Shown piece after piece: positions 1 to 64,000 of a stretch of DNA of 64,000 bases. This stretch comes from Cyanobacterium stanieri PCC 7202 (GTDB taxonomy: Bacteria > Cyanobacteriota > Cyanobacteriia > Cyanobacteriales > Cyanobacteriaceae): assembly GCA_000317655.1 (NCBI GenBank), contig CP003940.1:2675547-2739546 (forward strand). Direction: 5' to 3'. The notes below the pieces were generated by a model. That model had not been told where the DNA came from. It made no database searches and saw only the letters and a list, made by a program, of their open reading frames with translations. Within the stretch, counting starts at the first letter, position 1, and each line of letters opens with the position of its first letter. The position numbers were made by a program, and so were the translations under genes.

Positions 1-666
1 GCTGGTACACCTGTATTTATTACTGCCATGGGTGCAGTGGCTTCGGCGTTGGAAGTAGTACCCTTAACCTTGATTGGTTTTGAGGTGTTAAAATCCATGC
101 GGTTATCCCAAGAAGCCCAAGGATTTTATCGTTTACCCCTCAAGTTCTTTATTGCCACCTGTTTTTGGAATTTAATTGGGGCTGGGGTATTCGGATTTTT
201 GATTAATCCTCCCATTGTGCTTTATTATTCCCAAGGTTTAAATACTACCCCTATTCATGCCCACTCCGCTTTGTATGGTGTTTACGGCTCCTTGGCGATC
301 GCCCTTATGCTGTTTGCCCTACGAGAAATTACCCCCGATGAAGCATGGAGCGAAAAAGGCTTTAACTTCTCTTTTTGGTGGCTAAATATCGGCTTAGTGA
401 TGATGATGATTTTCGGGCTAATACCCAACGGATTTTATCAGTTAGTGCAATCGGTTAACCATGGTACATGGTACGCCAGAAGTGCCGAAGTCATTAGCTC
501 AGGCTGGATGCGATGGACAGTGTGGCTAAGGATACCGGGAGATATTGTTTTCGCCATTGGTGCGGTGGTGTTAGTTATTTCCGTAATTAAAGCCATTTAT
601 GGCATTTTCCAACAACCTACCCAAGCCCAACCCGATGACATTCCCGTCATTACCTCCAAACTATAA
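1..666 (+). CDS. norB: nitric oxide reductase large subunit (qNor-type), 3' part only
   Basis: This is the C-terminal part of a heme-copper-oxidase-fold membrane protein; the gene begins before the window, and the open frame runs from base 1 (an internal ATG lies at 28). NorB reduces NO to N2O in the cytoplasmic membrane, and cyanobacterial forms take electrons from quinol. The sequence shows several hydrophobic helices, a segment reading FGFLINPPIVLYYSQGLNT, and HAHSALYGVYG, which carries histidines of the heme/metal-ligand type expected in the family. The tail after the last helix is short and polar. The family call rests on the conserved helices; the quinol type is inferred because cyanobacteria normally have single-subunit qNor. 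Confidence 0.85.
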   Translation, partial: AGTPVFITAMGAVASALEVVPLTLIGFEVLKSMRLSQEAQGFYRLPLKFFIATCFWNLIGAGVFGFLINPPIVLYYSQGLNTTPIHAHSALYGVYGSLAIALMLFALREITPDEAWSEKGFNFSFWWLNIGLVMMMIFGLIPNGFYQLVQSVNHGTWYARSAEVISSGWMRWTVWLRIPGDIVFAIGAVVLVISVIKAIYGIFQQPTQAQPDDIPVITSKL

Positions 667-713
667 CAGTCGATCCAGAACTCAACTTATCTTAATGTTA
701 GCCAGATCAAATA

Positions 714-728
714 ATGCAATTATTGCAT
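714..728. promoter_or_regulatory. perfect 7-bp inverted repeat before the MFS gene
   Basis: ATGCAAT-T-ATTGCAT is a 15-bp palindrome in the 116-bp spacer between norB and the MFS transporter gene. AT-rich -10-like sequence (CATAAT) follows it directly. A dimeric regulator could bind here; no specific regulator can be named from the sequence. Confidence 0.35.
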
Positions 729-782
729 AATATTCATAATAAGAGGGTAAAATATAGAAGATTTCCATAACCAAAAAAGAGG

Positions 783-2018
783 ATGAGTCAAAAAGACACA
801 CATATCGAAGAAGCCGATCGCACCCTAAGACTAAAAAAACATCAACAACTATTCAACCTTCTTTCCATTGCCGCAGGACTAATCTTTTTACAGGGGTTTA
901 TGATTGCCCCCCTCATCCCCAGACTATCAGAAGTATTTAACGTTCCAGTCCAAGAAATCGGCTTTATCGTTCCTGCCTATATGCTCTCCTATGCCCTCAT
1001 GGCACTATTTTATGGGCTATTATCAGATCGTTTTGGTCGTTGGTCAATTATTCGTCTCTCCCTGATTATTTTCGTAGTTTGTACCGCCCTCACCGCCACC
1101 TCCCAAAACGCAGGACAGATGGCAACATGGCGTTTATTAACAGGCATCGGAGCCAGTGGTGTAATACCCCTTACCTTTGCCCTCATCGGTGATTTATTCC
1201 CCTTTGATCAACGGGGAGTAAAACTAGGCTTAGTATTTGCCGCCATGGAAGGAGGTATGGCAGCAGGTTCGGCAGGGGGAGCTATTCTCGAACCCTACAT
1301 CGGATGGCGTTGGCTTTTCCTCGGCACAGCTATCATGGCCGCCATAGTCCTTGTATTGTTAAATCCCTACGGGGCATTGTTTGATACCGCCAAAGCCGAA
1401 AAACTGCCCTCTATTCGCCAAATATTTAGGGGTTATAGCAAAGTTTTAGTAACTTTTCGGGGCAAAAGAACCTATAGTTATGTACTCTGGAATGGTGTTT
1501 ATCACTCAGGGGTTTACACATGGCTAGGGTTATATTTATCCCAACGTTACGACATGGGAGCGTTAAATATCGGTTTAACTATCCTCGGTTATGGTATTCC
1601 CGGATTATTACTAAGTCCAGCCATTGGTAAAGCCGTAGATAAGTGGGGGAGAAGGTGGTTAATTCCCGCAGGATTAATCATGGCTGGGTTATCTGGATTA
1701 TTTATGATCTTAAACATTCCCCCCTATATGACCACCATTTCTGTTTTAATTTTATCCCTCGGTTATGATCTCACTCAGCCCCTTTTCGTTGGTATCGTCA
1801 CGGATTTGGGAGATGATGATAAATTGGGTCAAACCATGGGTTTAAAAGTATTTCTCTTATTTACAGGGTTTGGAGTTGGTAGTTTGATTTTTGGGGAATT
1901 ACTCAATTTTGGCTTCGGTGTGAGTCTGGCTGTTTTTGGTTTCATTCAGCTAATTTCGGGATTAATTGCCATCCCCCTATTTTGGCGAGAAGTTCCTTGG
2001 AGTCAGTCTTCATCGTGA
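783..2018 (+). CDS. MFS transporter, drug/efflux type
   Basis: 411 aa, about the usual MFS length. A polar N-terminus of about 20 residues precedes roughly 12 hydrophobic segments. The loop between helices 2 and 3 (about residues 78-92, GLLSDRFGRWSIIRL) is a good MFS motif A. A glycine-rich segment near residues 155-170 (MEGGMAAGSAGGAIL) resembles the antiporter motif C position. The substrate cannot be told. An AAGAGG run touches the ATG directly, which is closer than a normal Shine-Dalgarno site, so the start is chosen by frame and length. It follows norB on the same strand with 116 bp between, so it may have its own promoter. Confidence 0.8.
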   Translation: MSQKDTHIEEADRTLRLKKHQQLFNLLSIAAGLIFLQGFMIAPLIPRLSEVFNVPVQEIGFIVPAYMLSYALMALFYGLLSDRFGRWSIIRLSLIIFVVCTALTATSQNAGQMATWRLLTGIGASGVIPLTFALIGDLFPFDQRGVKLGLVFAAMEGGMAAGSAGGAILEPYIGWRWLFLGTAIMAAIVLVLLNPYGALFDTAKAEKLPSIRQIFRGYSKVLVTFRGKRTYSYVLWNGVYHSGVYTWLGLYLSQRYDMGALNIGLTILGYGIPGLLLSPAIGKAVDKWGRRWLIPAGLIMAGLSGLFMILNIPPYMTTISVLILSLGYDLTQPLFVGIVTDLGDDDKLGQTMGLKVFLLFTGFGVGSLIFGELLNFGFGVSLAVFGFIQLISGLIAIPLFWREVPWSQSSS

Positions 2019-2083
2019 TTTTTTTGTTGTTTCATGTCGGTGTTGGCAAAAAAGTGTTTTACCTTAAAAATGTCGCTTGAATG

Positions 2084-2170
2084 CCCCCGTTAAAATTCAC
2101 AACAAAAATAAAACCCACAGAATTTAACGGGGGACGGGGCGTTGCTATCGGGGCGAATTCACTTCGCCCC
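2084..2170 (+). repeat. left-end structures of IS605-family element 1
   Basis: Two hairpins can be seen. CCCCCGTTAAAATTC (2084-2098) pairs with GAATTTAACGGGGG (2120-2133), with one unpaired A. GGGGCGAA (2150-2157) pairs with TTCGCCCC (2163-2170) over a 5-nt loop. The box starting CCCACAGAA at 2114 and ending AACGGGGG at 2133 recurs in elements 2 (16520-16539, minus strand) and 3 (43896-43915). Subterminal hairpins are what the Y1 transposase TnpA recognises in this family. Confidence 0.65.
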
Positions 2171-2278
2171 ACAGCCCCTCATGAAAAGCGACCAGCAAAA
2201 AAACATTCGTAGGATTGCACACAAGATAAAATCTTTGTGTTAAAATAAATCTTATGGCAATGTAAACACCATAAAGTT

Positions 2279-3475
2279 GTGCTAGTTATCGAAGCTAAAT
2301 TATACGGAAACCAACCTCAAGACCAAAAATTAGATGAGATGATTCGCACTGCTAGTTTCGTGCGTAATTCTTGTATTCGCTATTGGATGGACCATAAGGG
2401 GGTTGGGCAGTATGATTTATCTCGCCTTTGTAAAGAATTAGCTAGTGAGTTTGAATGGGCAAAGAAACTCAATTCTATGGCTCGTCAAGCTAGTGCAGAA
2501 AGGGCTTGGGCTTCTATTAAACGGTTTTATGACAACTGTAAAAATCCATCTCTTAAGAAAAAAGGTTATCCTAAATTTAAGAAAGGTCGTTCTGTGGAGT
2601 ACAAAACGACTGGATGGCAACTTTCTAAAGATGGAACTGCTATTAATTTTCGGGATGGATTTAAAGCAGGGTGGTTTAAAATGCGAGGTGGTTTTGACCT
2701 CAATTTCTACCAACTTAATCAAATTAAACGAGTTAGAGTTATTCGTCGTGCTGATGGATACTATTGTCAATTTTGTATTGACCAAGAAAGACAAGAGGAT
2801 ATTAAACCTAGTGGGAATGCTATCGGTTTAGATGTCGGTTTAAGTAGCTTTTATACAGATTCAAACGGTGTTAAAGTTAATAATCCAAGACATTTAAGAA
2901 AGTCTGAAAAGCAATTAAAAAGATTGCAAAGAAAAGTTAGCAAAAAGAAAAAAGGTAGTAATTCTCGTAAAAAAGCGATTAAGAAGTTAGGTAGAAAACA
3001 CTTAAAAGTATCAAGGCAACGTAAAGACTGGCTTGTCAAATTAGCTCGGTGCGTGGTGTCATCTAACGATGTCGTAGCTTATGAGAAATTAACTGTTAAA
3101 AATATGGTCAAAAACCATTGTTTAGCTAAGAGTATAAATGATGCTTCTTGGAGAACTTTCTTTGATTGGTTAGAATACTATGGTAAAGTGATGGGCAAAG
3201 TTGTCTATGGTGTAAATCCACAATATACGAGTCAAGAATGTCCTCATTGTAAAGCCATAGTTAAGAAAACTCTATCTCAAAGAACCCATGTTTGCGAATG
3301 TGGTTGTGTAATGGATAGAGACGAAGCGGGGGCAATTAATATCTTAGCTAAAGCATTGAGAGAATTAAGTAGGGGTGGGCAATCCCAAACTTCCAGTCTG
3401 GAACTGGTAAACGCTAATGGACACATTAACCTCTGTCAACTGAGTGAAAACTTGATTGATAAGTTGGGTGGTTGA
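2279..3475 (+). CDS. tnpB: TnpB RNA-guided endonuclease (IS605 OrfB), element 1
   Basis: 398 aa from a GTG start. It has an N-terminal OrfB helical domain (YWMDHKG...SMARQASAERAW), a basic middle, a RuvC-like core and a zinc ribbon. The three acidic RuvC positions look intact: D in IGLDVGLSS (about residue 185), E in VAYEKLTVKNM (about 268) and D in MDRDEAGAIN (about 345). The zinc ribbon has CPHC at about 322 and CECGC at about 338. TnpB cuts DNA next to a short target motif, guided by an RNA made from the element's right end. A C-terminal tail of about 40 residues follows the RuvC D. No truncation or frameshift is seen, so it could be active. Confidence 0.9.
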   Translation: MLVIEAKLYGNQPQDQKLDEMIRTASFVRNSCIRYWMDHKGVGQYDLSRLCKELASEFEWAKKLNSMARQASAERAWASIKRFYDNCKNPSLKKKGYPKFKKGRSVEYKTTGWQLSKDGTAINFRDGFKAGWFKMRGGFDLNFYQLNQIKRVRVIRRADGYYCQFCIDQERQEDIKPSGNAIGLDVGLSSFYTDSNGVKVNNPRHLRKSEKQLKRLQRKVSKKKKGSNSRKKAIKKLGRKHLKVSRQRKDWLVKLARCVVSSNDVVAYEKLTVKNMVKNHCLAKSINDASWRTFFDWLEYYGKVMGKVVYGVNPQYTSQECPHCKAIVKKTLSQRTHVCECGCVMDRDEAGAINILAKALRELSRGGQSQTSSLELVNANGHINLCQLSENLIDKLGG

Positions 3476-3484
3476 AGTTAGAAT

Positions 3485-3525
3485 CCCTCACCATAATCTT
3501 TGATTTGGTGACGGGAGAATGTCAA
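3485..3525 (+). ncRNA. right-end hairpin / omegaRNA 3' scaffold of element 1
   Basis: CCC-TCACC (3485-3492) pairs with GGTGA-c-GGG (3507-3515). An inner AATC/GATT pairing closes over a TTT loop. TGTCAA follows, ending at 3525. The structure matches element 3 with three compensatory pair changes. In TnpB systems this segment forms the guide RNA scaffold, so the guide would be the flanking sequence starting ATTGTAACATTCCC. The RNA itself is inferred. Confidence 0.6.
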
Positions 3526-3883
3526 ATTGTAACATTCCCATGGATAAGGATAAAAATCCTCTTCTAATATGTACATTGCTACCGTAGACAACCAAAGAAA
3601 ACTATCTTAAATAAATATAAAATTTTAAAATCAAGTTTTCACCATATCTATTAAAAAAAAAATCTCAATCTTTTGCTAGTAAATATATTTTTCCTTTTTT
3701 TAATATATTTAATTTTATATAAATAAAAGCTATTTTTTCATATTAAAAAAATAATTTTATACTTAAAAAGTAAATATTTTTGTACTAGATTGCTAAAGAA
3801 AAAAAAAGATGTATAATATAATGCCCAGCCATCAAAAGTACTAGGGGCGTACTATTAATGCACATTAACTAATTTATATACCC
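3526..3883. other. AT-rich spacer with a short palindrome
   Basis: Very AT-rich and without a convincing gene. AGTAC (3837-3841) and GTACT (3849-3853) form an inverted repeat around TAGGGGC, just upstream of the next gene, and could be an operator. A run matching -10 sequences (TATAAT) lies near 3812-3820. Confidence 0.4.
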
Positions 3884-4438
3884 ATGAATGAGATCACCGA
3901 TATAAATGCGATCGCCACTAGCTCTAGTAAAAAATCTAATTATAATCATCAAAAAGAATCGGCGATCGCCCTGCTTTATAGTTGTGGAGAAGAAGATATA
4001 AACGAACTATTTTGGGAAAAAATATCAGAGCCATATCGCTCAATTTTAGAAGATTGTTATCTGGTAGCAGAAGATGGAAAGTTTACAAAATTAAGTCAGA
4101 TTACTAATAACATTAAATACGATAAATTAAACTATATAAAACTAGGAGTACAACTCTACCAAGTAAAATATTACCGACTATATCAAGGAGTATATACTTC
4201 CTTCAAACAATACTGTGAGCAAGAGATTCACTATCCCCTCTGGCGTGCAAACAAAATAATAAAAGCCTCCAATGTAGCCATAAAACTAATCAAATATGGA
4301 TTTAGAATTATTCCCCAAAATGAAGCCCAAGCCCGTCCCCTTGTCAAATTATCAGAACAAGAATTATACGAAAAATGGCAAGAAGTTTTAGACACCTACC
4401 CCTTCCATAGTATTACAGCAAAAAAATTAAAAAATTAA
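3884..4438 (+). CDS. plasmid-type DNA-binding-like protein, N-terminal part (0 frame)
   Basis: 184 aa. Not assigned to a named family with certainty. The segment around residues 125-165 (WRANKIIKASNVAIKLIK, then PQNEAQARPLVKLSEQELYEKWQEV) resembles ParB- or DUF3102-like proteins of plasmids and phages, where an ARPL motif is common. The frame stops at 4436-4438, right after an A7 and an A6 run. The coding sequence continues in the -1 frame to 4821, so this is probably one protein made by frameshifting or broken by an indel. Its position next to an IS605-family element fits an acquired segment. Confidence 0.55.
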   Translation: MNEITDINAIATSSSKKSNYNHQKESAIALLYSCGEEDINELFWEKISEPYRSILEDCYLVAEDGKFTKLSQITNNIKYDKLNYIKLGVQLYQVKYYRLYQGVYTSFKQYCEQEIHYPLWRANKIIKASNVAIKLIKYGFRIIPQNEAQARPLVKLSEQELYEKWQEVLDTYPFHSITAKKLKN

Positions 4439-4821
4439 TTTATGGAGAAAAACATCCCGAAAAAGGAACCCTAAAACTGCCCCTAACAGTTTTAGAAGAT
4501 ATTGAAAATAAAGCCCTAGAAAATGGTATTTCTGTAGGAGAATTATTAACCAAAGTATTTAGGGGAGAATTAATCATTCATCAAGATGGACAATTGGAAT
4601 ATTCATCAGCAAAAGAAGAAGAAACCATAGAAAAAATCCCCCTCCAAAGTATTGAAAAATGGCAGGAAGATTTGCAAAATATCTCCCTACAAGAAGATAA
4701 TAAAATAGATGACTTTGCCGAAGAATTAGCAGAAAAAATAAAAAATACTGTAGTAGATTTTAAATCAGTCATTAAAAAGTGTTTTATAAACTCTTTCTTT
4801 GCCAAAGCCGTAAATAATTGA
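4411..4821 (+). CDS. C-terminal part of the split DNA-binding-like protein (-1 frame)
   Basis: Open from a stop at 4408-4410 with no early ATG. The reading KKIKKLIYGEKHPEKGTL continues the upstream protein smoothly if the ribosome slips by -1 in the A7 run at 4420-4426. It then shows LPLTVLEDIENKALENGI, which looks like a strand-helix start of a ribbon-helix-helix-like segment (seen by eye only), followed by an acidic helical tail. The first ATG in this frame is at 4594, which would give only 75 aa, so an independent gene is less likely. The A-AAA-AAA heptamer is in the correct phase for classical -1 slippage, but a simple loss of function by indel explains the data equally well. Confidence 0.45.
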   Translation, partial: YYSKKIKKLIYGEKHPEKGTLKLPLTVLEDIENKALENGISVGELLTKVFRGELIIHQDGQLEYSSAKEEETIEKIPLQSIEKWQEDLQNISLQEDNKIDDFAEELAEKIKNTVVDFKSVIKKCFINSFFAKAVNN

Positions 4822-4903
4822 CAAACTTAATGGAGTAAATATAACCCCATCTAAAAAGGTTATATCTACCCCATGGATCGATAATCAAATTAATAACTAA
4901 TAT

Positions 4904-4926
4904 CCCCTCTCATCGGGGTTTTTTCT
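4904..4926 (+). terminator. Rho-independent terminator after the split gene
   Basis: CCCC (4904-4907) pairs with GGGG (4915-4918) over a 7-nt loop, then a run of six T. The stem is short but the T-run is good. It overlaps the 3' end of the convergent Fe-S carrier gene. Confidence 0.5.
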
Positions 4927-5281
4927 AGGTAGAAAAAGACTTGCCACAACCGCAGGTTTGATTGGCATTGGGGTTGGTAAACTGGAAACCCCCACCAATC
5001 ATTGCATCGCTATAATCTAACATTAACCCATAAAGATATAACAGGCTTTTGCGATCGCACACTATTTTAAAACCATCATAATCAAACACATCATCCTGTT
5101 CAGTAACATTATTAATATTTTCAAAATCCATCATATAAGACATCCCAGAACAACCGCCCTGTCTGACTCCTACCCGCAAACAAAGATCCTCATTCCCCTG
5201 TTGTGATTTGAGTTGTAAAACGTGATGGAGAGCCTTTTCACTCAACTGAATACCCTGATTAGAAATAGTTGCTTCTGCCAT
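4925..5281 (-). CDS. A-type iron-sulfur cluster carrier (HesB/IscA/SufA family)
   Basis: 118 aa, the usual size. A-type carriers bind and pass on Fe-S clusters to apoproteins in the cytoplasm. The three conserved cysteines are visible: C in GGCSGMSY (about residue 44) and the C-terminal CGCG (about 111-114). The fold signature [12 protein letters not shown] is typical. In cyanobacteria one copy of this family serves general Fe-S maturation, and SufA or IscA naming is uncertain here. It stands alone, divergent from the ComFB gene. Confidence 0.9.
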
Positions 5282-5423
5282 AATCTCTTGATAATTTAAG
5301 TGCTTGTAATAATTCCTATTCTACATCAAGATAAAATTAAGTAATGCTTTAAAATAGTGTCGTAAAGACAATAACTGAGTAAACTAGAGTATAGTATTTG
5401 CCTTCAAAAAAAGAAAAACCTCG

Positions 5424-5960
5424 ATGAATATTAATAAAATTGTTGAACAAGCCCTTCAAAGTGGTTATTTGACACCTACCATGGAAGCAGAAGTAGGTAG
5501 ATTATGTGAAACCTCCGCCGAACTTTCTAACGAAGAATATTTAGCCCTAGACAAACTCATGGGAGCACTATTAACAGGGGAAGTGGTAGCAATGCCAAGG
5601 AAACAATTTATTAACGTTATGGAAGAATTAGTCGTGAGCGAAGTAATTGCCCGAGTCGCAGAGATAGAAACCACCAGCAATCGCCTTTTAGATGTGGGTG
5701 ACATCGCCGCCTATGCCCTCAATCGTCTTCCTCCCCTTTACGCCACCACCGAAGAAGGAGCAAGTTTTCAAAGAGAAAGAGCCAAAGAAGAATTAAGCGA
5801 TATTATTAATAGTCAGGTAGAACAAGCAATTTCCTTGTATTTAGAACGTCCTAGCTTCCACCCCGAAAGACAAGCCCTTAACAAAGGTTCTCAATCCCAT
5901 AGCGTTTTTGAACAAGTTACCAAATTATTGCAATCCCAAGCCCCTAACTACGAATCATAA
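5424..5960 (+). CDS. comFB: ComFB family protein (late competence development; c-di-nucleotide receptor family)
   Basis: 178 aa. The ComFB core lies at about residues 60-130: NVMEELVVSEVIARV, then DVGDIAAYALNRLPPLYATTEEGA. The ALNRLPP.Y.....G segment is the hallmark of the family. The cysteines found in some ComFB proteins before this segment are absent. Cyanobacterial ComFB has been reported as a receptor for cyclic dinucleotides that affects natural competence and motility; that role is known of the family and not visible here. The N-terminal 55 residues are helical and specific to cyanobacteria. Confidence 0.75.
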   Translation: MNINKIVEQALQSGYLTPTMEAEVGRLCETSAELSNEEYLALDKLMGALLTGEVVAMPRKQFINVMEELVVSEVIARVAEIETTSNRLLDVGDIAAYALNRLPPLYATTEEGASFQRERAKEELSDIINSQVEQAISLYLERPSFHPERQALNKGSQSHSVFEQVTKLLQSQAPNYES

Positions 5961-5997
5961 TTGTCATAATTGAAATATCATTTATTATCCATTGTTA

Positions 5998-8334
5998 ATG
6001 ATAACCGTTCCTCAAACCAAAACCAGCGAAGAAAAAGCGAAATCCTTGGATACCCTTACCCTTGATGTGCAAGGGATGAAATGCGCTGGTTGTGTCAAAG
6101 CTGTTGAAAGACAAATTAACCAATATCCGGGGGTGATTTCCTCCACGGTTAATTTAATAACCGCCGTTGCCCTAGTGGAGTATAAAACAGGAAAAGTAAA
6201 ACCCGAAAACTTGGCACAAAAACTGACTTTAGGAGGTTTTCCCAGTGAAGTTAGAACATTGGCACAGGAACAAGATTGGCAAAAGATAAAAGAAACACAA
6301 CAACAAGCAGAAGAAAAACTGCAGATATATCAATTAGCTAGTGCAGTTATTCTCTTAATTTTTTCCACCATAGGGCATTTACACCATCTCGGTATTCACT
6401 ATCTACACCCCCTGACTAATATTTGGTTTCATTGGGCTTTAGCTACCCTTGCCCTACTCATTCCCGGCAGAGAAATTTTGTTAAATGGTTGGCAGGGATT
6501 ATGGCATCGTCAACCGAACATGAATAGTTTGATTGGCATTGGTACTGTGTCAGCATACCTTGCTAGTTGTGTGGCTTTAGTATTTCCCAATTTGGGTTGG
6601 GAGTGTTTTTTTGATGAACCCGTAATGTTATTGGGATTTATTTTTCTGGGGAGGGTATTGGAAAGTAGAGCCAGAAATAAAGCCTCCGAAGCCCTGTCTG
6701 GGTTGCTTAGTTTACGTCCCCCATGGGCTAGAATTATCGGTAAAGAAAGAGAAAATCAGGATGATGGTTTAAAAATACCCTCAAATCAAGTTAAACCCCA
6801 AGAGTGGGTAAGGGTATTGGAAGGGGAAAAATTCCCCGTGGATGGCAAAATTATTCGGGGTGAAACCTCTGTGGATGAGTCTATGTTGACGGGGGAATCG
6901 ATTCCTGTGTTTAAATCTGAGGGGGATTTGGTATCGGCAGGGACGATTAATGTGGGGGGAGTGGTGGTGGTGGAAACCACCCAATCAGGATTAAAAACTG
7001 TGTTGAGTCAGATTATTTCCATGGTGGAAGAAGCTCAAACCAGAAAAGCCCCCGTACAAAAGTTGGCGGATACGGTATCAGGTTATTTTGCCTATGGTAT
7101 TATGACGATCGCCCTTATAACCTTTATTTTTTGGTATAGTTGGGGAACAAGGGTATGGTCGAATATTCTCTGGGAATTAGACTCCTCGGCTCTAATTCTT
7201 AGTCTCAAACTAGCCATTGATGTGTTGGTAATAGCCTGTCCTTGCGCCCTCGGTTTGGCGACTCCTACGGCGATTTTAGTCGGTACGGGGGTAGGTGCCG
7301 GGCAAGGGTTACTCATCAAGGGGGGAGATGTACTCGAACAGGCTCAAAACCTTGATATGATTGTTTTTGACAAAACAGGTACCCTCACTGAAGGTAATTT
7401 ACAATTAACAGAAATTGTTAATTTTAATCAGGACGATTTTTCCGACTCTCAACTGTTACAAATTGCCGCTAGTTTAGAAATTAACTCCAATCATCCCCTC
7501 GCTCAAGCCCTGTTAAGGACTGCCAAGTCTCAACAGTTAGAATTTTTGAGTACAGAAAATATTTGTAATTATCCTAGTAGGGGAATTAGGGGAGATGTGG
7601 ATGGTAACAAAAATTATTATTGTGGCAGTGAGTCTTGGTTGGAGGAAAAGGGTATCGTTTTGGATACTAAAATAAAAGAACATTCTACTCAGTTACAAAC
7701 ACAGGGTAACACTGTTATTTACCTTGTCCAAGATGACCAACCCCTCGCTCTCTTTGCGTTTGCTGATAAGTTACGCCCCCAGGCCCAAACAACTATTAAC
7801 CGTCTTCAAGAAATGGGTTTGAATGTTGTCTTGTTGAGTGGTGATCAAGAAAATGTCGTCAGGGCGATCGCCTCTAAGCTAAGTATAAATACTTATTATG
7901 GTGGTGTATTACCCCAAGAAAAAGGAGAGTTAATTAGACAACTCAAACAAGAATATCCTGAGCAAGTCATTGCCATGGTGGGAGATGGGGTAAATGATGC
8001 CCCCGCCATGGGTGAGGCAGACTTTGCCATCGCCATGCCCCAAGGTTCGGAAATAGCCGTCAAAACAGCCTCTGTGGTACTCACCAGAAACAAACTCAGC
8101 GATATTATTACCGCCATCAAACTAAGTCGACAAACCCTGAACAAAATCAAGCAAAATCTCTTTTGGGCATTAAGTTATAATCTGATTACCATACCCATAG
8201 CCGCAGGTATTTTATTACCCCAATATCATATACTACTCAACCCAGCCACCGCAGGGGGCTTTATGGCCCTAAGCTCTATTATTGTGGTGACAAACTCCCT
8301 ACAACTGAAAAAATGGACAGTTGATGACAAATAG
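5998..8334 (+). CDS. copper-translocating P-type ATPase (P1B-1)
   Basis: About 778 aa from ATG 5998; a TTG two codons upstream is possible but the ATG is preferred. One N-terminal heavy-metal domain (GMKCAGC, about residue 27), then eight hydrophobic segments. Motifs seen: TGES actuator loop, CPC in the metal-transport helix (VIACPCALGLATPTA), DKTGTLTEG phosphorylation site, SNHPLA nucleotide-binding HP motif, and GDGVNDAPA hinge. YN in helix 7 and MALSS in helix 8 mark the Cu(I) subclass. Cyanobacteria have CtaA (plasma membrane) and PacS (thylakoid) to supply plastocyanin; which one this is cannot be settled by eye. Confidence 0.9.
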   Translation: MITVPQTKTSEEKAKSLDTLTLDVQGMKCAGCVKAVERQINQYPGVISSTVNLITAVALVEYKTGKVKPENLAQKLTLGGFPSEVRTLAQEQDWQKIKETQQQAEEKLQIYQLASAVILLIFSTIGHLHHLGIHYLHPLTNIWFHWALATLALLIPGREILLNGWQGLWHRQPNMNSLIGIGTVSAYLASCVALVFPNLGWECFFDEPVMLLGFIFLGRVLESRARNKASEALSGLLSLRPPWARIIGKERENQDDGLKIPSNQVKPQEWVRVLEGEKFPVDGKIIRGETSVDESMLTGESIPVFKSEGDLVSAGTINVGGVVVVETTQSGLKTVLSQIISMVEEAQTRKAPVQKLADTVSGYFAYGIMTIALITFIFWYSWGTRVWSNILWELDSSALILSLKLAIDVLVIACPCALGLATPTAILVGTGVGAGQGLLIKGGDVLEQAQNLDMIVFDKTGTLTEGNLQLTEIVNFNQDDFSDSQLLQIAASLEINSNHPLAQALLRTAKSQQLEFLSTENICNYPSRGIRGDVDGNKNYYCGSESWLEEKGIVLDTKIKEHSTQLQTQGNTVIYLVQDDQPLALFAFADKLRPQAQTTINRLQEMGLNVVLLSGDQENVVRAIASKLSINTYYGGVLPQEKGELIRQLKQEYPEQVIAMVGDGVNDAPAMGEADFAIAMPQGSEIAVKTASVVLTRNKLSDIITAIKLSRQTLNKIKQNLFWALSYNLITIPIAAGILLPQYHILLNPATAGGFMALSSIIVVTNSLQLKKWTVDDK

Positions 8335-8505
8335 AGGATAATATAATTAAGCGTCTTTTAAGTAACATTGAAACTATCTATCCCAAACTAACAGTTTCAT
8401 TCTCATTTTTTGCTCAAAAATAATTTTATTGAACCGTTATAGCAGTTAAATCATCAATGAATATTGATGAATTCTATCAGATAAAAACCATAAAAAAAAC
8501 TCAAG

Positions 8506-8928
8506 ATGACAGTCCAACCCCATACATCACATATATTAGTTGTAGAAGATGATAAAGGTAGAAGAGAACTATTACTCAAAAAAAATAAATACTCCATCGG
8601 CAGAGGAAAAAACTGCGATATTGTAATTCAATCACCCTTTGTATCTCGTCATCATGCCACCATTACTCGCATATTTGATGAGGAAGGTTTTGCCCACTAT
8701 CATATCATTGATGGTGATGGAGAGGAGTTGAGTGCCAATGGCATTATTATTAACGGAAAAAAAGTCAACAATGTTCAGCTAAAGACAGGGGATAAAATAG
8801 TATTTGGCCCCCAAGTTTTTGCTGTTTATCATCAATCTAGTCGGGATGTTTTTCCTACCCTACCCCCAGATGATCCTTTTGATATTACTTTAATCGATCC
8901 TGCCATGATGAGTACGGATTTTGAATAA
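8506..8928 (+). CDS. FHA-domain protein
   Basis: 140 aa, nearly all one forkhead-associated domain that binds phosphothreonine peptides. Key residues are present: GRGKNCDIVI (residues about 32-41), then SRHHATI (about 47-53), with a later NG before the last strands. The C-terminal 30 residues are acidic and proline-containing and may be a flexible tail. No kinase or secretion partner lies beside it. It is the only gene in its transcription unit unless the amidase 74 bp downstream is co-transcribed. Confidence 0.85.
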   Translation: MTVQPHTSHILVVEDDKGRRELLLKKNKYSIGRGKNCDIVIQSPFVSRHHATITRIFDEEGFAHYHIIDGDGEELSANGIIINGKKVNNVQLKTGDKIVFGPQVFAVYHQSSRDVFPTLPPDDPFDITLIDPAMMSTDFE

Positions 8929-8958
8929 TTTTATAGTGATGAAACATAATATTCTTAA

Positions 8959-8998
8959 TTAACTCATATAAAGAGTTAACCTTAAGTGCGTGAGGAGT
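8959..8998 (+). promoter_or_regulatory. leader hairpin and strong ribosome site of the amidase gene
   Basis: TTAACTC (8959-8965) and GAGTTAA (8973-8979) form a perfect 7-bp hairpin, followed by GTGAGGAGT (8990-8998) 4 nt before the ATG. The latter is a strong Shine-Dalgarno site and is also the exact complement of ACTCCTCAC, the single-stranded core of the cyanobacterial sRNA Yfr1. The pairing is inference. Confidence 0.4.
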
Positions 8999-9002
8999 AA
9001 AT

Positions 9003-10004
9003 ATGATTTTTAAATCAATCATTTTAGCGGGGTTGATGTTTCCTTGGTGGTGTTTGTCTGTGTGGGCAGGATCATTGCAATATTGGAGATTTAACCAAAA
9101 TCTAAGCCGTCTGGAGATTGTCACCGAAAGTAATGTCACCCCAAGGGCTCAACTCATGGCGAATCCTACCCGTTTGGTGGTGGATTTGCCTAATACTCAG
9201 GTGGGGGAAACCCTGCGACAAGAAGTAAGTAGTTATGTGCGAGAGGTGAGGGTAGGACAATTAAATAACCAAACTGCCCGTATCGTAGTTGAGTTGAGCG
9301 GTAACTATACTATGCGCCCTTGGCAAGTAAGGGTACGCAGTTTGGCGCCAAATCGTTGGTATGTGCAGTTACCCAAGTTTCAAACCCCTGATGTTTATAG
9401 TTTACCAGATGGGAATGCCGTGGCGATCGCCGTTCCTGCCCCGACTTTGGCTTCTGGTTCCCCTAGTCAAAATCGTGGTACAGTTGTAATTGATCCCGGA
9501 CATGGAGGTAGGGATCCTGGAGCCATTGGTATTGGGGGAGTACAGGAAAAAGGAATTGTTTTAGAAATTTCTCAGGAAACGGCACGGGTTTTGAGACAGG
9601 GGGGTTATCAAGTGGTGATGATGCGCACCAGTGATGTTTTTGTTTCCCTTGAACAACGGGCAACACTGGCAAATAATAGTAATGGGGATGTTTTTGTTAG
9701 TATTCATGCCAACGCTGTGGGGGGCAATCGTCCTGAAGTCAATGGCTTAGAAACTTACTATTTTCAAACAGGAAGACTTTTAGCCCATACTATCCATCGT
9801 AATATTTTACGTCGCTTGAATGTGCGCGATCGCAATGTACGCCAAGCCAGATTTTATGTACTTCGTCATACAACTATGCCAGCGGTATTGGTGGAGGTTG
9901 GTTTTTTGACGGGTTCTATTGATAATCGTAATTTATCTAATCCTAGTTATCGTCGCCAGATGGGAGAGGCGATCGCCCATGGTATTATGGAGTACCTAAG
10001 ATAA
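9003..10004 (+). CDS. amiC: N-acetylmuramoyl-L-alanine amidase with AMIN domain
   Basis: 333 aa. A signal peptide (residues 1-22, hydrophobic then WAG) directs export to the periplasm. An AMIN domain (about 25-125) targets cell-wall septal sites, and an Amidase_3 zinc domain follows (about 155-330). Zinc ligands are visible as H in DPGHGGRDPG, E in VQEKGIVLEIS and H in VSIHAN; the catalytic E is in VLVEVGF. The enzyme splits the amide between MurNAc and the peptide stem and is needed for septum splitting and, in filamentous relatives, septal pores. The ATG follows GAGGAGT closely. Confidence 0.9.
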   Translation: MIFKSIILAGLMFPWWCLSVWAGSLQYWRFNQNLSRLEIVTESNVTPRAQLMANPTRLVVDLPNTQVGETLRQEVSSYVREVRVGQLNNQTARIVVELSGNYTMRPWQVRVRSLAPNRWYVQLPKFQTPDVYSLPDGNAVAIAVPAPTLASGSPSQNRGTVVIDPGHGGRDPGAIGIGGVQEKGIVLEISQETARVLRQGGYQVVMMRTSDVFVSLEQRATLANNSNGDVFVSIHANAVGGNRPEVNGLETYYFQTGRLLAHTIHRNILRRLNVRDRNVRQARFYVLRHTTMPAVLVEVGFLTGSIDNRNLSNPSYRRQMGEAIAHGIMEYLR

Positions 10005-10026
10005 TTGACGTTATCCTTACTTTCTA

Positions 10027-10800
10027 TTATGGGAATTGGTGCGATCGCACATCATTGGCATATTCAGTGACAGATTGAGAAATAATGGTTTTTAAATTGG
10101 TATAAACCTTGGCAAAGGGGGGAACCTTGGAGGATAAACCCAACAAATCCGCTGTCACCAATACCTGTCCATCACAGTCTTTTCCTGCACCGATACCAAT
10201 GGTGGGAATGGAAAGGCTATCGGTAATTTTTTGGGCTAAGTCGGCGGTAATATGTTCCAATACTATGGCAAATGCCCCTGCTTTTTCTAAAGCCATCGCT
10301 TGATTAAAGATGGTTTCTTGGGCGATGGCACTTTTGCCCTGTTGCTTATAACCCAAAACCCTTACAGACTGAGGGGTTAAGCCCACATGACCCATTACAG
10401 GGATACCAATTTCCGTTAACCTACTCACTGTTTCCACCATGGCAGGATAACCCCCCTCTAGTTTTACCGCATCCGCATTGGTTTCCTTGATAATTTTTCC
10501 TGCCGACTCAATGGCTTGAGATATGGAAGTTTGATAGGTCAAAAAAGGCAAATCGCATACCACAAAAGAACGTTTTACCCCACGACACACCGCCTGAGTA
10601 TGGTGTATCATCTCCTCAAGGGTAATGGGTAGGGTGTTATCATGCCCCAAAGCCACCATTGCTAAGGAATCCCCCACCAAAATTAAGTCAATGTCCCCTT
10701 GATCAAGCAAAGAGGCGATCGCATAATCCCACGCCGTTAAGCAGACAATGGGCTTTTTTTCCTGTTTCCACTGACATAATTTTTGAATAGTGACTTTCAT
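10027..10800 (-). CDS. panB: 3-methyl-2-oxobutanoate hydroxymethyltransferase
   Basis: 257 aa, the family length. PanB adds a hydroxymethyl group from 5,10-methylene-THF to 2-oxoisovalerate, the first committed step of pantothenate synthesis. The sequence shows [17 protein letters not shown] near the N-terminus (metal-binding GDS region), KLEGG at about 112, GHVGLTPQS at about 137 and [14 protein letters not shown] at about 197, all conserved in PanB. It is convergent with the amidase gene, with 22 bp between. No panC is in the window. Confidence 0.95.
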
Positions 10801-12898
<2,098 letters not shown>

Positions 12899-12907
12899 TG
12901 ATCAATA

Positions 12908-13054
12908 ACCCAGCGCTTTGATGCACCCCTGCCAAGTTTGGGGAAGTAATATGAAATATGAAAGTCCCCCAGAATTGGGGGATTTAGGGTGCTACCCATC
13001 GCTTTGATGCCCAAGTTTGGGGGGGGGAAATGCAAAAGTCCCCCAGCATTGGGA
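12908..13054 (-). repeat. dispersed G/C-palindromic repeat, first cluster
   Basis: One and a half units of a repeat built from two palindromes, CCCCCAGAATTGGGGG and CCCCCCAAGTTTGGGGGG, joined by a segment like ATTTAGGGGGCTACCCATCG. Orientation is called minus relative to the 20-21.6 kb copies. It lies just downstream of both pgm and mazF. Confidence 0.7.
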
Positions 13055-13065
13055 GAAGTGAGTGG

Positions 13066-13410
13066 TTAACCTATCAAAGTTTCTAATTTTGCCAAAACTT
13101 CATTAATAAGTGAAGACGGGGATTCTTCGACAAAAGTAGTTTGTCTAGCAACACAATCAACTGCCCTAATTTGATCAACTAAAACAACTCCATGGGTTTG
13201 CATTTGTGAAGGTAATTTAACCTCAAAAACCCATCCTTTTTGACGACTGGTAATCGGACAAATTAAAATAATTTTGGAAATTTGATTATAGGCAATAGGT
13301 GATATAACAAGAGCAGGACGATAACCTGATTGTTCGCTACCAGTACGGGGGTTCAATTCGAGTTTAACAATATCACCACGTTGGGGAATGCGATTATCAA
13401 CTTTTACCAA
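13066..13410 (-). CDS. mazF: MazF/PemK-type endoribonuclease toxin
   Basis: 114 aa, the usual size. MazF toxins cut single-stranded mRNA at short sequences and are held inactive by the antitoxin. The sequence shows the typical N-terminal PQRGDIVKLELNPRTGSEQSGYRPALVIS (GDI, G-x-E, RPALV) and a middle ILICPITS, then VVLVDQIRAVD, which carries family-conserved D and R. It overlaps the antitoxin gene by 7 bp and is downstream of it, the classical order. No degradation is seen. Confidence 0.92.
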   Translation of the reverse strand: MVKVDNRIPQRGDIVKLELNPRTGSEQSGYRPALVISPIAYNQISKIILICPITSRQKGWVFEVKLPSQMQTHGVVLVDQIRAVDCVARQTTFVEESPSSLINEVLAKLETLIG

Positions 13411-13646
13411 ATTTCTTCTCCGATTGTGTCACCCCAATCTAATTCATCATGTTGCATTTCAGGGGTAACATTTTTTAATAATTCTTCTAGGGTATATTTT
13501 GGTTTGGCAGGGGTAAGAATAATTTTATTATCTTCAATGGAAATATTTAATAATTCTCCTTCTTGTAAGTTAACCTGTTGAGTTATGGTTTGAGGAAGTC
13601 TAATGCCTAATGAATTCCCCCACATACTTATCTTCTGGGTAATCAT
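13404..13646 (-). CDS. mazE: MazE-type antitoxin (AbrB/SpoVT fold)
   Basis: 80 aa from the second ATG (13646). An upstream ATG at 13664 adds MSGAKK, but MITQKISMWGNSLGIRLP is the standard MazE start. The AbrB-like DNA-binding region covers residues 1-45 (WGNSLGIRLPQ, then a glycine turn and IIL). The C-terminus is acidic and aromatic (DELDWGDTIGEEIW), the kind of tail that wraps the toxin. It should repress its own promoter in the spacer before 13664. Confidence 0.9.
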   Translation of the reverse strand: MITQKISMWGNSLGIRLPQTITQQVNLQEGELLNISIEDNKIILTPAKPKYTLEELLKNVTPEMQHDELDWGDTIGEEIW

Positions 13647-13727
13647 TTTTTTTGCTCCAGACAAAATGTTTATACATTAAATATATCATTTGACGATAAA
13701 AGGGGAGATTAGCAATAACGATAAATT

Positions 13728-14159
13728 TTATCCCGAACTCAGGTTAATTAAACTCCAAAAATCACGAGGTTTGAGAATTAATACATCTTGAATAGGATTC
13801 AAAACTAATAAATCATCATCACCAGTAATTAGGTAAGAAGCATTACCATTTAAAGCTAAATCGATAAATTTATTATCTTTCTCATCTCGACATAAATTAA
13901 CTCTTTGAATAATTGGCACACAATGCCAGTTTATTTTTATTCGCTCTGATAATCCATCAATCTCTTTTGGCGTAATATATTTAGCAAATTTAGTTCTACT
14001 TAAAACAGATGACAACTCGCTTAACGTATCATGAGAATACAGAATAATTCCTCTATTTTCCCCCCAATTTAACACCTGCGCAGGAATAGAATTAGGGGCA
14101 AGAATAGAACTAATAAGAATATTAGTATCTAAAACTAAGCGAATGGAGAAGTCAATCAT
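13728..14159 (-). CDS. PIN-domain toxin (PIN_3 / TIGR00305-like)
   Basis: 143 aa. A single PIN nuclease domain of the kind that cuts RNA with Mg2+. The acidic residues are present: D in VLDTNILIS (about residue 10), E in LSELSSVLSR (about 48), D in DEKDNKFIDLA (about 96) and D in ITGDDDLL (about 113). Its start overlaps the stop of the Phd-type antitoxin by 8 bp, so the two are translationally coupled. Intact by eye. Confidence 0.88.
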   Translation of the reverse strand: MIDFSIRLVLDTNILISSILAPNSIPAQVLNWGENRGIILYSHDTLSELSSVLSRTKFAKYITPKEIDGLSERIKINWHCVPIIQRVNLCRDEKDNKFIDLALNGNASYLITGDDDLLVLNPIQDVLILKPRDFWSLINLSSG

Positions 14160-14400
14160 CTACTAATAATTCTTGTAGTTTATCCTCCGTTAAACCCTTT
14201 TCTAAGGCTCGGTTGCCAATATCTGCTCTAAATTGTTGAAATTCTTGAAGATTGATGCTGGTAATTCTTTGATAATCTTCCATCGACATAATAACTGCAA
14301 CATCACGATTTTGTTTTTGTATGGTGATGGGTTCACGTTGTGCTTGATTAATGATATTGCCGAAGGTTTGTTTCGCTTCTGTGGCAGAGACAAATCGCAT
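14152..14400 (-). CDS. Phd/YefM-type antitoxin
   Basis: 82 aa. The N-terminus VSATEAKQTFGNIINQAQREPITIQKQNRDVAVIMS is a textbook Phd/YefM DNA-binding dimer domain. The C-terminal half (EFQQFRADIGNRAL...) would bind the PIN toxin. This antitoxin type is usually paired with RelE/Doc toxins, but Phd/PIN pairs are common in cyanobacteria. The promoter and operator should lie in 14401-14500. Confidence 0.9.
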   Translation of the reverse strand: MRFVSATEAKQTFGNIINQAQREPITIQKQNRDVAVIMSMEDYQRITSINLQEFQQFRADIGNRALEKGLTEDKLQELLVDD

Positions 14401-14512
14401 AATTTATCGGGGCATTAGCAATGTTTATTATTATTTTATTGTAAGTGAAATAGATAAAATAGACAAAATGAATGATTACTTCTTATGAGGTGCAGGGAGA
14501 ATAAAATATGGA

Positions 14513-14577
14513 AGTCCCCCAGAATTGGGGGATTTAGGGGGCTAACCCAGCGCTTTGATGCGCGCCCCCCCCGCATA
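14513..14577 (-). repeat. dispersed palindromic repeat, single unit
   Basis: One unit containing GTCCCCCAGAATTGGGGG followed by ATTTAGGGGGCTAACCCAGCG and a run of C. It sits between the Phd antitoxin promoter and the start of the broken DUF4160 gene. Confidence 0.65.
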
Positions 14578-14817
14578 CTTTCTCCATGAGCTTTGGTATA
14601 ATGAGCATAAATATATTGAACTCCAAAAGTGCCGACAGTACTATATATCAAAGGTTGAGGATTATTCTTTTATGCCAATGAAGGAAATGAACCAATGCAC
14701 ATCCATTGTCAAAAAGGTGATATGGAATGTAAGTATTGGCTAAATCCAGAAATGTTTGAAATCCAAGAGGCTTATTCTTATGAGATGAATAAAAACAGTG
14801 TTAGGGAAATTAGAAAA

Positions 14818-14854
14818 TTGACATACTCACCCGTTAAGCTAACGCTGTAACGGG
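14818..14854 (-). ncRNA. right-end hairpin / omegaRNA 3' scaffold of element 2
   Basis: On the minus strand CCCGTT pairs with AACGGG (14849-14854 with 14830-14835). An inner AGC/GCT-like pairing surrounds TAA, then 8 nt and TCAA follow. The tnpB stop codon lies inside the hairpin. The flanking sequence that would act as guide is part of the interrupted DUF4160 gene. Confidence 0.55.
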
Positions 14855-16288
14855 CGATTCTGAACAGCCAATTGCTTGACCATTTATCCACTCAAACAAC
14901 GATAGTTGCAGAGGGTTGCTAGGCTCAACGACTAACGCCATTGATTTCTCCCGTTTTTTAGACGAATCTGTTAATTCAGATTTAGCCGTAACTTTCTGAT
15001 TATCCACCAGTAGCTTGGATGGACTAATTCCAAGTATTTCTAGTCCTTTCATTCCAATATTTACACTTGCCTGATTGTCTGCATCCGCAATGAATCCGCA
15101 ATTAGTACAAACAAACTTTTCTTTATTCCTACTAGCGGAGTCAACATGACCACAATTTGAGCAAGTTTGTGATGTAAATTTAGGGTTAACTTCAGTTACA
15201 ATACAACCAAACTTCTCAGCTACCTGTTGTATTTTTAATACCAATTCACCCCAAGAACAATCACGAATCAATCTATTTAATGCTCTTTTTGCTGATTGAC
15301 TATTTCTTAAATATTTACCGTTTTCATCTTGTTTAGGTTTACATCTTTTGCTCATTCCTTGGATGTTTAAATCTTCCAGAACAATGACATCAGCTAACCT
15401 AGTTAAATGGTGGGCAATATTCCATTGATAGTTAGTTCTCCTATTAACTATTTTTTGGTCAATTCTTGCCAAATTTTGATATGCTTTTTTTTGATTTTTA
15501 GAACCTTTCTTTTTACGACTAGCTCTACGTTGTCTAATAGTTTTAGTGCGTTCTAATTGCTTTTCAAAGTTCGGGTTTTTAATCTGTTCTCCATTACTTA
15601 ATGCCAACAATTTCTTTATTCCCAAATCAACCCCTATTACAGATTTTACTTGGTCTAAATCTTTTGGTTGTGATTGTGGAATAGATTTATCCTCAAGGGT
15701 AATAGAGACATACCACCCATCTGCTTTTTGCCTAACTGTGACCGAACGTAAACTAAACCCTTCGGGTATTTGACGAGACTGAAAAAATCTCATCCAACCG
15801 ATAGAAGGAAGATAGATTTTATTGCCTTTTAATTTTACTTGATTAGGCGGATAGTTAAAACTTTTAAACCGTTGTCTAGTTTTAAATTTAGGGTATCCTC
15901 TCCCATCAAAAAAGTTCTTAAATGCTGTGTCTAATTTACGCAAATTTTGCTGTAAAACTGTTGAATGGATTTGTTTATACCAACTCCGAGTTTTCTTTAA
16001 ATTTGGCAATTCTGACGACTGTATCTCGTAGGCACTCCGTTTTTTATCTCCCTTAAAAGGTTCTCCTAAGTTCGAGTTTTTAGACACTGAACAAGTCAAT
16101 GGACAACATTCTGCTTTTGTCCTTAAATCACAGTAATTCCCTAGCTTAGGTTGCTTTACTTGGTCATAGCTTTCAATTCTATCTCTAAGACAAAAATTGT
16201 AATGAGAGCGAAGCATATCAAGCCAATTCGCCATCATTTGTTGCTGATAGCTACTTGGTTTTAACTTGTACTTATATGCTTTGTTCAT
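14834..16288 (-). CDS. tnpB: TnpB RNA-guided endonuclease (IS605 OrfB), element 2
   Basis: 484 aa, longer than the other two copies because of an insertion near residues 50-100 and a C-terminal tail. RuvC residues look intact: D in VIGVDLGIKKLL (about 222), E in VIVLEDLNIQGMSKR (about 306) and D in ADADNQASVNIG (about 411). The zinc ribbon reads CSNC...CTNC (about 385-403). The N-terminal NKAYKYKLKPSSYQQQM is the OrfB start motif. The ATG start lies 50 bp from the divergent ribbon-helix-helix gene, so both may share a control region. It is a different lineage from copies 1 and 3, judging by sequence and hairpin. Confidence 0.9.
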   Translation of the reverse strand: MNKAYKYKLKPSSYQQQMMANWLDMLRSHYNFCLRDRIESYDQVKQPKLGNYCDLRTKAECCPLTCSVSKNSNLGEPFKGDKKRSAYEIQSSELPNLKKTRSWYKQIHSTVLQQNLRKLDTAFKNFFDGRGYPKFKTRQRFKSFNYPPNQVKLKGNKIYLPSIGWMRFFQSRQIPEGFSLRSVTVRQKADGWYVSITLEDKSIPQSQPKDLDQVKSVIGVDLGIKKLLALSNGEQIKNPNFEKQLERTKTIRQRRASRKKKGSKNQKKAYQNLARIDQKIVNRRTNYQWNIAHHLTRLADVIVLEDLNIQGMSKRCKPKQDENGKYLRNSQSAKRALNRLIRDCSWGELVLKIQQVAEKFGCIVTEVNPKFTSQTCSNCGHVDSASRNKEKFVCTNCGFIADADNQASVNIGMKGLEILGISPSKLLVDNQKVTAKSELTDSSKKREKSMALVVEPSNPLQLSLFEWINGQAIGCSESPVTALA

Positions 16289-16303
16289 TTTTTTTGTTAT
16301 CCT

Positions 16304-16326
16304 AAAGATATATTTATTATATCTTT
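16304..16326. promoter_or_regulatory. perfect 9-bp palindrome between tnpB and the RHH gene
   Basis: AAAGATATA (16304-16312) and TATATCTTT (16318-16326) surround a 5-bp centre, in the 49-bp spacer between the divergent starts. Ribbon-helix-helix proteins bind such inverted repeats as dimers, so this is a candidate operator for both genes. The role is inference. Confidence 0.55.
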
Positions 16327-16337
16327 TTTATAGAAAC

Positions 16338-16478
16338 ATGGTTAAAAAAACTCAAATTAATTTAAAGTTGCCTGAGTTTGAATATCGGGTGTTGGAAGAT
16401 TACTGTCAAAGAACAGGGAGGTCTAAAACAGAGATTTTAAGAGAGTTTATTCGTTCTCTCGAAAACTCTGGGAAGTAA
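16338..16478 (+). CDS. ribbon-helix-helix (CopG-like) protein inside element 2
   Basis: 46 aa from ATG 16338; an upstream ATG at 16266 would run through the tnpB start and the palindrome and is unlikely. The sequence has one short strand (KTQINLKLP), then helix EFEYRVLEDYCQRTG and helix SKTEILREFIRSLE, which is a complete ribbon-helix-helix fold with the RSKTEILRE turn. Such proteins are dimeric repressors. It lies within the transposon, opposite to tnpB, and most likely controls tnpB and itself through the palindrome. Too short for many gene finders. Confidence 0.75.
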   Translation: MVKKTQINLKLPEFEYRVLEDYCQRTGRSKTEILREFIRSLENSGK

Positions 16479-16479
16479 G

Positions 16480-16539
16480 GACTCGCTGTCGCTCGATTTG
16501 TTTATCGGTTCGTTTACATCCCCCGTTGATTTCAGTGGG
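16480..16539 (-). repeat. left-end boxes of element 2
   Basis: CGAGCGACAGCGAGTC (minus strand, 16480-16495) is identical to 43942-43957 in element 3. The box CCCACTGAAATCAACGGGGG (minus strand, 16520-16539) matches the left-end boxes of elements 1 and 3. They mark the transposon left end. Confidence 0.75.
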
Positions 16540-16649
16540 TATTTTTTCGGGAGAAATTCAAAGGGGGTCTTTCACTCACATTTAAGATAACTTATCAAAA
16601 CTTGGATGATCTTATTGAAGCGTGGATCAACTTTCACGGAGAATAAATA

Positions 16650-16907
16650 ATGGAAAAACTACATCACATCGAAAAAATTGAATTTCATAATGATTATTTA
16701 ATATTATCCGTAGATAATAAGCACTATTCTTTTCCTCTTTCTGAAATATCCCAAAAATTGCTAAATGCCACAGAAATCGAGCGAAATCTTTATAGAGTAT
16801 CGGCTTCTGGTTATGGTATCCATTGGTTAACTCTTGATGAAGATTTATCCATTGATGGTTTACTCAAACTAAGGCAATATGACCAGCCCAGCGCCCTGCT
16901 ACAATAA
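16650..16907 (+). CDS. DUF2442 protein
   Basis: 85 aa, a full DUF2442 domain: a strand-rich N-terminal half (EKIEFHNDYLILSVDNKHYSFPLSEI) and the hallmark GYGIHWLTLDEDLSIDGLL. It follows the broken DUF4160 gene by 3 bp. Paired DUF4160/DUF2442 genes look like a toxin-antitoxin-type module, with DUF2442 the possible DNA-binding partner. If that is right, the toxin-like half is now dead and this gene survives alone. Function is not established by sequence. Confidence 0.85.
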   Translation: MEKLHHIEKIEFHNDYLILSVDNKHYSFPLSEISQKLLNATEIERNLYRVSASGYGIHWLTLDEDLSIDGLLKLRQYDQPSALLQ

Positions 16908-16996
16908 TGATGTTGTCGTGGCAGTTGTAACTTCCGCAAAACCCAGAACCATTACAGATGTGGTTCTACAGCAATGGCAAGAAAGTGGTTTAAAAG
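16908..16996 (+). pseudogene. fragment resembling a PemK/MazF-like toxin
   Basis: The frame reads NDDVVVAVVTSAKPRTITDVVLQQWQESGLKVP and then runs into a palindromic repeat. The pattern D-VVVA-V-TS...D-V...W...GL resembles the middle of cyanobacterial PemK-type toxins. No start and no C-terminus remain. Recognised by pattern only, so uncertain. Confidence 0.35.
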
Positions 16997-17315
16997 TCCC
17001 CCAGAATTGGGGGATTTAGGGGGCTACCCACCGCTCTGATGCCACCCTGCCCCCCAAGTTTGGGGGGAGAAATACAAGAGGTTTCCAAAGGAGATTTAGG
17101 GGGTTACCCATCGCTTTGATGCCCCCCTGCCCCCAAGTTTGGGGGGAGAAATGCAAGAGGTTTTCAAAGGGGATTTAGGGGGCTACCCACCGCTCTGATG
17201 CCACCCTGCCCCCCAAGTTTGGGGGGAGAAATGCAAGAGGTTTTCAAAAGGGATTTAGGGGGCTACCCATCGCTCTGATGCCCCCCTGCCCCCCCAAGTT
17301 TGGGGAGAGAAATGC
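16993..17315 (-). repeat. tandem array of the palindromic repeat (about four units)
   Basis: About four units of roughly 75-80 bp in direct tandem. Each has ATTTAGGGGGCTACCCA(C/T)CG, then CCCTGCCCCCCAAGTTTGGGG, then GAGAAATGCAAGAG. The first unit also has the CCCCCAGAATTGGGGG palindrome; the later units carry TTTTCAAAGGGG in its place. Near-identity of units points to recent tandem duplication. Confidence 0.75.
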
Positions 17316-17323
17316 AAGAGTGT

Positions 17324-17698
17324 TTATGGTGCTAAACTCTGTAAGTCATCACAATAACGGCTAATTTGGATAATGACTTTATCAATATTATTCAGTACTT
17401 CCTCGTTCTTGAAGCGGATTACTCGATAACCATGCTCTGCCAGTTTTTCTGTTCTACATTGGTCATATTCTTGTCTATCATCATGATAACTACCGTCTAT
17501 CTCAATTACTAATTTTATGGAGGGGCAGTAAAAATCTAAGATAAAATCACCTACTGGATGCTGACAACGAAATTTTAAGCCATGGACTTGTTTATTACGT
17601 AGTCTTTCCCACAGGGCTTTTTCTGCCGGGGTTAATTGGTGTCTCAATCTCTTTGCCGCTTCTCTGACTTCGGGTGTTGTCCCCCTAATGAAGTTCAT
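17324..17698 (-). CDS. DUF559 endonuclease-like protein (Vsr-related fold)
   Basis: 124 aa. The N-terminal VREAAKRLRHQLTPAEKALWERLRNKQVHGLKFRCQHPVGDFILDFYCP is a clear DUF559 signature. The nuclease-like core has D in FILDFYC, E in LVIEIDGSYH, and K/N near the end (VIRFKNEEVL), the D-E-x-K-type arrangement of PD-(D/E)XK folds related to Vsr. The cellular role of DUF559 proteins is not established. It stands alone between repeat copies. Confidence 0.85.
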   Translation of the reverse strand: MNFIRGTTPEVREAAKRLRHQLTPAEKALWERLRNKQVHGLKFRCQHPVGDFILDFYCPSIKLVIEIDGSYHDDRQEYDQCRTEKLAEHGYRVIRFKNEEVLNNIDKVIIQISRYCDDLQSLAP

Positions 17699-17750
17699 GA
17701 TTTTCTGCTTATCAATTACGTTAATTATTTTAGATTATAAAATCAAAAAA

Positions 17751-17832
17751 GTCCCCCAGAATTCGGGGATTTAGGGGCTACCCACCGCTTTGATGCCCCC
17801 CCTGCCCCCCAAGTGTGGGGTGAGAAATGAAA
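17751..17832 (-). repeat. dispersed palindromic repeat, single unit
   Basis: One unit with GTCCCCCAGAATTCGGGG, GGGGCTACCCACCG and CCCTGCCCCCCAAGTGTGGGG, ending GAGAAATGAAAAAG. A single base change breaks the first palindrome. Confidence 0.65.
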
Positions 17833-17971
17833 AAGTCCTCCCTACCTCTCCTCTTATTAATCTTTCTCATGATATTTTTCCCGCAGGAGTTAATCAGTAT
17901 CTTGTTTGTTTGAGGGCTTCTTTTATTTGTCCCTTATAAAACCAATTATTTTTTACGGTAATTAATTCATA

Positions 17972-18004
17972 AAACAAAAAAATTCCCCCGGTTATGAGGG
18001 AATT
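17972..18004 (-). terminator. terminator of the DUF4214 gene
   Basis: On the minus strand AATTCCC (from 18004-17998) pairs with GGGAATT (17987-17981), followed by a run of T with one interruption. It lies 35 bp after the DUF4214 stop. Confidence 0.6.
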
Positions 18005-18038
18005 AACTTAGTATTTATCGTTATAAATATCCTGAACT

Positions 18039-19634
18039 CTAAAGGAGATTTAAAATTACACTGTTAGCATCAACCACAGTAGCAACTCCAGTTCCAGAAT
18101 CAGCTAAGAAGCCACGACCAGCAACTTCTGCATCAATACCAGAGTATGCGGCACGTCTTGCAGTTGTATCAAGAGCATTGGTAAAGATGTTGGCACTTTG
18201 GATTCTATTGTTTAAAGTCTGGATGTCAGTTCCTTCAGCACCTAAAGCAATCTCGAGAGCTGCACTAGCAAGAGTTACACTGCCATTGTCTAACTGTTCA
18301 GACCAGAAAGCTAAACCAGTGGCATCAGCATTTCTGCTAAAGCTGAACTGATAAATTTGATTAATCATGGCATTACCCATTAAGTTACCAAAGATGCTTT
18401 GAGCTTCGGTAGAATTACCAAAATCATTAACAATGGCATTATAAGCAGTTAGGGCATCACCTTCTAAAACGTCACCACTCTTAGGAGAGTAGCTGATACC
18501 AGCATCCCCTAATACGCCATTCCAGAATTCTAAACCAGCAGGATCTCCTGGGCGACCGTAGTAGGCAACATAAGCAAGTTGTGCGCTAGTTCCATCAAGA
18601 GTCAAAGGTGCTAATCCAGAAGTATCGACGATTTGAGTGCTACGATCTAATTCGTCAATAATTATTCTTTGACCTGCAGCTTCCACAGTAAACGCATAGT
18701 TGAAAGAACGGAAAGAATCAGTATTGTTTTGATTAAAGAAGGGATTTAGTCCTGTAACAATAATACCATCATCTAAAAATTCTCCCACATCGCCACCATT
18801 AATGGTGAGAGTAATTGAGGCTGTACTAGGGCTAGTAGCAACAAAAGTTACATTCGATCCACCTGGGGTATTATTAGAAAATTGGATTATTTCCCCAGTT
18901 CTCGCATTTTTTAGGGCAAAAGCTGGAGCACCTTGACCATTTTGACCAGTTGTGTTAAATACATCAGCATTGGCAGTTATTGTAGAACGAATAATAATCT
19001 CTGAGGTATCAAAATCAGGATCTATGTCCGTAAAAGTAACTCGTGCTTGGTCAGCAGCATAGACGGGTTCACTACCAAATAATCCCACAAGAAAGTTATC
19101 ATTTCTATTTAAAGAACCACTGAAAGATGCTATGTCATTGGCTGCAGCTCTTTGAATCCTAGAATAGTTGATTCTGCTAAAAGTATTAAAAGAATCAGGA
19201 CTGGAAAGCTGATATGCGAAACTCTCATCACCCAACTCATCCCCAAAATCTAGGGCACCTAGAGTTCCCGTTCCTCCTTCCAGAGCCGTCAATACAAGTC
19301 GATAGGTTCTACCAGCACTTAAAGCACTGCTGGGTACAATAAATTCCGCAAAGTTGTTGTCCAAAACAATTCTAGAGGATGGATTTATACCCCCAGAGTT
19401 AACAACTTCTCCTGTTGCGGTGTCGACTACTGCATAGGCAATATTCTTTTCGTTCAGATCAGAAGAAGTAAATTGAAATCTCTTACTACCAACACTGTCA
19501 CTGGTAATGGAGAATTCAAACTCATCTATAGGTAATATTCCCTGACCTGTAGCAGTAGAAAAGTCGGGTCCTGGAGCATCAGGAATAGCGGCTAAAAAAT
19601 CTGTGCTTTCAAAAGTTCCGTTTAATGAAATCAT
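18039..19634 (-). CDS. DUF4214 surface/secreted protein
   Basis: 531 aa. The C-terminal third (about residues 350-520) contains DUF4214-like repeats: AQLAYVAYYGRPGDPAGLEFW, then IYQFSFSRNADATGLAFWSEQLDNG, ending in VDANSVILNLL. The first 340 residues are rich in S, T, D, N, G and strand-forming, without cysteine clusters or a classical signal peptide. DUF4214 is common in cyanobacterial proteins exported by type I secretion, often as surface-layer or haemolysin-like proteins; secretion here is inferred. No transporter gene is nearby. It has its own terminator and a long AT-rich upstream region. Confidence 0.75.
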   Translation of the reverse strand: MISLNGTFESTDFLAAIPDAPGPDFSTATGQGILPIDEFEFSITSDSVGSKRFQFTSSDLNEKNIAYAVVDTATGEVVNSGGINPSSRIVLDNNFAEFIVPSSALSAGRTYRLVLTALEGGTGTLGALDFGDELGDESFAYQLSSPDSFNTFSRINYSRIQRAAANDIASFSGSLNRNDNFLVGLFGSEPVYAADQARVTFTDIDPDFDTSEIIIRSTITANADVFNTTGQNGQGAPAFALKNARTGEIIQFSNNTPGGSNVTFVATSPSTASITLTINGGDVGEFLDDGIIVTGLNPFFNQNNTDSFRSFNYAFTVEAAGQRIIIDELDRSTQIVDTSGLAPLTLDGTSAQLAYVAYYGRPGDPAGLEFWNGVLGDAGISYSPKSGDVLEGDALTAYNAIVNDFGNSTEAQSIFGNLMGNAMINQIYQFSFSRNADATGLAFWSEQLDNGSVTLASAALEIALGAEGTDIQTLNNRIQSANIFTNALDTTARRAAYSGIDAEVAGRGFLADSGTGVATVVDANSVILNLL

Positions 19635-20062
19635 TGGTTTTCTTTAAGTTATTTCAAGAAGTTGATCTGTATTTTTAGACTAAAAATTATTCTGACTAAT
19701 ATTATCATAGTTATCAAAAACTTGTCAATATTTTTCAGAATGGAGTTAAAACTTATTATAATGACTGAAATCTAAAGATTTGAGCCTAATTTAAAAACAT
19801 ATTTTATAATCATATCTTGACCTTTTTTAAGAGTAAGATATGAACGTTTTTAATTACTTTTTTAAAAGTATTTTTGTTTAACTCCTCACACGCTCCTAAA
19901 TATTAAGAGATGTTCTATTACGATTAAGATTATAGCGATAATAACCGAAAATGATACATTTATTTCAAAAAATATATATTTTCTTGGTTTTTATTATGCC
20001 CTCTCATTATCAATGCCTATCATGATACATAAAATGTAATATTTGTTCCCACTTTTTTTTAT
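19635..20062. other. AT-rich upstream region of the DUF4214 gene
   Basis: Very AT-rich and without an open gene. CATATCTT and AAGATATG form an 8-bp inverted repeat near 19815-19845. ACTCCTCACAC at 19881-19891 equals the Yfr1 core motif, but no flanking hairpins or terminator accompany it. Promoter elements of the DUF4214 gene should be here. Confidence 0.4.
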
Positions 20063-20383
20063 TTTGGTGGGGGAGCATCAGGGCGTTGGTTTTGCCCCCT
20101 AAATCCCCAAACTTGAGGGTCAGGGAAGGCATTAGGGCGTCGGGTTCGCCCCCTAAATCCCCCAATTCTGGGGGACTTTGATGGTTTAAGGCGATCTTAT
20201 TGATGGATTAAAGGGCGATCGCGCTTAGGATAATTTGAGAGTATTTATGTATTGCTCCCCCCAAACTTGGGGGGCAGGGGGCATCGGAGCGTTGGGTTTG
20301 CCCCCTAAATCCCCCAAACTTGACGGTCAGGGAAGGCATTAGGGCGTTGGGTTTGCCCCCTAAATCCCCCAATTCTGGGGGAC
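20063..20383 (+). repeat. palindromic repeat cluster upstream of vapBC
   Basis: Two composite units in tandem, opposite in orientation to the 13-18 kb copies. Each has GGGTTTGCCCCCTAAATC, CCCCCAATTCTGGGGGAC, and a tail with GGTTTAAG..GATCTT and an AAAGGGCGATCG HIP1-like site. The tail leads into AATTTGAGAGTATTTATGTA before the next unit. Confidence 0.75.
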
Positions 20384-20485
20384 TTTAATGGTTTAAGATG
20401 ATCTTGTTGGTAGGTTAAAGGGCGATCGATTATCAGGTTATTCTCATTGTGAGTATGATAGAGAAAAAACCCATTTAGAACTAAG

Positions 20486-20701
20486 ATGGACAATACAATG
20501 AATATTCGTGAACAAGTTTTAACAGAAATAAATCAACTACCCCAAGAGAAATTAAATTTAGTTTTGGAATTTGTCAATACTCTAAAATATAGCAATGGCA
20601 ATAGAAAAGAAGAAATAACAAAAGATCCTCTAGCAAAGTTTATTGGAGCCGTTAGCCAAGGAGACATAGCAAATAATCTGGATGAAGATTTATATGAGTA
20701 A
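20486..20701 (+). CDS. antitoxin of a VapBC-like pair
   Basis: 71 aa. The N-terminus NIREQVLTEINQLPQEKLNLVLEFVNTLK is the DUF2281-like amphipathic start common in cyanobacterial antitoxins. The tail DPLAKFIGAVSQGDIANNLDEDLYE is typical of partners of PIN toxins. A second ATG at 20498 would give a 67-aa protein. It overlaps the PIN gene by 8 bp. It probably binds DNA in the short leader after the repeat cluster. Confidence 0.8.
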   Translation: MDNTMNIREQVLTEINQLPQEKLNLVLEFVNTLKYSNGNRKEEITKDPLAKFIGAVSQGDIANNLDEDLYE

Positions 20702-21128
20702 TTCTTTGTTTATTGACACTTGGGGATGGCTGACTCTCAATGATCAAAAAGAAACCTTACATAAAGAAACAGTTAACTGTTATCGTCAATGTTTAAAACA
20801 GCAATGGACTTTTGTTACTAGCGATTATGTTTTAGATGAAACATTTACTTTATTTTTTAAAAGACTTAGTCGTTATCAAGCCCAGAAATCATCTCAGGCA
20901 CTATTAGATAGTTTTCAAGAGGATAATTTTCGGTTAATTAACGTTAATCAAGAACGATTTTATCAGACAGTAAAACTAAGAAACCAATATTTGGATAAAC
21001 CTCGTATTTCTTTTACCGATTTATCTTCAATGGTAATAATGCGGGAATTTAACATCATCCACATCTTAACCAATGACTCCCATTTTGAGCAAGTAGGAAT
21101 GGGGTTTATTCATCTGCCTTTAGAATAA
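20694..21128 (+). CDS. PIN-domain ribonuclease toxin (VapC-like)
   Basis: 144 aa from ATG 20694; an ATG four codons upstream is possible, but MSNSLFIDTWGWL is the family-like start. PIN acidic residues are present: D in FIDTWGW (about residue 7), E in LDETFTLFF (about 46), D in FTDLSSMVIM (about 109) and D in LTNDSHFEQVG (about 127). VapC toxins cut tRNA or rRNA. It is coupled to the antitoxin by overlapping stop and start. It ends 20 bp before the next repeat cluster, so the pair is bracketed by repeats. Confidence 0.88.
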   Translation: MSNSLFIDTWGWLTLNDQKETLHKETVNCYRQCLKQQWTFVTSDYVLDETFTLFFKRLSRYQAQKSSQALLDSFQEDNFRLINVNQERFYQTVKLRNQYLDKPRISFTDLSSMVIMREFNIIHILTNDSHFEQVGMGFIHLPLE

Positions 21129-21582
21129 CTTGAGAGTGTTTATGTATTGCGCCCCCCAAACTTGGGGGGCAGGGGGGGTATGAGGGCGTTGGTTTTGCCC
21201 CGCAAATCCCCCAAACTTGAGGGTCAGGGGGGGCATGAGAGCGTTGGTTTTGCCCCGCAAATCCCCCAATAAGGGTCAGGGAAGGCATCGGAGCGTTGGG
21301 TTTGCCCCCTAAATCCCCCAATACTGGGGGACTTTGATGGTTTAAGACGATCTTGTTAATAGATTAAAGGGCGATCGCACTTAGAATAATTTGAGAGTAT
21401 TTATGTATTACTCCCCCCAAACTTGGGGGGCAGGGGGGGCATTAGGGCGTTGGGTTTGCCTCCTAAATCCCCCAAACTTGGGGGGCAGGGGGGCATCAGA
21501 GCGGTGGGTTTGCCCCCTAAATCCCCCAATTCTGGGGGGCAGGGGGGGCATCGGAGGGGTTTGCCCCCTAAATCCCTACCCC
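21129..21582 (+). repeat. palindromic repeat cluster downstream of vapBC
   Basis: Several units in the same orientation as 20063-20383. It starts with the shared tail sequence AACTTGAGAGTGTTTATG directly after the vapC stop, then CCCCCCAAACTTGGGGGGC units. It contains a HIP1 site (GCGATCGC) near 21371. It ends only 6 bp from the stop of the convergent permease gene. Confidence 0.75.
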
Positions 21583-21587
21583 TCTGC

Positions 21588-22769
21588 TTATACATATAAC
21601 AGTAAGATGAGAGTTATGGCTGTTAGGGGAAAACCAAAGCGAAAGTGTTCCCAAAATGAAAGATTATAACCCTCAGATTTAGCCGCTTCCACCATGATTA
21701 AATTAGCCACGGAACCAAATAGGGTTAAATTACCTGCAAGGGTGGCACTGGAGGCGAGTAAAATCCAATTTTGGGGATTGTCTACCATAAAGTCTTTGAT
21801 CAGTAAAACCGTAGGCACATTGGAGATGAGATTGGAAAGGATGGCGGTGACGGTAACTAAACCCCAAGGATGGGAGACGTAGGGGATGAATATATCTAGT
21901 AAATCTAAGTTTTGTACACTGCGGGTAAGGATGAATAAGCCAGAAAACATGAGTAGTAACGACCAGTTTATTTCTTGTAATACTTTTTGGGGTTTGAGGC
22001 GACGGGTAATCAGAAGTAAGGCGGCGGCGATGAAGGCACTTTCGGCAAGGGGCATTCCTATGACAAAACTGATTAACATGATAGTGGTAATGATTAATGT
22101 TTTGATCAACAGGGGTTTATGGATTTTGATGGGGGGAAGATTGGTAATGGTGAGGGGTAAGGGCGATCGCACTTTAGGATATAAAATATAAAGTAAGGCA
22201 ATTTGTATAAATAAACTGATAATTGCCACGGGGCTAAGGGTTTGTAAAAAATCGAGATAACCAATACCAGAAAAAGAACCCACGAGGATATTTTGTGGAT
22301 TACCGTTGAGGGTGGGTAAAGAACCTAAATTGGTGGCTGAAGCGATGGCGAGAAGGTAAGGAATAGGGTTTAAACCTAGATTGATGGTGAGTTTTAGCAC
22401 CAAAGGAGTCATCACCAAAACAAGGGTGTCATTCAAAAATAAAGCCGATAAAAATGCCGTGGAAAAAGTGAGAATCACCATTAAGCCAAAGGCACTGAGG
22501 GATAAGCGCAAAAGACGATGGATAACTAAATTAAAAAATCCCCCATAGGAAAGATAGCTATTAATAATCATCATACTTAGCAAAAAGACGATGGTATTAA
22601 CATCAATGGCTCTCCACCCTTCCTCCAGAGTGACTACCCCTAAACCAATCATAAACGCTGAACCCGTAAAGGCGATCGTTGCCCGATTCATTCTCAGATA
22701 GGGAAAAAAGCCCATGCCCAAACCCAAATAACTCAAAGCCAAACAAATAATTCTAACAATAACTAACAC
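21588..22769 (-). CDS. ArsB/NhaD-type (ion transporter superfamily) permease
   Basis: About 393 aa from GTG 22769. An open frame reaches TTG at 22811, but those first codons lie in the clpC terminator hairpin, so the later GTG is preferred. Roughly 11 hydrophobic segments; the motif NDTLVLVMTPLVLKL and SATNLGSLPTLNGNPQNI (a glycine/asparagine-rich re-entrant loop) mark the ArsB/NhaD/CitT superfamily. The loop recurs in the second half as LSNLISNVPTVLL and GSVANLI, giving the expected inverted pseudo-repeat. The substrate (Na+/H+, arsenite or an organic anion) is unknown. Confidence 0.78.
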   Translation of the reverse strand: MLVIVRIICLALSYLGLGMGFFPYLRMNRATIAFTGSAFMIGLGVVTLEEGWRAIDVNTIVFLLSMMIINSYLSYGGFFNLVIHRLLRLSLSAFGLMVILTFSTAFLSALFLNDTLVLVMTPLVLKLTINLGLNPIPYLLAIASATNLGSLPTLNGNPQNILVGSFSGIGYLDFLQTLSPVAIISLFIQIALLYILYPKVRSPLPLTITNLPPIKIHKPLLIKTLIITTIMLISFVIGMPLAESAFIAAALLLITRRLKPQKVLQEINWSLLLMFSGLFILTRSVQNLDLLDIFIPYVSHPWGLVTVTAILSNLISNVPTVLLIKDFMVDNPQNWILLASSATLAGNLTLFGSVANLIMVEAAKSEGYNLSFWEHFRFGFPLTAITLILLLYV

Positions 22770-22782
22770 AAAAAACTCCCAT

Positions 22783-22809
22783 AAAAAAGGGTGAGTCAGA
22801 AACTCACCC
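22783..22809 (-). terminator. terminator of clpC
   Basis: GGGTGAGT (22789-22796) and ACTCACCC (22802-22809) form a perfect 8-bp stem with a 5-nt loop. On the minus strand it is followed by six T. It lies 43 bp after the clpC stop and overlaps the earliest possible start of the permease. Confidence 0.85.
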
Positions 22810-22851
22810 AAAAACTAAATTTTTTGACACAAGATGAAAAAATGATTCAAC

Positions 22852-25326
22852 CTAACTACCTGCCTTGGCAAGTAAAGGAGTTGTATTTTCTTCAGCTTTA
22901 ATAGTTACTTTGCCTTCTTCGTTCACATCCACGAGGGCAGTATCTCCTTCCTTGAGACGTTTGGACAGAATTTCCTCCGCCAATACATCTTCCAAGAGAC
23001 GCATGATGGCACGACGTAATGGACGGGCGCCATAGGCAGGGTTATATCCTTCTTCCACCAAACGCTCTTTAAATTTATCCGTTACTTGTAAAGTAATTTC
23101 CTGCTCAGTGAGACGGGCAAATACTTCTTTGAGTAAGAGTTCGGAGATTTCCTTGACTTCCTCTTTGTTGAGTTGACGGAAGACGATGATTTCATCAAGA
23201 CGGTTGAGGAATTCAGGACGGAAGTAGTTTTTCAACTCTTCGTTAACCAAGGAACGAATACGGTTGTACTGAGACTCGGTTTGATCGTCTTCAAGCTCAA
23301 ACCCTAATCCACCGCCACCTTTTTCGATGACCTTAGAACCAATGTTGGAAGTCATGATAAGGAGGGTATTTTTGAAATCAACGGTGCGCCCTTTGGCATC
23401 GGTTAAACGTCCATCCTCAAGAATTTGTAGGAGGAGGTTAAATACATCGGGATGTGCTTTTTCGATTTCATCAAACAGTACCACGGTATAGGGGCGACGA
23501 CGGACTGCTTCGGTGAGTTGTCCACCTTCGCTATAACCCACATATCCGGGAGGAGAGCCGATTAATTTGGATACGGTGTGACGTTCCATATACTCGGACA
23601 TATCCAAGCGAATCATGGAGTCTTCGGAACCAAAGAAGTAGGTAGCCAAGGCTTTGGTAAGTTCGGTTTTTCCTACTCCAGTGGGCCCAGAGAAGATGAA
23701 GGAAGCAATGGGACGGTTGGGATTTTTCAAGCCCACTCTGGCACGACGAATGGCGCGGGAAATGGCTTTCACTGCGTCTTCCTGACCGATAATTCTCTGG
23801 TGCAGGGTGTCTTCCATGTGGAGCAGTTTTTCGGACTCAGATTCGGTGAGTTTTTGTACAGGTACCCCAGTCCAAGAGGCTACGATTTGAGCGATTTCTT
23901 CCTCGTTAACAACGGGATTGTCACTCACATCAGGATTTTGTTTTTTCTGATCTGCTAAACCACGGATTTCGGTTTTGATTTCCATTTCCCGATCCCTCAG
24001 TTCCCCTGCTTTATCAAAGTCTTGGGATCTGACAGCTTCGTCTTTTTCTTTTAATACTTGACGTAATTCTTTATCTAACTCCTTGGCTTCGGCAGGTAGT
24101 TGGGAGTTGAGTAAACGCACTCTGGATCCTGCTTCGTCTATGAGGTCGATGGCTTTATCGGGTAAGTAGCGATCGCTGATATAACGATCAGATAATTTCG
24201 CCGCCGCATCAAGGGCTTCATCGGAAATTTTTAGTTTGTGGTGTTGCTCATAGCGTTCCCGTAAACCGAAGAGAATTTCGATGGTTTCATCTACGCTAGG
24301 CTCACCCACCATAACGGGTTGGAAACGACGGGCAAGGGCGGCATCCCTTTCGATGTGTTTACGGTATTCATCGAGGGTGGTAGCACCAATACACTGTAGT
24401 TCACCACGGGCGAGGGCAGGTTTTAAAATATTAGCCGCATCGATCGCCCCTTCGGCGGCACCAGCACCAATGAGGGTATGAACTTCATCAATGACCAGAA
24501 TTACATTACCAGCCTGACGAATTTCCTCCATGATTTTTTTGAGTCGTTCTTCAAATTCCCCACGGTATTTGGTTCCTGCTACCAGTAAACCAATATCGAG
24601 GGTGACAACTCTTTTATCTTCCAATAGATCTGGTACATCTTTATTACCAATTCTTTGGGCGAGTCCTTCGGCGATGGCCGTTTTACCTACCCCCGGCTCA
24701 CCAATGAGGACAGGGTTATTTTTGGTACGACGACCAAGAATTTGAATAACTCTCTCAATTTCCTTTTGTCTACCTACCACGGGGTCTAACTTTCCTTCTG
24801 TGGCAAGGTTGGTTAAATTAGAGCCAAATTCATCCAGAGTAGGAGTTTTATTGGAACGACTGCCCCCACCAGCACCCACGGGCGCCGACTCGGTTTCTCC
24901 TAACATTCTGATCACTTGGGTTCTTACTTTGCCTAGATCAACCCCAAGATTTTCTAAAACCCTAGCGGCGACTCCTTCCCCTTCTCTAATTAACCCTAAA
25001 AGTAAATGCTCTGTGCCAATGTAGTTATGCCCTAATTGACGAGCTTCTTCTAAAGATAATTCCAAAACTCTTTTGGCTCTGGGAGTAAAAGGAATTTCTA
25101 CGGCGACAAATCCTGAACCGCGCCCGATAATTTTTTCTACCTCGATACGGGCATCTTTTAAGTTAACACCCATGGGTTTGAGGACTTTGGCGGCGACACC
25201 GGTGCCTTCTCCGATTAGCCCAAGCAATATTTGCTCGGTACCTACGAAGTTATGACCCAAGCGACGAGCTTCTTCTTGAGCCAACATGATCACCTTGATC
25301 GCCTTTTCTGTGAAGCGTTCAAACAT
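22852..25326 (-). CDS. clpC: ClpC ATPase, chaperone subunit of the Clp protease
   Basis: 824 aa, full length. Order: two N-terminal Clp_N repeats (residues 1-150; [32 protein letters not shown]), AAA-1 with Walker [14 protein letters not shown] (about 210) and Walker [12 protein letters not shown], a middle UVR-type coiled coil ([15 protein letters not shown]), AAA-2 with [10 protein letters not shown] (about 550), and a C-terminal D2-small domain. The ClpP-binding loop and adaptor-binding middle domain are kept. Hexameric ClpC unfolds proteins for ClpP/R in the cytoplasm and is essential in cyanobacteria. Transcribed alone, with its own terminator. Confidence 0.97.
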
Positions 25327-25751
25327 AATATACCTTAATTCACCTTATGCCTTGTTTATTGTTGATTTTAGCATAGGAATATGGTCAGTCTGTGACAACT
25401 AACACAGTATCTGGTTCGGAAATCAGTATCTCTGAGGATTATTTTTTTTGCTTCGATTTCGCTATATCCCTACATATATACTATGTGAGCTTTTTTTGTT
25501 TTTGATTCTTTAGGTAAAGAAAAGATTAATTTTTTTTTAACGAGGACAATTAATCCTCAATTCGGGGTAATGGGTTATGGGTAGCACAAGTTTTGGCGTG
25601 TAGGTTAGAGGTGTTATGTTGCTTAATTACAGTGTGCAACATACCACAATGACCAAAAATACTGATTATTACAAATAATACCACTATTGCCTATTGCCTG
25701 TTGCCTATTCCCTGTCTTCACGAGAAAATGTGATCCCGAACTCAGGTTCAG
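25327..25751. other. clpC upstream spacer
   Basis: No gene. It holds the clpC promoter region, an 8-bp inverted repeat TATGTTGC (25615-25622) / GCAACATA (25636-25643), and heptamer-like repeats (TTGCCTATTGCC...) at about 25684-25715. Confidence 0.4.
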
Positions 25752-26606
25752 TTAATTGTTGATCCCCTCTATGAGGGCGGAATAATCTCCATCTTCATAA
25801 CCCTTGGCGATCGCCTCTTTGACCACACCTTGAATGGCTTTGAGGGCAATATTATTAATCTTTGTTCCCTCGGTGGCTTCTAAAAATAAGTTGATGTCCT
25901 TGAGTAAATGTTTACTAGGAAAATTGGGATTATCGTAAGTGCGATCGCACATTCTACTTAATTTTTTATCAAAGGTAGGGGCATATAAGGCACTATCCCG
26001 TAAAATATCCATGAAAATATCCATAGATACCCCCTGTTGTTCTAAAAAGCTCAAACTGAGGGCGAACGTGCTGGTCAATCCTGCAATCATCTGATTTAAA
26101 GCTAATTTGAGAGCGGCAGCTTGTCCGACAACTCCAATCAAATTGGGTTCAGGACTATAATTTTTAAATAACGGTTGCCATTGTTCAAACTGTTGAGGTG
26201 TTGCCCCTACCATGACCAACAAATCCCCCTTTTTCACTTGGGGAATGCTACCCAACACAGGTGCTTCTAAATATTCTCCTCCCCTGCTATTAATTTCCAC
26301 CAACAGTTGTCGGCTTTCATCGGGGGCGATGGTACCCATTTGAATCACTGTTTTTTGGGCAAAAGAACAATCAGACGATAAAATAACCTCGTTAATGGCA
26401 GAAAAATCCGACAACATCAAAATTAAACAGTCAGCAAAATTAATTGCCTCCTGTGCATCAGTCGTTACAGGAACATTTTGCTCTTTGAGGGGTTCTAACT
26501 TTTCAGCAGAACGATTGTAACCCATCACGGTAATATCGGCTTCTGCTAGTTTTTGGGTCATGGGTAATCCCATTAAGCCCATCCCGAAAATAGCTACTTT
26601 AGTCAT
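25752..26606 (-). CDS. beta-hydroxyacid dehydrogenase family NAD(P)-binding oxidoreductase
   Basis: 284 aa. Rossmann start VAIFGMGLMGLPMTQKL (GxGxMG), then a substrate-binding segment at about 115-125 (GGEYLEAPVLGSIPQVKKGDL) and the catalytic lysine in ALKLALNQMIAG (about 168). This family includes 3-hydroxyisobutyrate dehydrogenase and succinic-semialdehyde or glyoxylate reductases; the substrate cannot be chosen here. The start is 18 bp from the divergent mltA start, so the promoters must overlap. Confidence 0.85.
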   Translation of the reverse strand: MTKVAIFGMGLMGLPMTQKLAEADITVMGYNRSAEKLEPLKEQNVPVTTDAQEAINFADCLILMLSDFSAINEVILSSDCSFAQKTVIQMGTIAPDESRQLLVEINSRGGEYLEAPVLGSIPQVKKGDLLVMVGATPQQFEQWQPLFKNYSPEPNLIGVVGQAAALKLALNQMIAGLTSTFALSLSFLEQQGVSMDIFMDILRDSALYAPTFDKKLSRMCDRTYDNPNFPSKHLLKDINLFLEATEGTKINNIALKAIQGVVKEAIAKGYEDGDYSALIEGINN

Positions 26607-26624
26607 AAATTTAAATATAAAAAG

Positions 26625-27836
26625 ATGTTTTTAAATAGTAAAAATAAAAATAGAAATCAAGAAAAAAAAGCTGTTTACAACAATAATTTAAGCAAAACAA
26701 TATCTAATTTGTCAAAAGTTAGTTTAATAAATATTGGCTTAGGTTTATTTTTTGCCCCTTCTTTGTTTGCTCAAAATGTACCATTAAAACCCGTAGATAG
26801 TTTACCCATGGAGGTATTAGATCAACAAATTTTGAGCCGAGATAGACAAGCATTAATTAGAGCAGTGGATCATAGTTTAAGGTATCTCAACACTGAAAGT
26901 GCCAGAAAGGCTTATGAAAATTATAGTGTGCCAGAGTTTAGCCGTGAGCGAGTCATTGCCTCCCTCAGACGTTTTCGAGAGTTATTAGCCACCTCCCATT
27001 CTTCCGCCCAACTACAAGCCGCCATTGAAAGAGAATTTCGTTTTTATCGTTCTGTGGGTCATGATGGAGAGGGAACAGTTCATTTTACGGGTTATTTTCA
27101 ACCAGTATATCGTGCCAGTCGCCAAAGAACGGATGAATTTCGTTATCCCCTTTATCGTCGCCCTAGTAATTTTAATTCATGGACGACACCCCATCCCACA
27201 AGGGCAGAGTTAGAAGGAGTCGATGGACAGGGTACCAATAGCATCATACAAGGTAATGAGTTGGTCTGGCTGGGCGATCGCCTCGAAGCCTACTTAGTAC
27301 AGGTACAAGGTTCGGCAGAATTAAGATTAACCAACGGACAAACCATGACTATTGGCTTTAATGGGGCGACAGATCATCCCTATGTTAGTCTGGGGAGGGA
27401 ATTGATTAATGATGGTAAAGTACCCGCCGAAGAGATGAGTTTACCTAGATTAATGGAGTATCTCGAAAACAATCCCGATGAGTTAAGTATTTATCTACCC
27501 CGTAACAACCGTTTTATCTTTTTCCAAGAAACAGGAGGACAACCCCCTATGGGTAGTTTAAATGTTCCTGTCACCGATGAAAGATCCATTGCTACGGATA
27601 AATCTATTATGCCTCCGGGGGCATTGGCTTTAATTCACACCCGTATTCCCCAACTCAATGGAGATGGTCAGATGATTACCCCTGTGACCAGTCGTTATGT
27701 ACTAGATCAAGATACAGGAAGCGCCATTAGGGGCGCTGGAAGGGTTGATATTTTCTTTGGTACAGGAGACATTCCCAAAGCCCAAGCTGGTTTAGTGGAT
27801 TGGGATGGAGATTTATTTTATTTGTTGTTGAAGTAA
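26625..27836 (+). CDS. mltA: membrane-bound lytic transglycosylase A (MltA)
   Basis: 403 aa. The N-terminus has a basic stretch then a hydrophobic segment ending in SLFAQNV (signal peptide, about residues 30-50). The MltA domain (about 150-290) shows FTGYFQPVYRASR and GNELVWLGDRLEAYLVQVQGSA. A 3D domain closes the protein, with the catalytic-type D in QDTGSAIRGAGRVDIFFG (about 365-382). The enzyme cleaves MurNAc-GlcNAc bonds to 1,6-anhydro products in the periplasm. No lipobox is visible. Together with the amidase at 9 kb it serves cell-wall turnover. Confidence 0.9.
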   Translation: MFLNSKNKNRNQEKKAVYNNNLSKTISNLSKVSLINIGLGLFFAPSLFAQNVPLKPVDSLPMEVLDQQILSRDRQALIRAVDHSLRYLNTESARKAYENYSVPEFSRERVIASLRRFRELLATSHSSAQLQAAIEREFRFYRSVGHDGEGTVHFTGYFQPVYRASRQRTDEFRYPLYRRPSNFNSWTTPHPTRAELEGVDGQGTNSIIQGNELVWLGDRLEAYLVQVQGSAELRLTNGQTMTIGFNGATDHPYVSLGRELINDGKVPAEEMSLPRLMEYLENNPDELSIYLPRNNRFIFFQETGGQPPMGSLNVPVTDERSIATDKSIMPPGALALIHTRIPQLNGDGQMITPVTSRYVLDQDTGSAIRGAGRVDIFFGTGDIPKAQAGLVDWDGDLFYLLLK

Positions 27837-27991
27837 AAATGACTAGGGGGATTGGTTGAGAGCGCCCCCTCCAAAGCAAAATTCATTGTGCTAATGGTTC
27901 ATTGCAAACTTTTACTACAAATATTTTTTCTCTCACAAAAAAGAATGCTAACGTAGAGATATAGATAAAATCAGTTAATGGAGTTTGATCC

Positions 27992-28282
27992 ATGTACGAA
28001 TCTGGTTACGTTATCGATTTTTGCTCTCAGGATTTGGAACGGGAAGTTTTAGATCGATTCCGCAAAATCGTTGCGATTTTACCCTCTGAATGTAAGATTT
28101 TTCGTGAACCTTGGGACGTATCTACGGTATTATGTCTCGATTTTAGCCTTTGCCCCTATCAACTAGAACCAGTGAAAGAAAACGCCGATATTTTAATTCG
28201 CACTGCCCAACAGTTAAGACTAGGTAAGTCGATTCTTTTCCGCTACAATAACCAATTGAAAGCCTTTCGTCAAGTTGCCTAA
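27992..28282 (+). CDS. small conserved protein of unknown function
   Basis: 96 aa, not recognised. It begins MYESGYVIDFCSQDLEREVL, with a mixed helix-strand pattern and no membrane segment. Three cysteines are scattered (about residues 11, 39 and 50-60) without a metal motif. The stop is 6 bp before the CocE-like gene, so the two are likely one operon with the promoter in 27840-27991. Confidence 0.65.
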   Translation: MYESGYVIDFCSQDLEREVLDRFRKIVAILPSECKIFREPWDVSTVLCLDFSLCPYQLEPVKENADILIRTAQQLRLGKSILFRYNNQLKAFRQVA

Positions 28283-28288
28283 TCGTTA

Positions 28289-29875
28289 ATGTATCAAGTT
28301 CAAAAGGAAATTGCTACTACTAAAACCCGTGATGGGGTGATGTTGGTGGCGGATGTCTATCGCCCTCACACCGAGGAAAGATTACCCATTCTTTTGATGC
28401 GTCAACCCTACGGAAGGGCGATCGCCTCTACGGTGGTATATGCACACCCCAAATGGTACGCATCTCAGGGATACATTGTGGTAATTCAGGATGTGAGGGG
28501 TAGGGGAGACTCTGGGGGAGAATTTCGCCTGTTTGAGTCGGAAATTGAGGATGGGGAAGATACTCTCCATTGGCTTAGTAATTTTGAAGGCAGTACGGGA
28601 GAAATCGGGATGTATGGCTTTTCCTATCAGGGCATGACCCAGATATATGGTGCGCTTAGTGAACATCCTGCTCTCAAAACCATTTGCCCCGCCATGATTG
28701 CCTCGGATTTATATGCAGATTGGGCTTATGAAAATGGAGCTTTTTGTTATGAGTTGAATTTGGCTTGGGCGATACAGTTGGCGGCGGAAACGGCAAGGTT
28801 AAAAAAGGATTTTGCCGCCTATAATGTACTTTATTTGGCTTCCCGTAATTTACCTGTATGGGATATTCCTTCTATGGTGGAGGAGGTACTGAGAAAGTAT
28901 GCACCTTTTTATTATCGTTGGTTGAATACTCCTCCAGAGGATGATTATTGGCGTAGGTTATCTCCCCAAAGTTATCTGGACCAGATTGATTTACCTATGC
29001 TTCATATTGGGGGCTGGTTTGATGGTTATTTGCGGGGTACTTGGAAGTTTTATCAACAAATGAGGGCAAAAAGTCAGTTTCAACAGTCTTTAATTGTTGG
29101 CCCTTGGTGTCATATTCCTTGGGGAAATCGTAAGGGCGATCGCACTTATTCTTCTTCTGCTAATAATAATATTAATGAGATTCAAATAGATTGGTTCAAT
29201 CATTATTTAAAAGGTGAAAAAAAATCAGATCTGATTTCTGAAAATGCCAGACTTTTTCTGATGGGAGAAAATAAATGGATTGAACAAGAAGAGATTAAAA
29301 AGAAAAAGGCTACTAAATTGTATCTCCAAAGCACAGGTTTAGGGAATATCAAAGATGATGATGGTCAATTAGTCACTCAAAATAATCATTTTTCAGAAGA
29401 TATAATAGTAACAGATTTTTGGCGACCTGTCCCTAGTTTTGGAGGTCATAACAGCGTTATGGCAGGAAGTTTTGAGAGGGGGGAACTCGATCAACGCAGT
29501 GATATTATTACTTATACATCGGATTTTTTGCAAGAATCTTTGACTATTATTGGTGATATTTCTTTGCAATTAAAAGTTAGTTGCGATCATTCGACCTTTG
29601 ATATTTCTGCGGTTCTATCTCAGGTTTATCCTGATGGTAAAGTCTATAATTTCAGTCAAGGATATATTACCGTCACTGACCATCAACCAAGAGATGTGAT
29701 TCTATTTGATTTACAACCCTGTGCCATCGCTCTAGCTGCAAATACGGCTCTGCGATTAAGCCTCAGTGGCAGTGCTTTTCCTGCTTATTCTCTTCATCGG
29801 GGAGCTACCAATGAGGCTCAAACTATTACCCTCAGCGTTTTATGTGGAGATCAATCTTTTTTACACATAAGTTAA
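28289..29875 (+). CDS. CocE/NonD family alpha/beta hydrolase
   Basis: 528 aa. The X-Pro dipeptidyl-peptidase S15 domain (about residues 10-260) has the oxyanion Y region (PYGRAIAS) and nucleophile in MYGFSYQGMTQ (G-x-S-x-x-G at about residue 112). The later D and H would be at about 235-285 (HIGGWFDGYLRGT; VGPWCHIPWG). A C-terminal jelly-roll domain (about 360-525) follows. Such enzymes cleave acyl peptides or esters such as penicillin- and cocaine-type substrates; the true substrate is unknown. No signal peptide, so likely cytoplasmic. Confidence 0.85.
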   Translation: MYQVQKEIATTKTRDGVMLVADVYRPHTEERLPILLMRQPYGRAIASTVVYAHPKWYASQGYIVVIQDVRGRGDSGGEFRLFESEIEDGEDTLHWLSNFEGSTGEIGMYGFSYQGMTQIYGALSEHPALKTICPAMIASDLYADWAYENGAFCYELNLAWAIQLAAETARLKKDFAAYNVLYLASRNLPVWDIPSMVEEVLRKYAPFYYRWLNTPPEDDYWRRLSPQSYLDQIDLPMLHIGGWFDGYLRGTWKFYQQMRAKSQFQQSLIVGPWCHIPWGNRKGDRTYSSSANNNINEIQIDWFNHYLKGEKKSDLISENARLFLMGENKWIEQEEIKKKKATKLYLQSTGLGNIKDDDGQLVTQNNHFSEDIIVTDFWRPVPSFGGHNSVMAGSFERGELDQRSDIITYTSDFLQESLTIIGDISLQLKVSCDHSTFDISAVLSQVYPDGKVYNFSQGYITVTDHQPRDVILFDLQPCAIALAANTALRLSLSGSAFPAYSLHRGATNEAQTITLSVLCGDQSFLHIS

Positions 29876-29912
29876 TAAAAAAGGGTTTGGGGCTGGGCGA
29901 TCGCCCTCTACT

Positions 29913-29991
29913 ATGTTATACTTATTATATAATGGGATGCTAAACCTTTTTAAGTATAAATGTACAGATTTCCATTATTAACAACCTATTT
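29913..29991 (-). other. conserved noncoding element, copy B
   Basis: On the minus strand it reads AATAGGTTGTTAATAATGG, then AAATCTGTAC, GTTTAGCATCCCATT, and ends ATAACAT, matching copy A at 11034-11107 block by block. It lies in the 227-bp convergent spacer between the hydrolase and heme oxygenase genes, beyond the heme oxygenase terminator. A GGGCGATCGCCC palindrome follows it on the minus strand. Confidence 0.55.
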
Positions 29992-30055
29992 CTATTCTCC
30001 CCCATTTAAAGAAAAAAGACCAGAAAAAAAGCGATTTTTTAACAATTTTTAACAT

Positions 30056-30080
30056 AAAAAAATCCCCAGCATAGGGGATT
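30056..30080 (-). terminator. terminator of heme oxygenase
   Basis: AATCCCC (30061-30067) and GGGGATT (30074-30080) form a perfect 7-bp stem. On the minus strand a run of T follows, 23 bp after the stop codon. Confidence 0.8.
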
Positions 30081-30102
30081 AATAGAACAAAGAAAAAAGG
30101 AA

Positions 30103-30828
30103 TTATTCAGCGGTGGCAAATTCACCTTCGGAGTTGTTCTGATTACGACGACGGCGAGTGGTCAAGCTATTAAACAACATCTTACCGATAGCCATAATCA
30201 AATTACCTTCTAACTCTTGGAACATTTTCATATTCATGCCAAAAGCGTCATTGGCTTCCTGTACGATGCGATCGGCAGTTTCCTGATCCACAGGTAAATC
30301 ATTTAAGGATTGACGATATTTATTTTTAAAAGCCTTTTCATCATCAATGGTTTCAAATTCGTAGAAAGCAGTACCATCTCCATCAAGATTCATTGCTTTT
30401 TGAGCAATATTTTTGAGGATTTGACCGCCAGAAAGATCCCCTAAATAACGGGTGTAGGAATGTGCCGCAAACAATTCAGGGGCATTTTGCGCGATTTCAT
30501 GGATACGATCCACATAGGCTTGTCCATGAGGTGTAATTTCGATTTCATTTTTCCAGTTAGGACCATAATAAAATTGAAGATCCTTAGCTAAACTAGGCTG
30601 ACGATTTAACTCAGGGAAATAAATGGGTTTGACGAGGGGATGATCTTTGAGGCGTTCCATTTCTTCTTCCATGGCGCCATATACAAAGTAGAGGTTTGCA
30701 GCCAATTTACGGTAAGAATTTTTTTCCACTACCCCCTTGAGGAAACACTTGATAAATCCCATGTTTTCTGCCATAGAATGGGATTTTTTAGTTCCTTCTT
30801 TCAACATTGTGGCTAAGTTTACGCTCAT
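30103..30828 (-). CDS. ho1: heme oxygenase 1
   Basis: 241 aa, the cyanobacterial HO1 size. HO1 opens heme to biliverdin IX-alpha with reduced ferredoxin, the entry to phycobilin synthesis for phycobilisomes. The proximal heme histidine is in EGTKKSHSMAENMGFIKCFLKG (about residue 17), and the distal helix shows RYLGDLSGGQILKNIAQKAM (about 125-145). The C-terminal basic TTRRRRNQ and acidic tail follow the domain. Single gene with its own terminator. The second, low-oxygen isoform (HO2) is not in the window. Confidence 0.95.
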   Translation of the reverse strand: MSVNLATMLKEGTKKSHSMAENMGFIKCFLKGVVEKNSYRKLAANLYFVYGAMEEEMERLKDHPLVKPIYFPELNRQPSLAKDLQFYYGPNWKNEIEITPHGQAYVDRIHEIAQNAPELFAAHSYTRYLGDLSGGQILKNIAQKAMNLDGDGTAFYEFETIDDEKAFKNKYRQSLNDLPVDQETADRIVQEANDAFGMNMKMFQELEGNLIMAIGKMLFNSLTTRRRRNQNNSEGEFATAE

Positions 30829-31091
30829 GTTTTATCTATTCCTAATTATTAAGTATTCTGTTTATAAAAATTTACAAAAAGTCTTTGATTCCTAGTTTCT
30901 TACCTTAAACTGAATTAATCTCATTTTGTATTAAGAATTTTTACAGCTTGTCGTAATGATTGTTTACAAAAATAAAAATTCATGTTTGAGGAAGAAAGTG
31001 GTTTTGTTGGGGTGGGGAATGGGCAATAGTGGTCAAGTATTAAATATTTAGTATTTTTCTTTATATTATTAGTTCAACAATCGCACCTTAA

Positions 31092-32057
31092 TTAATTGTC
31101 GAAGTTCCATAAAACGGGGTTGTCATCAAAGTGTTTACTTACCTCTGTGCCAATATCACTAATCTTGGTTAAGTCTTCGTCACTGATTTTGATATTTCCT
31201 GCTTTTATATTTTGTTCCACCTGTGGGGCATTCCTAGCGCCTACGATGGCTTGGGTTTGGGGTTGGGCGATTAACCAGGCGATCGCAATTTGTCCTAAAG
31301 TACAATCGTACTTGTTTGCTATGGGTTGTAATAAATCCAAGGCTTTTTGAACTCTATCCCAGTGGGGTTGTTGGAAGAGACGATTATTAACCCGATGATC
31401 ACCCTCCTCAAACTGTGGACTTGAACCGAATTTACCTGTTAGAATACCTTGGGCAAGGGCTGAATAGGATAGGATAGACAGATTATTTTCTACACAATAG
31501 GGCTGAATTTCCTTTTCTACTCCCCGCCAGAATAAAGAATAGGGAGGCTGAATGCTGACAATTTCCCCATACTGCCTTGCTTCCTTTAATTGTGCCACAG
31601 AAAAGTTAGATACCCCGATCGCCCTTATTTTGCCATCATCCTTGAGTTTGTTAAGCGCCTGCATGGTTTCTTCAATAGGTACAATATCACTATTCCAAGT
31701 ACCAGAGGGCCAATGAATCTGATACAAATCGATGTAGTCGGTACTCAAATTCTGCAAGGAATTTTCACAGGCACTGATGACTTGGTCATATTTGAGATGG
31801 TTGGCGAATACCTTGGTGGCATATACCACCTTATCTCGAATATCCTTAACCGCCTTGGCGACGATTCTTTCGGAATGTCCTTCCCCATAAACCTCGGCGG
31901 TATCAATGGTGGTAATGCCCCCTTCTACGGCAGTGCGAATGGCTTTGATACTCTCATCATCATCAATACCTGCCCACATTCTTTTACCTGCTTGCCATGT
32001 ACCCATGATAATGGGAGTTATTTCGATATTGGTATTACCTAATTTTCTTTTTTCCAT
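31092..32057 (-). CDS. aldo/keto reductase
   Basis: 321 aa from ATG 32057 (MEKRKLGNTNIEITPI); an upstream ATG at 32084 adds nine residues. TIM-barrel AKR with the tetrad visible: D and Y in GITTIDTAEVYGEGHSE, K in VVYATKVF and H in YQIHWPSG. NADPH-binding features appear near the C-terminus (VGARNAPQVEQNI). The substrate is unknown. It is followed at 20 bp by the end of nothing else on this strand; the upstream GNAT gene ends 20 bp before the AKR open frame and may be co-transcribed. Confidence 0.9.
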   Translation of the reverse strand: MEKRKLGNTNIEITPIIMGTWQAGKRMWAGIDDDESIKAIRTAVEGGITTIDTAEVYGEGHSERIVAKAVKDIRDKVVYATKVFANHLKYDQVISACENSLQNLSTDYIDLYQIHWPSGTWNSDIVPIEETMQALNKLKDDGKIRAIGVSNFSVAQLKEARQYGEIVSIQPPYSLFWRGVEKEIQPYCVENNLSILSYSALAQGILTGKFGSSPQFEEGDHRVNNRLFQQPHWDRVQKALDLLQPIANKYDCTLGQIAIAWLIAQPQTQAIVGARNAPQVEQNIKAGNIKISDEDLTKISDIGTEVSKHFDDNPVLWNFDN

Positions 32058-32104
32058 GGTTAAATAAGTGCTAATTTTTTTCATGGTAACATAGGATTTT
32101 AGGA

Positions 32105-32782
32105 TTAAAAAGTATCACTTAATTCTATGGTTTGAGGTATTTTTTTGATTAAATGAGGTATGTTTTTATGCTTAATTTGGTCATAAAAATATTGATAGAC
32201 TAAAACAATTAATTTTTCCAGTAAAAAAGGATTAAGATGATCTTTTTTGTAGTCAGGATAGACCATCAAAATCATTTCAGGGGATTCTCGCTCAGATAAT
32301 TTGGGTAATAAATAGGGAACATCTTTAATAATTTTTGCTCCTAATCTGAGGTAGAAATTAACTCGTCTTTGTTTTAGTTCTTTTTCGGGAGGAAATAATG
32401 GATTTTCTACTTCTAAAAGTAACCATTGATTATTTTTTTGTAGTTGTTCTTTAATAAAGATCATAAAATATTTTCCCATTCCCTTACCACGATATTCTGG
32501 GGAGGTGGCTAAATATCCGAGTAAGGTAAATTCGGTTTGGGGTAGGGGGCATAAAATCGCCATGAGGATAATTTTTTCTTGATCTTTCTGAATCCATAGT
32601 TGAAAAATCCCCCTTTCAATTTTGTTTTTGATCACATCACAGGGTATTTTTTCGCTGATAGGAAATGATTGCTCATAAAGTGCGTGCTGCGAAGCAGATC
32701 CCTTCGGGATCGCCTCTAAAAACTCATTACCACTAATATCCGTTACCGTTACATAATTACAGGAAAACATTATTAAATTCAA
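32105..32782 (-). CDS. GNAT-type acetyltransferase
   Basis: 225 aa; ATGs at residues 1 and 5 are possible starts. The acetyl-CoA site is seen as ATSPEYRGKGMGKYFMIFIKEQL (R-G-x-G-M-G, about residues 92-115), preceded by the strand TEFTLLGYLA. About 65 residues at the C-terminus extend beyond the minimal fold. The segment AIPKGSASQHAL near residue 25 is encoded by a small palindromic repeat inserted in frame. The substrate is unknown. Confidence 0.75.
   Translation of the reverse strand: MNLIMFSCNYVTVTDISGNEFLEAIPKGSASQHALYEQSFPISEKIPCDVIKNKIERGIFQLWIQKDQEKIILMAILCPLPQTEFTLLGYLATSPEYRGKGMGKYFMIFIKEQLQKNNQWLLLEVENPLFPPEKELKQRRVNFYLRLGAKIIKDVPYLLPKLSERESPEMILMVYPDYKKDHLNPFLLEKLIVLVYQYFYDQIKHKNIPHLIKKIPQTIELSDTF
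32680..32712. repeat. double-hairpin cyanobacterial mini-repeat inside the GNAT gene
   Basis: CTGC-GAA-GCAG (32687-32697) is followed directly by GATCCC-TTC-GGGATC (32697-32711). These two tandem hairpins are a common cyanobacterial interspersed palindrome. Here it keeps the reading frame and adds about 10 codons. Confidence 0.7.
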
Positions 32783-33112
32783 TTTATACTATTCTGTCAA
32801 AAAAATCTTCAAATTGTTACAATTACAGATTTTGGAGACCTATAGCATGTTAACAATAACATTTACTGGTATCAAAATAGTTGACATGAGTCAGGCTGAC
32901 AACAAAAATTTGAATTTATTTTTACCAGATCTTTAAATAAAGATAAAATTTTAAAAAAATATGGTCAACCTGAAAGAAATGATATTAATACTTTTTTATA
33001 AACTAGCTTAATATGTTTTTCTTGTGGATAAATAAAGAACTATGTCCATAGTTGTTTATCTTCTATTTAGATTTTTTATATTCATGTAGTCTGAACAATA
33101 AAATTAAAAATC
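32783..33112. other. AT-rich spacer before the glycosyltransferase gene
   Basis: 330 bp. One open stretch without a start codon, reading EFIFTRSLNKDKILKKYGQPERNDINTFL (about 32908-33000), looks protein-like and may be a gene remnant. Otherwise only promoter-like AT-rich sequence. Confidence 0.35.
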
Positions 33113-34057
33113 ATGGACAATGACAATAATATAGATTTATCTTTGTTAGTTCCCTGTTACAACGAACAGGATAACTTAGATTACTTATTTCACAAACTCA
33201 CAGAAGTTTTAGATAGTCTCAATATTGTTTATGAAATCATTTGTATTAATGACGGTAGTAAAGATAATACTCTATTAAAACTTATCGAATACTGTATGCA
33301 CAATAGTGACATCAAAATTATTAATTTATCTCGTAATTTTGGCAAAGAAGCTGCCATGACGGCAGGATTAGATTATGCAAAGGGAAAAGCTGTTATACCT
33401 ATTGATGCAGATTTACAAGATCCTCCCGAATTAATTAAACAATTTTGGTTTAAGTGGCTAGAAGGCTATGATGTAGTTTATGGGGTAAGAATTGACAGAA
33501 AAGGTGAATCTTGGATCAAGAAAATGACTTCTAAATATTTTTATCGCTTTATTGGTAAAATAAGCGACACACCAATTCCAGAAGACACAGGAGACTACAG
33601 ATTAATGGATCAAAAAGTAGTACAGGCTCTTAAACAAATGCCTGAAAGAAATCGTTTTATGAAAGGATTATTTTCCTGGGTTGGATATAAACAAACTGCC
33701 ATCTACTTTAGTCGTGAACCTCGGCAAAGTGGCAAAAGTCGCTTTAATTATTGGAAGTTATGGAATTTCGCTATTGATGGAATTACATCTTTTAGCTCTA
33801 TTCCTTTAAAAATTTGGAGTTACTTTGGTTTGATTGTTTCTTTTTTGGGACTTATTTATGGTTCTTTTCTAATTATTAGAACTCTTATTTCTGGTGTTGA
33901 GGTTCCCGGTTATGCTTCAACAATTGTCACTATTTTATTTTTGGGTGGAATTCAACTAATAACTTTAGGTATATTGGGTGAATATACAGGAAGAATTTAT
34001 CAAGAAGTTAAACAACGTCCCATATATCTAGTACAAGAAACATACGGTTTTGAATAA
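33113..34057 (+). CDS. family 2 glycosyltransferase (DPM1/GtrB-like)
   Basis: 314 aa. A GT-A catalytic domain (residues 1-220) has DLSLLVPCYNEQDNL, IINLSRNFGKEAAMTAGLDYA, and the DXD-type IDADLQDPPEL (about 100). Two transmembrane helices follow (about 235-300). This is the usual form of undecaprenyl-phosphate sugar transferases, which make lipid-linked sugar for surface glycans. The GtrA-like gene starts 39 bp downstream, matching the known GtrA/GtrB pairing. Confidence 0.9.
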   Translation: MDNDNNIDLSLLVPCYNEQDNLDYLFHKLTEVLDSLNIVYEIICINDGSKDNTLLKLIEYCMHNSDIKIINLSRNFGKEAAMTAGLDYAKGKAVIPIDADLQDPPELIKQFWFKWLEGYDVVYGVRIDRKGESWIKKMTSKYFYRFIGKISDTPIPEDTGDYRLMDQKVVQALKQMPERNRFMKGLFSWVGYKQTAIYFSREPRQSGKSRFNYWKLWNFAIDGITSFSSIPLKIWSYFGLIVSFLGLIYGSFLIIRTLISGVEVPGYASTIVTILFLGGIQLITLGILGEYTGRIYQEVKQRPIYLVQETYGFE

Positions 34058-34095
34058 AATTTAATTTTTATGATTCCATTGGAGAATTATTGATA

Positions 34096-34500
34096 ATGAT
34101 AAAAATAATACTTTCATTGATAGATATAAAAGTTTTTAAATTTTTATTTATTGGTGGCTTTTGTGCATTGTTAACCCTTGCATTAATGTATTTTTTAACA
34201 TCAATACTTTTGATTAATTATTTAATTTCTGCAGTTATAACTATTCTTGTTACTAATTACATTGGATTTTTTCTTAATAAGGTATTTACATTCCAAACAG
34301 ATAAAAAATTATTTTGGAGAGAATTATGGAAGTATTATGGCGTTATGTTATCCAGCAACATGATCAATTTATGTATTATATACACTTTGGTTGATATTAT
34401 TAGAATATGGTATTTATATGCCAATATGATTTCTATTGTAGCTTTAACCCCAGTTAATTATTTACTTCATAAGTATTGGAGTTTTAAAAAAAAGTCTTGA
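34096..34500 (+). CDS. GtrA-like membrane protein (lipid-linked sugar flippase family)
   Basis: 134 aa from ATG 34096; a TTG two codons upstream is possible. GGAG at 34081 is 11 nt before the ATG. Four transmembrane helices are seen. The pattern KFLFIGGFCALLTLALMYFL at the start and NYIGFFLNKVFTF in the middle is the GtrA signature, ending with NYLLHKYWSF. It is thought to flip the lipid-linked sugar made by the upstream enzyme. Confidence 0.88.
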   Translation: MIKIILSLIDIKVFKFLFIGGFCALLTLALMYFLTSILLINYLISAVITILVTNYIGFFLNKVFTFQTDKKLFWRELWKYYGVMLSSNMINLCIIYTLVDIIRIWYLYANMISIVALTPVNYLLHKYWSFKKKS

Positions 34501-34660
34501 TGAATTAAATAGGAAACAAAGTTTTCAATGTTTAAGTTATAACTCAATATTAATTTACTACTTAGATTATTTTTAGATATTTTTTGTTAGTCTAAATGAG
34601 TAGAAAATTATGTTCAAATAATGCTAAGATTTAAGCTGTAAAATAAACAGAGGTCATTAA

Positions 34661-35206
34661 ATGTCAATTTTTGGTGATGATAAATATTGGAATAGTACCT
34701 ATCAATTTATCAAAAAAAACTATAAAAAAGGTGACTTAGTAATTGCCCCCACTCCCTTTGAACAAGAGTTAGAAAACACTATCGATTACTCAAAAATTAA
34801 TTCCTTAGACATAAAAAACATTCAATGGTTCGTAATTCACAAAGGAATGATTGAGGACTTAGATAGAGAATTTATAGATCAAGCAATAGAAAAATTATCG
34901 CCCGTCTTTGCCAACGAAGTTTTTGTAATACTATCCCAAAACGATAAACTAAACAAAATTGCGGCAGATAATATTCATCTTACAACCTTGTCAGAATCCA
35001 TGGAAAAAACTCCTTCAAAGAGTCAGTATGATAATTTAGTATCTCTTGTTCCCAATTTTATTTCTCGTCAGTTAAATAATAAGAGCAATATATTTTTCAA
35101 TATAAAACAAATAGTAAAAAAAATAGAGAAGAAGTTCAATTATCCTGTAGACACAACTATCAAACTGCTTATCTTGGTAACGGTATTCTTCTTTGCCGAG
35201 TTTTAA
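34661..35206 (+). CDS. N-terminal part of a split FkbM-type methyltransferase gene
   Basis: 181 aa. Not recognised on its own. It begins SIFGDDKYWNSTYQFIKKNYKKGDLVIAPTP and ends after VKKIEKKFNYPVD with an out-of-family hydrophobic tail (TTIKLLILVTVFFFAEF), which is what reading on after a frameshift would give. The methyltransferase frame is open without a stop over this end (35101 on) and gives YQTAYLGNGILLCRVLTKYF. The likely lesion is in or after the A8 run at 35116-35123. Such N-terminal extensions occur in longer cyanobacterial FkbM proteins. Confidence 0.55.
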   Translation: MSIFGDDKYWNSTYQFIKKNYKKGDLVIAPTPFEQELENTIDYSKINSLDIKNIQWFVIHKGMIEDLDREFIDQAIEKLSPVFANEVFVILSQNDKLNKIAADNIHLTTLSESMEKTPSKSQYDNLVSLVPNFISRQLNNKSNIFFNIKQIVKKIEKKFNYPVDTTIKLLILVTVFFFAEF

Positions 35207-35280
35207 CAAAATACTTTTGCTATGTACAAGCTGACGATATAGGAATAGTACCCCATTTATCTCTGAATGGATATTGGGAA

Positions 35281-35943
35281 ATGTGGATTACAGAAGCTAT
35301 CACAGATGCAATTCAACCCGGTTGGCATTGTGTCGATATAGGAGCAAATCATGGTTACTATTCATTAATTATGGCTGATATTGCTGGTTCTTCTGGTCAT
35401 GTTATAGCCATTGAGCCTAATCCAAACATAGAAAAATTACTCAGGCGAACGATGGAGGTTAATGGATTTTTGGGTAATAACTCAGAAGTGATTCAAATGG
35501 CAGTTGCTGATGAAATAGGTAAAACAGTTAACTTATATCTCCCCGAAGGAAGAGGAATCAATGGTTCAATCTGTGCAGGAGTTTCCGAAGAAGAATTATC
35601 TCAAAATCAAGATAATGTCTTTCCTGTGCAAACCACTACCTTAGATGAATTAACAAAAGATTGGGAAAAAGTTGACTTTGTCAAAATTGACGCAGAAGGT
35701 GCCGAAGAATCCATTTGGAGGGGAATGCAAGATACCATTACAAAAAATCTTGACATTAACATTGTCCTTGAGTTTGCCCCTGTACGCTGCCAGAATCCAA
35801 AAGCGTTGATAGAGGAAATCGTTGAAGCTGGATTTATTCTTAGATATATAGACTATGATGGAAAATTAAAAACTTTAACCATTGATGAATGTCTGACTAA
35901 GCATCCCTCGGAAGATTGGATGCTTTTCTTGAAAAGAAAATGA
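35281..35943 (+). CDS. FkbM-family SAM methyltransferase (C-terminal, catalytic part)
   Basis: 220 aa from the first ATG; the true frame reaches back to about 35120 and is expected to join the upstream part. The SAM-binding motif is CVDIGANHGYYSLIMADIAG (about residues 18-37), with AIEPNP for the ribose-binding acid. FkbM signature VDFVKIDAEGAEESIWRGM is at about 132-150. These enzymes O-methylate sugars or lipids, which fits the neighbouring GT2 and GtrA genes. If the frameshift is real the enzyme may be inactive or translated from an internal start. Confidence 0.7.
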   Translation: MWITEAITDAIQPGWHCVDIGANHGYYSLIMADIAGSSGHVIAIEPNPNIEKLLRRTMEVNGFLGNNSEVIQMAVADEIGKTVNLYLPEGRGINGSICAGVSEEELSQNQDNVFPVQTTTLDELTKDWEKVDFVKIDAEGAEESIWRGMQDTITKNLDINIVLEFAPVRCQNPKALIEEIVEAGFILRYIDYDGKLKTLTIDECLTKHPSEDWMLFLKRK

Positions 35944-36167
35944 TGATGATGATTCGAGATTGAATTAGTTTATAAATTGAATTATAAAAAAAAATAGACT
36001 ATAATCAAATTTATAGGGTTCTAAAGTTTCCTTTGAGAAAAAAAGCACAAAGTTACAAATTTGTGTTCCATAGCCAGTATGTTGAGTCCATAAAAATCGT
36101 CAAATCCTCGTTAAAATAAGGACTAATGTGGCTAAAAAGTAATTGGAGCCTTAACCGCAAATCTTGA

Positions 36168-36206
36168 GAAATGATCTCTAAAAAGTGGGAGTTTCCCGCT
36201 TTTTTT
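36168..36206 (+). terminator. tandem hairpins with T-run before rimP (terminator or attenuator)
   Basis: GAGA...TCTC forms a small hairpin (about 36166-36178). It is followed by AAGTGGGA (36183-36190) pairing with TCCCGCTT (36194-36201, one G-T pair) and a T-run to 36206. It lies 45 bp before rimP and 240 bp after the methyltransferase stop. It either ends the upstream unit or attenuates the rimP operon. Confidence 0.65.
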
Positions 36207-36251
36207 ATTGCTTTCTAGTAATTATTAACTAAGTTTTAACGCTGATTTTTT

Positions 36252-36716
36252 ATGACCCATCCTTTAATTCCAGAGATAACGGCATTGGCGAATCCCATCG
36301 CCGAAAAACTCAACTTTGAAATAGCGAATATTGTCTTTCAAACCAATAAAAACCCTTCGTTACTAAGAATTGATATTCGTAACAGGGGGGGTGATACGAG
36401 CCTGGATGATTGCGAACAAATGAGCCGTTTGTTAGAGGAAGCGCTGGAGATGAAAGATATTATTCCTGAAGCCTACGCCCTAGAAATTTCCAGCCCTGGG
36501 GTTGCGGATGTATTGACCACAGATCGAGAATTTATCAGTTTCCAAGGTTTTCCTGTGACGGTGCAAACCCATACTCCCCACAAGAAAAAGACTCAGTTTG
36601 AGGGAACCCTGCGCAGTCGGGATGAGGATTTTGTATATCTTAATTGTAAGGGGCGTATTGTGAAAATTCCGAGGGAATTGGTTGAGCAGGTCACTTTGTG
36701 TAGCGCCAGTGAATAA
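36252..36716 (+). CDS. rimP: ribosome maturation factor RimP
   Basis: 154 aa, the usual size. RimP helps 30S subunit assembly. The N-terminal alpha/beta domain shows LRIDIRNRGGDTSLDDCEQMSRLLEEALE (about 38-66) and EISSPGVADVL (about 76-86), both RimP hallmarks, then a C-terminal SH3-like barrel. First gene of the conserved rimP-nusA-ylxR-infB operon. Control may involve the hairpin upstream. Confidence 0.95.
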   Translation: MTHPLIPEITALANPIAEKLNFEIANIVFQTNKNPSLLRIDIRNRGGDTSLDDCEQMSRLLEEALEMKDIIPEAYALEISSPGVADVLTTDREFISFQGFPVTVQTHTPHKKKTQFEGTLRSRDEDFVYLNCKGRIVKIPRELVEQVTLCSASE

Positions 36717-36766
36717 ATTAAGAATTAAACACCATTATTTATTATTAGTTATTTAGTTAAAAGATT

Positions 36767-38005
36767 ATGAGTATTGTTCAATTACCCGGATTAAGTTTTT
36801 TAATCGAAGAAATTAGCCAAAGTCACAGTTTATCTCAAAGTGCTGTCCAAGAAGCTCTCCGAGAGGCTTTATTTAAAGGATATGAGCGTTTTCGTCGTGC
36901 CAAGGAAACCAACCCGAACCATAGTTTTGGGGAGGATTATTTTACTAATTTTAGGGTGGAGTTAGATATTGATGATGAAGGGTTTAGGGTTTTAGCTCTT
37001 AAAACCGTGGTGGAGAATGTGGAAAATCCCGACCACGAGATTCCTTTGGCGGAGGTGATGGAGGTTAATCAAGAGGCTAGGGTGGGAGATGAGATGGTGG
37101 TGGATGTTACCCCTGAACAAAAGGACTTTGGTCGTATGGCGGCCATGCAAACTAAGCAGGTTTTACAGCAAAAGTTGCGGGATCAACAAAGGTTGATGAT
37201 TCAATCAGAGTTTAAGGAACTAGAGGGAACTGTATTACAGGCAAAAGTTCAACGTTTTGAGCGTCAATCAGTGATTATGACCATCCAAAGTGCCTATGGA
37301 CGACCAGAAGTGGAAGCAGAGTTACCTCGTTCTCAGCAGATAAATAGTGATAATTATCGGGCTAATGCTACTTTTAAGGTATATCTTAAACAAGTGCGTG
37401 AGGGTTCTCAACGGGGGCCACAGTTGTTGGTATCTCGTGCTGATGCAGGGTTAGTGGTTTATCTGTTTGCCAATGAAGTGCCTGAAATTGAGGAGGGTAT
37501 TGTAAGAATAGTGGCGATCGCCCGTGAAGCCAACCCCATGAGTAGATATGTAACAGCCAGAACCAAAATAGCCGTAGATAGCCTCGATAAAGACGTAGAT
37601 CCTGTCGGTTCTTGTATTGGAGCGAGGGGATCCCGTATTCAGGCAGTAGTTAACGAACTCAAAGGAGAAAAAATTGACGTAATTCGTTGGTCTCCAGATC
37701 CTGCCATCTACATCGCCAACGCCCTTAGTCCTTCCCAAATAGATCGAGTAGAATTACTCGACGCCGAAGAACATCAAGCCATGGTAGTAGTACCCGACAA
37801 CCAACTCAGTCTCGCCATTGGTAAGGACGGGCAAAATGTGCGTCTAGCAGCCCGACTCACAGGATGGCGCATCGATATAAAATCCAAGAGCGATTATCAA
37901 AAAATGCAACAAGAACAAAGAAGCGACATCGGCGAATCCGTGGAGCAAGAAAATCCTCCCATAGAAGAAGAAACCCCCACCCCGTCCACCTCCGAAGAAG
38001 AATAA
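36767..38005 (+). CDS. nusA: transcription factor NusA
   Basis: 412 aa. N-terminal RNA polymerase-binding domain (1-130), S1 domain (about 135-200), then two KH domains (about 230-370) with [14 protein letters not shown] and [19 protein letters not shown]. No C-terminal acidic repeats of the E. coli type; instead a short acidic and proline-rich tail ([18 protein letters not shown]). NusA modulates pausing, termination and antitermination. Fifty bp after rimP in the same operon. Confidence 0.95.
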
Positions 38006-38164
38006 ACAAGATTAGTCTCCCCTTTTTCTGGGGAGATACAAAAATAAATAACCCATCATTGGAACTTGATATTAATTCAAATCTTTCCTAACTTCAAAAA
38101 AAGTTAATTTGCTTAAAAATTCCGATATTTTTTGCTCAAACCATATCCTATCTAAGCAGTCAAA

Positions 38165-38410
38165 ATGACCAAAAAAAATTATCGTCGTTGTGTGAGTTGT
38201 GGACTCATAGCTCCCAAAAATCATTTTTGTCGAGTGGTGAGAAATTTTCCCGACCACAAAATAACCCTTGACCAAGGGATGGGTAGATCTGCTTATATAT
38301 GTCCTAACAGCGAATGTATTGCCATCGCCAAGAAAAAAAAGCGCCTAGGAAGAGCATTGCGGACAATGGTTTCCGCGGAAATATATGAAGAATTAAAAAC
38401 TAGATGTTAG
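38165..38410 (+). CDS. ylxR: YlxR family RNA-binding protein (DUF448)
   Basis: 81 aa. The YlxR fold is clear: YRRCVSCGLIAPKNHFCRVVR, then GMGRSAYICPNSECIAIAKKKKRLGRAL. Two CxxC-like pairs (CVSC at about 8 and CPNSEC at about 49) are present as in many YlxR proteins. It sits between nusA and infB in most bacteria. Work in other bacteria points to roles with nucleoid or RNase P RNA; the role here is not shown. Confidence 0.92.
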   Translation: MTKKNYRRCVSCGLIAPKNHFCRVVRNFPDHKITLDQGMGRSAYICPNSECIAIAKKKKRLGRALRTMVSAEIYEELKTRC

Positions 38411-38573
38411 GGTAAAAAAAGACACATTCAGTATACAACCAACAGAACTATGAGACATGAAATTTTGTTGCTCAAAAACCATTGAGTCAACGAAGAAAAC
38501 AAATCTCAATTAAAATAAATAATAAACCAGCATAAAATCAACTATAATATATTAGACTTAGGGCAATTTTTGG

Positions 38574-41500
38574 ATGAAAAACGGAAAAATAAGAATATAC
38601 GATTTATCAAAGGAACTAGCATTAGAAAATAAAGACGTATTAGAAATATGTTCTCAACTATCAATCAATGTAAAAAGTCATAGTAGTACCATCTCTGAAT
38701 CTGACGCACAGAGTATCAAAGAAGCCGCAAAGAATTATCGTATGACATCGTCAAACAGCAAAAAAGGGAAAAACAACTCGAATCAAAACAAAAAAAATCA
38801 AGTGCCTGACTCCAAACCTAACAAACCGAAATTAGAAATTGTTGCCTTGTACAAGAAAAATCGTCCCGAAGAAGAGCAATCAGGGCAATCTCCAGAAGGT
38901 AAAGAGAATAATCAAGATACCCCTACCCTTTTAACCCCCCCTCGTCCCCAGCCTCCCTCGACCACTCAAGGTAAATCAACCTCTGGGGATGAGCAGAATA
39001 AGTCTGACCAGTCATCACCCTTAAAAAATCCTCCCCCTCGTCCCTCAGCCCAGAAGGTTGAGGAAAATGGTGGCTCGAAACCAGAATTAAAGCGTCCTCC
39101 CTCCCCTCCCAAAGATGAACCCCAAGAAGAAAGTAAATCTTCTGCCAAGCCTCGCTCCGTATCCAAATTAATGGATTCTATCGAAGGAGATAGAAAACCA
39201 AAACCAAAAATCAAAGGTAAACCTTCTCGGGGTAACAAAAATAGACCAGAGGATTCTGGAGATTCCGAGACTCCACAGAAAAAGGGTGTTAAACCCTTGG
39301 TAGGTAAGGATGATAGTAGTAAAAAAGACACTCCTCCTCTCAAATCTCCTCCCAAACCGAAGTTACAAAAACCTCCTCAACGTCCTGCGGCTATTTCTGA
39401 AGAGCCTGATATGGATGATGATGATTTAGATAATACCCCTAGCAATGAGGATGATTTTGATGCCGAACCCGTACTTTTAGAAAAACCTAAACGTACGAAG
39501 CAGAAGGTCAAAAAACCTCTTGTTAAGGATTCTCCTGCAGTGTGGGAAGATGAGGATGATAGTGGTAAGGAAAATAAAAAATCTGCCAAAAAACGTCGTT
39601 CTTTTGTCTTGGATGATGATGACGATGATTTAATTGATTATCTTGACGATGATGATGAGGGAGAAACCACCCTCAGTTTAGCGTTGGCTCGTCCTGATAA
39701 ACCCGCCAATGCTTCCCCTAAACCTTCTGACCGTAACAAGTCCCCCCGTCGTCAAAAACCAAAATTGGATCGCTCTGACAACAGTAGCAGTAAATCTAGT
39801 GATCATAGTAATAAGAAGGGTAAACAGGAAAAACAAATCCCCGAAGAAATTATCCTCAAGGGTACCCTAACCTTAAGGGAGTTGGCGGATATGCTCAACA
39901 CTCCTGATACGGAAATTATTAAAATGCTCTTCTTTAAGGGTATTGCGGTTAATATTACCGAAACCCTTGACCTAGAAATTGCCAAAATGGTGGCAGAAGA
40001 ATTGGGCGTAACGGTGATTACCCAAGAACAAAAAGCCAGTGCTGCGAAAACGGAAATGTTGGCAGAAGATGATTTAGATAATCTTTCTAATCGTCCTCCT
40101 GTGGTAACTATTATGGGTCACGTTGACCATGGTAAAACTACTCTCCTTGATTCTATTCGTAACACTAAGGTGGTACAGGGTGAGGCTGGAGGCATTACCC
40201 AACACATTGGGGCATACCATGTGGATGTGGAACATGAAGGAACTACCCAACAAGTGGTATTTTTGGATACTCCCGGTCACGAGGCCTTTACTGCCATGAG
40301 GGCAAGGGGTGCCAAGGTGACGGATATTGCCATTCTGGTGGTAGCCGCCGATGATGGAGTACGTCCTCAAACCAGAGAAGCTATCAGTCATGCGAAGGCG
40401 GCTCAGGTGCCGATTGTGGTAGCGATCAACAAAATTGATAAACCTGAAGCCAACCCTGATCGAGTTAAGCAGGAATTGAGTGAATTGGAGTTAGTCCCCG
40501 AGGATTGGGGTGGTGATACGGTAATGGTTCCTGTAAGTGCTTTGAGTGGGGAAAATCTTGATACTCTCCTCGAGATGATTGTGTTGGTATCTGAGGTGGA
40601 AGATTTATCCGCTAACCCCGATCGCCCCGCCAAAGGTACTGTTATCGAAGCCCATTTAGACAGGGCGAGGGGGCCTGTGGCTACCCTCTTGGTACAAAAT
40701 GGTACTCTGAGGGTTGGAGATGTATTTGTGGCAGGTTCTGTGGCTGGTAAAATCCGTGCCATGATTGATGATCGTGGTCAGAAGGTCGATGAAGCTAGTC
40801 CTTCCTTTGCGGTGGAGGTTCTTGGTTTGAACGAAGTTCCCCAAGCAGGAGATGAATTTGACGTTTATCCTAGTGAAAAAGAAGCAAGGGCGATCGCCGA
40901 AAGCCGTGCCGACGAAGATCGTACCAGTCGCCTCCAACAGGCTCTATCTTCCCGTCGTGTAACCCTCAGTACCCTTTCTGCTCAAGCACAACAAGGGGAA
41001 CTCAAGGAATTAAATATAATCCTCAAAGCCGACGTACAAGGCTCCGTAGAGGCGATTCTTGGCTCCTTAAAACAACTACCCCAGAAAGAGGTTCAAATCC
41101 GTGTACTTCTTGCTAGTCCGGGAGAAATTACTGAAACTGATGTGGATTTAGCCGCCGCTAGTGGTGCGGTTGTCATCGGTTTTAATACAACCCTTGCACC
41201 AAATGCCCGTCAGGCAGCCGAACAAGAAGGAGTGGACATCCGAGAATATAACGTCATCTATAAATTGTTAGATGAAATTGAGGGTGCCATGGAAGGTTTA
41301 TTAGATCCTGAAGAGGTAGAAGAGGGACTCGGAAGGGCAGAAGTTCGTGCCGTATTCCCCGTGGGTAAAGGTGCTGTGGCAGGTTGTTATGTTTTATCTG
41401 GTAAGGTGGTTCGTAACCGTTTCATCAGAGTATTACGTAATGGAGAAGAGATTTATAATGGTAATTTGGACTCCTTACGCCGTGTCAAAGATGATGTCAA

Positions 41501-41618
41501 AGAAGTAGCATCAGGATTTGAATGCGGTATCAGTATCAATAAATTTGGTAACTGGAAAGAGGGTGATATTATCGAAGCCTATGAAATGGTCTTCAAACGC
41601 CGTACTCTTTCTCAATAA
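38574..41618 (+). CDS. infB: translation initiation factor IF-2
   Basis: 1014 aa. The first ~400 residues are a highly charged, low-complexity region (PRPS, KPKLEK and D-rich runs), preceded by a short IF2_N segment ([26 protein letters not shown]). A second IF2_N lies at about 425-475. The G domain has [15 protein letters not shown] (about 513), DTPGHEAF and NKIDKP. Then come domains II and III and C-terminal IF2-C. IF-2 brings fMet-tRNA to the 30S subunit. The long N-terminal linker is typical of cyanobacteria. Confidence 0.97.
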
Positions 41619-41641
41619 ATCAGTTTATATAAGTTCTTTGA

Positions 41642-41664
41642 GGGCAGATTTTCTGCCCTTTTTT
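41642..41664 (+). terminator. terminator of the rimP-infB operon
   Basis: GGGCAGA (41642-41648) pairs with TCTGCCC (41652-41658) over a 3-nt loop, then six T. It is 23 bp after the infB stop and ends only 7 bp before the next ATG. Confidence 0.9.
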
Positions 41665-41671
41665 ATTAAAA

Positions 41672-41881
41672 ATGTCCAAAACAGCAAAGCCCTGTGAACA
41701 GTGTAATCAAATGGTGGAAATCCGTTATCGCATTCAATGGGATGAAAGTCGGCAATGGTATCAAGTCTGTCCAGACTGTTGGCAAAAACTTTCGGAGAAT
41801 AATCCCCTCTATCGTTATGGCGGTACTTGGAAGGCAAAAAAGAGACGCAACGCCAAATTGACAATTAACAATGAACAATAA
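41672..41881 (+). CDS. small zinc-ribbon-like protein of unknown function
   Basis: 69 aa. Two CxxC pairs, CEQC (about 9-12) and CPDC (about 36-39), separated by aromatic-rich strands (RYRIQWDESRQWYQV), suggest a zinc ribbon. The C-terminal AKKRRNAKLTINNEQ is basic and its last codons run into short AACAAT-type repeats. The start sits just after the infB terminator, so expression would depend on read-through or a promoter within infB. It looks like a cyanobacterial conserved protein. Confidence 0.65.
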   Translation: MSKTAKPCEQCNQMVEIRYRIQWDESRQWYQVCPDCWQKLSENNPLYRYGGTWKAKKRRNAKLTINNEQ

Positions 41882-41897
41882 ACAATGGATAATGAAA
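41860..41897. repeat. short tandem AACAAT-type repeats
   Basis: Heptamer-like run (ACAATTA ACAATGA ACAATAA ACAATGG) covering the end of the small gene and its spacer. A related TTGTCAA run covers the dusB 3' end at 51272-51305. Confidence 0.6.
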
Positions 41898-41943
41898 AGA
41901 ATCCATTAAAATTAAGACAAAATAACTTGTAATAATTAATACT

Positions 41944-42306
41944 ATGTTAACTAAAGCCACCACCAGACATATTAGAATCTACTCGGCAGAGGTACAAAAT
42001 AATGAGCTAGTACCCTCCAATAATGTCTTAACCCTTGATGTTGATCCCGATAACGAATTTAACTGGGATGAGATGGCACTACAAAAAGTGTATCGTAAAT
42101 TTGATGATTTAGTAGAAAGTTATAGTGGTGAGGATTTAACAGATTATAATCTTCGTCGCATTGGTTCTGATTTAGAGCATTTAATTCGCAATTTATTAAG
42201 CAAAGGGGAAATTAGTTATAACCTCAACGCCAGAGTCCTTAACTATAGTATGGGCTTACCCCGTGTTGATGCACCCGAGGCAGATGGCAAGTATCAGTTA
42301 TCTTAG
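41944..42306 (+). CDS. ndhM: NAD(P)H-quinone oxidoreductase subunit M (NDH-1)
   Basis: 120 aa. NdhM is an oxygenic-photosynthesis-specific subunit of the NDH-1 complex in the thylakoid membrane arm region, needed for cyclic electron flow and respiration. The sequence shows TTRHIRIYSAEVQNNELVPS near the start, LTLDVDPDNEFNWDE in the middle, and YNLRRIGSDLEHLIRNLL and NYSMGLPR toward the end, all conserved in NdhM. Single gene, followed by the convergent leuC. Confidence 0.93.
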   Translation: MLTKATTRHIRIYSAEVQNNELVPSNNVLTLDVDPDNEFNWDEMALQKVYRKFDDLVESYSGEDLTDYNLRRIGSDLEHLIRNLLSKGEISYNLNARVLNYSMGLPRVDAPEADGKYQLS

Positions 42307-42341
42307 GATGTAATGATGGTGGGCAATGCCCACCCTACTTT

Positions 42342-43742
42342 TTAGAGTTCTCTAACATCGGCGACTTTACCATGGACGGCGGCGGCTACTACCATGGCAG
42401 GACTCATTAACAAAGTTCTACCTTGAGCAGAACCCTGACGACCTTTAAAGTTACGATTAGAAGAGGATGCACTAATTTGATCTCCCTGTAACTTATCGGG
42501 GTTCATGGCTAGACACATGGAACAACCTGGTTCGCGCCATTCAAAACCTGCCTCCACAAAAATTTTGTCTAATCCTTCGGCTTCGGCGGCTTTTTTCACT
42601 CTTTCAGAGCCTGGCACTACAAAGGCTTTGACATTTTCAGCCACGTGATGCCCTTGGGCAAGTTTGGCGGCTTCTCGGAGATCGCTTAATCTGCCGTTGG
42701 TGCAACTACCGATAAAGCAAACATCGATGGGAGTTCCTTTGATGGGTTGCCCTGGTTTGAGTTGCATATATTCAAAGGCCTGAAGGGCAATTTCTTTGTC
42801 ATTTTCCGAGAGGCTCTCGAGGTTGGGCATGGATTCGTTGATACCGATACCTTGCCCTGGGGTGATTCCCCATGTGACGGTAGGCTCGATTTCCGAGGCA
42901 TCGAAGGTGACAACATCATCATATTGGGCATCGTCATCACTGCGGAGGCTTTGCCACCATTGCACAGCTTGATCCCATGCTTCTGCTTTGGGGGCAAAAT
43001 CACGCTCTTTGAGATAATCGAAGGTGGTTTGATCTGGGTTGACATATCCGCAACGGGCACCTCCTTCGATGGACATATTACAGACGGTCATTCTTTCTTC
43101 CATACTCATCTGCTCGAAGGTTGTTCCTGCGTATTCGTAGGCGTAGCCCACACCGCCATTTACTCCTAGTTTACGGATGATATGGAGGATGACATCTTTG
43201 GCGTAAACTCCTTGGGGGAGGGTACCGTTTACTTCGATTTTTCTTACTTTTAATTTGGTAAGGGAAAGGGTTTGGGATGCTAATACGTCTCTGACTTGGG
43301 ATGTACCAATACCAAAGGCGATCGCACCGAAAGCTCCATGGGTGGAGGTATGGGAATCACCACAGGCGATGGTCATCCCTGGTTGGGTTAAACCTTGTTC
43401 GGGGGCGATTACGTGGACAATACCTTGGCTACCTGAGTTGGTGTTATAGAATCTGATACCGTTTTCTTTGGTGTTGTTTTCCAAGGCTTGGATCATTTCT
43501 TCGGCGAGGGTATCAGCGAAGGGACGGGCTTGGCTTTCGGTGGGTACAATATGATCTACTGTGGCGACGGTGCGATCGGGAAATAATACTTTCAACCCCC
43601 TTTCTCTTAACATTGCAAAGGCTTGGGGGCTGGTTACTTCATGAATTAAATGTAAACCGATAAATAATTGGGTTTGTCCTGATGGCAATGTGCCAACGGT
43701 ATGCAAATCCCAAACTTTATCGAATAATGTTCCTTTACTCAT
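42342..43742 (-). CDS. leuC: 3-isopropylmalate dehydratase, large subunit
   Basis: 466 aa. Aconitase-superfamily enzyme that isomerises isopropylmalate in leucine synthesis, with LeuD as partner (not in the window). [4Fe-4S] cysteines are visible in GSCTNGR (about 346) and GCSMC (about 407-411). Other landmarks are TVDHIVPT (about 60), [13 protein letters not shown] (about 132) and [11 protein letters not shown] (about 425). Transcribed away from element 3. Confidence 0.96.
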
Positions 43743-44060
43743 AATAATTATGTTTACAAACTGCTCTTAATATATCTATTATCCTTGACAATCGATCTTT
43801 TAGGCAATGGGCAATAATGGAAGTGAATACTTAATCTTATATCTATCTGGCAGTGTCAAAAGAGGACTCTGGTTACATTTATCAAGAAAAAAAAGCCCAC
43901 AGAAATTAACGGGAGATGAATTTTGACCCACATACAGAAACCGAGCGACAGCGAGTCTTTATTTTTCGGTAACTTCTGGTAACTACTAACAATAATTTTT
44001 CTTTAGTTATTGAGATTGTGTTATACAATTAGGGCAATAAACAATGTTGACTAATAACCA
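43743..44060 (+). repeat. spacer with left end of IS605-family element 3
   Basis: The box starting CCCACAGAA at 43896 and ending AACGGGAG at 43915, and CGAGCGACAGCGAGTC at 43942-43957, match the left ends of elements 1/2 and 2. The outer limit of element 3 was not found. Heptamer-like TGGGCAAT repeats lie at 43803-43825. ATTGT/ACAAT forms a short palindrome near 44015-44029, upstream of tnpB. Confidence 0.6.
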
Positions 44061-45284
44061 GTGATTACCTTAACTTACCAGTTCAGGCTAAAACTAAATA
44101 GACAACAAACTCAAGAAGTTGAGCATATTTTGAGTGTCTGTAAGTCGGTTTACAATTACGCTTTAGCTGAAAGAAAGGCTTGGTATAACAGCCGTAAATC
44201 ACTGGTTGATCGTTGTTCATTATTTGCTGAGTATATAATCCCAGCTAACGCACCATATCCTAGTTATAACAACCAAGCAAAAAACTTAACCATTGCCAAG
44301 AAAACTAACCCAGATTTAAAATCTGTTAATGCTCAAGTATTACAACAAACTCTGAAAACTTTAGATAAAGCATTCTCCGATATGAAGTCTAAGGGTTATG
44401 GCTTTCCTAGATTTAAAAAGCAAATGAAAAGTTTTGTTTTCCCCGCAATGCTAAAAAATTGTTTAGCTGAAGGTAGGATTAAGTTACCACAATTAGGCTG
44501 GTTAAGAATTAAACAGTCAAGAGATTATCCTACAGGTTTTGAACCAAAACAAGCTCGTATTGTGAAAAAAGCATCAGGTTATTATCTGATGATTGCTTTT
44601 CAATCTAAAGAATCTTGCTATGATGCACCTGTAGGAAAAACAAGTTTAGGGATTGATGCAGGGATAGAATCATTTATTGCTACAGATAGAGGAGAGTTAA
44701 TCAAAGCCCCTAAGTTTTTGTTACAAGTACACAGTAAGCTGAAATTGCTACAAAGATGCTTGAAACATAAGATTAAAGGCTCTAATAATTGGTTAAAACT
44801 CCAAAACAAGATAGCAAAAATCCATGAAAAAGTAGCTAACACTCGCCGTGATTGGCATTTTAAGTTAGCTAATTACCTCTGCGATTTGACTGACAACATT
44901 TTTGTGGAGGATATAAATTTTGTTTCTTGGAGTCGAGGGATTGTGAGAAAGCAATCTTTAGACTCGGGTATAGGGCAGTTTATTAATGAAATTTTGCCAT
45001 ATGTGTGCTGGAAACGAAGTAAGTTTTATCTGAAAGTTGACAAGAATGGTACATCTCAAGAATGTAGTAACTGTGGTAATCATACGGGCAAAAAGCATTT
45101 AGGGGAAAGAGTGCATAATTGTCAGTATTGCGGTTATACCGCACCAAGAGATGTGGTTAGTGCAGAGGTAATTAGAAATAGAGGATTAATTGCGGTAGGG
45201 CATATCGTGAGTAAAAATGCTTACAGAGACGTACTGACGGGGATTGGTCAAGGCAACTTGCTTAATCTAGTTAAGTGTCTGTGA
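44061..45284 (+). CDS. tnpB: TnpB RNA-guided endonuclease (IS605 OrfB), element 3
   Basis: 407 aa from a GTG start. RuvC residues: D in LGIDAGIESFIATD (about 201), E in IFVEDINFVSW (about 281) and the last D in TAPRDVVSAEVI (about 368). In this last motif the usual DRDxNAAxNI reads PRDVVSAEVI; only the single aspartate remains, as in a known cyanobacterial subgroup. Zinc ribbon CSNC...CQYC (about 338-357). It has the same right-end hairpin type as element 1, so 1 and 3 are closer to each other than to 2. Probably functional as a nuclease; not proven. Confidence 0.88.
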   Translation: MITLTYQFRLKLNRQQTQEVEHILSVCKSVYNYALAERKAWYNSRKSLVDRCSLFAEYIIPANAPYPSYNNQAKNLTIAKKTNPDLKSVNAQVLQQTLKTLDKAFSDMKSKGYGFPRFKKQMKSFVFPAMLKNCLAEGRIKLPQLGWLRIKQSRDYPTGFEPKQARIVKKASGYYLMIAFQSKESCYDAPVGKTSLGIDAGIESFIATDRGELIKAPKFLLQVHSKLKLLQRCLKHKIKGSNNWLKLQNKIAKIHEKVANTRRDWHFKLANYLCDLTDNIFVEDINFVSWSRGIVRKQSLDSGIGQFINEILPYVCWKRSKFYLKVDKNGTSQECSNCGNHTGKKHLGERVHNCQYCGYTAPRDVVSAEVIRNRGLIAVGHIVSKNAYRDVLTGIGQGNLLNLVKCL

Positions 45285-45293
45285 AGTAAGAAT

Positions 45294-45332
45294 CCCCCGA
45301 CATAATCTTTGATTTGTCGGTGGGAGTGTCAA
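45294..45332 (+). ncRNA. right-end hairpin / omegaRNA 3' scaffold of element 3
   Basis: CCC-CCGAC (45294-45301) pairs with GTCGG-t-GGG (45316-45324). The loop CATAATCTTTGATTT is identical to element 1 in its middle. GTGTCAA follows, ending at 45332. Guide flank starts CTTGAATGTCAG. Confidence 0.6.
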
Positions 45333-45344
45333 CTTGAATGTCAG

Positions 45345-46946
45345 TTAATCTTTTCCTGCACCATATTTCCACATCTCTAGGTAGCGATGATAATAGTATT
45401 TTTGTTCCTCACTCATTTTGGACTCTAAGGAGTGGATAGATTTGGCAAGGGGATATAAACCTGTGAAAAGCCCTAGGTTAGTAAAATGTTTGAACCAATC
45501 GGCTAAGACGGATAAACCTATCTGAGGTAACAGGGGTAAAACCAGAAGCGGATTGACCAGGGGTAGAGTTTTGGCTAGTCCTGAAAACTTGACTACGTCT
45601 TGTAAAAAGGGTTTGAGGACATTGTCTCCCATTTTGTCCATTACTTGAAATACTCCACTCATTAGGTCATTGATTTGATTAGGAGAGTAGTTTTGATTGA
45701 TGCCAACGCTCATGGTTTTTTGAAATAACCAAGTAACGGATATATTGGGTTGATAGGGTTGAATTAGATGTAAGTCTTTTTGGCTTAGGCTATCCGTTGC
45801 TAAGGCTTCGTCAATGGCACTACTCAGGCGGGGAAGATGACGCATCATGCTCCCAAAACCTCCAAAACTTACAGGGGATTGACTACCGCTACTGTCTCCC
45901 ACTGCCAAAATTCTTTGCCATGGCATTTTCAGGGGGCTATTACTATAGGAAGGGAAAAATCCGAATAAAAAACGTTTAAAGGCGATCGCCCCCAAATCTA
46001 TATTTTGATATTCTGGTAATAGTCTGAGATACTCTTGAGTTAAATCTGTCAAACTAATTCTATCGGGGTGGGCATCCACATAGGTAAATAAATAAGTAGT
46101 GCGTCCATCCTTAGCAGGAAAAGCCTCCCAAAAGTATTGACATTGATTTTGAATCGGGGTAATGGTAGCAATTAAATCCCCCGTGTCATTGTTGCTAAAT
46201 CCTTGTCCACAACTACCCACCACCAAACAAACCCCCTCGGGTTTTTGTCCTTTTCTCGCCTGTTTGGCAATGGGGGAAAAATGCCCCATGGCATCAATTA
46301 ATAATCTGCTAGTGATGACTTGACCATCCAATTCTATTTGGACACCATCATCAGAAATATTTGCAGAAATAAAAGATTTTTTTTCTAATAAAATACCCCC
46401 CCATTTTAAAAATTTATCCTTAACTTTTGCTAATAATAATTTAGGACTCACACCAATATTTAAAACATCTTTTACCCATAACTCATACCCTTGATAAAAA
46501 CTAACCCTAGCAGGATTATATTCAGTGAATATTATTTCTTCCAACTCCTGCTCACTAATTAAATCTAACTCTAATAAACAAGCCAACTCATCCCGAGAAA
46601 TATTCCATTCTTGTTCCCTTCCTTTCAAGATTCCTTTTTCAACCACCGCCACCCTATAACCTTTTTGTTGAAGGGTAGTGGCTAAAAATATGCCTAAAGT
46701 TCCTCCACAGATAACCACATCAAAATCCGTTTCATTAATAGATAGATTTTGCTCATTAATGACCTGATTTATGGCTTGATTTTCACCACGAAAATTATGC
46801 CAAAATTGATCAGCAATATTGAGATTTTTTTGATTATTTCCAAGGATATTTAAATTCATCTGTTGACAGAGAAGGTATAAAGAGTCGATATTAAAAGTAT
46901 AATCAATTATCCGCTTTAATATATGACCATTATCACTGTCAATCAT
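45345..46946 (-). CDS. cruP: CruP-type FAD-dependent oxidoreductase (lycopene cyclase paralog)
   Basis: 533 aa from ATG 46946; a TTG two codons earlier is also possible. FAD-binding start FDVVICGGTLGIFLATTLQQKGYRVAVVEKG (about 77-107). The segments GVCLVVGSC, YFWEAFPAKDGRTTYLFTYVDA, GDSSGSQSPVSFGGFGSM and the C-terminal YLEMWKYGAG match CruP of cyanobacteria and plants as I remember them. CruP is related to CruA lycopene cyclase; in plants it has been linked to limiting beta-carotene epoxide under oxidative stress. Its 5' end overlaps the divergent crr6 gene by 24 bp. Confidence 0.8.
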   Translation of the reverse strand: MIDSDNGHILKRIIDYTFNIDSLYLLCQQMNLNILGNNQKNLNIADQFWHNFRGENQAINQVINEQNLSINETDFDVVICGGTLGIFLATTLQQKGYRVAVVEKGILKGREQEWNISRDELACLLELDLISEQELEEIIFTEYNPARVSFYQGYELWVKDVLNIGVSPKLLLAKVKDKFLKWGGILLEKKSFISANISDDGVQIELDGQVITSRLLIDAMGHFSPIAKQARKGQKPEGVCLVVGSCGQGFSNNDTGDLIATITPIQNQCQYFWEAFPAKDGRTTYLFTYVDAHPDRISLTDLTQEYLRLLPEYQNIDLGAIAFKRFLFGFFPSYSNSPLKMPWQRILAVGDSSGSQSPVSFGGFGSMMRHLPRLSSAIDEALATDSLSQKDLHLIQPYQPNISVTWLFQKTMSVGINQNYSPNQINDLMSGVFQVMDKMGDNVLKPFLQDVVKFSGLAKTLPLVNPLLVLPLLPQIGLSVLADWFKHFTNLGLFTGLYPLAKSIHSLESKMSEEQKYYYHRYLEMWKYGAGKD

Positions 46947-47396
46947 CAACAAATTGAAACAATCGATTTATCCCCCGTTACTATGATGGTAGAGAAATTA
47001 GAAACAGGGGAAGGTATATTATCCGCCGAGCAACAAATTAAATTTAAAATTGATTATACCCTCTCAGAGAACGATCCTCGGGAATTGTCGGAAATTCCTG
47101 AAATTCGCCTTTGGTTTATCGCCCTTAATGCCCGTTATCCTTGGTTTCCCATCCTTCTCAATTGGCGTGAGGGAGAATTGGCTCGTTATACAGCGATGGT
47201 GGTACCCCACGAATTTAAACGTACAGAGGGAATACAGTATAATCTAGAAGCTCTCGATATTTTTATTATGGGTAAGGTTTTTACTCTACATCAGTGGTTA
47301 AAAACTCAAGGGGTGACGGGTAATTCTCGCCTCAAAGCCATGGCTCAAATTTTTGGTTATGATTTAGATGACAGTTTCTTTGCACTCCTCGGTTAA
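46923..47396 (+). CDS. crr6: CRR6-like NDH-1 assembly factor (DUF1817)
   Basis: 157 aa. The core [55 protein letters not shown] is the CRR6 signature. CRR6 is known to help assemble the peripheral (NdhI-containing) module of NDH-1 in plants and cyanobacteria. It starts inside the 5' end of cruP on the opposite strand and is followed 1 bp later by yidD. With ndhM at 42 kb it is the second NDH-1-related gene in the window. Confidence 0.85.
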
Positions 47397-47397
47397 G

Positions 47398-47661
47398 ATG
47401 AAATATTTTTTAATCCTACTTATTAAGGGGTATCGTCTTTTTATTTCCCCTTTATTTCCCCCTACTTGTCGTTTTCAGCCCACTTGTTCTGCTTATGCCC
47501 TGGAGGCGATCGCCCTTCATGGTACAATCAAAGGAGGTTATTTAGCCATCAAAAGAATCCTCAAATGTCATCCCTTTCATCCCGGAGGATATGATCCTGT
47601 ACCATGTAACCACGATCATCAATTAGAACCAAAAAATCTTGCCCACAATAATAAAAAATAA
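47398..47661 (+). CDS. yidD: YidD, membrane protein insertion efficiency factor
   Basis: 87 aa from ATG 47398, 1 bp after the crr6 stop; an upstream frame ATG at 47368 would overlap crr6. An amphipathic or hydrophobic N-terminus ([19 protein letters not shown]) precedes the hallmark [22 protein letters not shown] and [18 protein letters not shown]. It supports the YidC insertase in the inner membrane. Likely co-transcribed with crr6. Confidence 0.95.
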
Positions 47662-47724
47662 ACCATCAAGCAAGATTTTTAGTAATATAAATTAACAATA
47701 ATATAATAGCAATACAAAGTAAAA

Positions 47725-48396
47725 CTAACTACTTTGTCCTAACTTTTGTAGAGAATAATTAGCCGCTTCGACTACCTGTTCATGGGCATCTTTTGCCAAA
47801 TATTTTAATGCAGAAATACTTTTCTCGGTATTAAAATTGCCCAAAGATTCCGCCAATCTTTGACGAATTAACCAATCCTCAGACTGAGCAAAATTTAAAA
47901 TATCCTCAACACAATCCTCCGCCTGAATTTCTCCCAAAGCAGAAATAGCAGCCTGTTGTAATACCGTCTCCCCACTGTTCAAAGCCGCTAATAAAACCTG
48001 TTTAGCACGAATATCTCCCAAATTGCCCAAAGACACCGCTGCACTAAACCTAACTAACCATTCCGTATCCTCATAAAAAGCCCTCACCAAAGCATCAAAA
48101 GCCCTGATGTCGTTGAGATAACCTAAAGCCCCTGCCGCATCTGCCCTGATACCATAATCAGGATCAGTTTCCAACAATTTAACCAAAATAGGATAGCATT
48201 CCTCCGTTTTTTTCACACCCAAAGCAAATACAGCCATCGAGCGCACGGGTAACACCTCATCATCAAGCACCTTCTTAATTAAAGGCACCGCATACTCCGC
48301 ATCAACCTCCCTTAAAGAAGCTAACGCTAATAAACGATCCTTGGAATTAGTGCTTTCTAGGCGGTTTGATATATCCTGTAAGTTAGTTGTACTCAT
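47725..48396 (-). CDS. HEAT-repeat protein, NblB/CpcE-like
   Basis: 223 aa from ATG 48396 (MSTTNLQDISNRL); an upstream start at 48426 adds ten residues. About six HEAT/PBS-lyase repeats of roughly 31 residues fill the protein (for example ALGVKKTEECYPILVKLLETDPDYGIRADAAGALGYLND). Size and repeat type fit NblB, which takes part in phycobilisome breakdown, and also general CpcE/F-like lyases. The choice cannot be made by eye. Convergent with yidD. Confidence 0.7.
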   Translation of the reverse strand: MSTTNLQDISNRLESTNSKDRLLALASLREVDAEYAVPLIKKVLDDEVLPVRSMAVFALGVKKTEECYPILVKLLETDPDYGIRADAAGALGYLNDIRAFDALVRAFYEDTEWLVRFSAAVSLGNLGDIRAKQVLLAALNSGETVLQQAAISALGEIQAEDCVEDILNFAQSEDWLIRQRLAESLGNFNTEKSISALKYLAKDAHEQVVEAANYSLQKLGQSS

Positions 48397-48426
48397 TTTT
48401 GCTAAATATTTCTTTACATTTCTCAT

Positions 48427-49068
48427 TATAGTTCAAGAAAATCCCATCTTTATCGGGAAAACCGCATATTACAATCAAAAATTGTCCTCATCCTTCACCC
48501 CCTCATTCATTCTCCCATTGCTCTTTTTGCACTTTTATTAAGTTATGTAACGCAAAATTTTAATAGTTCGCAACAATAATTGTCTGTTTATAACTTGTTC
48601 GAGTATGCTAAGAAAGTGGGGATCAATGCTAAATTAACGCCTTTGGGGGTTTTTCCAGTTAGAGATATTCTGGAAACATTAGAACCACCAAAAAGATAAC
48701 ATCAGTTAACATAGCTACTAGGACTAATTATTAAAATTGAATTGATAATTAGCATCAGTAACTGTATTAGGGGTCATAGTTTTTTTCAATTTGTGTTAAC
48801 TTTTATGTCTTATTCTCATATTACGAGAAAAAATCGTAAAACAGAAAACAAATTAATAAGAATTATTGACTTCTAAGGTTAATAATAAAAAACTTAACTT
48901 TAAGGGGAATATATATTATTGACAAGAAAACTGATTTTTTTTAAAACTTTATCATTCTTTTTTGAGATAAAAATAGTTCCATTTGAACATATTAAACAAA
49001 CTATAATTAGCTATTGATTCTCCACTTCAATTATTAAAAAAAGTTGTTATATAGTCAGGAGAAAAGCA
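48427..49068. other. long AT-rich spacer with a gene remnant
   Basis: 642 bp. The only protein-like piece is at 48580-48699. Downstream of it are AT-rich runs and AATTATTGA-like short repeats, with no terminator or tRNA recognised. Confidence 0.4.
48580..48699 (+). pseudogene. C-terminal gene fragment, family unknown
   Basis: Reads SVYNLFEYAKKVGINAKLTPLGVFPVRDILETLEPPKR and stops at TAA. It has a natural protein look (KVGINAKLTPLGV) but only 39 codons, with a TTG as the sole start and a stop just upstream. Most likely the end of a deleted gene. Not recognised. Confidence 0.35.
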
Positions 49069-49449
49069 ATGTCCAGAAGAAAGAAAAAATTTACTTGTGG
49101 TCATATAGGTTATGGTAGAGAGTGCCATAGGTGTGCTCATCAGGAATCAATGTGGGAAGAAAAGAGAAGAGCGAAAAAAGCTTGGCGACAAAGTTTTAAC
49201 CATGATCCCATCGATCTAACCTCGTTACCAAAAAATGTGGTCTTAAAAGCTAGAGACATCATCAAAAAATTACAAAATCAAACCAGTTACACCTATTTCA
49301 GAGGAAAAAGACTAAGACATAATCGCTTCATAATTAGCATTCCCGTAACTAGGCATTATCGTTTAATTTGTCGAGATTGTGGCAGTTTTGTTGCCCCAGA
49401 AGCCGTGGTATCCCATGAGGATTACAATGTCTGTAAACCGGGAATTTAG
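49069..49449 (+). CDS. cysteine-rich N-terminus plus RelE/ParE-like core, unknown function
   Basis: 126 aa. Residues 8-22 (FTCGHIGYGRECHRC) have a C-H-C-H-C metal-binding look. Residues 50-110 (LPKNVVLKARDIIKKLQ...FRGKRLRHNRFIISIPVTRHYRLICRD) follow the length and spacing pattern of RelE/ParE-like toxins: two helices, then GKRL and paired strands ending in YRLI. Another CxxC-like pair (CRDC) and a C-terminal H and C follow. Strongly basic. No antitoxin gene adjoins it. It could be an RNA- or ribosome-binding protein of cyanobacteria; function is not known. Confidence 0.6.
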   Translation: MSRRKKKFTCGHIGYGRECHRCAHQESMWEEKRRAKKAWRQSFNHDPIDLTSLPKNVVLKARDIIKKLQNQTSYTYFRGKRLRHNRFIISIPVTRHYRLICRDCGSFVAPEAVVSHEDYNVCKPGI

Positions 49450-49464
49450 TTTTTAAATATAAAT

Positions 49465-49491
49465 ATCCCTCAAACACATTGAAAGAGGGAT
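49465..49491 (+). terminator. hairpin after the cysteine-rich gene
   Basis: ATCCCTC (49465-49471) pairs with GAGGGAT (49485-49491). No strong T-run follows, so termination is uncertain. Confidence 0.4.
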
Positions 49492-49600
49492 AAAATTAAT
49501 TTCCCAAAAATACCTGATACCATAAAGATCGACAAAAAAATGAATTGTTAAAGACCATTGTGTTATAATAACGACAGTCATCTATTCAAAATTAACACCT

Positions 49601-50710
49601 GTGGTAGCGACGAAAATTCCCCCAAATACACTTAACACTATACCTAGAAGCGGATGGAGAGGTTTGATCGAAGAATATCGAGCCTATTTGCCCGTAACAG
49701 ACACCACCCCAGTTGTGACCCTTCGAGAAGGAAACACTCCCCTAATACCAGTTCCCTACATCTCCAACTTGATCGGGCGCAACGTAAAAGTATTCGTAAA
49801 GTATGATGGTTTAAACCCTACAGGTTCATTTAAAGATAGGGGAATGACCATGGCTATTACCAAAGCCAAAGAGGCAGGGGCAAAAGCGGTTATCTGTGCC
49901 AGTACAGGAAACACCTCAGCGGCGGCGGCAGCCTATGCCACTAGGGCTGGTTTAAGGGCTTTTGTCATCGTACCTGATGGTTATGTGGCTTTGGGCAAAT
50001 TGGCTCAGGCTCTCATATACGGTGCGGAAGTTCTTGCCATTGATGGTAATTTTGATGATGCTTTAACCATCGTAAGGGAAATTGCTGATAATTATCCCGT
50101 TACTTTGGTAAACTCCCTCAATCCTTATCGTTTGGAAGGACAAAAAACAGCGGCTTTTGAGGTGGTGGATACCCTCGGTTATGCCCCTGATTGGGTATGT
50201 ATTCCTGTGGGTAATGCTGGGAATATTACTGCCTACTGGATGGGTTTTTGTCAGTATCAAGGGGAGGGTAGATGTGATAGTCTTCCCCGTATGATGGGTT
50301 TTCAGGCGGCAGGTTCTGCACCTTTGATCCATGGACATCAGATCATGAAACCTGATACTATTGCTACGGCGATTCGTATTGGTAACCCGGCAAACTGGGA
50401 TAAGGCTTTGTCGGTGCGTGAGGCTTCTAATGGGGAGTTTAATGCGGTCACTGATGCGGAAATTTTGGAAGCCTACAAGATTTTGGGCAGAGAAGAAGGC
50501 ATTTTCTGTGAACCTGCCAGTGCGGCTTCTGTGGCAGGGGTATTGAAGTTAAAGGATCAAGTCCCTGATAATGGTACAGTGGTATGTGTATTGACTGGTA
50601 ATGGTTTGAAGGATCCTGATAGTGCCATGAGTAATAGTGAGGGTGGCATCAAAGGAGGCATCAAGGCTGATTTACAGGAAGTTGCTAAGGTGATGGGTTT
50701 TGAACCTTGA
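49601..50710 (+). CDS. thrC: threonine synthase
   Basis: 369 aa from a GTG start; a TATAAT -10 box lies at 49564-49569. PLP-fold type II enzyme that turns O-phosphohomoserine into threonine. The PLP lysine is in [11 protein letters not shown] (about 77), the phosphate-binding loop is [19 protein letters not shown], and [10 protein letters not shown] (about 203) is a second ligand region. This is the shorter prokaryotic/plant-like form without the long N-terminal extension. Followed by its own terminator. Confidence 0.95.
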
Positions 50711-50741
50711 TTGATTTTTAATTGATTTTACCCCCTGTATC

Positions 50742-50763
50742 CCCCCATTTTGGGGGTTTTTGT
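50742..50763 (+). terminator. thrC terminator
   Basis: CCCCCA (50742-50747) pairs with TGGGGG (50751-50756) over a 3-nt loop and is followed by a T-run with one G. Confidence 0.85.
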
Positions 50764-50784
50764 TTTTTTGGAGATCCTTAAATT

Positions 50785-51129
50785 ATGGAAAAAATTTTAT
50801 CAAGTTTAACGGTGCAGGATTTGGCGTTAATTTTGGCGGATGATCCTAGTTCGGTGCAGTTGTTGGATGTGCGGGAGTTGGGGGAAGTTGCGATCGCCTC
50901 TTTGCCCCATTTTATCATTTTACCGTTGAGTGAATATGAGCAATGGTCACCGAAAATCATGACGGAATTAGATCCCCAAAAGGAAACCATTGTAATGTGT
51001 CACCACGGCATCAGATCGGCTCAAATGTGCCAGTGGCTTCATCATCAAGGTTTTGAAAATGTGAAAAATGTATCGGGAGGTATCGATGCCTATGCGGTGT
51101 ATGTGGATGATACCTTGGCACGATATTAG
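50785..51129 (+). CDS. rhodanese-like domain protein
   Basis: 114 aa, one rhodanese domain. The start VQLLDVRELGEVAIASLPH gives the DVRE-type strand, and the active-site loop is VMCHHGIRSAQMCQWL (C at about residue 72). The HHGIRS loop is typical of GlpE/PspE-like single-domain sulfurtransferases. It transfers sulfane sulfur to cyanide or protein acceptors. It starts 28 bp after the thrC terminator hairpin. Confidence 0.88.
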   Translation: MEKILSSLTVQDLALILADDPSSVQLLDVRELGEVAIASLPHFIILPLSEYEQWSPKIMTELDPQKETIVMCHHGIRSAQMCQWLHHQGFENVKNVSGGIDAYAVYVDDTLARY

Positions 51130-51283
51130 GTAAGGTGTCAGGTTTCAGGTTTTGGGTTTCAGGTGAAAATTATTGTTTTACGACCAAAGAATCCCTCTGC
51201 CTTCGGCATTTCCCCTTGAGAGGGAGAGGAAGACTTGAATCCTCGCAGTTAAGCTAAATGTGAGATATGATAATTGTTCATTG

Positions 51284-52294
51284 TCAATTGTCAATTGTCA
51301 ATTGTTTCGCATTATCCAACAAATCAAAACCCTCCTCCACAGATTCGATGCGGGAACATTTATCCCTCAATTCCGATGCCCCTTCAAAACCCTTACAATA
51401 CCAAGCTAGATGTTTACGGGATTGCAAAATACCCCGATACCCCTTGTATTCCCATAAACCTTGTAAATGCTCCTTGGCACATTCTAGGCGTTGGTTGACG
51501 GTGGGATAGGTGGGCATTTGTCCCGTTTTCAAAAAATAATCAATCTCCCCCACCAAAAAGGGATAACCCAAAGTGCCACGGGAACACATCACCCCATCAG
51601 CTTGGGTGACTTCCAAACAACGCAAGGCATCTTCGAGGGAAAATATATCTCCATTGGCAATGACAGGAATGGTTAACCGTTGTTTTACCTCAGCAATAAA
51701 TTCCCAGCGCGCCTTACCCGTATAACCTTGCTCTCGGGTGCGTCCGTGAATGGTAATCATATCCGCCCCCGCTTCCTCCATCCGTTGGGCAAATTCCATA
51801 ATATTTATTTCCTGATCATTCCAGCCCAAGCGGGTTTTAACCGTTACAGGTACATCCACCGCTCTTTTTAATTCTTGTACAAGGGCGATCGCCACTTCAG
51901 GCTCTCTTAATAACTTGGAACCACCCCCGCGCTTGGTAATCTTGTTCACAGGGCAACCCATATTTATATCCACCGTTTGCGCTCCTTCCTTCACCGCCTT
52001 AATACCCGCTTGTGCCATAAAATCGGGACGACAATCAAATAATTGAATACTAATAGGTTGCTCATCGGGGGCAATGTCCATCAAGCGGGGTAACTGCTTC
52101 ATCTGACTTAATTCCGTGGCATTGACCATTTCGGTATAGGTCATGGATTCAGGAGCATAACGTCGTACCAAACGACGAAATACTAAATCAGTTACCCCAG
52201 ACAAAGGAGACTGTAAGACACGGCTATTAATGGTCACTGAGCCAATTTTTAGGGGGGTCGCTAATTTTTGGGCAAGGGTGGAGGATATTTTCAT
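51284..52294 (-). CDS. dusB: tRNA-dihydrouridine synthase DusB
   Basis: 336 aa from ATG 52294; an upstream ATG at 52321 adds nine residues. FMN TIM barrel: LQSPLSGVTDLVFRRLVRRY near the start, DINMGCPVNKITKRGGGSKLL with the catalytic C (about 101), KTRLGWND, and TIHGRTREQGYTG. It reduces uridines in the tRNA D-loop. The last codons (LTIDN) are encoded by TTGTCAA-type tandem repeats, which may have extended the gene. Confidence 0.93.
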   Translation of the reverse strand: MKISSTLAQKLATPLKIGSVTINSRVLQSPLSGVTDLVFRRLVRRYAPESMTYTEMVNATELSQMKQLPRLMDIAPDEQPISIQLFDCRPDFMAQAGIKAVKEGAQTVDINMGCPVNKITKRGGGSKLLREPEVAIALVQELKRAVDVPVTVKTRLGWNDQEINIMEFAQRMEEAGADMITIHGRTREQGYTGKARWEFIAEVKQRLTIPVIANGDIFSLEDALRCLEVTQADGVMCSRGTLGYPFLVGEIDYFLKTGQMPTYPTVNQRLECAKEHLQGLWEYKGYRGILQSRKHLAWYCKGFEGASELRDKCSRIESVEEGFDLLDNAKQLTIDN

Positions 52295-52496
52295 GGTGTA
52301 GGAGCAATTTTTTTTCGGCAAAAACTAATGAATGACTCTGAGAAACTCAAACATTATAAGTTAGTATGGCTGTAGTTATGAATTGAGTAACTATGGAAAG
52401 TAACCAATACTTTAATCTATTTTGTGTTGCTTATTTTTGATTATTCGGATAAGCCTCGTATTATCCATTATCAATTCTCAATTATTAATTACTATC

Positions 52497-53168
52497 ATGA
52501 ACGCCGAGCAATTTTCTATCATCATACATCCAATTTTAGCGGTGATTGGGGTGTTTCCTCTCATCGGTATCGTTTCTTATTTTGCCTGGGAAACCCGTCA
52601 AAGAAGATTGGCAGTCAAATCAGGGAATAAAAGTGCCATCTCTCCCTCTGTGGGTAAAAACCATGTGCAGATAGGTAAAATATTAGCTACTGCTGTGATA
52701 ATTGTCACCCTTGTGGGTTTATTTCGTCCTCTGATGGCGAAAAATATTATCGAAAATCGTCTTTGGGAAACAGATACTTTCCAGTTTATTTTTATTTTAC
52801 TGATGTTTCTAGGGGCGATCGCCACTTATATCCTGTTATACTTTGCCCAAACAAAATTATGGCGGGGTATCTTTGCCACCCTTAGCGGTATGGCTATTGT
52901 AATTTTAGGTTGTCAAGATGGGATATTTCGTCGTACCGATGAGTGGTATATCTCCCATTATTACTATGGCATAGCAGTTTCCCTCTTAATGATCTTCTCC
53001 GTCGCCATTATCAATGACATTTATCGAGATAAAACCAACCGATGGCGCAATATTCACATCATTGTTAACTGTATCGCCCTACTTCTATTCATCGGGCAAG
53101 GAATGACAGGAGCGAGGGATCTATTTGAAATTGCCCTTTGGACTCCACCTCCAGCTTTTTTACTCTAA
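52497..53168 (+). CDS. DUF4079 membrane protein
   Basis: 223 aa from ATG 52497; an upstream TTG-type frame to 52422 is unlikely because MNAEQFSIIIHPILAVIGVFPLIG is a better start. About five transmembrane helices. Histidines occur in helices (IIHPIL; SHYYYG), as in cytochrome b561-like DUF4079 proteins of cyanobacteria and plants. Whether it binds heme is not known. It precedes the Sua5-type gene by 93 bp on the same strand. Confidence 0.8.
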   Translation: MNAEQFSIIIHPILAVIGVFPLIGIVSYFAWETRQRRLAVKSGNKSAISPSVGKNHVQIGKILATAVIIVTLVGLFRPLMAKNIIENRLWETDTFQFIFILLMFLGAIATYILLYFAQTKLWRGIFATLSGMAIVILGCQDGIFRRTDEWYISHYYYGIAVSLLMIFSVAIINDIYRDKTNRWRNIHIIVNCIALLLFIGQGMTGARDLFEIALWTPPPAFLL

Positions 53169-53261
53169 AATGCAATAGAAAGATTATCGGAATGCAAGAT
53201 AAGCATAATGCAATTTATACATAATATAAAATATTCAATAGAAATATCTTGCATTTATACC

Positions 53262-53897
53262 ATGAGCCAAATTCAGCCCAAATCCATCAATATCATTCCT
53301 AAAATTATTGACTACCTCCACAGGGGAAAGATAGTAGCTTTACATACCGATATGGTGTATCTACTTCTCGCCAACGGTTTAGATTCCCATGGCTGTAACA
53401 AAATCCATGAACTGAAAAGATGGAATCCCCGTAAACCCTTGACATTGTTATCCAATCAGCAGAAACTACCCGAATATGCCTCATTGGAAAAAGATGCTCA
53501 AATCCTAGTAAATCAATTTCCTTATCCCATCAGTATTATTATTCCCCATCGTAATAATCTTTCTGATATTGTTACCGCAGGGCATAATACTATTTTTGTG
53601 TCTTGTCCTGATGATTTTATTCATCAACTGGTGACCAAGTGCCCTTTCCCGATAGTGGCAGGTACCGCTAGTTTTGGGGAAGACTTTAGGGCAAATAATG
53701 CCAAAGTTGCCCAACAGTTATTTGGTGATGATGTATCGTTAATTGTTGATGGTGGTGACTCAAAAGAGCGTATTAGAACTACTTTAATTGATTGTCATTT
53801 ACCTTTACCCACCATCATGAATTTTGGCTTAATTGCCTATGATGAATTACGCCTAATTTTGCCTCATATTGAACTACCATCTCATCTACGCAAATAA
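53262..53897 (+). CDS. Sua5/YciO/YrdC family protein (threonylcarbamoyl-AMP synthase-like)
   Basis: 211 aa from ATG 53262. YrdC fold: IIDYLHRGKIVALHTDMVYLLLANGL, IHELKRWNPRKPLTLLSNQQKLP (family K and R residues), and TASFGEDFRANNA (a variant of the S/T-N phosphate loop). The family makes threonylcarbamoyl-AMP for tRNA t6A. Several changes from strict TsaC motifs (for example the LHTDMVYLL start instead of PTET.YGL) suggest a divergent YciO-like member. Confidence 0.75.
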   Translation: MSQIQPKSINIIPKIIDYLHRGKIVALHTDMVYLLLANGLDSHGCNKIHELKRWNPRKPLTLLSNQQKLPEYASLEKDAQILVNQFPYPISIIIPHRNNLSDIVTAGHNTIFVSCPDDFIHQLVTKCPFPIVAGTASFGEDFRANNAKVAQQLFGDDVSLIVDGGDSKERIRTTLIDCHLPLPTIMNFGLIAYDELRLILPHIELPSHLRK

Positions 53898-53902
53898 TAG
53901 TG

Positions 53903-53929
53903 ATAGGAAACACTTTTGATGTTTCCTAT
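53903..53929. terminator. bidirectional terminator-like hairpin
   Basis: ATAGGAAACA (53903-53912) and TGTTTCCTAT (53920-53929) form a perfect 10-bp stem with a 7-nt loop, between two convergent genes. Confidence 0.75.
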
Positions 53930-53937
53930 TAATCAGA

Positions 53938-55260
53938 CTATAAGTTATTCCATTGTGTTTCAGCATCGTTGAGGGCTTGTTGGACGGTTTTTTCCCCCAA
54001 CATAGCTGACTGCAAATTCTCATAGATAATTCGCTTCAATTGATTAATATTAGGAGAAGGGGGAATTAATACCTCCGCCGAATCAAGTTGCATGGCGCTG
54101 ATTTTTCGAGCTTCAAATAGGGTATTTTCTTCGGATTCTTGTTCTAAATTCTCAATATAAGTGGCGATCGCACCTGTATGGGAAGGTAAAACATTCGCCT
54201 CTTGGGCAAAATTCAACTGATTTTCACTATTAGTAACAAATAAAGCATAATTAATAGCCTGTTGAGGATTGCTACTACTACGAGGAATAACCAAATTCAT
54301 CACCGACACACTTCTTTTCCCCGTTTCCCCCGTAATTTGAGGAGCCACTGCCGATTGTTCATACACCGTAGGAGCATTAGTCGCAATGGTATTTAAAAAC
54401 TCCGCCCCCGTACCCAGAATGGCGGATTCCCCTGCCTGATACAACTCCACCCCGTGACGATGACCTTGGGTAAAAACTTCGGGAGGAAGTAAATCCCTTT
54501 GATATAAATCAACCCAATAGGAAAAAGCCCTTTCTCCTTCAGGAGTATTAAAAGCCGCCCTACCTTCTCCATCTAATAAAGTCACCCCCATCTGTACCAA
54601 AGAATTTAACACCTCGTTAGAATCCGTGGGAACAAAAGTAATAAAAAAGGCATACTTACCCGTTTCATCCTTCACTCTCTGGGCAACTTCCGCCAATTCC
54701 TCAAAATTGGCAGGAGGACTATCAACCCCCGCCTGTTCTAATAAATCTTTGTTATAAACAGTAACAGTGGTCGTCAGATACCAAGGAATGCCAAAAGTAG
54801 AAGTAGTACAATCATTTTCTGATGGACAAATTTCGATTTGATTCGCCGCCCAAATTTGTGATAAATATTCTCCTCTAATTTCCTCCGAAATTTCTTCCTC
54901 CAAATTTAGCCAAGCATTACGAGCGGCCAACTGAGAAGCAAAATCGGGATTGAGATTAACCACATCAGGGGCATTATTTGCCGAAACAGCAGTTAAAATT
55001 CGGCTTTCCATGGCATCCCAAGGTACATCTACCCAAACTACTGATGCGTCATCATGTAGGGCTTCAAAATTTTCATTGACCGCCTCAAAATAAGGGGTAA
55101 ATTTGGGCTGAAGTTGCATCGTCCAAAATTCTACCTGTCCTTCATTAGCTACAGGGCGTTGTCCACAGCCTAATAATATAGCAGTCAAAGAACCAACAAT
55201 TAAGGGAAAACGAACAACCCTAACGGGTTTCAAAAAACTATCAAAAGAAATGGGAATCAT
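53938..55260 (-). CDS. ABC transporter sugar-binding lipoprotein (family 1 solute-binding)
   Basis: 440 aa. Lipoprotein signal: basic start, hydrophobic helix, then LLGCGQRP (C at about residue 32), so it is anchored in the periplasm. The mature part is a type D bacterial extracellular solute-binding fold: VEFWTMQLQPKFTPYFEAVNENFE near the start, DVVNLNPDFASQLAARNAWLNLEE, and GIPWYLTTTVTVYNKDLLEQAG. Such proteins bind sugars or glycosides for ABC import. No permease or ATPase gene is adjacent. Ends next to a bidirectional hairpin. Confidence 0.85.
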   Translation of the reverse strand: MIPISFDSFLKPVRVVRFPLIVGSLTAILLGCGQRPVANEGQVEFWTMQLQPKFTPYFEAVNENFEALHDDASVVWVDVPWDAMESRILTAVSANNAPDVVNLNPDFASQLAARNAWLNLEEEISEEIRGEYLSQIWAANQIEICPSENDCTTSTFGIPWYLTTTVTVYNKDLLEQAGVDSPPANFEELAEVAQRVKDETGKYAFFITFVPTDSNEVLNSLVQMGVTLLDGEGRAAFNTPEGERAFSYWVDLYQRDLLPPEVFTQGHRHGVELYQAGESAILGTGAEFLNTIATNAPTVYEQSAVAPQITGETGKRSVSVMNLVIPRSSSNPQQAINYALFVTNSENQLNFAQEANVLPSHTGAIATYIENLEQESEENTLFEARKISAMQLDSAEVLIPPSPNINQLKRIIYENLQSAMLGEKTVQQALNDAETQWNNL

Positions 55261-55344
55261 ATATTTTTTTGCCTAAAAAATCAAATATACCGATATTTTG
55301 TCCATAGATTTATTAACAGTCAAATTTGTTTCATGATTATTGAC

Positions 55345-55932
55345 TTACGTGGACGCAAAGTAAGATTTGGACTTGACGGGGTCATTTACCATTGTCTTAT
55401 CCCCTTCTTGCCAGTCGATGGGACATACTTCATCTTGGTGAGATTGGACATATTGAATGGCTTTTAACACTCTTAGGGTTTCATCCACACTACGACCAAA
55501 GGAAAAATTATTGACGGTCATATATTGTATAATGCCTTCAGGATCGATGATAAATAAACCCCTCAAAGCAATTCCTGCCTCTGGTTCTAGCACTTGATAA
55601 GCTGTACTAATTTCTTTTTTTAGATCTGAAATGAGGGGATAATTAATCTCACCAATTCCTCCTTGCTTTCTCTCGGTTTGAATCCATGCAAGGTGGGCAA
55701 ACTCACTATCTACCGATACCCCTAAAATTTCTGTGTTTAAATTGGCAAATTCTTCGTGGCGATCGCTAAAAGCTATAATTTCCGTAGGACAAACAAAAGT
55801 AAAATCAAGGGGATAAAAAAATAAAATCACATACTGATCAAGATAATCGGACAACTTTAGCATTTTAAATTCTTGGTCAATCACCGCCGTCGCCATAAAA
55901 TCGGGCGCTTTTTGTCCTACTCGAATCGTCAT
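55345..55932 (-). CDS. 2-Cys peroxiredoxin
   Basis: 195 aa. Typical 2-Cys Prx that reduces H2O2 and organic peroxides with thioredoxin. Peroxidatic C is in [19 protein letters not shown] (about residue 50) and the resolving C in [11 protein letters not shown] (about 170). The [13 protein letters not shown] (GGLG) segment and the extended C-terminus ending SKSYFAST (YF motif) mark the sensitive eukaryote/plastid-like type. Alone in its unit, with a short leader. Confidence 0.95.
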
Positions 55933-55999
55933 AGTATTATCAAATAGATAAAGTTTGTTTGGTTTATTTTATCTTATTTTTGTTGATCTCCTTTAGTCA

Positions 56000-58294
56000 T
56001 TAATTTTTTGAGTTTTTAAAAAAATTAAAAACTGGACAAGGTGACATACTACTTAAACTATCTATATCTTGATTATCTTGAAAAAATGACCATATATAGG
56101 GGGCTTTTTTTTCGGTTGCCATCCAAAGCAGTCTTTTTGCCCTCGTCATCGCAACATATAAGAGACGATATTCTTCATATTCCTTCAGTTTTTTTGCCTC
56201 TTCCCATGCCTCATCGATGGATAAATATTGAGTAATTTTATCGGCTAATTTTTCTTGATGAATTAAATATCTTAACTGTCCTCTGGCGACTTCTGGCAAG
56301 TTAAATTCTCCTAAAAATTGCACATTTTTCGGTACATAAGAACTACCGGGGATATTATTTTCATTAATAAACGGCAAGAAAACATAATCCCAATCTAAAC
56401 CCTTGGATTTGTGCATTGTCATGATAGTAACTTGTCCGCATCGGGTATAAATATTTTCGGGATTATCGTCATCATCTTCAAAGGTTTCTATTACTTCAAA
56501 TCTTTCGGAATTAATTAATTCTTGAAGGGAGCTAATAATGGTTTTTAAGGAACTACGTCCAATAATTTGTCTATCTATTCTTTCACTTAGTTTATGGGTG
56601 GTGGCCAGTTCTCCTTGGTTATAACGAAGTGCCATGGCAAGATAGGGTATTAGTTGATAGTGTACTAATTCTGTTTTGGCTTGTAATAATTCGATGACCA
56701 CTTTTCTAGTGTGAAAAGCATTATCAGAATATTCATTTTCTTCTAATATTGTGGGATATAAAAATTTTTCTGGATTATTAATATTAATGGAGGTGATGGG
56801 AATATCTATTAGTTCTCTTTTGTGGAGGATTTGTAAGGCATTATGGAAGTATTCGGGGGAATGGGGGCGGTCTATAAATTGTAGTAGCTGTAAAATTTCT
56901 TGGGGTAATTCCGAGGCGGTGCTATTTTCATCAATTAAGGTTACATTAATGCCGTAATTTTCTTGGAGATATTGGAGATTATCATTGATAAATTTACCTT
57001 GACTTTTTTCCCTAACTAATATAGCTAAATTATGATTTTTTTGATGTTCTTCTTCTGCGAAAATAAGTTCAATTTTTTTACCAATAGCCTCTACTGTTTT
57101 GTAAATATGTTCAAATATATGTAGTTCTAATCCTTTCTCGAATGGAGCAGGATTGACATTTTTTTGAGTTACAGGTTGAATATATTGCTGTCTAAATGGC
57201 AGATGTATTTTATCGTTATTTTTAGATTTTTTTAGGGCTTGATGATTAACAAAATCAAGGGTTTGATTTGCTGTATCGATAATAACTTGGGTACTTCTTC
57301 CTGCTTGGGCGATGGTGGCAAGACAATTTTTTTGGGAACAAAGGTTACAAAACCAGTTAAAATAAACGGGGTCAGCAGGGGTAAAGGTGGAGTTTATAGC
57401 TTGGTTTGGATCTCCGACTCTGACTAGATTTGCCTCTAGGTGGGGTTTTTCGTCGTCTTTGGCAAGAATTTCTAGTAATTCAACCTGTAGAGGGCTAGAA
57501 TCTTGGGCTTCGTCTTCAAATACGGCATGGATTTGTTGTTGCCATATTTTCCTTGCTTCGTTGTTTTGTAATACTTTCAGTGCCCCTAATATCATATCGT
57601 CATAATCGATAAAGTTATTTTCGATCATTAGATTTTGATAGTTTTTATATAGTCCAGAGGCGATCGCCATTATTTGGTAATCATCACGGGTATAATCAAT
57701 ATAATGGGCAAGACTTTGGGGAGTTTTACCAGAACATTTTGCCTCTTTAATCACCGTACGAGCCAAATTAGGCAACAATTCACTGCGGATAATGCTTTCT
57801 CGGCGCATTTTTTCCGACTCTTCCCCCCCAAAACCCTGTCTTCCTTCCACCAAAACCTCAAAAAGATGGGGATTTTCATCAATCCACTGATTTACAGTGT
57901 GTTTAATCAAACGGTGATTACTATTGGGAGAAACTAAATTACTCTGGTTCAAATTTAGTTGGGATAACTCAGGATATTGACTGGCAATATTTAACGCCAA
58001 GCCGTGGATAGTTTGTACCGAAAAACCAATGGGGGGCAAACCCAAATAAGCCAAATTCTTTTCTACTTTTTGTTTAATACTAGCAGTAGCAGAACGGGTA
58101 TAGGTAACAATAATTAATTGACGACGTAGGTTAAGTTTTTCTCTGGCAATGGTTGCCGCCGCCGCCACCGCCAAACTGTGGGATTTTCCAGCACCCGGTA
58201 CTGCCGAAACCGCCATTTCTCCTTGTTGCCAACGCCCCAAAATATCTTGCCCTGGGCGTAGCTGTTTGATTAAGTTTTCTAATGGTTGCTCCAT
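56000..58294 (-). CDS. UvrD/Rep-like superfamily 1 DNA helicase
   Basis: 764 aa. Walker A is AVPGAGKSHSLAVAAA (about residues 31-46), DEAQDSSPLQ (about 264) is the Walker B/DExx motif, and motif VI-type residues lie in RLLYVAMTRAKRLLWMA (about 715). TMHKSKGLDWDYVFLP (about 636) is motif V. The size and order match a compact UvrD/PcrA-like helicase seen in cyanobacteria. No RecB nuclease or Fe-S domain is visible. Role in DNA repair is presumed. Confidence 0.88.
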   Translation of the reverse strand: MEQPLENLIKQLRPGQDILGRWQQGEMAVSAVPGAGKSHSLAVAAAATIAREKLNLRRQLIIVTYTRSATASIKQKVEKNLAYLGLPPIGFSVQTIHGLALNIASQYPELSQLNLNQSNLVSPNSNHRLIKHTVNQWIDENPHLFEVLVEGRQGFGGEESEKMRRESIIRSELLPNLARTVIKEAKCSGKTPQSLAHYIDYTRDDYQIMAIASGLYKNYQNLMIENNFIDYDDMILGALKVLQNNEARKIWQQQIHAVFEDEAQDSSPLQVELLEILAKDDEKPHLEANLVRVGDPNQAINSTFTPADPVYFNWFCNLCSQKNCLATIAQAGRSTQVIIDTANQTLDFVNHQALKKSKNNDKIHLPFRQQYIQPVTQKNVNPAPFEKGLELHIFEHIYKTVEAIGKKIELIFAEEEHQKNHNLAILVREKSQGKFINDNLQYLQENYGINVTLIDENSTASELPQEILQLLQFIDRPHSPEYFHNALQILHKRELIDIPITSININNPEKFLYPTILEENEYSDNAFHTRKVVIELLQAKTELVHYQLIPYLAMALRYNQGELATTHKLSERIDRQIIGRSSLKTIISSLQELINSERFEVIETFEDDDDNPENIYTRCGQVTIMTMHKSKGLDWDYVFLPFINENNIPGSSYVPKNVQFLGEFNLPEVARGQLRYLIHQEKLADKITQYLSIDEAWEEAKKLKEYEEYRLLYVAMTRAKRLLWMATEKKAPYIWSFFQDNQDIDSLSSMSPCPVFNFFKNSKN

Positions 58295-58430
58295 AAACTC
58301 CTGAGAAATGTTCCCCTAACAATTATGATAACCTCAATATATAATGAGGTTTCAGGTTGCAGTTTTTATTTCTCCCAATAAAAGAAAAAACAATAATTAT
58401 CAACTATCAATTATCCCCATTTATTTATCT

Positions 58431-58721
58431 ATGACTATTGAAAACCTATTTGCTATTTCTTTGTTTCCCTACCTTGCTTTTTTGTGGTTTCTCACCAAAT
58501 CGGGAAAAACCCCTAAGTTAGCATTAAGAGGTTTTTACGTTCTATTGATTTTTGTTTTTATTACCATACCTGCAGGTATCTATGCCAAAATTCACTACGG
58601 CACTTCTTTGGCAAATGTAGATTGGTTACATGGAGGGGCAGAATTTTTTTTAACTTTATCTAATATTTTGGTAGTATTGGGGTTTCGTCAGGCGGTTATG
58701 GAAAAGGAAGCGGAAAAGTAG
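58431..58721 (+). CDS. DUF3593 membrane protein
   Basis: 96 aa from ATG 58431; the longer frame upstream encodes no better start. Three hydrophobic segments: LFAISLFPYLAFLWFLT, FYVLLIFVFITIPAGIYA, and LHGGAEFFLTLSNILVVLGF. The pattern matches DUF3593, present in cyanobacteria and plastids. Function unknown. Convergent with the GDT1-like gene. Confidence 0.85.
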   Translation: MTIENLFAISLFPYLAFLWFLTKSGKTPKLALRGFYVLLIFVFITIPAGIYAKIHYGTSLANVDWLHGGAEFFLTLSNILVVLGFRQAVMEKEAEK

Positions 58722-58737
58722 AATCGTTTTGAGCTAC

Positions 58738-59088
58738 TCAAAAGGTTAAAACATCCATAATTAATGTTCCTGCTACCAATAACAATAGTAAGGAAAGGGA
58801 TAAATCAAGGATTTTGGGAGTTAATCTTTTTGATAACCAGTAACCTAATAATACCCCCACCAAACTGGTGGCAATCAAAGCCAAAGCGGCACCGATAAAC
58901 ACAATCCATGGTGAGGTGGATTGGGCTGATAATAGTAGGGTGGCTAACTGGGTTTTGTCTCCCATTTCGGCGAATAAGATGGTTAGGAAAGTGGAACTAA
59001 AAACTCCCCAAAAGCTCCATTTTTGAATTTTTTTCTTTTCGGCAATGGCTTCTAGTTCTTTTATTTCCTGTTCTATTTCTGATGGCAT
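58738..59088 (-). CDS. GDT1/TMEM165 family cation transporter, half-size
   Basis: 116 aa with one copy of the family motif, E-x-G-D-K-T (AEMGDKTQLATLLLSA, about residues 41-56). Three helices are seen. Full-size GDT1 proteins (about 200 aa) have two such motifs and carry Mn2+ or Ca2+; half-size ones are expected to work as dimers, often as adjacent pairs. No second half lies next to this gene. The N-terminus is a charged coil. Confidence 0.8.
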   Translation of the reverse strand: MPSEIEQEIKELEAIAEKKKIQKWSFWGVFSSTFLTILFAEMGDKTQLATLLLSAQSTSPWIVFIGAALALIATSLVGVLLGYWLSKRLTPKILDLSLSLLLLLVAGTLIMDVLTF

Positions 59089-59167
59089 TAATTTAGAAAG
59101 TTTTGATTATTGATCTAATATTGACATTATCATAATTTTTTCATAATTTTTGTTTTGGCATTGACCA

Positions 59168-59710
59168 TTAATCAAACTGAAAGTAGTACATGAGATGATA
59201 GGCAAAGTCAGCAGACAGAGATAGTCTTTTTTGTAGGTTGGGTAAATTGTGATATTGTCCTGCTTCTTCTCTATTTTTGATGATACTCACAGCCAAATGA
59301 TGTTCTAGGTTAGGAATAGATTGTAGTTGTTCGAGGGTGGCTGTATTGGGGTTTATCTTTGGGGGTGCGTGAAAGCTATTTTGATCATAGTAGGAAAAAT
59401 TGAGGATGGGTTGCCAAAAGGCGATTTTACTTACGGAAATACCCAAAGCGGCGGCTAAGTCTTCTATACATAGTAGTTGAATACCCGAATTATTCATTTC
59501 TACTAGGGTTCGGGCTTGGGTGATGGAAATGCCGGGCAGTCTTAGCCAATCATCCACACTGGCTTGGTTAACGTCTATTTTGATTCCTAGTTTTGCCCCG
59601 ACTATAATTTCGCTCATACTCTGGAAACGATAGTAAGGACTTTTTTCTATTTTACGGGCGATCGCCCTTTCCCGTAGATTTAATTTGATCATCTCAATAT
59701 TTTGTTGCAA
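59168..59710 (-). CDS. helix-hairpin-helix (ComEA-like) protein
   Basis: 180 aa. Two helix-hairpin-helix units: VNQASVDDWLRLPGISITQARTLVEMNNSG (about 50-80) and INPNTATLEQLQSIPNLEHHLAVSIIKNREEAG (about 115-147). No signal peptide or membrane segment, unlike the competence receptor ComEA, so it probably acts in the cytoplasm on DNA. The N-terminal 45 residues are basic. Confidence 0.85.
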   Translation of the reverse strand: MQQNIEMIKLNLRERAIARKIEKSPYYRFQSMSEIIVGAKLGIKIDVNQASVDDWLRLPGISITQARTLVEMNNSGIQLLCIEDLAAALGISVSKIAFWQPILNFSYYDQNSFHAPPKINPNTATLEQLQSIPNLEHHLAVSIIKNREEAGQYHNLPNLQKRLSLSADFAYHLMYYFQFD

Positions 59711-59808
59711 ATTATTACGAAATCGTGCCAGAGTGCCGATATTAGTGCAAATTAAATAATAATTTAGCTTAATCTTATCAATTTTTATTGTACAAAAGGA
59801 GTTTTTTT

Positions 59809-59904
59809 ATGCCTATTTCAGATACTCAAGTTTTTGTAGCTCTAGCCATTGCATTAGTACCTGCGATTCTTGCTTTCCGTCTATCTACCGAATTATATAA
59901 ATAA
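59809..59904 (+). CDS. psaM: photosystem I subunit XII, PsaM
   Basis: 31 aa: [20 protein letters not shown] followed by [11 protein letters not shown]. This matches PsaM in length and in its single transmembrane helix and the conserved FRLSTELYK end. PsaM sits at the trimer interface of cyanobacterial photosystem I in the thylakoid. AAGGAG (59796-59801) lies 7 nt before the ATG, and a strong terminator follows, so it is a monocistronic gene. Too short for usual ORF thresholds. Confidence 0.95.
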
Positions 59905-59911
59905 TTTTTCA

Positions 59912-59941
59912 CCCCACCTCATCCCATAGGGTGGGGTTTTT
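59912..59941 (+). terminator. psaM terminator
   Basis: CCCCACC (59912-59918) pairs with GGTGGGG (59930-59936), then five T. It starts 8 bp after the psaM stop. Confidence 0.92.
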
Positions 59942-59950
59942 CGCAATGTC

Positions 59951-60697
59951 CTACTTGTTATTTTGGGGAAAATGGTTGATTTGTGCCATACCATAAAAAA
60001 CCAATTGCTTATCCTTGACCAAAAATTTATCCACCGTCAAATTAGTACCATCAAGGACAAAGTTTTCGAGATTAAGTAAATTATTAACATGATTAATCAA
60101 TTCCCTCGCCAAATTTTGTGACTTTTCATCTCCCATATATTCAGCATTGGTAAATTGTATCTTGGTGCGTCCCTGTAATTCCATCTCAGACTTGATCATC
60201 ACAGGAATCACTTCACCATTTTTTCCTAACCTAATTTCTGAAGAAAGATTAAAAGTGCGATCGGGGTTAATATCAATATTAGTGTTCTGGAAAAATAAAT
60301 TTTTGCCCTGATAAGTTAGTCTTTGTAACTTTTCAATGATAAATGGAGTATTAAACGAAGCAGTCAAATCATCTTCACTCAACACTACTCGCATAATAGC
60401 TTCAATGGATTCGGTCAACTCCACCTTGCCCTGAAATACAGAGCCGAAGTCGATGGCAACCTCCTGTAAATATAAATCCATGGCTTCTAAACGTAAGCCA
60501 TTGTACATCAACATACCTTGCCCCACAAACTCAAAACCATCCATCTTACCTTGAAATAGTTTGGCAATGGGTTCGGCTTTTATATTGATTTTTAGATTTT
60601 CTGTTTTCTTAAACAAAGATGCGATCGCACTTGTTACAGTACTACTAAGAATCTGATCTCCGCTTTTCTCTAATAGACTTAGACCACCAAATAACAT
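59951..60697 (-). CDS. DUF2993 (LmeA-like) protein
   Basis: 248 aa. A repeated strand-rich pattern with LFQGKMDGFEFVGQGMLMYNGLRLEAMDLYLQEVAIDFGSVFQGKVEL is the DUF2993 signature. Members bind phospholipids at the membrane or cell envelope. The N-terminus has only a weak hydrophobic stretch. Not otherwise characterised here. Confidence 0.8.
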   Translation of the reverse strand: MLFGGLSLLEKSGDQILSSTVTSAIASLFKKTENLKINIKAEPIAKLFQGKMDGFEFVGQGMLMYNGLRLEAMDLYLQEVAIDFGSVFQGKVELTESIEAIMRVVLSEDDLTASFNTPFIIEKLQRLTYQGKNLFFQNTNIDINPDRTFNLSSEIRLGKNGEVIPVMIKSEMELQGRTKIQFTNAEYMGDEKSQNLARELINHVNNLLNLENFVLDGTNLTVDKFLVKDKQLVFYGMAQINHFPQNNK

Positions 60698-60792
60698 TTA
60701 TATACTGCCATTCCAAACTAACGTTACAATTTGTATCATAACATTAAGTTTTGTTAACAAGTGTAGTAAATTTATCACTATGCCCAGAGAGA

Positions 60793-61629
60793 TTACCGCC
60801 CAAAGCAAAAAAATAACAGTAAACCAGCTAAAACTACCACCAAAATCCCCGCCAAACTAGCCAAGGGCTTTCCCTTCTCACCACATAACCAAGGGTTAAC
60901 CCCATCATCATATTCATACAAATCAAGGGTATCCAGAGTAGCCAGACTCAGCACCCAGCCCCCATGAATACCCACCGCAAGGGCAATACTACCATCTTGC
61001 AAATATACCGAATAAAACAACACCATCCCCATCAAAAATAAACCGGGTAACTGAGGAATAGTATCCTTTCTTTCCCATAACAGATGAAGTAAAGCAAATA
61101 CCCCGCTAGAAATAATTGCCGTTGTCCAGAGACGATAATCTTCCATCAAAAAATTTACAAACAAGCCCCGAAAAATAAGTTCTTCCACCGCAGCGACAAG
61201 GAAGCTAACCAAAAATAAAAGGGGAATAGTTTTTACTATGGCGTAAAAAAAGTCAGGGGGTTTTTTCCACTTCAACCATCCAAGGAAAAATATCGACAAA
61301 TCTGTAAATACGATAGTAATAATTCCTATTACGTAACCCCATAGGATAAAATTAAGAGTGCTAGCCCTAAAAATCAAAGTTATTTGATGCAAATCCTTCC
61401 CCATCACTCCCCAAGCTAACCAAGGAGCGATGAGGTAAAGAGATGCAATTAGTGTTAGTTTTTGAGAGTTTGATATTGGGGCGGCAGGGTGCCACTGAAT
61501 TAACCTTGTAAGAGGAAATGCAATCGGCAACCAAACAACGCCCCATATTATCAAAAACAAAATAACTTTAATAATGCCATTGCTATTGATGAGGGTGGAG
61601 GTTATTGGATTGCTTTCCAAATCAATCAT
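60793..61629 (-). CDS. CPBP intramembrane glutamic protease
   Basis: 278 aa from ATG 61629; an upstream ATG at 61665 adds 12 residues. Seven to eight hydrophobic helices. The catalytic EExxxR is in VAAVEELIFRGLFVNFLM (about 165-180), with later H in FALLHLLWERKD and H in VGIHGGW. This is the CAAX protease/bacteriocin-processing (Abi) family. Substrate unknown. Confidence 0.85.
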   Translation of the reverse strand: MIDLESNPITSTLINSNGIIKVILFLIIWGVVWLPIAFPLTRLIQWHPAAPISNSQKLTLIASLYLIAPWLAWGVMGKDLHQITLIFRASTLNFILWGYVIGIITIVFTDLSIFFLGWLKWKKPPDFFYAIVKTIPLLFLVSFLVAAVEELIFRGLFVNFLMEDYRLWTTAIISSGVFALLHLLWERKDTIPQLPGLFLMGMVLFYSVYLQDGSIALAVGIHGGWVLSLATLDTLDLYEYDDGVNPWLCGEKGKPLASLAGILVVVLAGLLLFFCFGR

Positions 61630-61710
61630 TATTGTGTCCTTGACAAGGTTAAAGAGAAGAAACAATTATCTGTTTTTTTGTGGTAAATTCGAGTAGATAA
61701 ATAGATGATT

Positions 61711-62109
61711 TTAGTTATCATCATCCATATCAAAATCGTCCCCTTCTCCCACTTGTTTAAGATGAATATGTTTATAACCTAGCTTAATTTCAAATTCATC
61801 GCCCGGTTTTAAACCCATTTTTTGAGTATAACTAGAACCAATAACGATCTGACCATTTTTATGAACGCTCACACGAAAAGTTGCTTCTCTTCCTCTTCCA
61901 TCTTTAGTCCTTTCAGGATCCAACGGAACTCCTTTTGCTGATAAAACAGCGTCATAAAAATCAGTTAAATTAACTCTAACTTTACCATTTTTTGCTTCGG
62001 TATAGTAGCCACAACGTCTTGCTCTTTCACGACGGGGAACATCAGATAATTCTTTTACTTTCTGTAACAGCTCTTTCCCTGATAAAGGTGTAGTTGCTAC
62101 TTCTGTCAT
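61711..62109 (-). CDS. cyAbrB-type transcriptional regulator
   Basis: 132 aa from ATG 62109 (MTEVATTPLSGKELLQKVKEL); an upstream frame start is at 62124. The C-terminal AbrB-like domain contains RVSVHKNGQIVIGSSYTQKMGLKPGDEFEIKLGYKHIHL (about 83-121). The N-terminal part RRERARRCGYYTEAKNGKVRVNLTDFYDAVLSAKG is cyanobacteria-specific. cyAbrB proteins control carbon and nitrogen genes. cyAbrB1 or cyAbrB2 cannot be separated by eye. Confidence 0.9.
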   Translation of the reverse strand: MTEVATTPLSGKELLQKVKELSDVPRRERARRCGYYTEAKNGKVRVNLTDFYDAVLSAKGVPLDPERTKDGRGREATFRVSVHKNGQIVIGSSYTQKMGLKPGDEFEIKLGYKHIHLKQVGEGDDFDMDDDN

Positions 62110-62124
62110 ATATTTTTTCCTCAT

Positions 62125-62426
62125 TTGTTATTTGTTCTTTATAGTATTTATCATAACAAAAATATGTCATTAAATCACTATTTTTTACTTTTTTTTTAGT
62201 GACTTATTAATATTTTCTCTAAGGAAGTTACCTTTTTCTCAAGATAACGTAAGGCTAAAATACTTATTAATTCTTATTTTTTGGCTTTTTGGGTTATCTC
62301 AGATGCTAAAAAAGAAAAATATGGAGAATTATTGAACTTTTAACAAAAATTAAGATCATTACCCTTGTGAGTTCTAAAATAAAATCGGAGAATAGAAATA
62401 GTAATAGTAATAATTATAGATAAAAG
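62125..62426. other. AT-rich divergent spacer
   Basis: 302 bp between cyAbrB and sdhB. AT-rich with no gene, terminator or repeat recognised. Promoters of both genes must lie here. Confidence 0.5.
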
Positions 62427-63413
62427 ATGAAAGTTACTTTTAAAATTCTCCGTCAAAATCATAATTTAGATCCTTATTTTCAGAGTTACACCCTAGAGGT
62501 AAACCAAAAAAACACTATTCTTGAATGTCTAAACAGAATTAAGTGGGAAATCGATGGTAGCCTTACCTTTCGCAAAAACTGTCGCAACACAATTTGTGGC
62601 AGTTGCGGGATGAAAATTAATGGTCGATCTGCTTTGGCTTGTAAAGAAAATGTAGGGCAAGAATTAAGCAAAATTTCCCCCACACAAGATGAAAAAAACC
62701 CTCAAATAATCATTTCTCCGTTAAATAATATGCCCGTGATCAAGGATTTAGTAGTTAATATGAATGGCTTTTGGAATGATTTAGAAAAAATTGAACCCTA
62801 CGTAAGTACAAAGGCAAGAAATATTCCTGAAAAAGAGTTTTTACAAAGTCCAGAAGAGAGAAAATTGTTGGAACAAACGGGCAATTGTATCCTCTGTGGT
62901 GCTTGTTACTCTGAATGTAATGCAAAAGAGGTTAATGATCATTTTACAGGTCCCCATGCTTTGGCAAAAGCCTATCGAATGATCGATGATTCTCGGGATG
63001 ATTATCCAGCAGAAAGATTAACCAAATATAATGATATTGAATCGGGGGTGTGGGGTTGTACTCGTTGTTATTTGTGTAATGAGGTATGCCCCATGGATGT
63101 GGCACCTTTGGATCAGATTACTAAGATTAAGGGAAAAATTCTGGATAGGGAATCTCGTAATAGTAGTACCCCCGTACGTCATCGTAAGGTGTTGGTGGAT
63201 TTGGTGAAGGCTGGGGGTTGGGTAGATGAGCGTAAGTTTGCGGTGATGGTGGTGGGCAATTATTTACGAGATTTGAGGGGTTTATTGAGTTTGGCCCCGG
63301 TGGGTTTAAAGGTTTTGGCGGCAGGAAAGTTCCCTTTTTCTTTTGAGGCTTCTGAAGGGGTGGAGGAAGTGCGATCGCTCATAAACAGTATTCAATCTGT
63401 TACACAACGATAA
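62427..63413 (+). CDS. sdhB: succinate dehydrogenase/fumarate reductase iron-sulfur subunit
   Basis: 328 aa, longer than the usual 240-260 aa. Plant-type [2Fe-2S] site CRNTICGSCGMKINGRSALAC (about 49-69), [4Fe-4S]/[3Fe-4S] cysteine sets CILCGACYSEC (about 154-164) and CTRCYLCNEVCP (about 212-223). The extra 90 C-terminal residues (SLAPVGLKVLAAGKF...) resemble those of Syn-type cyanobacterial SdhB. It passes electrons from succinate to plastoquinone in the membrane. No flavoprotein gene adjoins it, as usual in cyanobacteria. Confidence 0.93.
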   Translation: MKVTFKILRQNHNLDPYFQSYTLEVNQKNTILECLNRIKWEIDGSLTFRKNCRNTICGSCGMKINGRSALACKENVGQELSKISPTQDEKNPQIIISPLNNMPVIKDLVVNMNGFWNDLEKIEPYVSTKARNIPEKEFLQSPEERKLLEQTGNCILCGACYSECNAKEVNDHFTGPHALAKAYRMIDDSRDDYPAERLTKYNDIESGVWGCTRCYLCNEVCPMDVAPLDQITKIKGKILDRESRNSSTPVRHRKVLVDLVKAGGWVDERKFAVMVVGNYLRDLRGLLSLAPVGLKVLAAGKFPFSFEASEGVEEVRSLINSIQSVTQR

Positions 63414-63481
63414 GATCAATCCTAACCCAAAATAAATGTTATAAAATTTGAGCAGACACAATCATAAAACCAAAATTACCT

Positions 63482-63937
63482 ATGACCACGATATTAAATC
63501 AAGCAGGAGTATCCGCCGATGACTATTGTATTCTTGGTTTAGCCACTTGTTTTGTTCGGGAAGATGGAGAGATTCAAGAAGTAGAAGTAATTGAACCCAT
63601 ACCCTCTGCCTATTGGGAAACCATGCTGAGGGGAGTTGAAACTTCCTATAAATTTGTCTGTGCCAAAACCGTGGGAGACATCCTTGTCAATGACTCATTA
63701 CAAAAGCCCGATGAATTTCCCCCCCAAAGTCAGTTTTGCCATAATTTCACAGAGATGATGTTGGCGGCAACCCGCACCTATAAGAAGAAAGAGGAGGCGC
63801 AGACACATCTACCCCTAGGAGAGAAAAAAGCTGACTTCAACTATTCTTTGAGCAGAAAAAGAATTTTAAATAATATAAAAACTGTCTCCGATGATGATAA
63901 TGTAAAACAACATCCCAATACCCACAAGATTTTATAA
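63482..63937 (+). CDS. conserved cyanobacterial protein of unknown function
   Basis: 151 aa. The first 95 residues (DDYCILGLATCFVREDGEIQEVEVIEPIPSAYWETM...) look like a compact conserved domain; the rest is basic and probably disordered. I do not recognise a named family. It starts 68 bp after sdhB on the same strand and could be co-transcribed. Confidence 0.65.
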   Translation: MTTILNQAGVSADDYCILGLATCFVREDGEIQEVEVIEPIPSAYWETMLRGVETSYKFVCAKTVGDILVNDSLQKPDEFPPQSQFCHNFTEMMLAATRTYKKKEEAQTHLPLGEKKADFNYSLSRKRILNNIKTVSDDDNVKQHPNTHKIL

Positions 63938-64000
63938 TTCTTTGCCATTAAAATTGTTTCTGAGACTGTATTGATTAGTAAGGGGGACATACATTCCCCC

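Follow-up and report, generated by a model that had tools for sequence, protein, structure and literature searches.

A divergent ribbon-helix-helix gene recurs beside tnpB in cyanobacterial IS605-type elements and may belong to an exchangeable repressor cassette

Results

The element and its two divergent genes

The window, a stretch of 64,000 nucleotides from the genome of Cyanobacterium stanieri PCC 7202, carries an IS605/IS1341-type element at 14,818-16,586, whose exact tips, the right one at about 14,818 and the left one at about 16,586, are placed provisionally from DNA similarity. The original prediction had drawn the same bounds, and comparison with relatives agrees: similarity with the loci L222, L248 and L225 begins at 14,817-14,818, and it ends at 16,583-16,584 for L249 and L225/L260 and at 16,594 for L039. 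The right end contains an inverted repeat (14,822-14,862; arms 14,822-14,836 and 14,848-14,862, 80% complementary), and the tip near 14,818 reads TTGA, or TCAA on the other strand. Directly beyond the left end, TTAT on the minus strand (16,587-16,590) is a possible target or TAM, judged from left ends aligned by eye.

On the minus strand, tnpB (14,834-16,288) encodes a predicted RNA-guided nuclease of 484 aa, with 0 internal stops in the reading frame. Matches to the Pfam models OrfB_IS605, Cas12f1-like_TNB and HTH_OrfB_IS605 (76.3, 69.5 and 41.3 bits) all exceed their cut-offs, as does the guided_TnpB match of NCBIfam (265.5 bits against a cut-off of 100); IS200_TnpB, a narrower model, gave 211.4 bits, below its cut-off of 425. 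Unchanged in 6 of 6 aligned TnpB sequences are D221, E305, D402 and D404, which we take to be the RuvC acidic/catalytic residues, and C376, C379, C394 and C397, presumably a zinc finger. The genome contains 36 TnpB-like stretches, some of which are pieces of one gene, and the named records with a TnpB of the window type are cyanobacteria (Geminocystis, Crocosphaera, Prochloron and others).

Divergent to tnpB lies a gene for a 46-aa ribbon-helix-helix (RHH) regulator on the plus strand (16,338-16,478), in the place where some related elements have tnpA; the two starts are separated by 49 bp. This ORF had been proposed to be an RHH gene lying opposite to tnpB inside the element, and its Pfam match to RHH_1 (21.2 bits, cut-off 20.5) supports that reading; TraY is matched as well (21.9 bits, cut-off 21.3). 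When nine more RHH-type proteins were compared with Pfam, three scored above the RHH_1 cut-off and the L231 and RLDF types were without any match; relatives of the window RHH gave NikA-like and ParG matches below the respective cut-offs. Matches in PHROGs are labelled "transcriptional repressor" and "Arc-like repressor". A single-chain model built without an alignment has helices at residues 13-26 and 30-43 and no strand (pLDDT 80), and its best fold matches are ParG, Arc and CopG, none at E ≤ 0.001. From the RHH gene to the end of the window element, there is no ORF longer than 30 aa that could encode a toxin partner.

Between the two starts is the palindrome AAAGATATA-N5-TATATCTTT (16,304-16,326), a candidate operator for the RHH protein. 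Its arms are perfect over 9 bp with a spacer of 5 nt, as had been predicted (AAAGATATATTTATTATATCTTT), and it scores above shuffled versions of the surrounding 80 or 50 nt (p = 0.010 and 0.007). No other place in the 64-kb window matches it with 3 or fewer mismatches (expectation 0.10; a match arose in 10 of 100 shuffles), and no other place in the 3.16-Mb genome matches it perfectly. One further genomic place has 2 mismatches, and with 3 or fewer the genome has 12 places versus 6 for the reversed control. A second good site that would indicate a regulon of the window RHH was not found elsewhere in the 3.16-Mb genome. The exact palindrome also has no second example among the other loci, contrary to the expectation that it would be conserved. 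We infer that it is the site of the window's own RHH. A tnpB promoter-like sequence on the minus strand, TTAACC-18-TATAAT (16,316-16,345), has its TATAAT (16,316-16,321) within the palindrome; this signal is weak, with 2 promoter-like sites in the stretch versus 1.1 expected from shuffles. The repeat AAGAT-AAA-ATCTT of element 1 does lie at 2,223-2,235, as stated earlier, and the suggestion that it is a relic of the same control is unsupported; it is part of CACAAGATAAAATCTTTGTG, a sequence also present in L036, a sibling copy of element 1 in which no RHH was found.

The head-to-head layout recurs in cyanobacteria

The arrangement of an RHH gene facing tnpB is real and recurrent within cyanobacteria. 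The RHH query P0001 had matches in 40 of 60 genomes, the window's own among the 60, and profile A1, built from 20 RHHs, had matches with E ≤ 1e-9 in 83 of the 386 cyanobacterial genomes. The survey comprised 156 loci, namely the P0001 places, the A1 matches listed (29 loci, several of which coincide with P0001 places, and 40 further places) and seven plasmid loci (L114-L120), and 140 were left after sequence duplicates had been removed, near-identical copies still being counted separately. Among the matches listed, a TnpB lay at most 400 nt away in 67 of the 140 RHH loci, one of these being the TnpB-like C2c8, and 73 had no TnpB nearby; in 7 of the 67 the TnpB match was below 60 bits, mostly to fragments. 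All 67 linked loci among these matches are head-to-head. For the best-scoring RHHs (at least 70 bits), 31 of 43 have TnpB beside them. The starts, called by script, overlap in 7 of the 67 pairs, and thus no site is possible between those two genes.

Three RHH genes in the window's genome match P0001 at E ≤ 0.01, and each faces a tnpB. In L019, a further RHH type (RHH_1 17.0 bits, cut-off 20.5) is placed divergently about 60 nt upstream of tnpB; in L027 and L029 this type, again divergent, stands at a greater distance from the partial TnpB matches. Plasmid examples occur in Chondrocystis sp. NIES-4102 and Oscillatoria nigro-viridis PCC 7112, and the plasmid tables of both hold no annotated feature for the RHH.

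The nearest TnpB relatives in the window's genome (67-68%; L008, L009 and L010/L024) have no RHH. In named genomes, only 4 of 29 loci with a window-type TnpB (L262, L263, L266 and L273) have a divergent RHH or RHH-like ORF, as read by eye from ORFs that start with ATG, have 36 aa or more and lie no more than 200 nt away, with L248 cut by the contig end. Five Prochloron loci (L264, L267, L270, L271 and L275) have no RHH ORF, though by eye the DNA before their tnpB resembles that of L273. The small number of RHHs beside window-type TnpBs shows that the cassette is optional and often absent.

Plasmid searches with three RHHs returned cyanobacteria only, and a fourth RHH gave no match; chromosomes of other phyla scanned with the window-type TnpB returned cyanobacterial records. 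No phage record matched the L044 RHH at E ≤ 1e-3. A divergent RHH was seen by eye in 0 of 15 viral contigs with a TnpB relative, one of which (L277) has a divergent Y1-like tnpA ORF, and in viral contigs with an FFRL-like pattern the stretches examined lacked both RHH and TnpB.

Two RHH families have their own conserved sites

That palindromes generally mark RHH-tnpB pairs is not supported. In a generic inverted-repeat test, p was below 0.05 in 5 of 30 RHH clusters (Stouffer z 1.29 and 1.39), and the regions upstream of RHH-less tnpB genes did not differ from them (1 of the 15 usable among 24 controls, z 1.64; p 0.75 by the Mann-Whitney test). Since the RHH clusters were no better than the RHH-less tnpB genes, generic palindrome enrichment was discarded as evidence.

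In two RHH families, FFRL (named after a motif) and TIRCS, conserved sites of 17-25 bp adjoin the RHH start. The FFRL site ATTGTATATC-N5-RATATACAAT is kept: over 7 loci (21 pairs) its 22 bp differ by 13% and the neighbouring 20 nt by 45%, with the synonymous sites of the RHH gene near saturation (pS 0.84). The TIRCS tandem site (RACGGCAWTATGRCGGC) runs up to the RHH ATG, and over 8 loci (28 pairs; pS 0.82) the final 18 nt before the ATG differ by 12% and the next 20 nt by 53%. When 8 genomes (~46 Mb) were scanned with the FFRL pattern at up to 2 mismatches, 10 sites were found, against 0 for the reversed control, and all 10 precede the start codon of an FFRL RHH by 2-4 nt. A TIRCS scan of 8 genomes at up to 1 mismatch gave 10 sites, against 1 for the control, and all 10 adjoin the start of a TIRCS RHH, judged by eye against the profile-match coordinates. 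Over the 15 different genomes scanned, 20 of 20 sites thus lie beside an RHH gene of the family concerned; because the patterns were derived from loci in the scanned genomes, only this exclusivity (the absence of sites elsewhere) is independent, and their presence is not. No site was found in G015 with the FFRL pattern or in G054 and G316 with the TIRCS pattern. Taken together, these comparisons indicate that each of the FFRL and TIRCS families has a conserved, regulator-specific putative operator; for the window RHH there is only a single instance of its candidate site. In L314, the start codons flank a 25-bp site with perfect arms, that of tnpB at 6 nt and that of the RHH gene at 4 nt, so closely that a bound protein should block both genes.

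The RHH gene and its site appear to be exchanged between elements

The sibling locus L225, which is identical in sequence to L260 and has no RHH, matches the window at 14,817-16,292 and again at 16,479-16,583; the putative operator and the RHH gene (16,293-16,478) have no counterpart there. Compared with L053 (identical to L222; genome G010), the window TnpB is 94% identical and the RHH is 42% identical. The DNA similarity of about 90% ends at 16,306, within the palindrome, and a weaker match (70.5%) appears again at 16,415-16,509; the two RHH genes, though diverged, are hence homologous. Synonymous divergence between the two loci is 0.365 for tnpB and 0.790 for the RHH gene (Fisher p 2.3e-5), and the higher value for the RHH gene points to replacement and not to faster protein evolution alone. 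A cassette swap is less clear from the comparison of the window with L045 (G002; TnpB 89%), in which synonymous divergence is 0.446 for tnpB versus 0.607 for the RHH gene (p 0.12), and blastn against L223, a longer locus of the L045 element, gives 83% over 14,812-16,513, continuing through the RHH gene.

Similar RHH proteins also accompany distant TnpBs. L002 and L131 have TnpBs that are 28% alike and RHHs that are 76% alike; the corresponding values are 34% and 74% for L130/L217 and 31% and 73% for L148/L194, and L140 and L131 share their site at 24 of 25 bases. Sites that are nearly identical stand beside TnpBs with only 28% likeness. The similarity of promoters tracks that of the RHHs more closely than that of the TnpBs (partial correlations 0.50 versus 0.30; 52 loci, 1326 comparisons), as measured over the 45 nt adjoining the RHH gene, a choice that favours the RHH correlation. 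A quick tree built from 99 proteins, of which 96 are TnpB and three C2c8, requires at least 12 changes in the presence of an RHH and at least 14 in cassette type, with rows sampled for RHH, cassette types assigned by motif, and L231/L262-type RHHs assigned by eye (L231 having no Pfam match). For L148/L195 and like pairs, synonymous sites are near saturation, and a rate comparison therefore cannot prove a swap. L205/L211 was discarded as a swap, since its RHHs are 67% alike.

The place of the RHH gene can also be taken by a transposase gene. Within the window's genome, L002, which has an RHH, and L028, which has a Y1 tnpA, share 84% of tnpB DNA from the start codon onward and 94% over 49 bp at the other flank, and the stretch between these is taken up by the RHH cassette in L002 and by tnpA in L028 (a 132-aa ORF, of which the 90 aa scanned gave 88.3 bits with Y1_Tnp). 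These comparisons suggest that the RHH gene and its putative site behave as an exchangeable cassette between elements.

The RHH gene is under purifying selection and travels with the element

Purifying selection acts on the RHH genes: 25 non-overlapping pairs, preselected for aa identity of at least 60% and pS of at least 0.08, gave a pooled pN/pS of 0.21, a value that this preselection lowers. Near-identical copies in the same genome span both tnpB and the RHH gene and reach slightly past them, as in L208/L209/L210 (99.8-99.9%), L141/L191 (100%), L087/L088 (99.5%) and L144/L197 (98.9%). Since it lies within such copies, the RHH gene is part of the mobile unit. RHH copies with little or no tnpB also exist, as in L186, identical to its copy L187 over 495 bp around the RHH gene, and in L199/L200 (94% over 550 bp). 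Most of tnpB is gone from the RHH-carrying L192, and only the first 25 TnpB residues remain in L066.

Discussion

The original prediction proposed a self-regulating switch on an RNA-guided nuclease. The recurrent head-to-head layout, the purifying selection, the two family-specific sites and the cassette exchange give this proposal good comparative support, and conservation of the window's exact palindrome was not supported. We consider it probable that the RHH gene and the adjoining site are an autoregulated off-switch, a cassette that represses itself and tnpB and stands where tnpA may be found in other elements. The small RHH protein would dimerise, the dimer would bind the symmetric site (tandem in one family) between the two start codons, and the bound protein would shut off its own transcription together with the divergent transcription of tnpB. 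Both the DNA binding by the RHH protein and the repression of tnpB are deduced from sequence comparison. As the layout is recurrent and, in some families, matching sites are swapped with the regulator, the nucleases of RHH-bearing TnpB elements probably carry their own off-switch.

The symmetry could instead mark only a two-way promoter with back-to-back -10 boxes, the RHH protein regulating itself or something else. By eye, the arms often have TACAAT/TATAAT-like boxes in both directions; the window TATAAT lies inside its palindrome, and the generic palindrome test was negative. However, the 17-25 bp are conserved and specific to two RHH families, the tandem GACGGC site is unlike a promoter, the sites in the scanned genomes occur only at FFRL and TIRCS RHH genes, and site and RHH travel together with unrelated TnpBs, which makes this explanation unlikely. 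The RHH protein might also be a transposition accessory that recruits a TnpA acting in trans, by analogy with TraY/NikA in the relaxosome and ParG in partition. It stands in place of tnpA (as the comparison with L028 illustrates), and it has the TraY match, the sub-cut-off NikA-like and ParG matches of relatives and ParG as the best fold match; the conserved site, however, lies between the start codons and not at the element tips, and we regard such a role as very unlikely. An antitoxin-like protein that inhibits the nuclease by contact, with or without repression, seems slightly less probable still. There is a weak RelB-like match (20.3 bits, well below the cut-off of 50), and VapB, ParD and TacA are also among the fold matches of the RHH model, but RHH proteins are mostly 43-51 aa long, which leaves little beyond the DNA-binding fold, and one RHH type serves TnpBs that are only 28% alike. 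That an RHH gene and a palindrome stand beside tnpB by accident, as close TnpB relatives without an RHH might suggest, is hardly credible in view of the 67 of 67 head-to-head loci, the selection and the exclusive sites.

The nearest precedent for the proposed off-switch is the set of RHH and MerR regulators that face cas12k in type V-K CAST. There, Arc_1 and Arc_2 (RHH) and CvkR (MerR) are encoded upstream of cas12k in reverse orientation, with 22 Arc_1 and 11 Arc_2 genes in that position, and CvkR represses from a palindromic motif (PMC9938897, the main text of which does not contain the term tnpB). Both systems thus have a small cyanobacterial DNA-binding regulator, reversed and upstream of a TnpB-related effector, but the effector is Cas12k in one and TnpB itself, in IS605-type elements, in the other. 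Cas12 is held to descend from TnpB (PMC8987985). Among 30 Cas12k loci (L152-L181) read from their ORFs, a divergent MerR-like ORF is present in 11 and a divergent Arc-like one in 7. Profile A1 gave a single weak match to these 30 loci (9.8 bits, in L163, past the MerR-like ORF), and the one Arc-like ORF scanned, beside the L153 Cas12k, belongs to another RHH family (Pfam 56B_RHH). Shared origin with the Arc regulators of Cas12k is unsupported, as there is no A1-type neighbour and the scanned Arc-like ORF is 56B_RHH. In the open-licence literature we found no report of an element-encoded tnpB repressor or of an RHH regulator at tnpB/IS605, and, relative to the V-K CAST precedent, an RHH regulator facing TnpB itself in IS605-type elements appears to be new.

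Other systems share single traits with the one described here. IS605-type elements with divergent tnpA and tnpB have the same kind of ends and tnpB, but a transposase gene where the RHH cassette stands here. The autorepressors CopG and Arc of plasmids and phages are likewise short RHH proteins, to which the fold matches point, whereas the target here would be the gene of an RNA-guided nuclease. On plasmid p1 of Microcystis aeruginosa NIES-2481, C2c8 (type V-U2) has a divergent RHH (TnpB-RHH profile, 59.8 bits); unlike TnpB, this nuclease (V_cas_c2c8, 480 bits; Cas12u2 in PADLOC) is a CRISPR effector, with at least 6 CRISPR-like repeats behind it, and by eye no palindrome is seen between the genes. 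The other two C2c8 loci found gave no RHH match. C2c8 was not retained as a sister of the RHH-TnpBs, its long branches being ones that the tree fails to place.

The trading of immunity regions among lambdoid phages offers an analogy for cassette swapping. A more tentative extension, possible although we would not favour it, is that RHH-site cassettes define immunity groups, in which siblings with the same site are silenced in trans, RHH-only derivatives act as silencers, and elements escape by a swap, exchange of the cassette against tnpA included.

If the off-switch is real, tools based on TnpB would gain a natural one, and it would parallel the small repressors that face cas12k. An exchangeable repressor encoded by the element would give a handle on the timing of TnpB cutting. 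Some of the tnpB-only elements would thereby be explained as well, as ones in which a regulator of the nuclease took the place of the transposase gene.

Other small divergent ORFs and copies of the element

A further family of small ORFs was found at L231, L240, L262 and L266, in each case divergent to the adjoining tnpB and with an SLSEYLE motif near the end. Judged by eye, these ORFs look RHH-like, and a Pfam scan of the L231 protein gave zero matches. A different RHH type again is encoded at L242 (Pfam RHH_1, 30.6 bits), and a broken relative is present at L236.

In Prochloron, the same-genome copies L264, L267, L270, L271 and L275, which have no RHH ORF, were compared with L273; the DNA of some of them diverges, by eye, from L273 close to the proposed operator. 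In the window's genome, the locus at G000:C1:1764020-1767985 (L028) carries a tnpB with a divergent 132-aa Y1 tnpA ORF, and this tnpB is closely related to an RHH-bearing tnpB. Adjoining the window's element are two small gene pairs (13066-13664 and 13728-14400), which from their translations alone appear toxin-antitoxin-like.

RHH genes with little or no tnpB

Small repeated units with the RHH gene kept and tnpB wholly or mostly gone were observed in three genomes, at L186/L187 (G137), L199/L200 (G332) and L192 (G316); the two places L186 and L187 share a 495-bp stretch without a single difference. On the Nostoc sp. TCL26-01 plasmid pTCL26-01_C (L292), an RHH with an 80% match to the FFRL type, with no tnpB among the features listed, lies downstream of a ParB-family gene; after the RHH come ORFs in tandem, at least eight of them, with a period of 211 bp.

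RHH genes and CRISPR effectors

On Microcystis aeruginosa NIES-2481 plasmid p1 (NZ_CP025929.1, L120), a divergent RHH gene, whose product matches the TnpB-RHH profile, lies 55 nt from the CRISPR effector C2c8 (V-U2), which is accompanied by at least six CRISPR-like repeats sharing a core of about 37 nt. At the cas12k loci L152-L181, MerR-like or Arc-like ORFs divergent to the Cas12k gene were seen by eye, as were HTH-like ORFs of other kinds upstream of it at L169, L175 and L179. The divergent MerR-like and Arc-like ORFs show the same arrangement as that described in PMC9938897 for the regulators upstream of cas12k.
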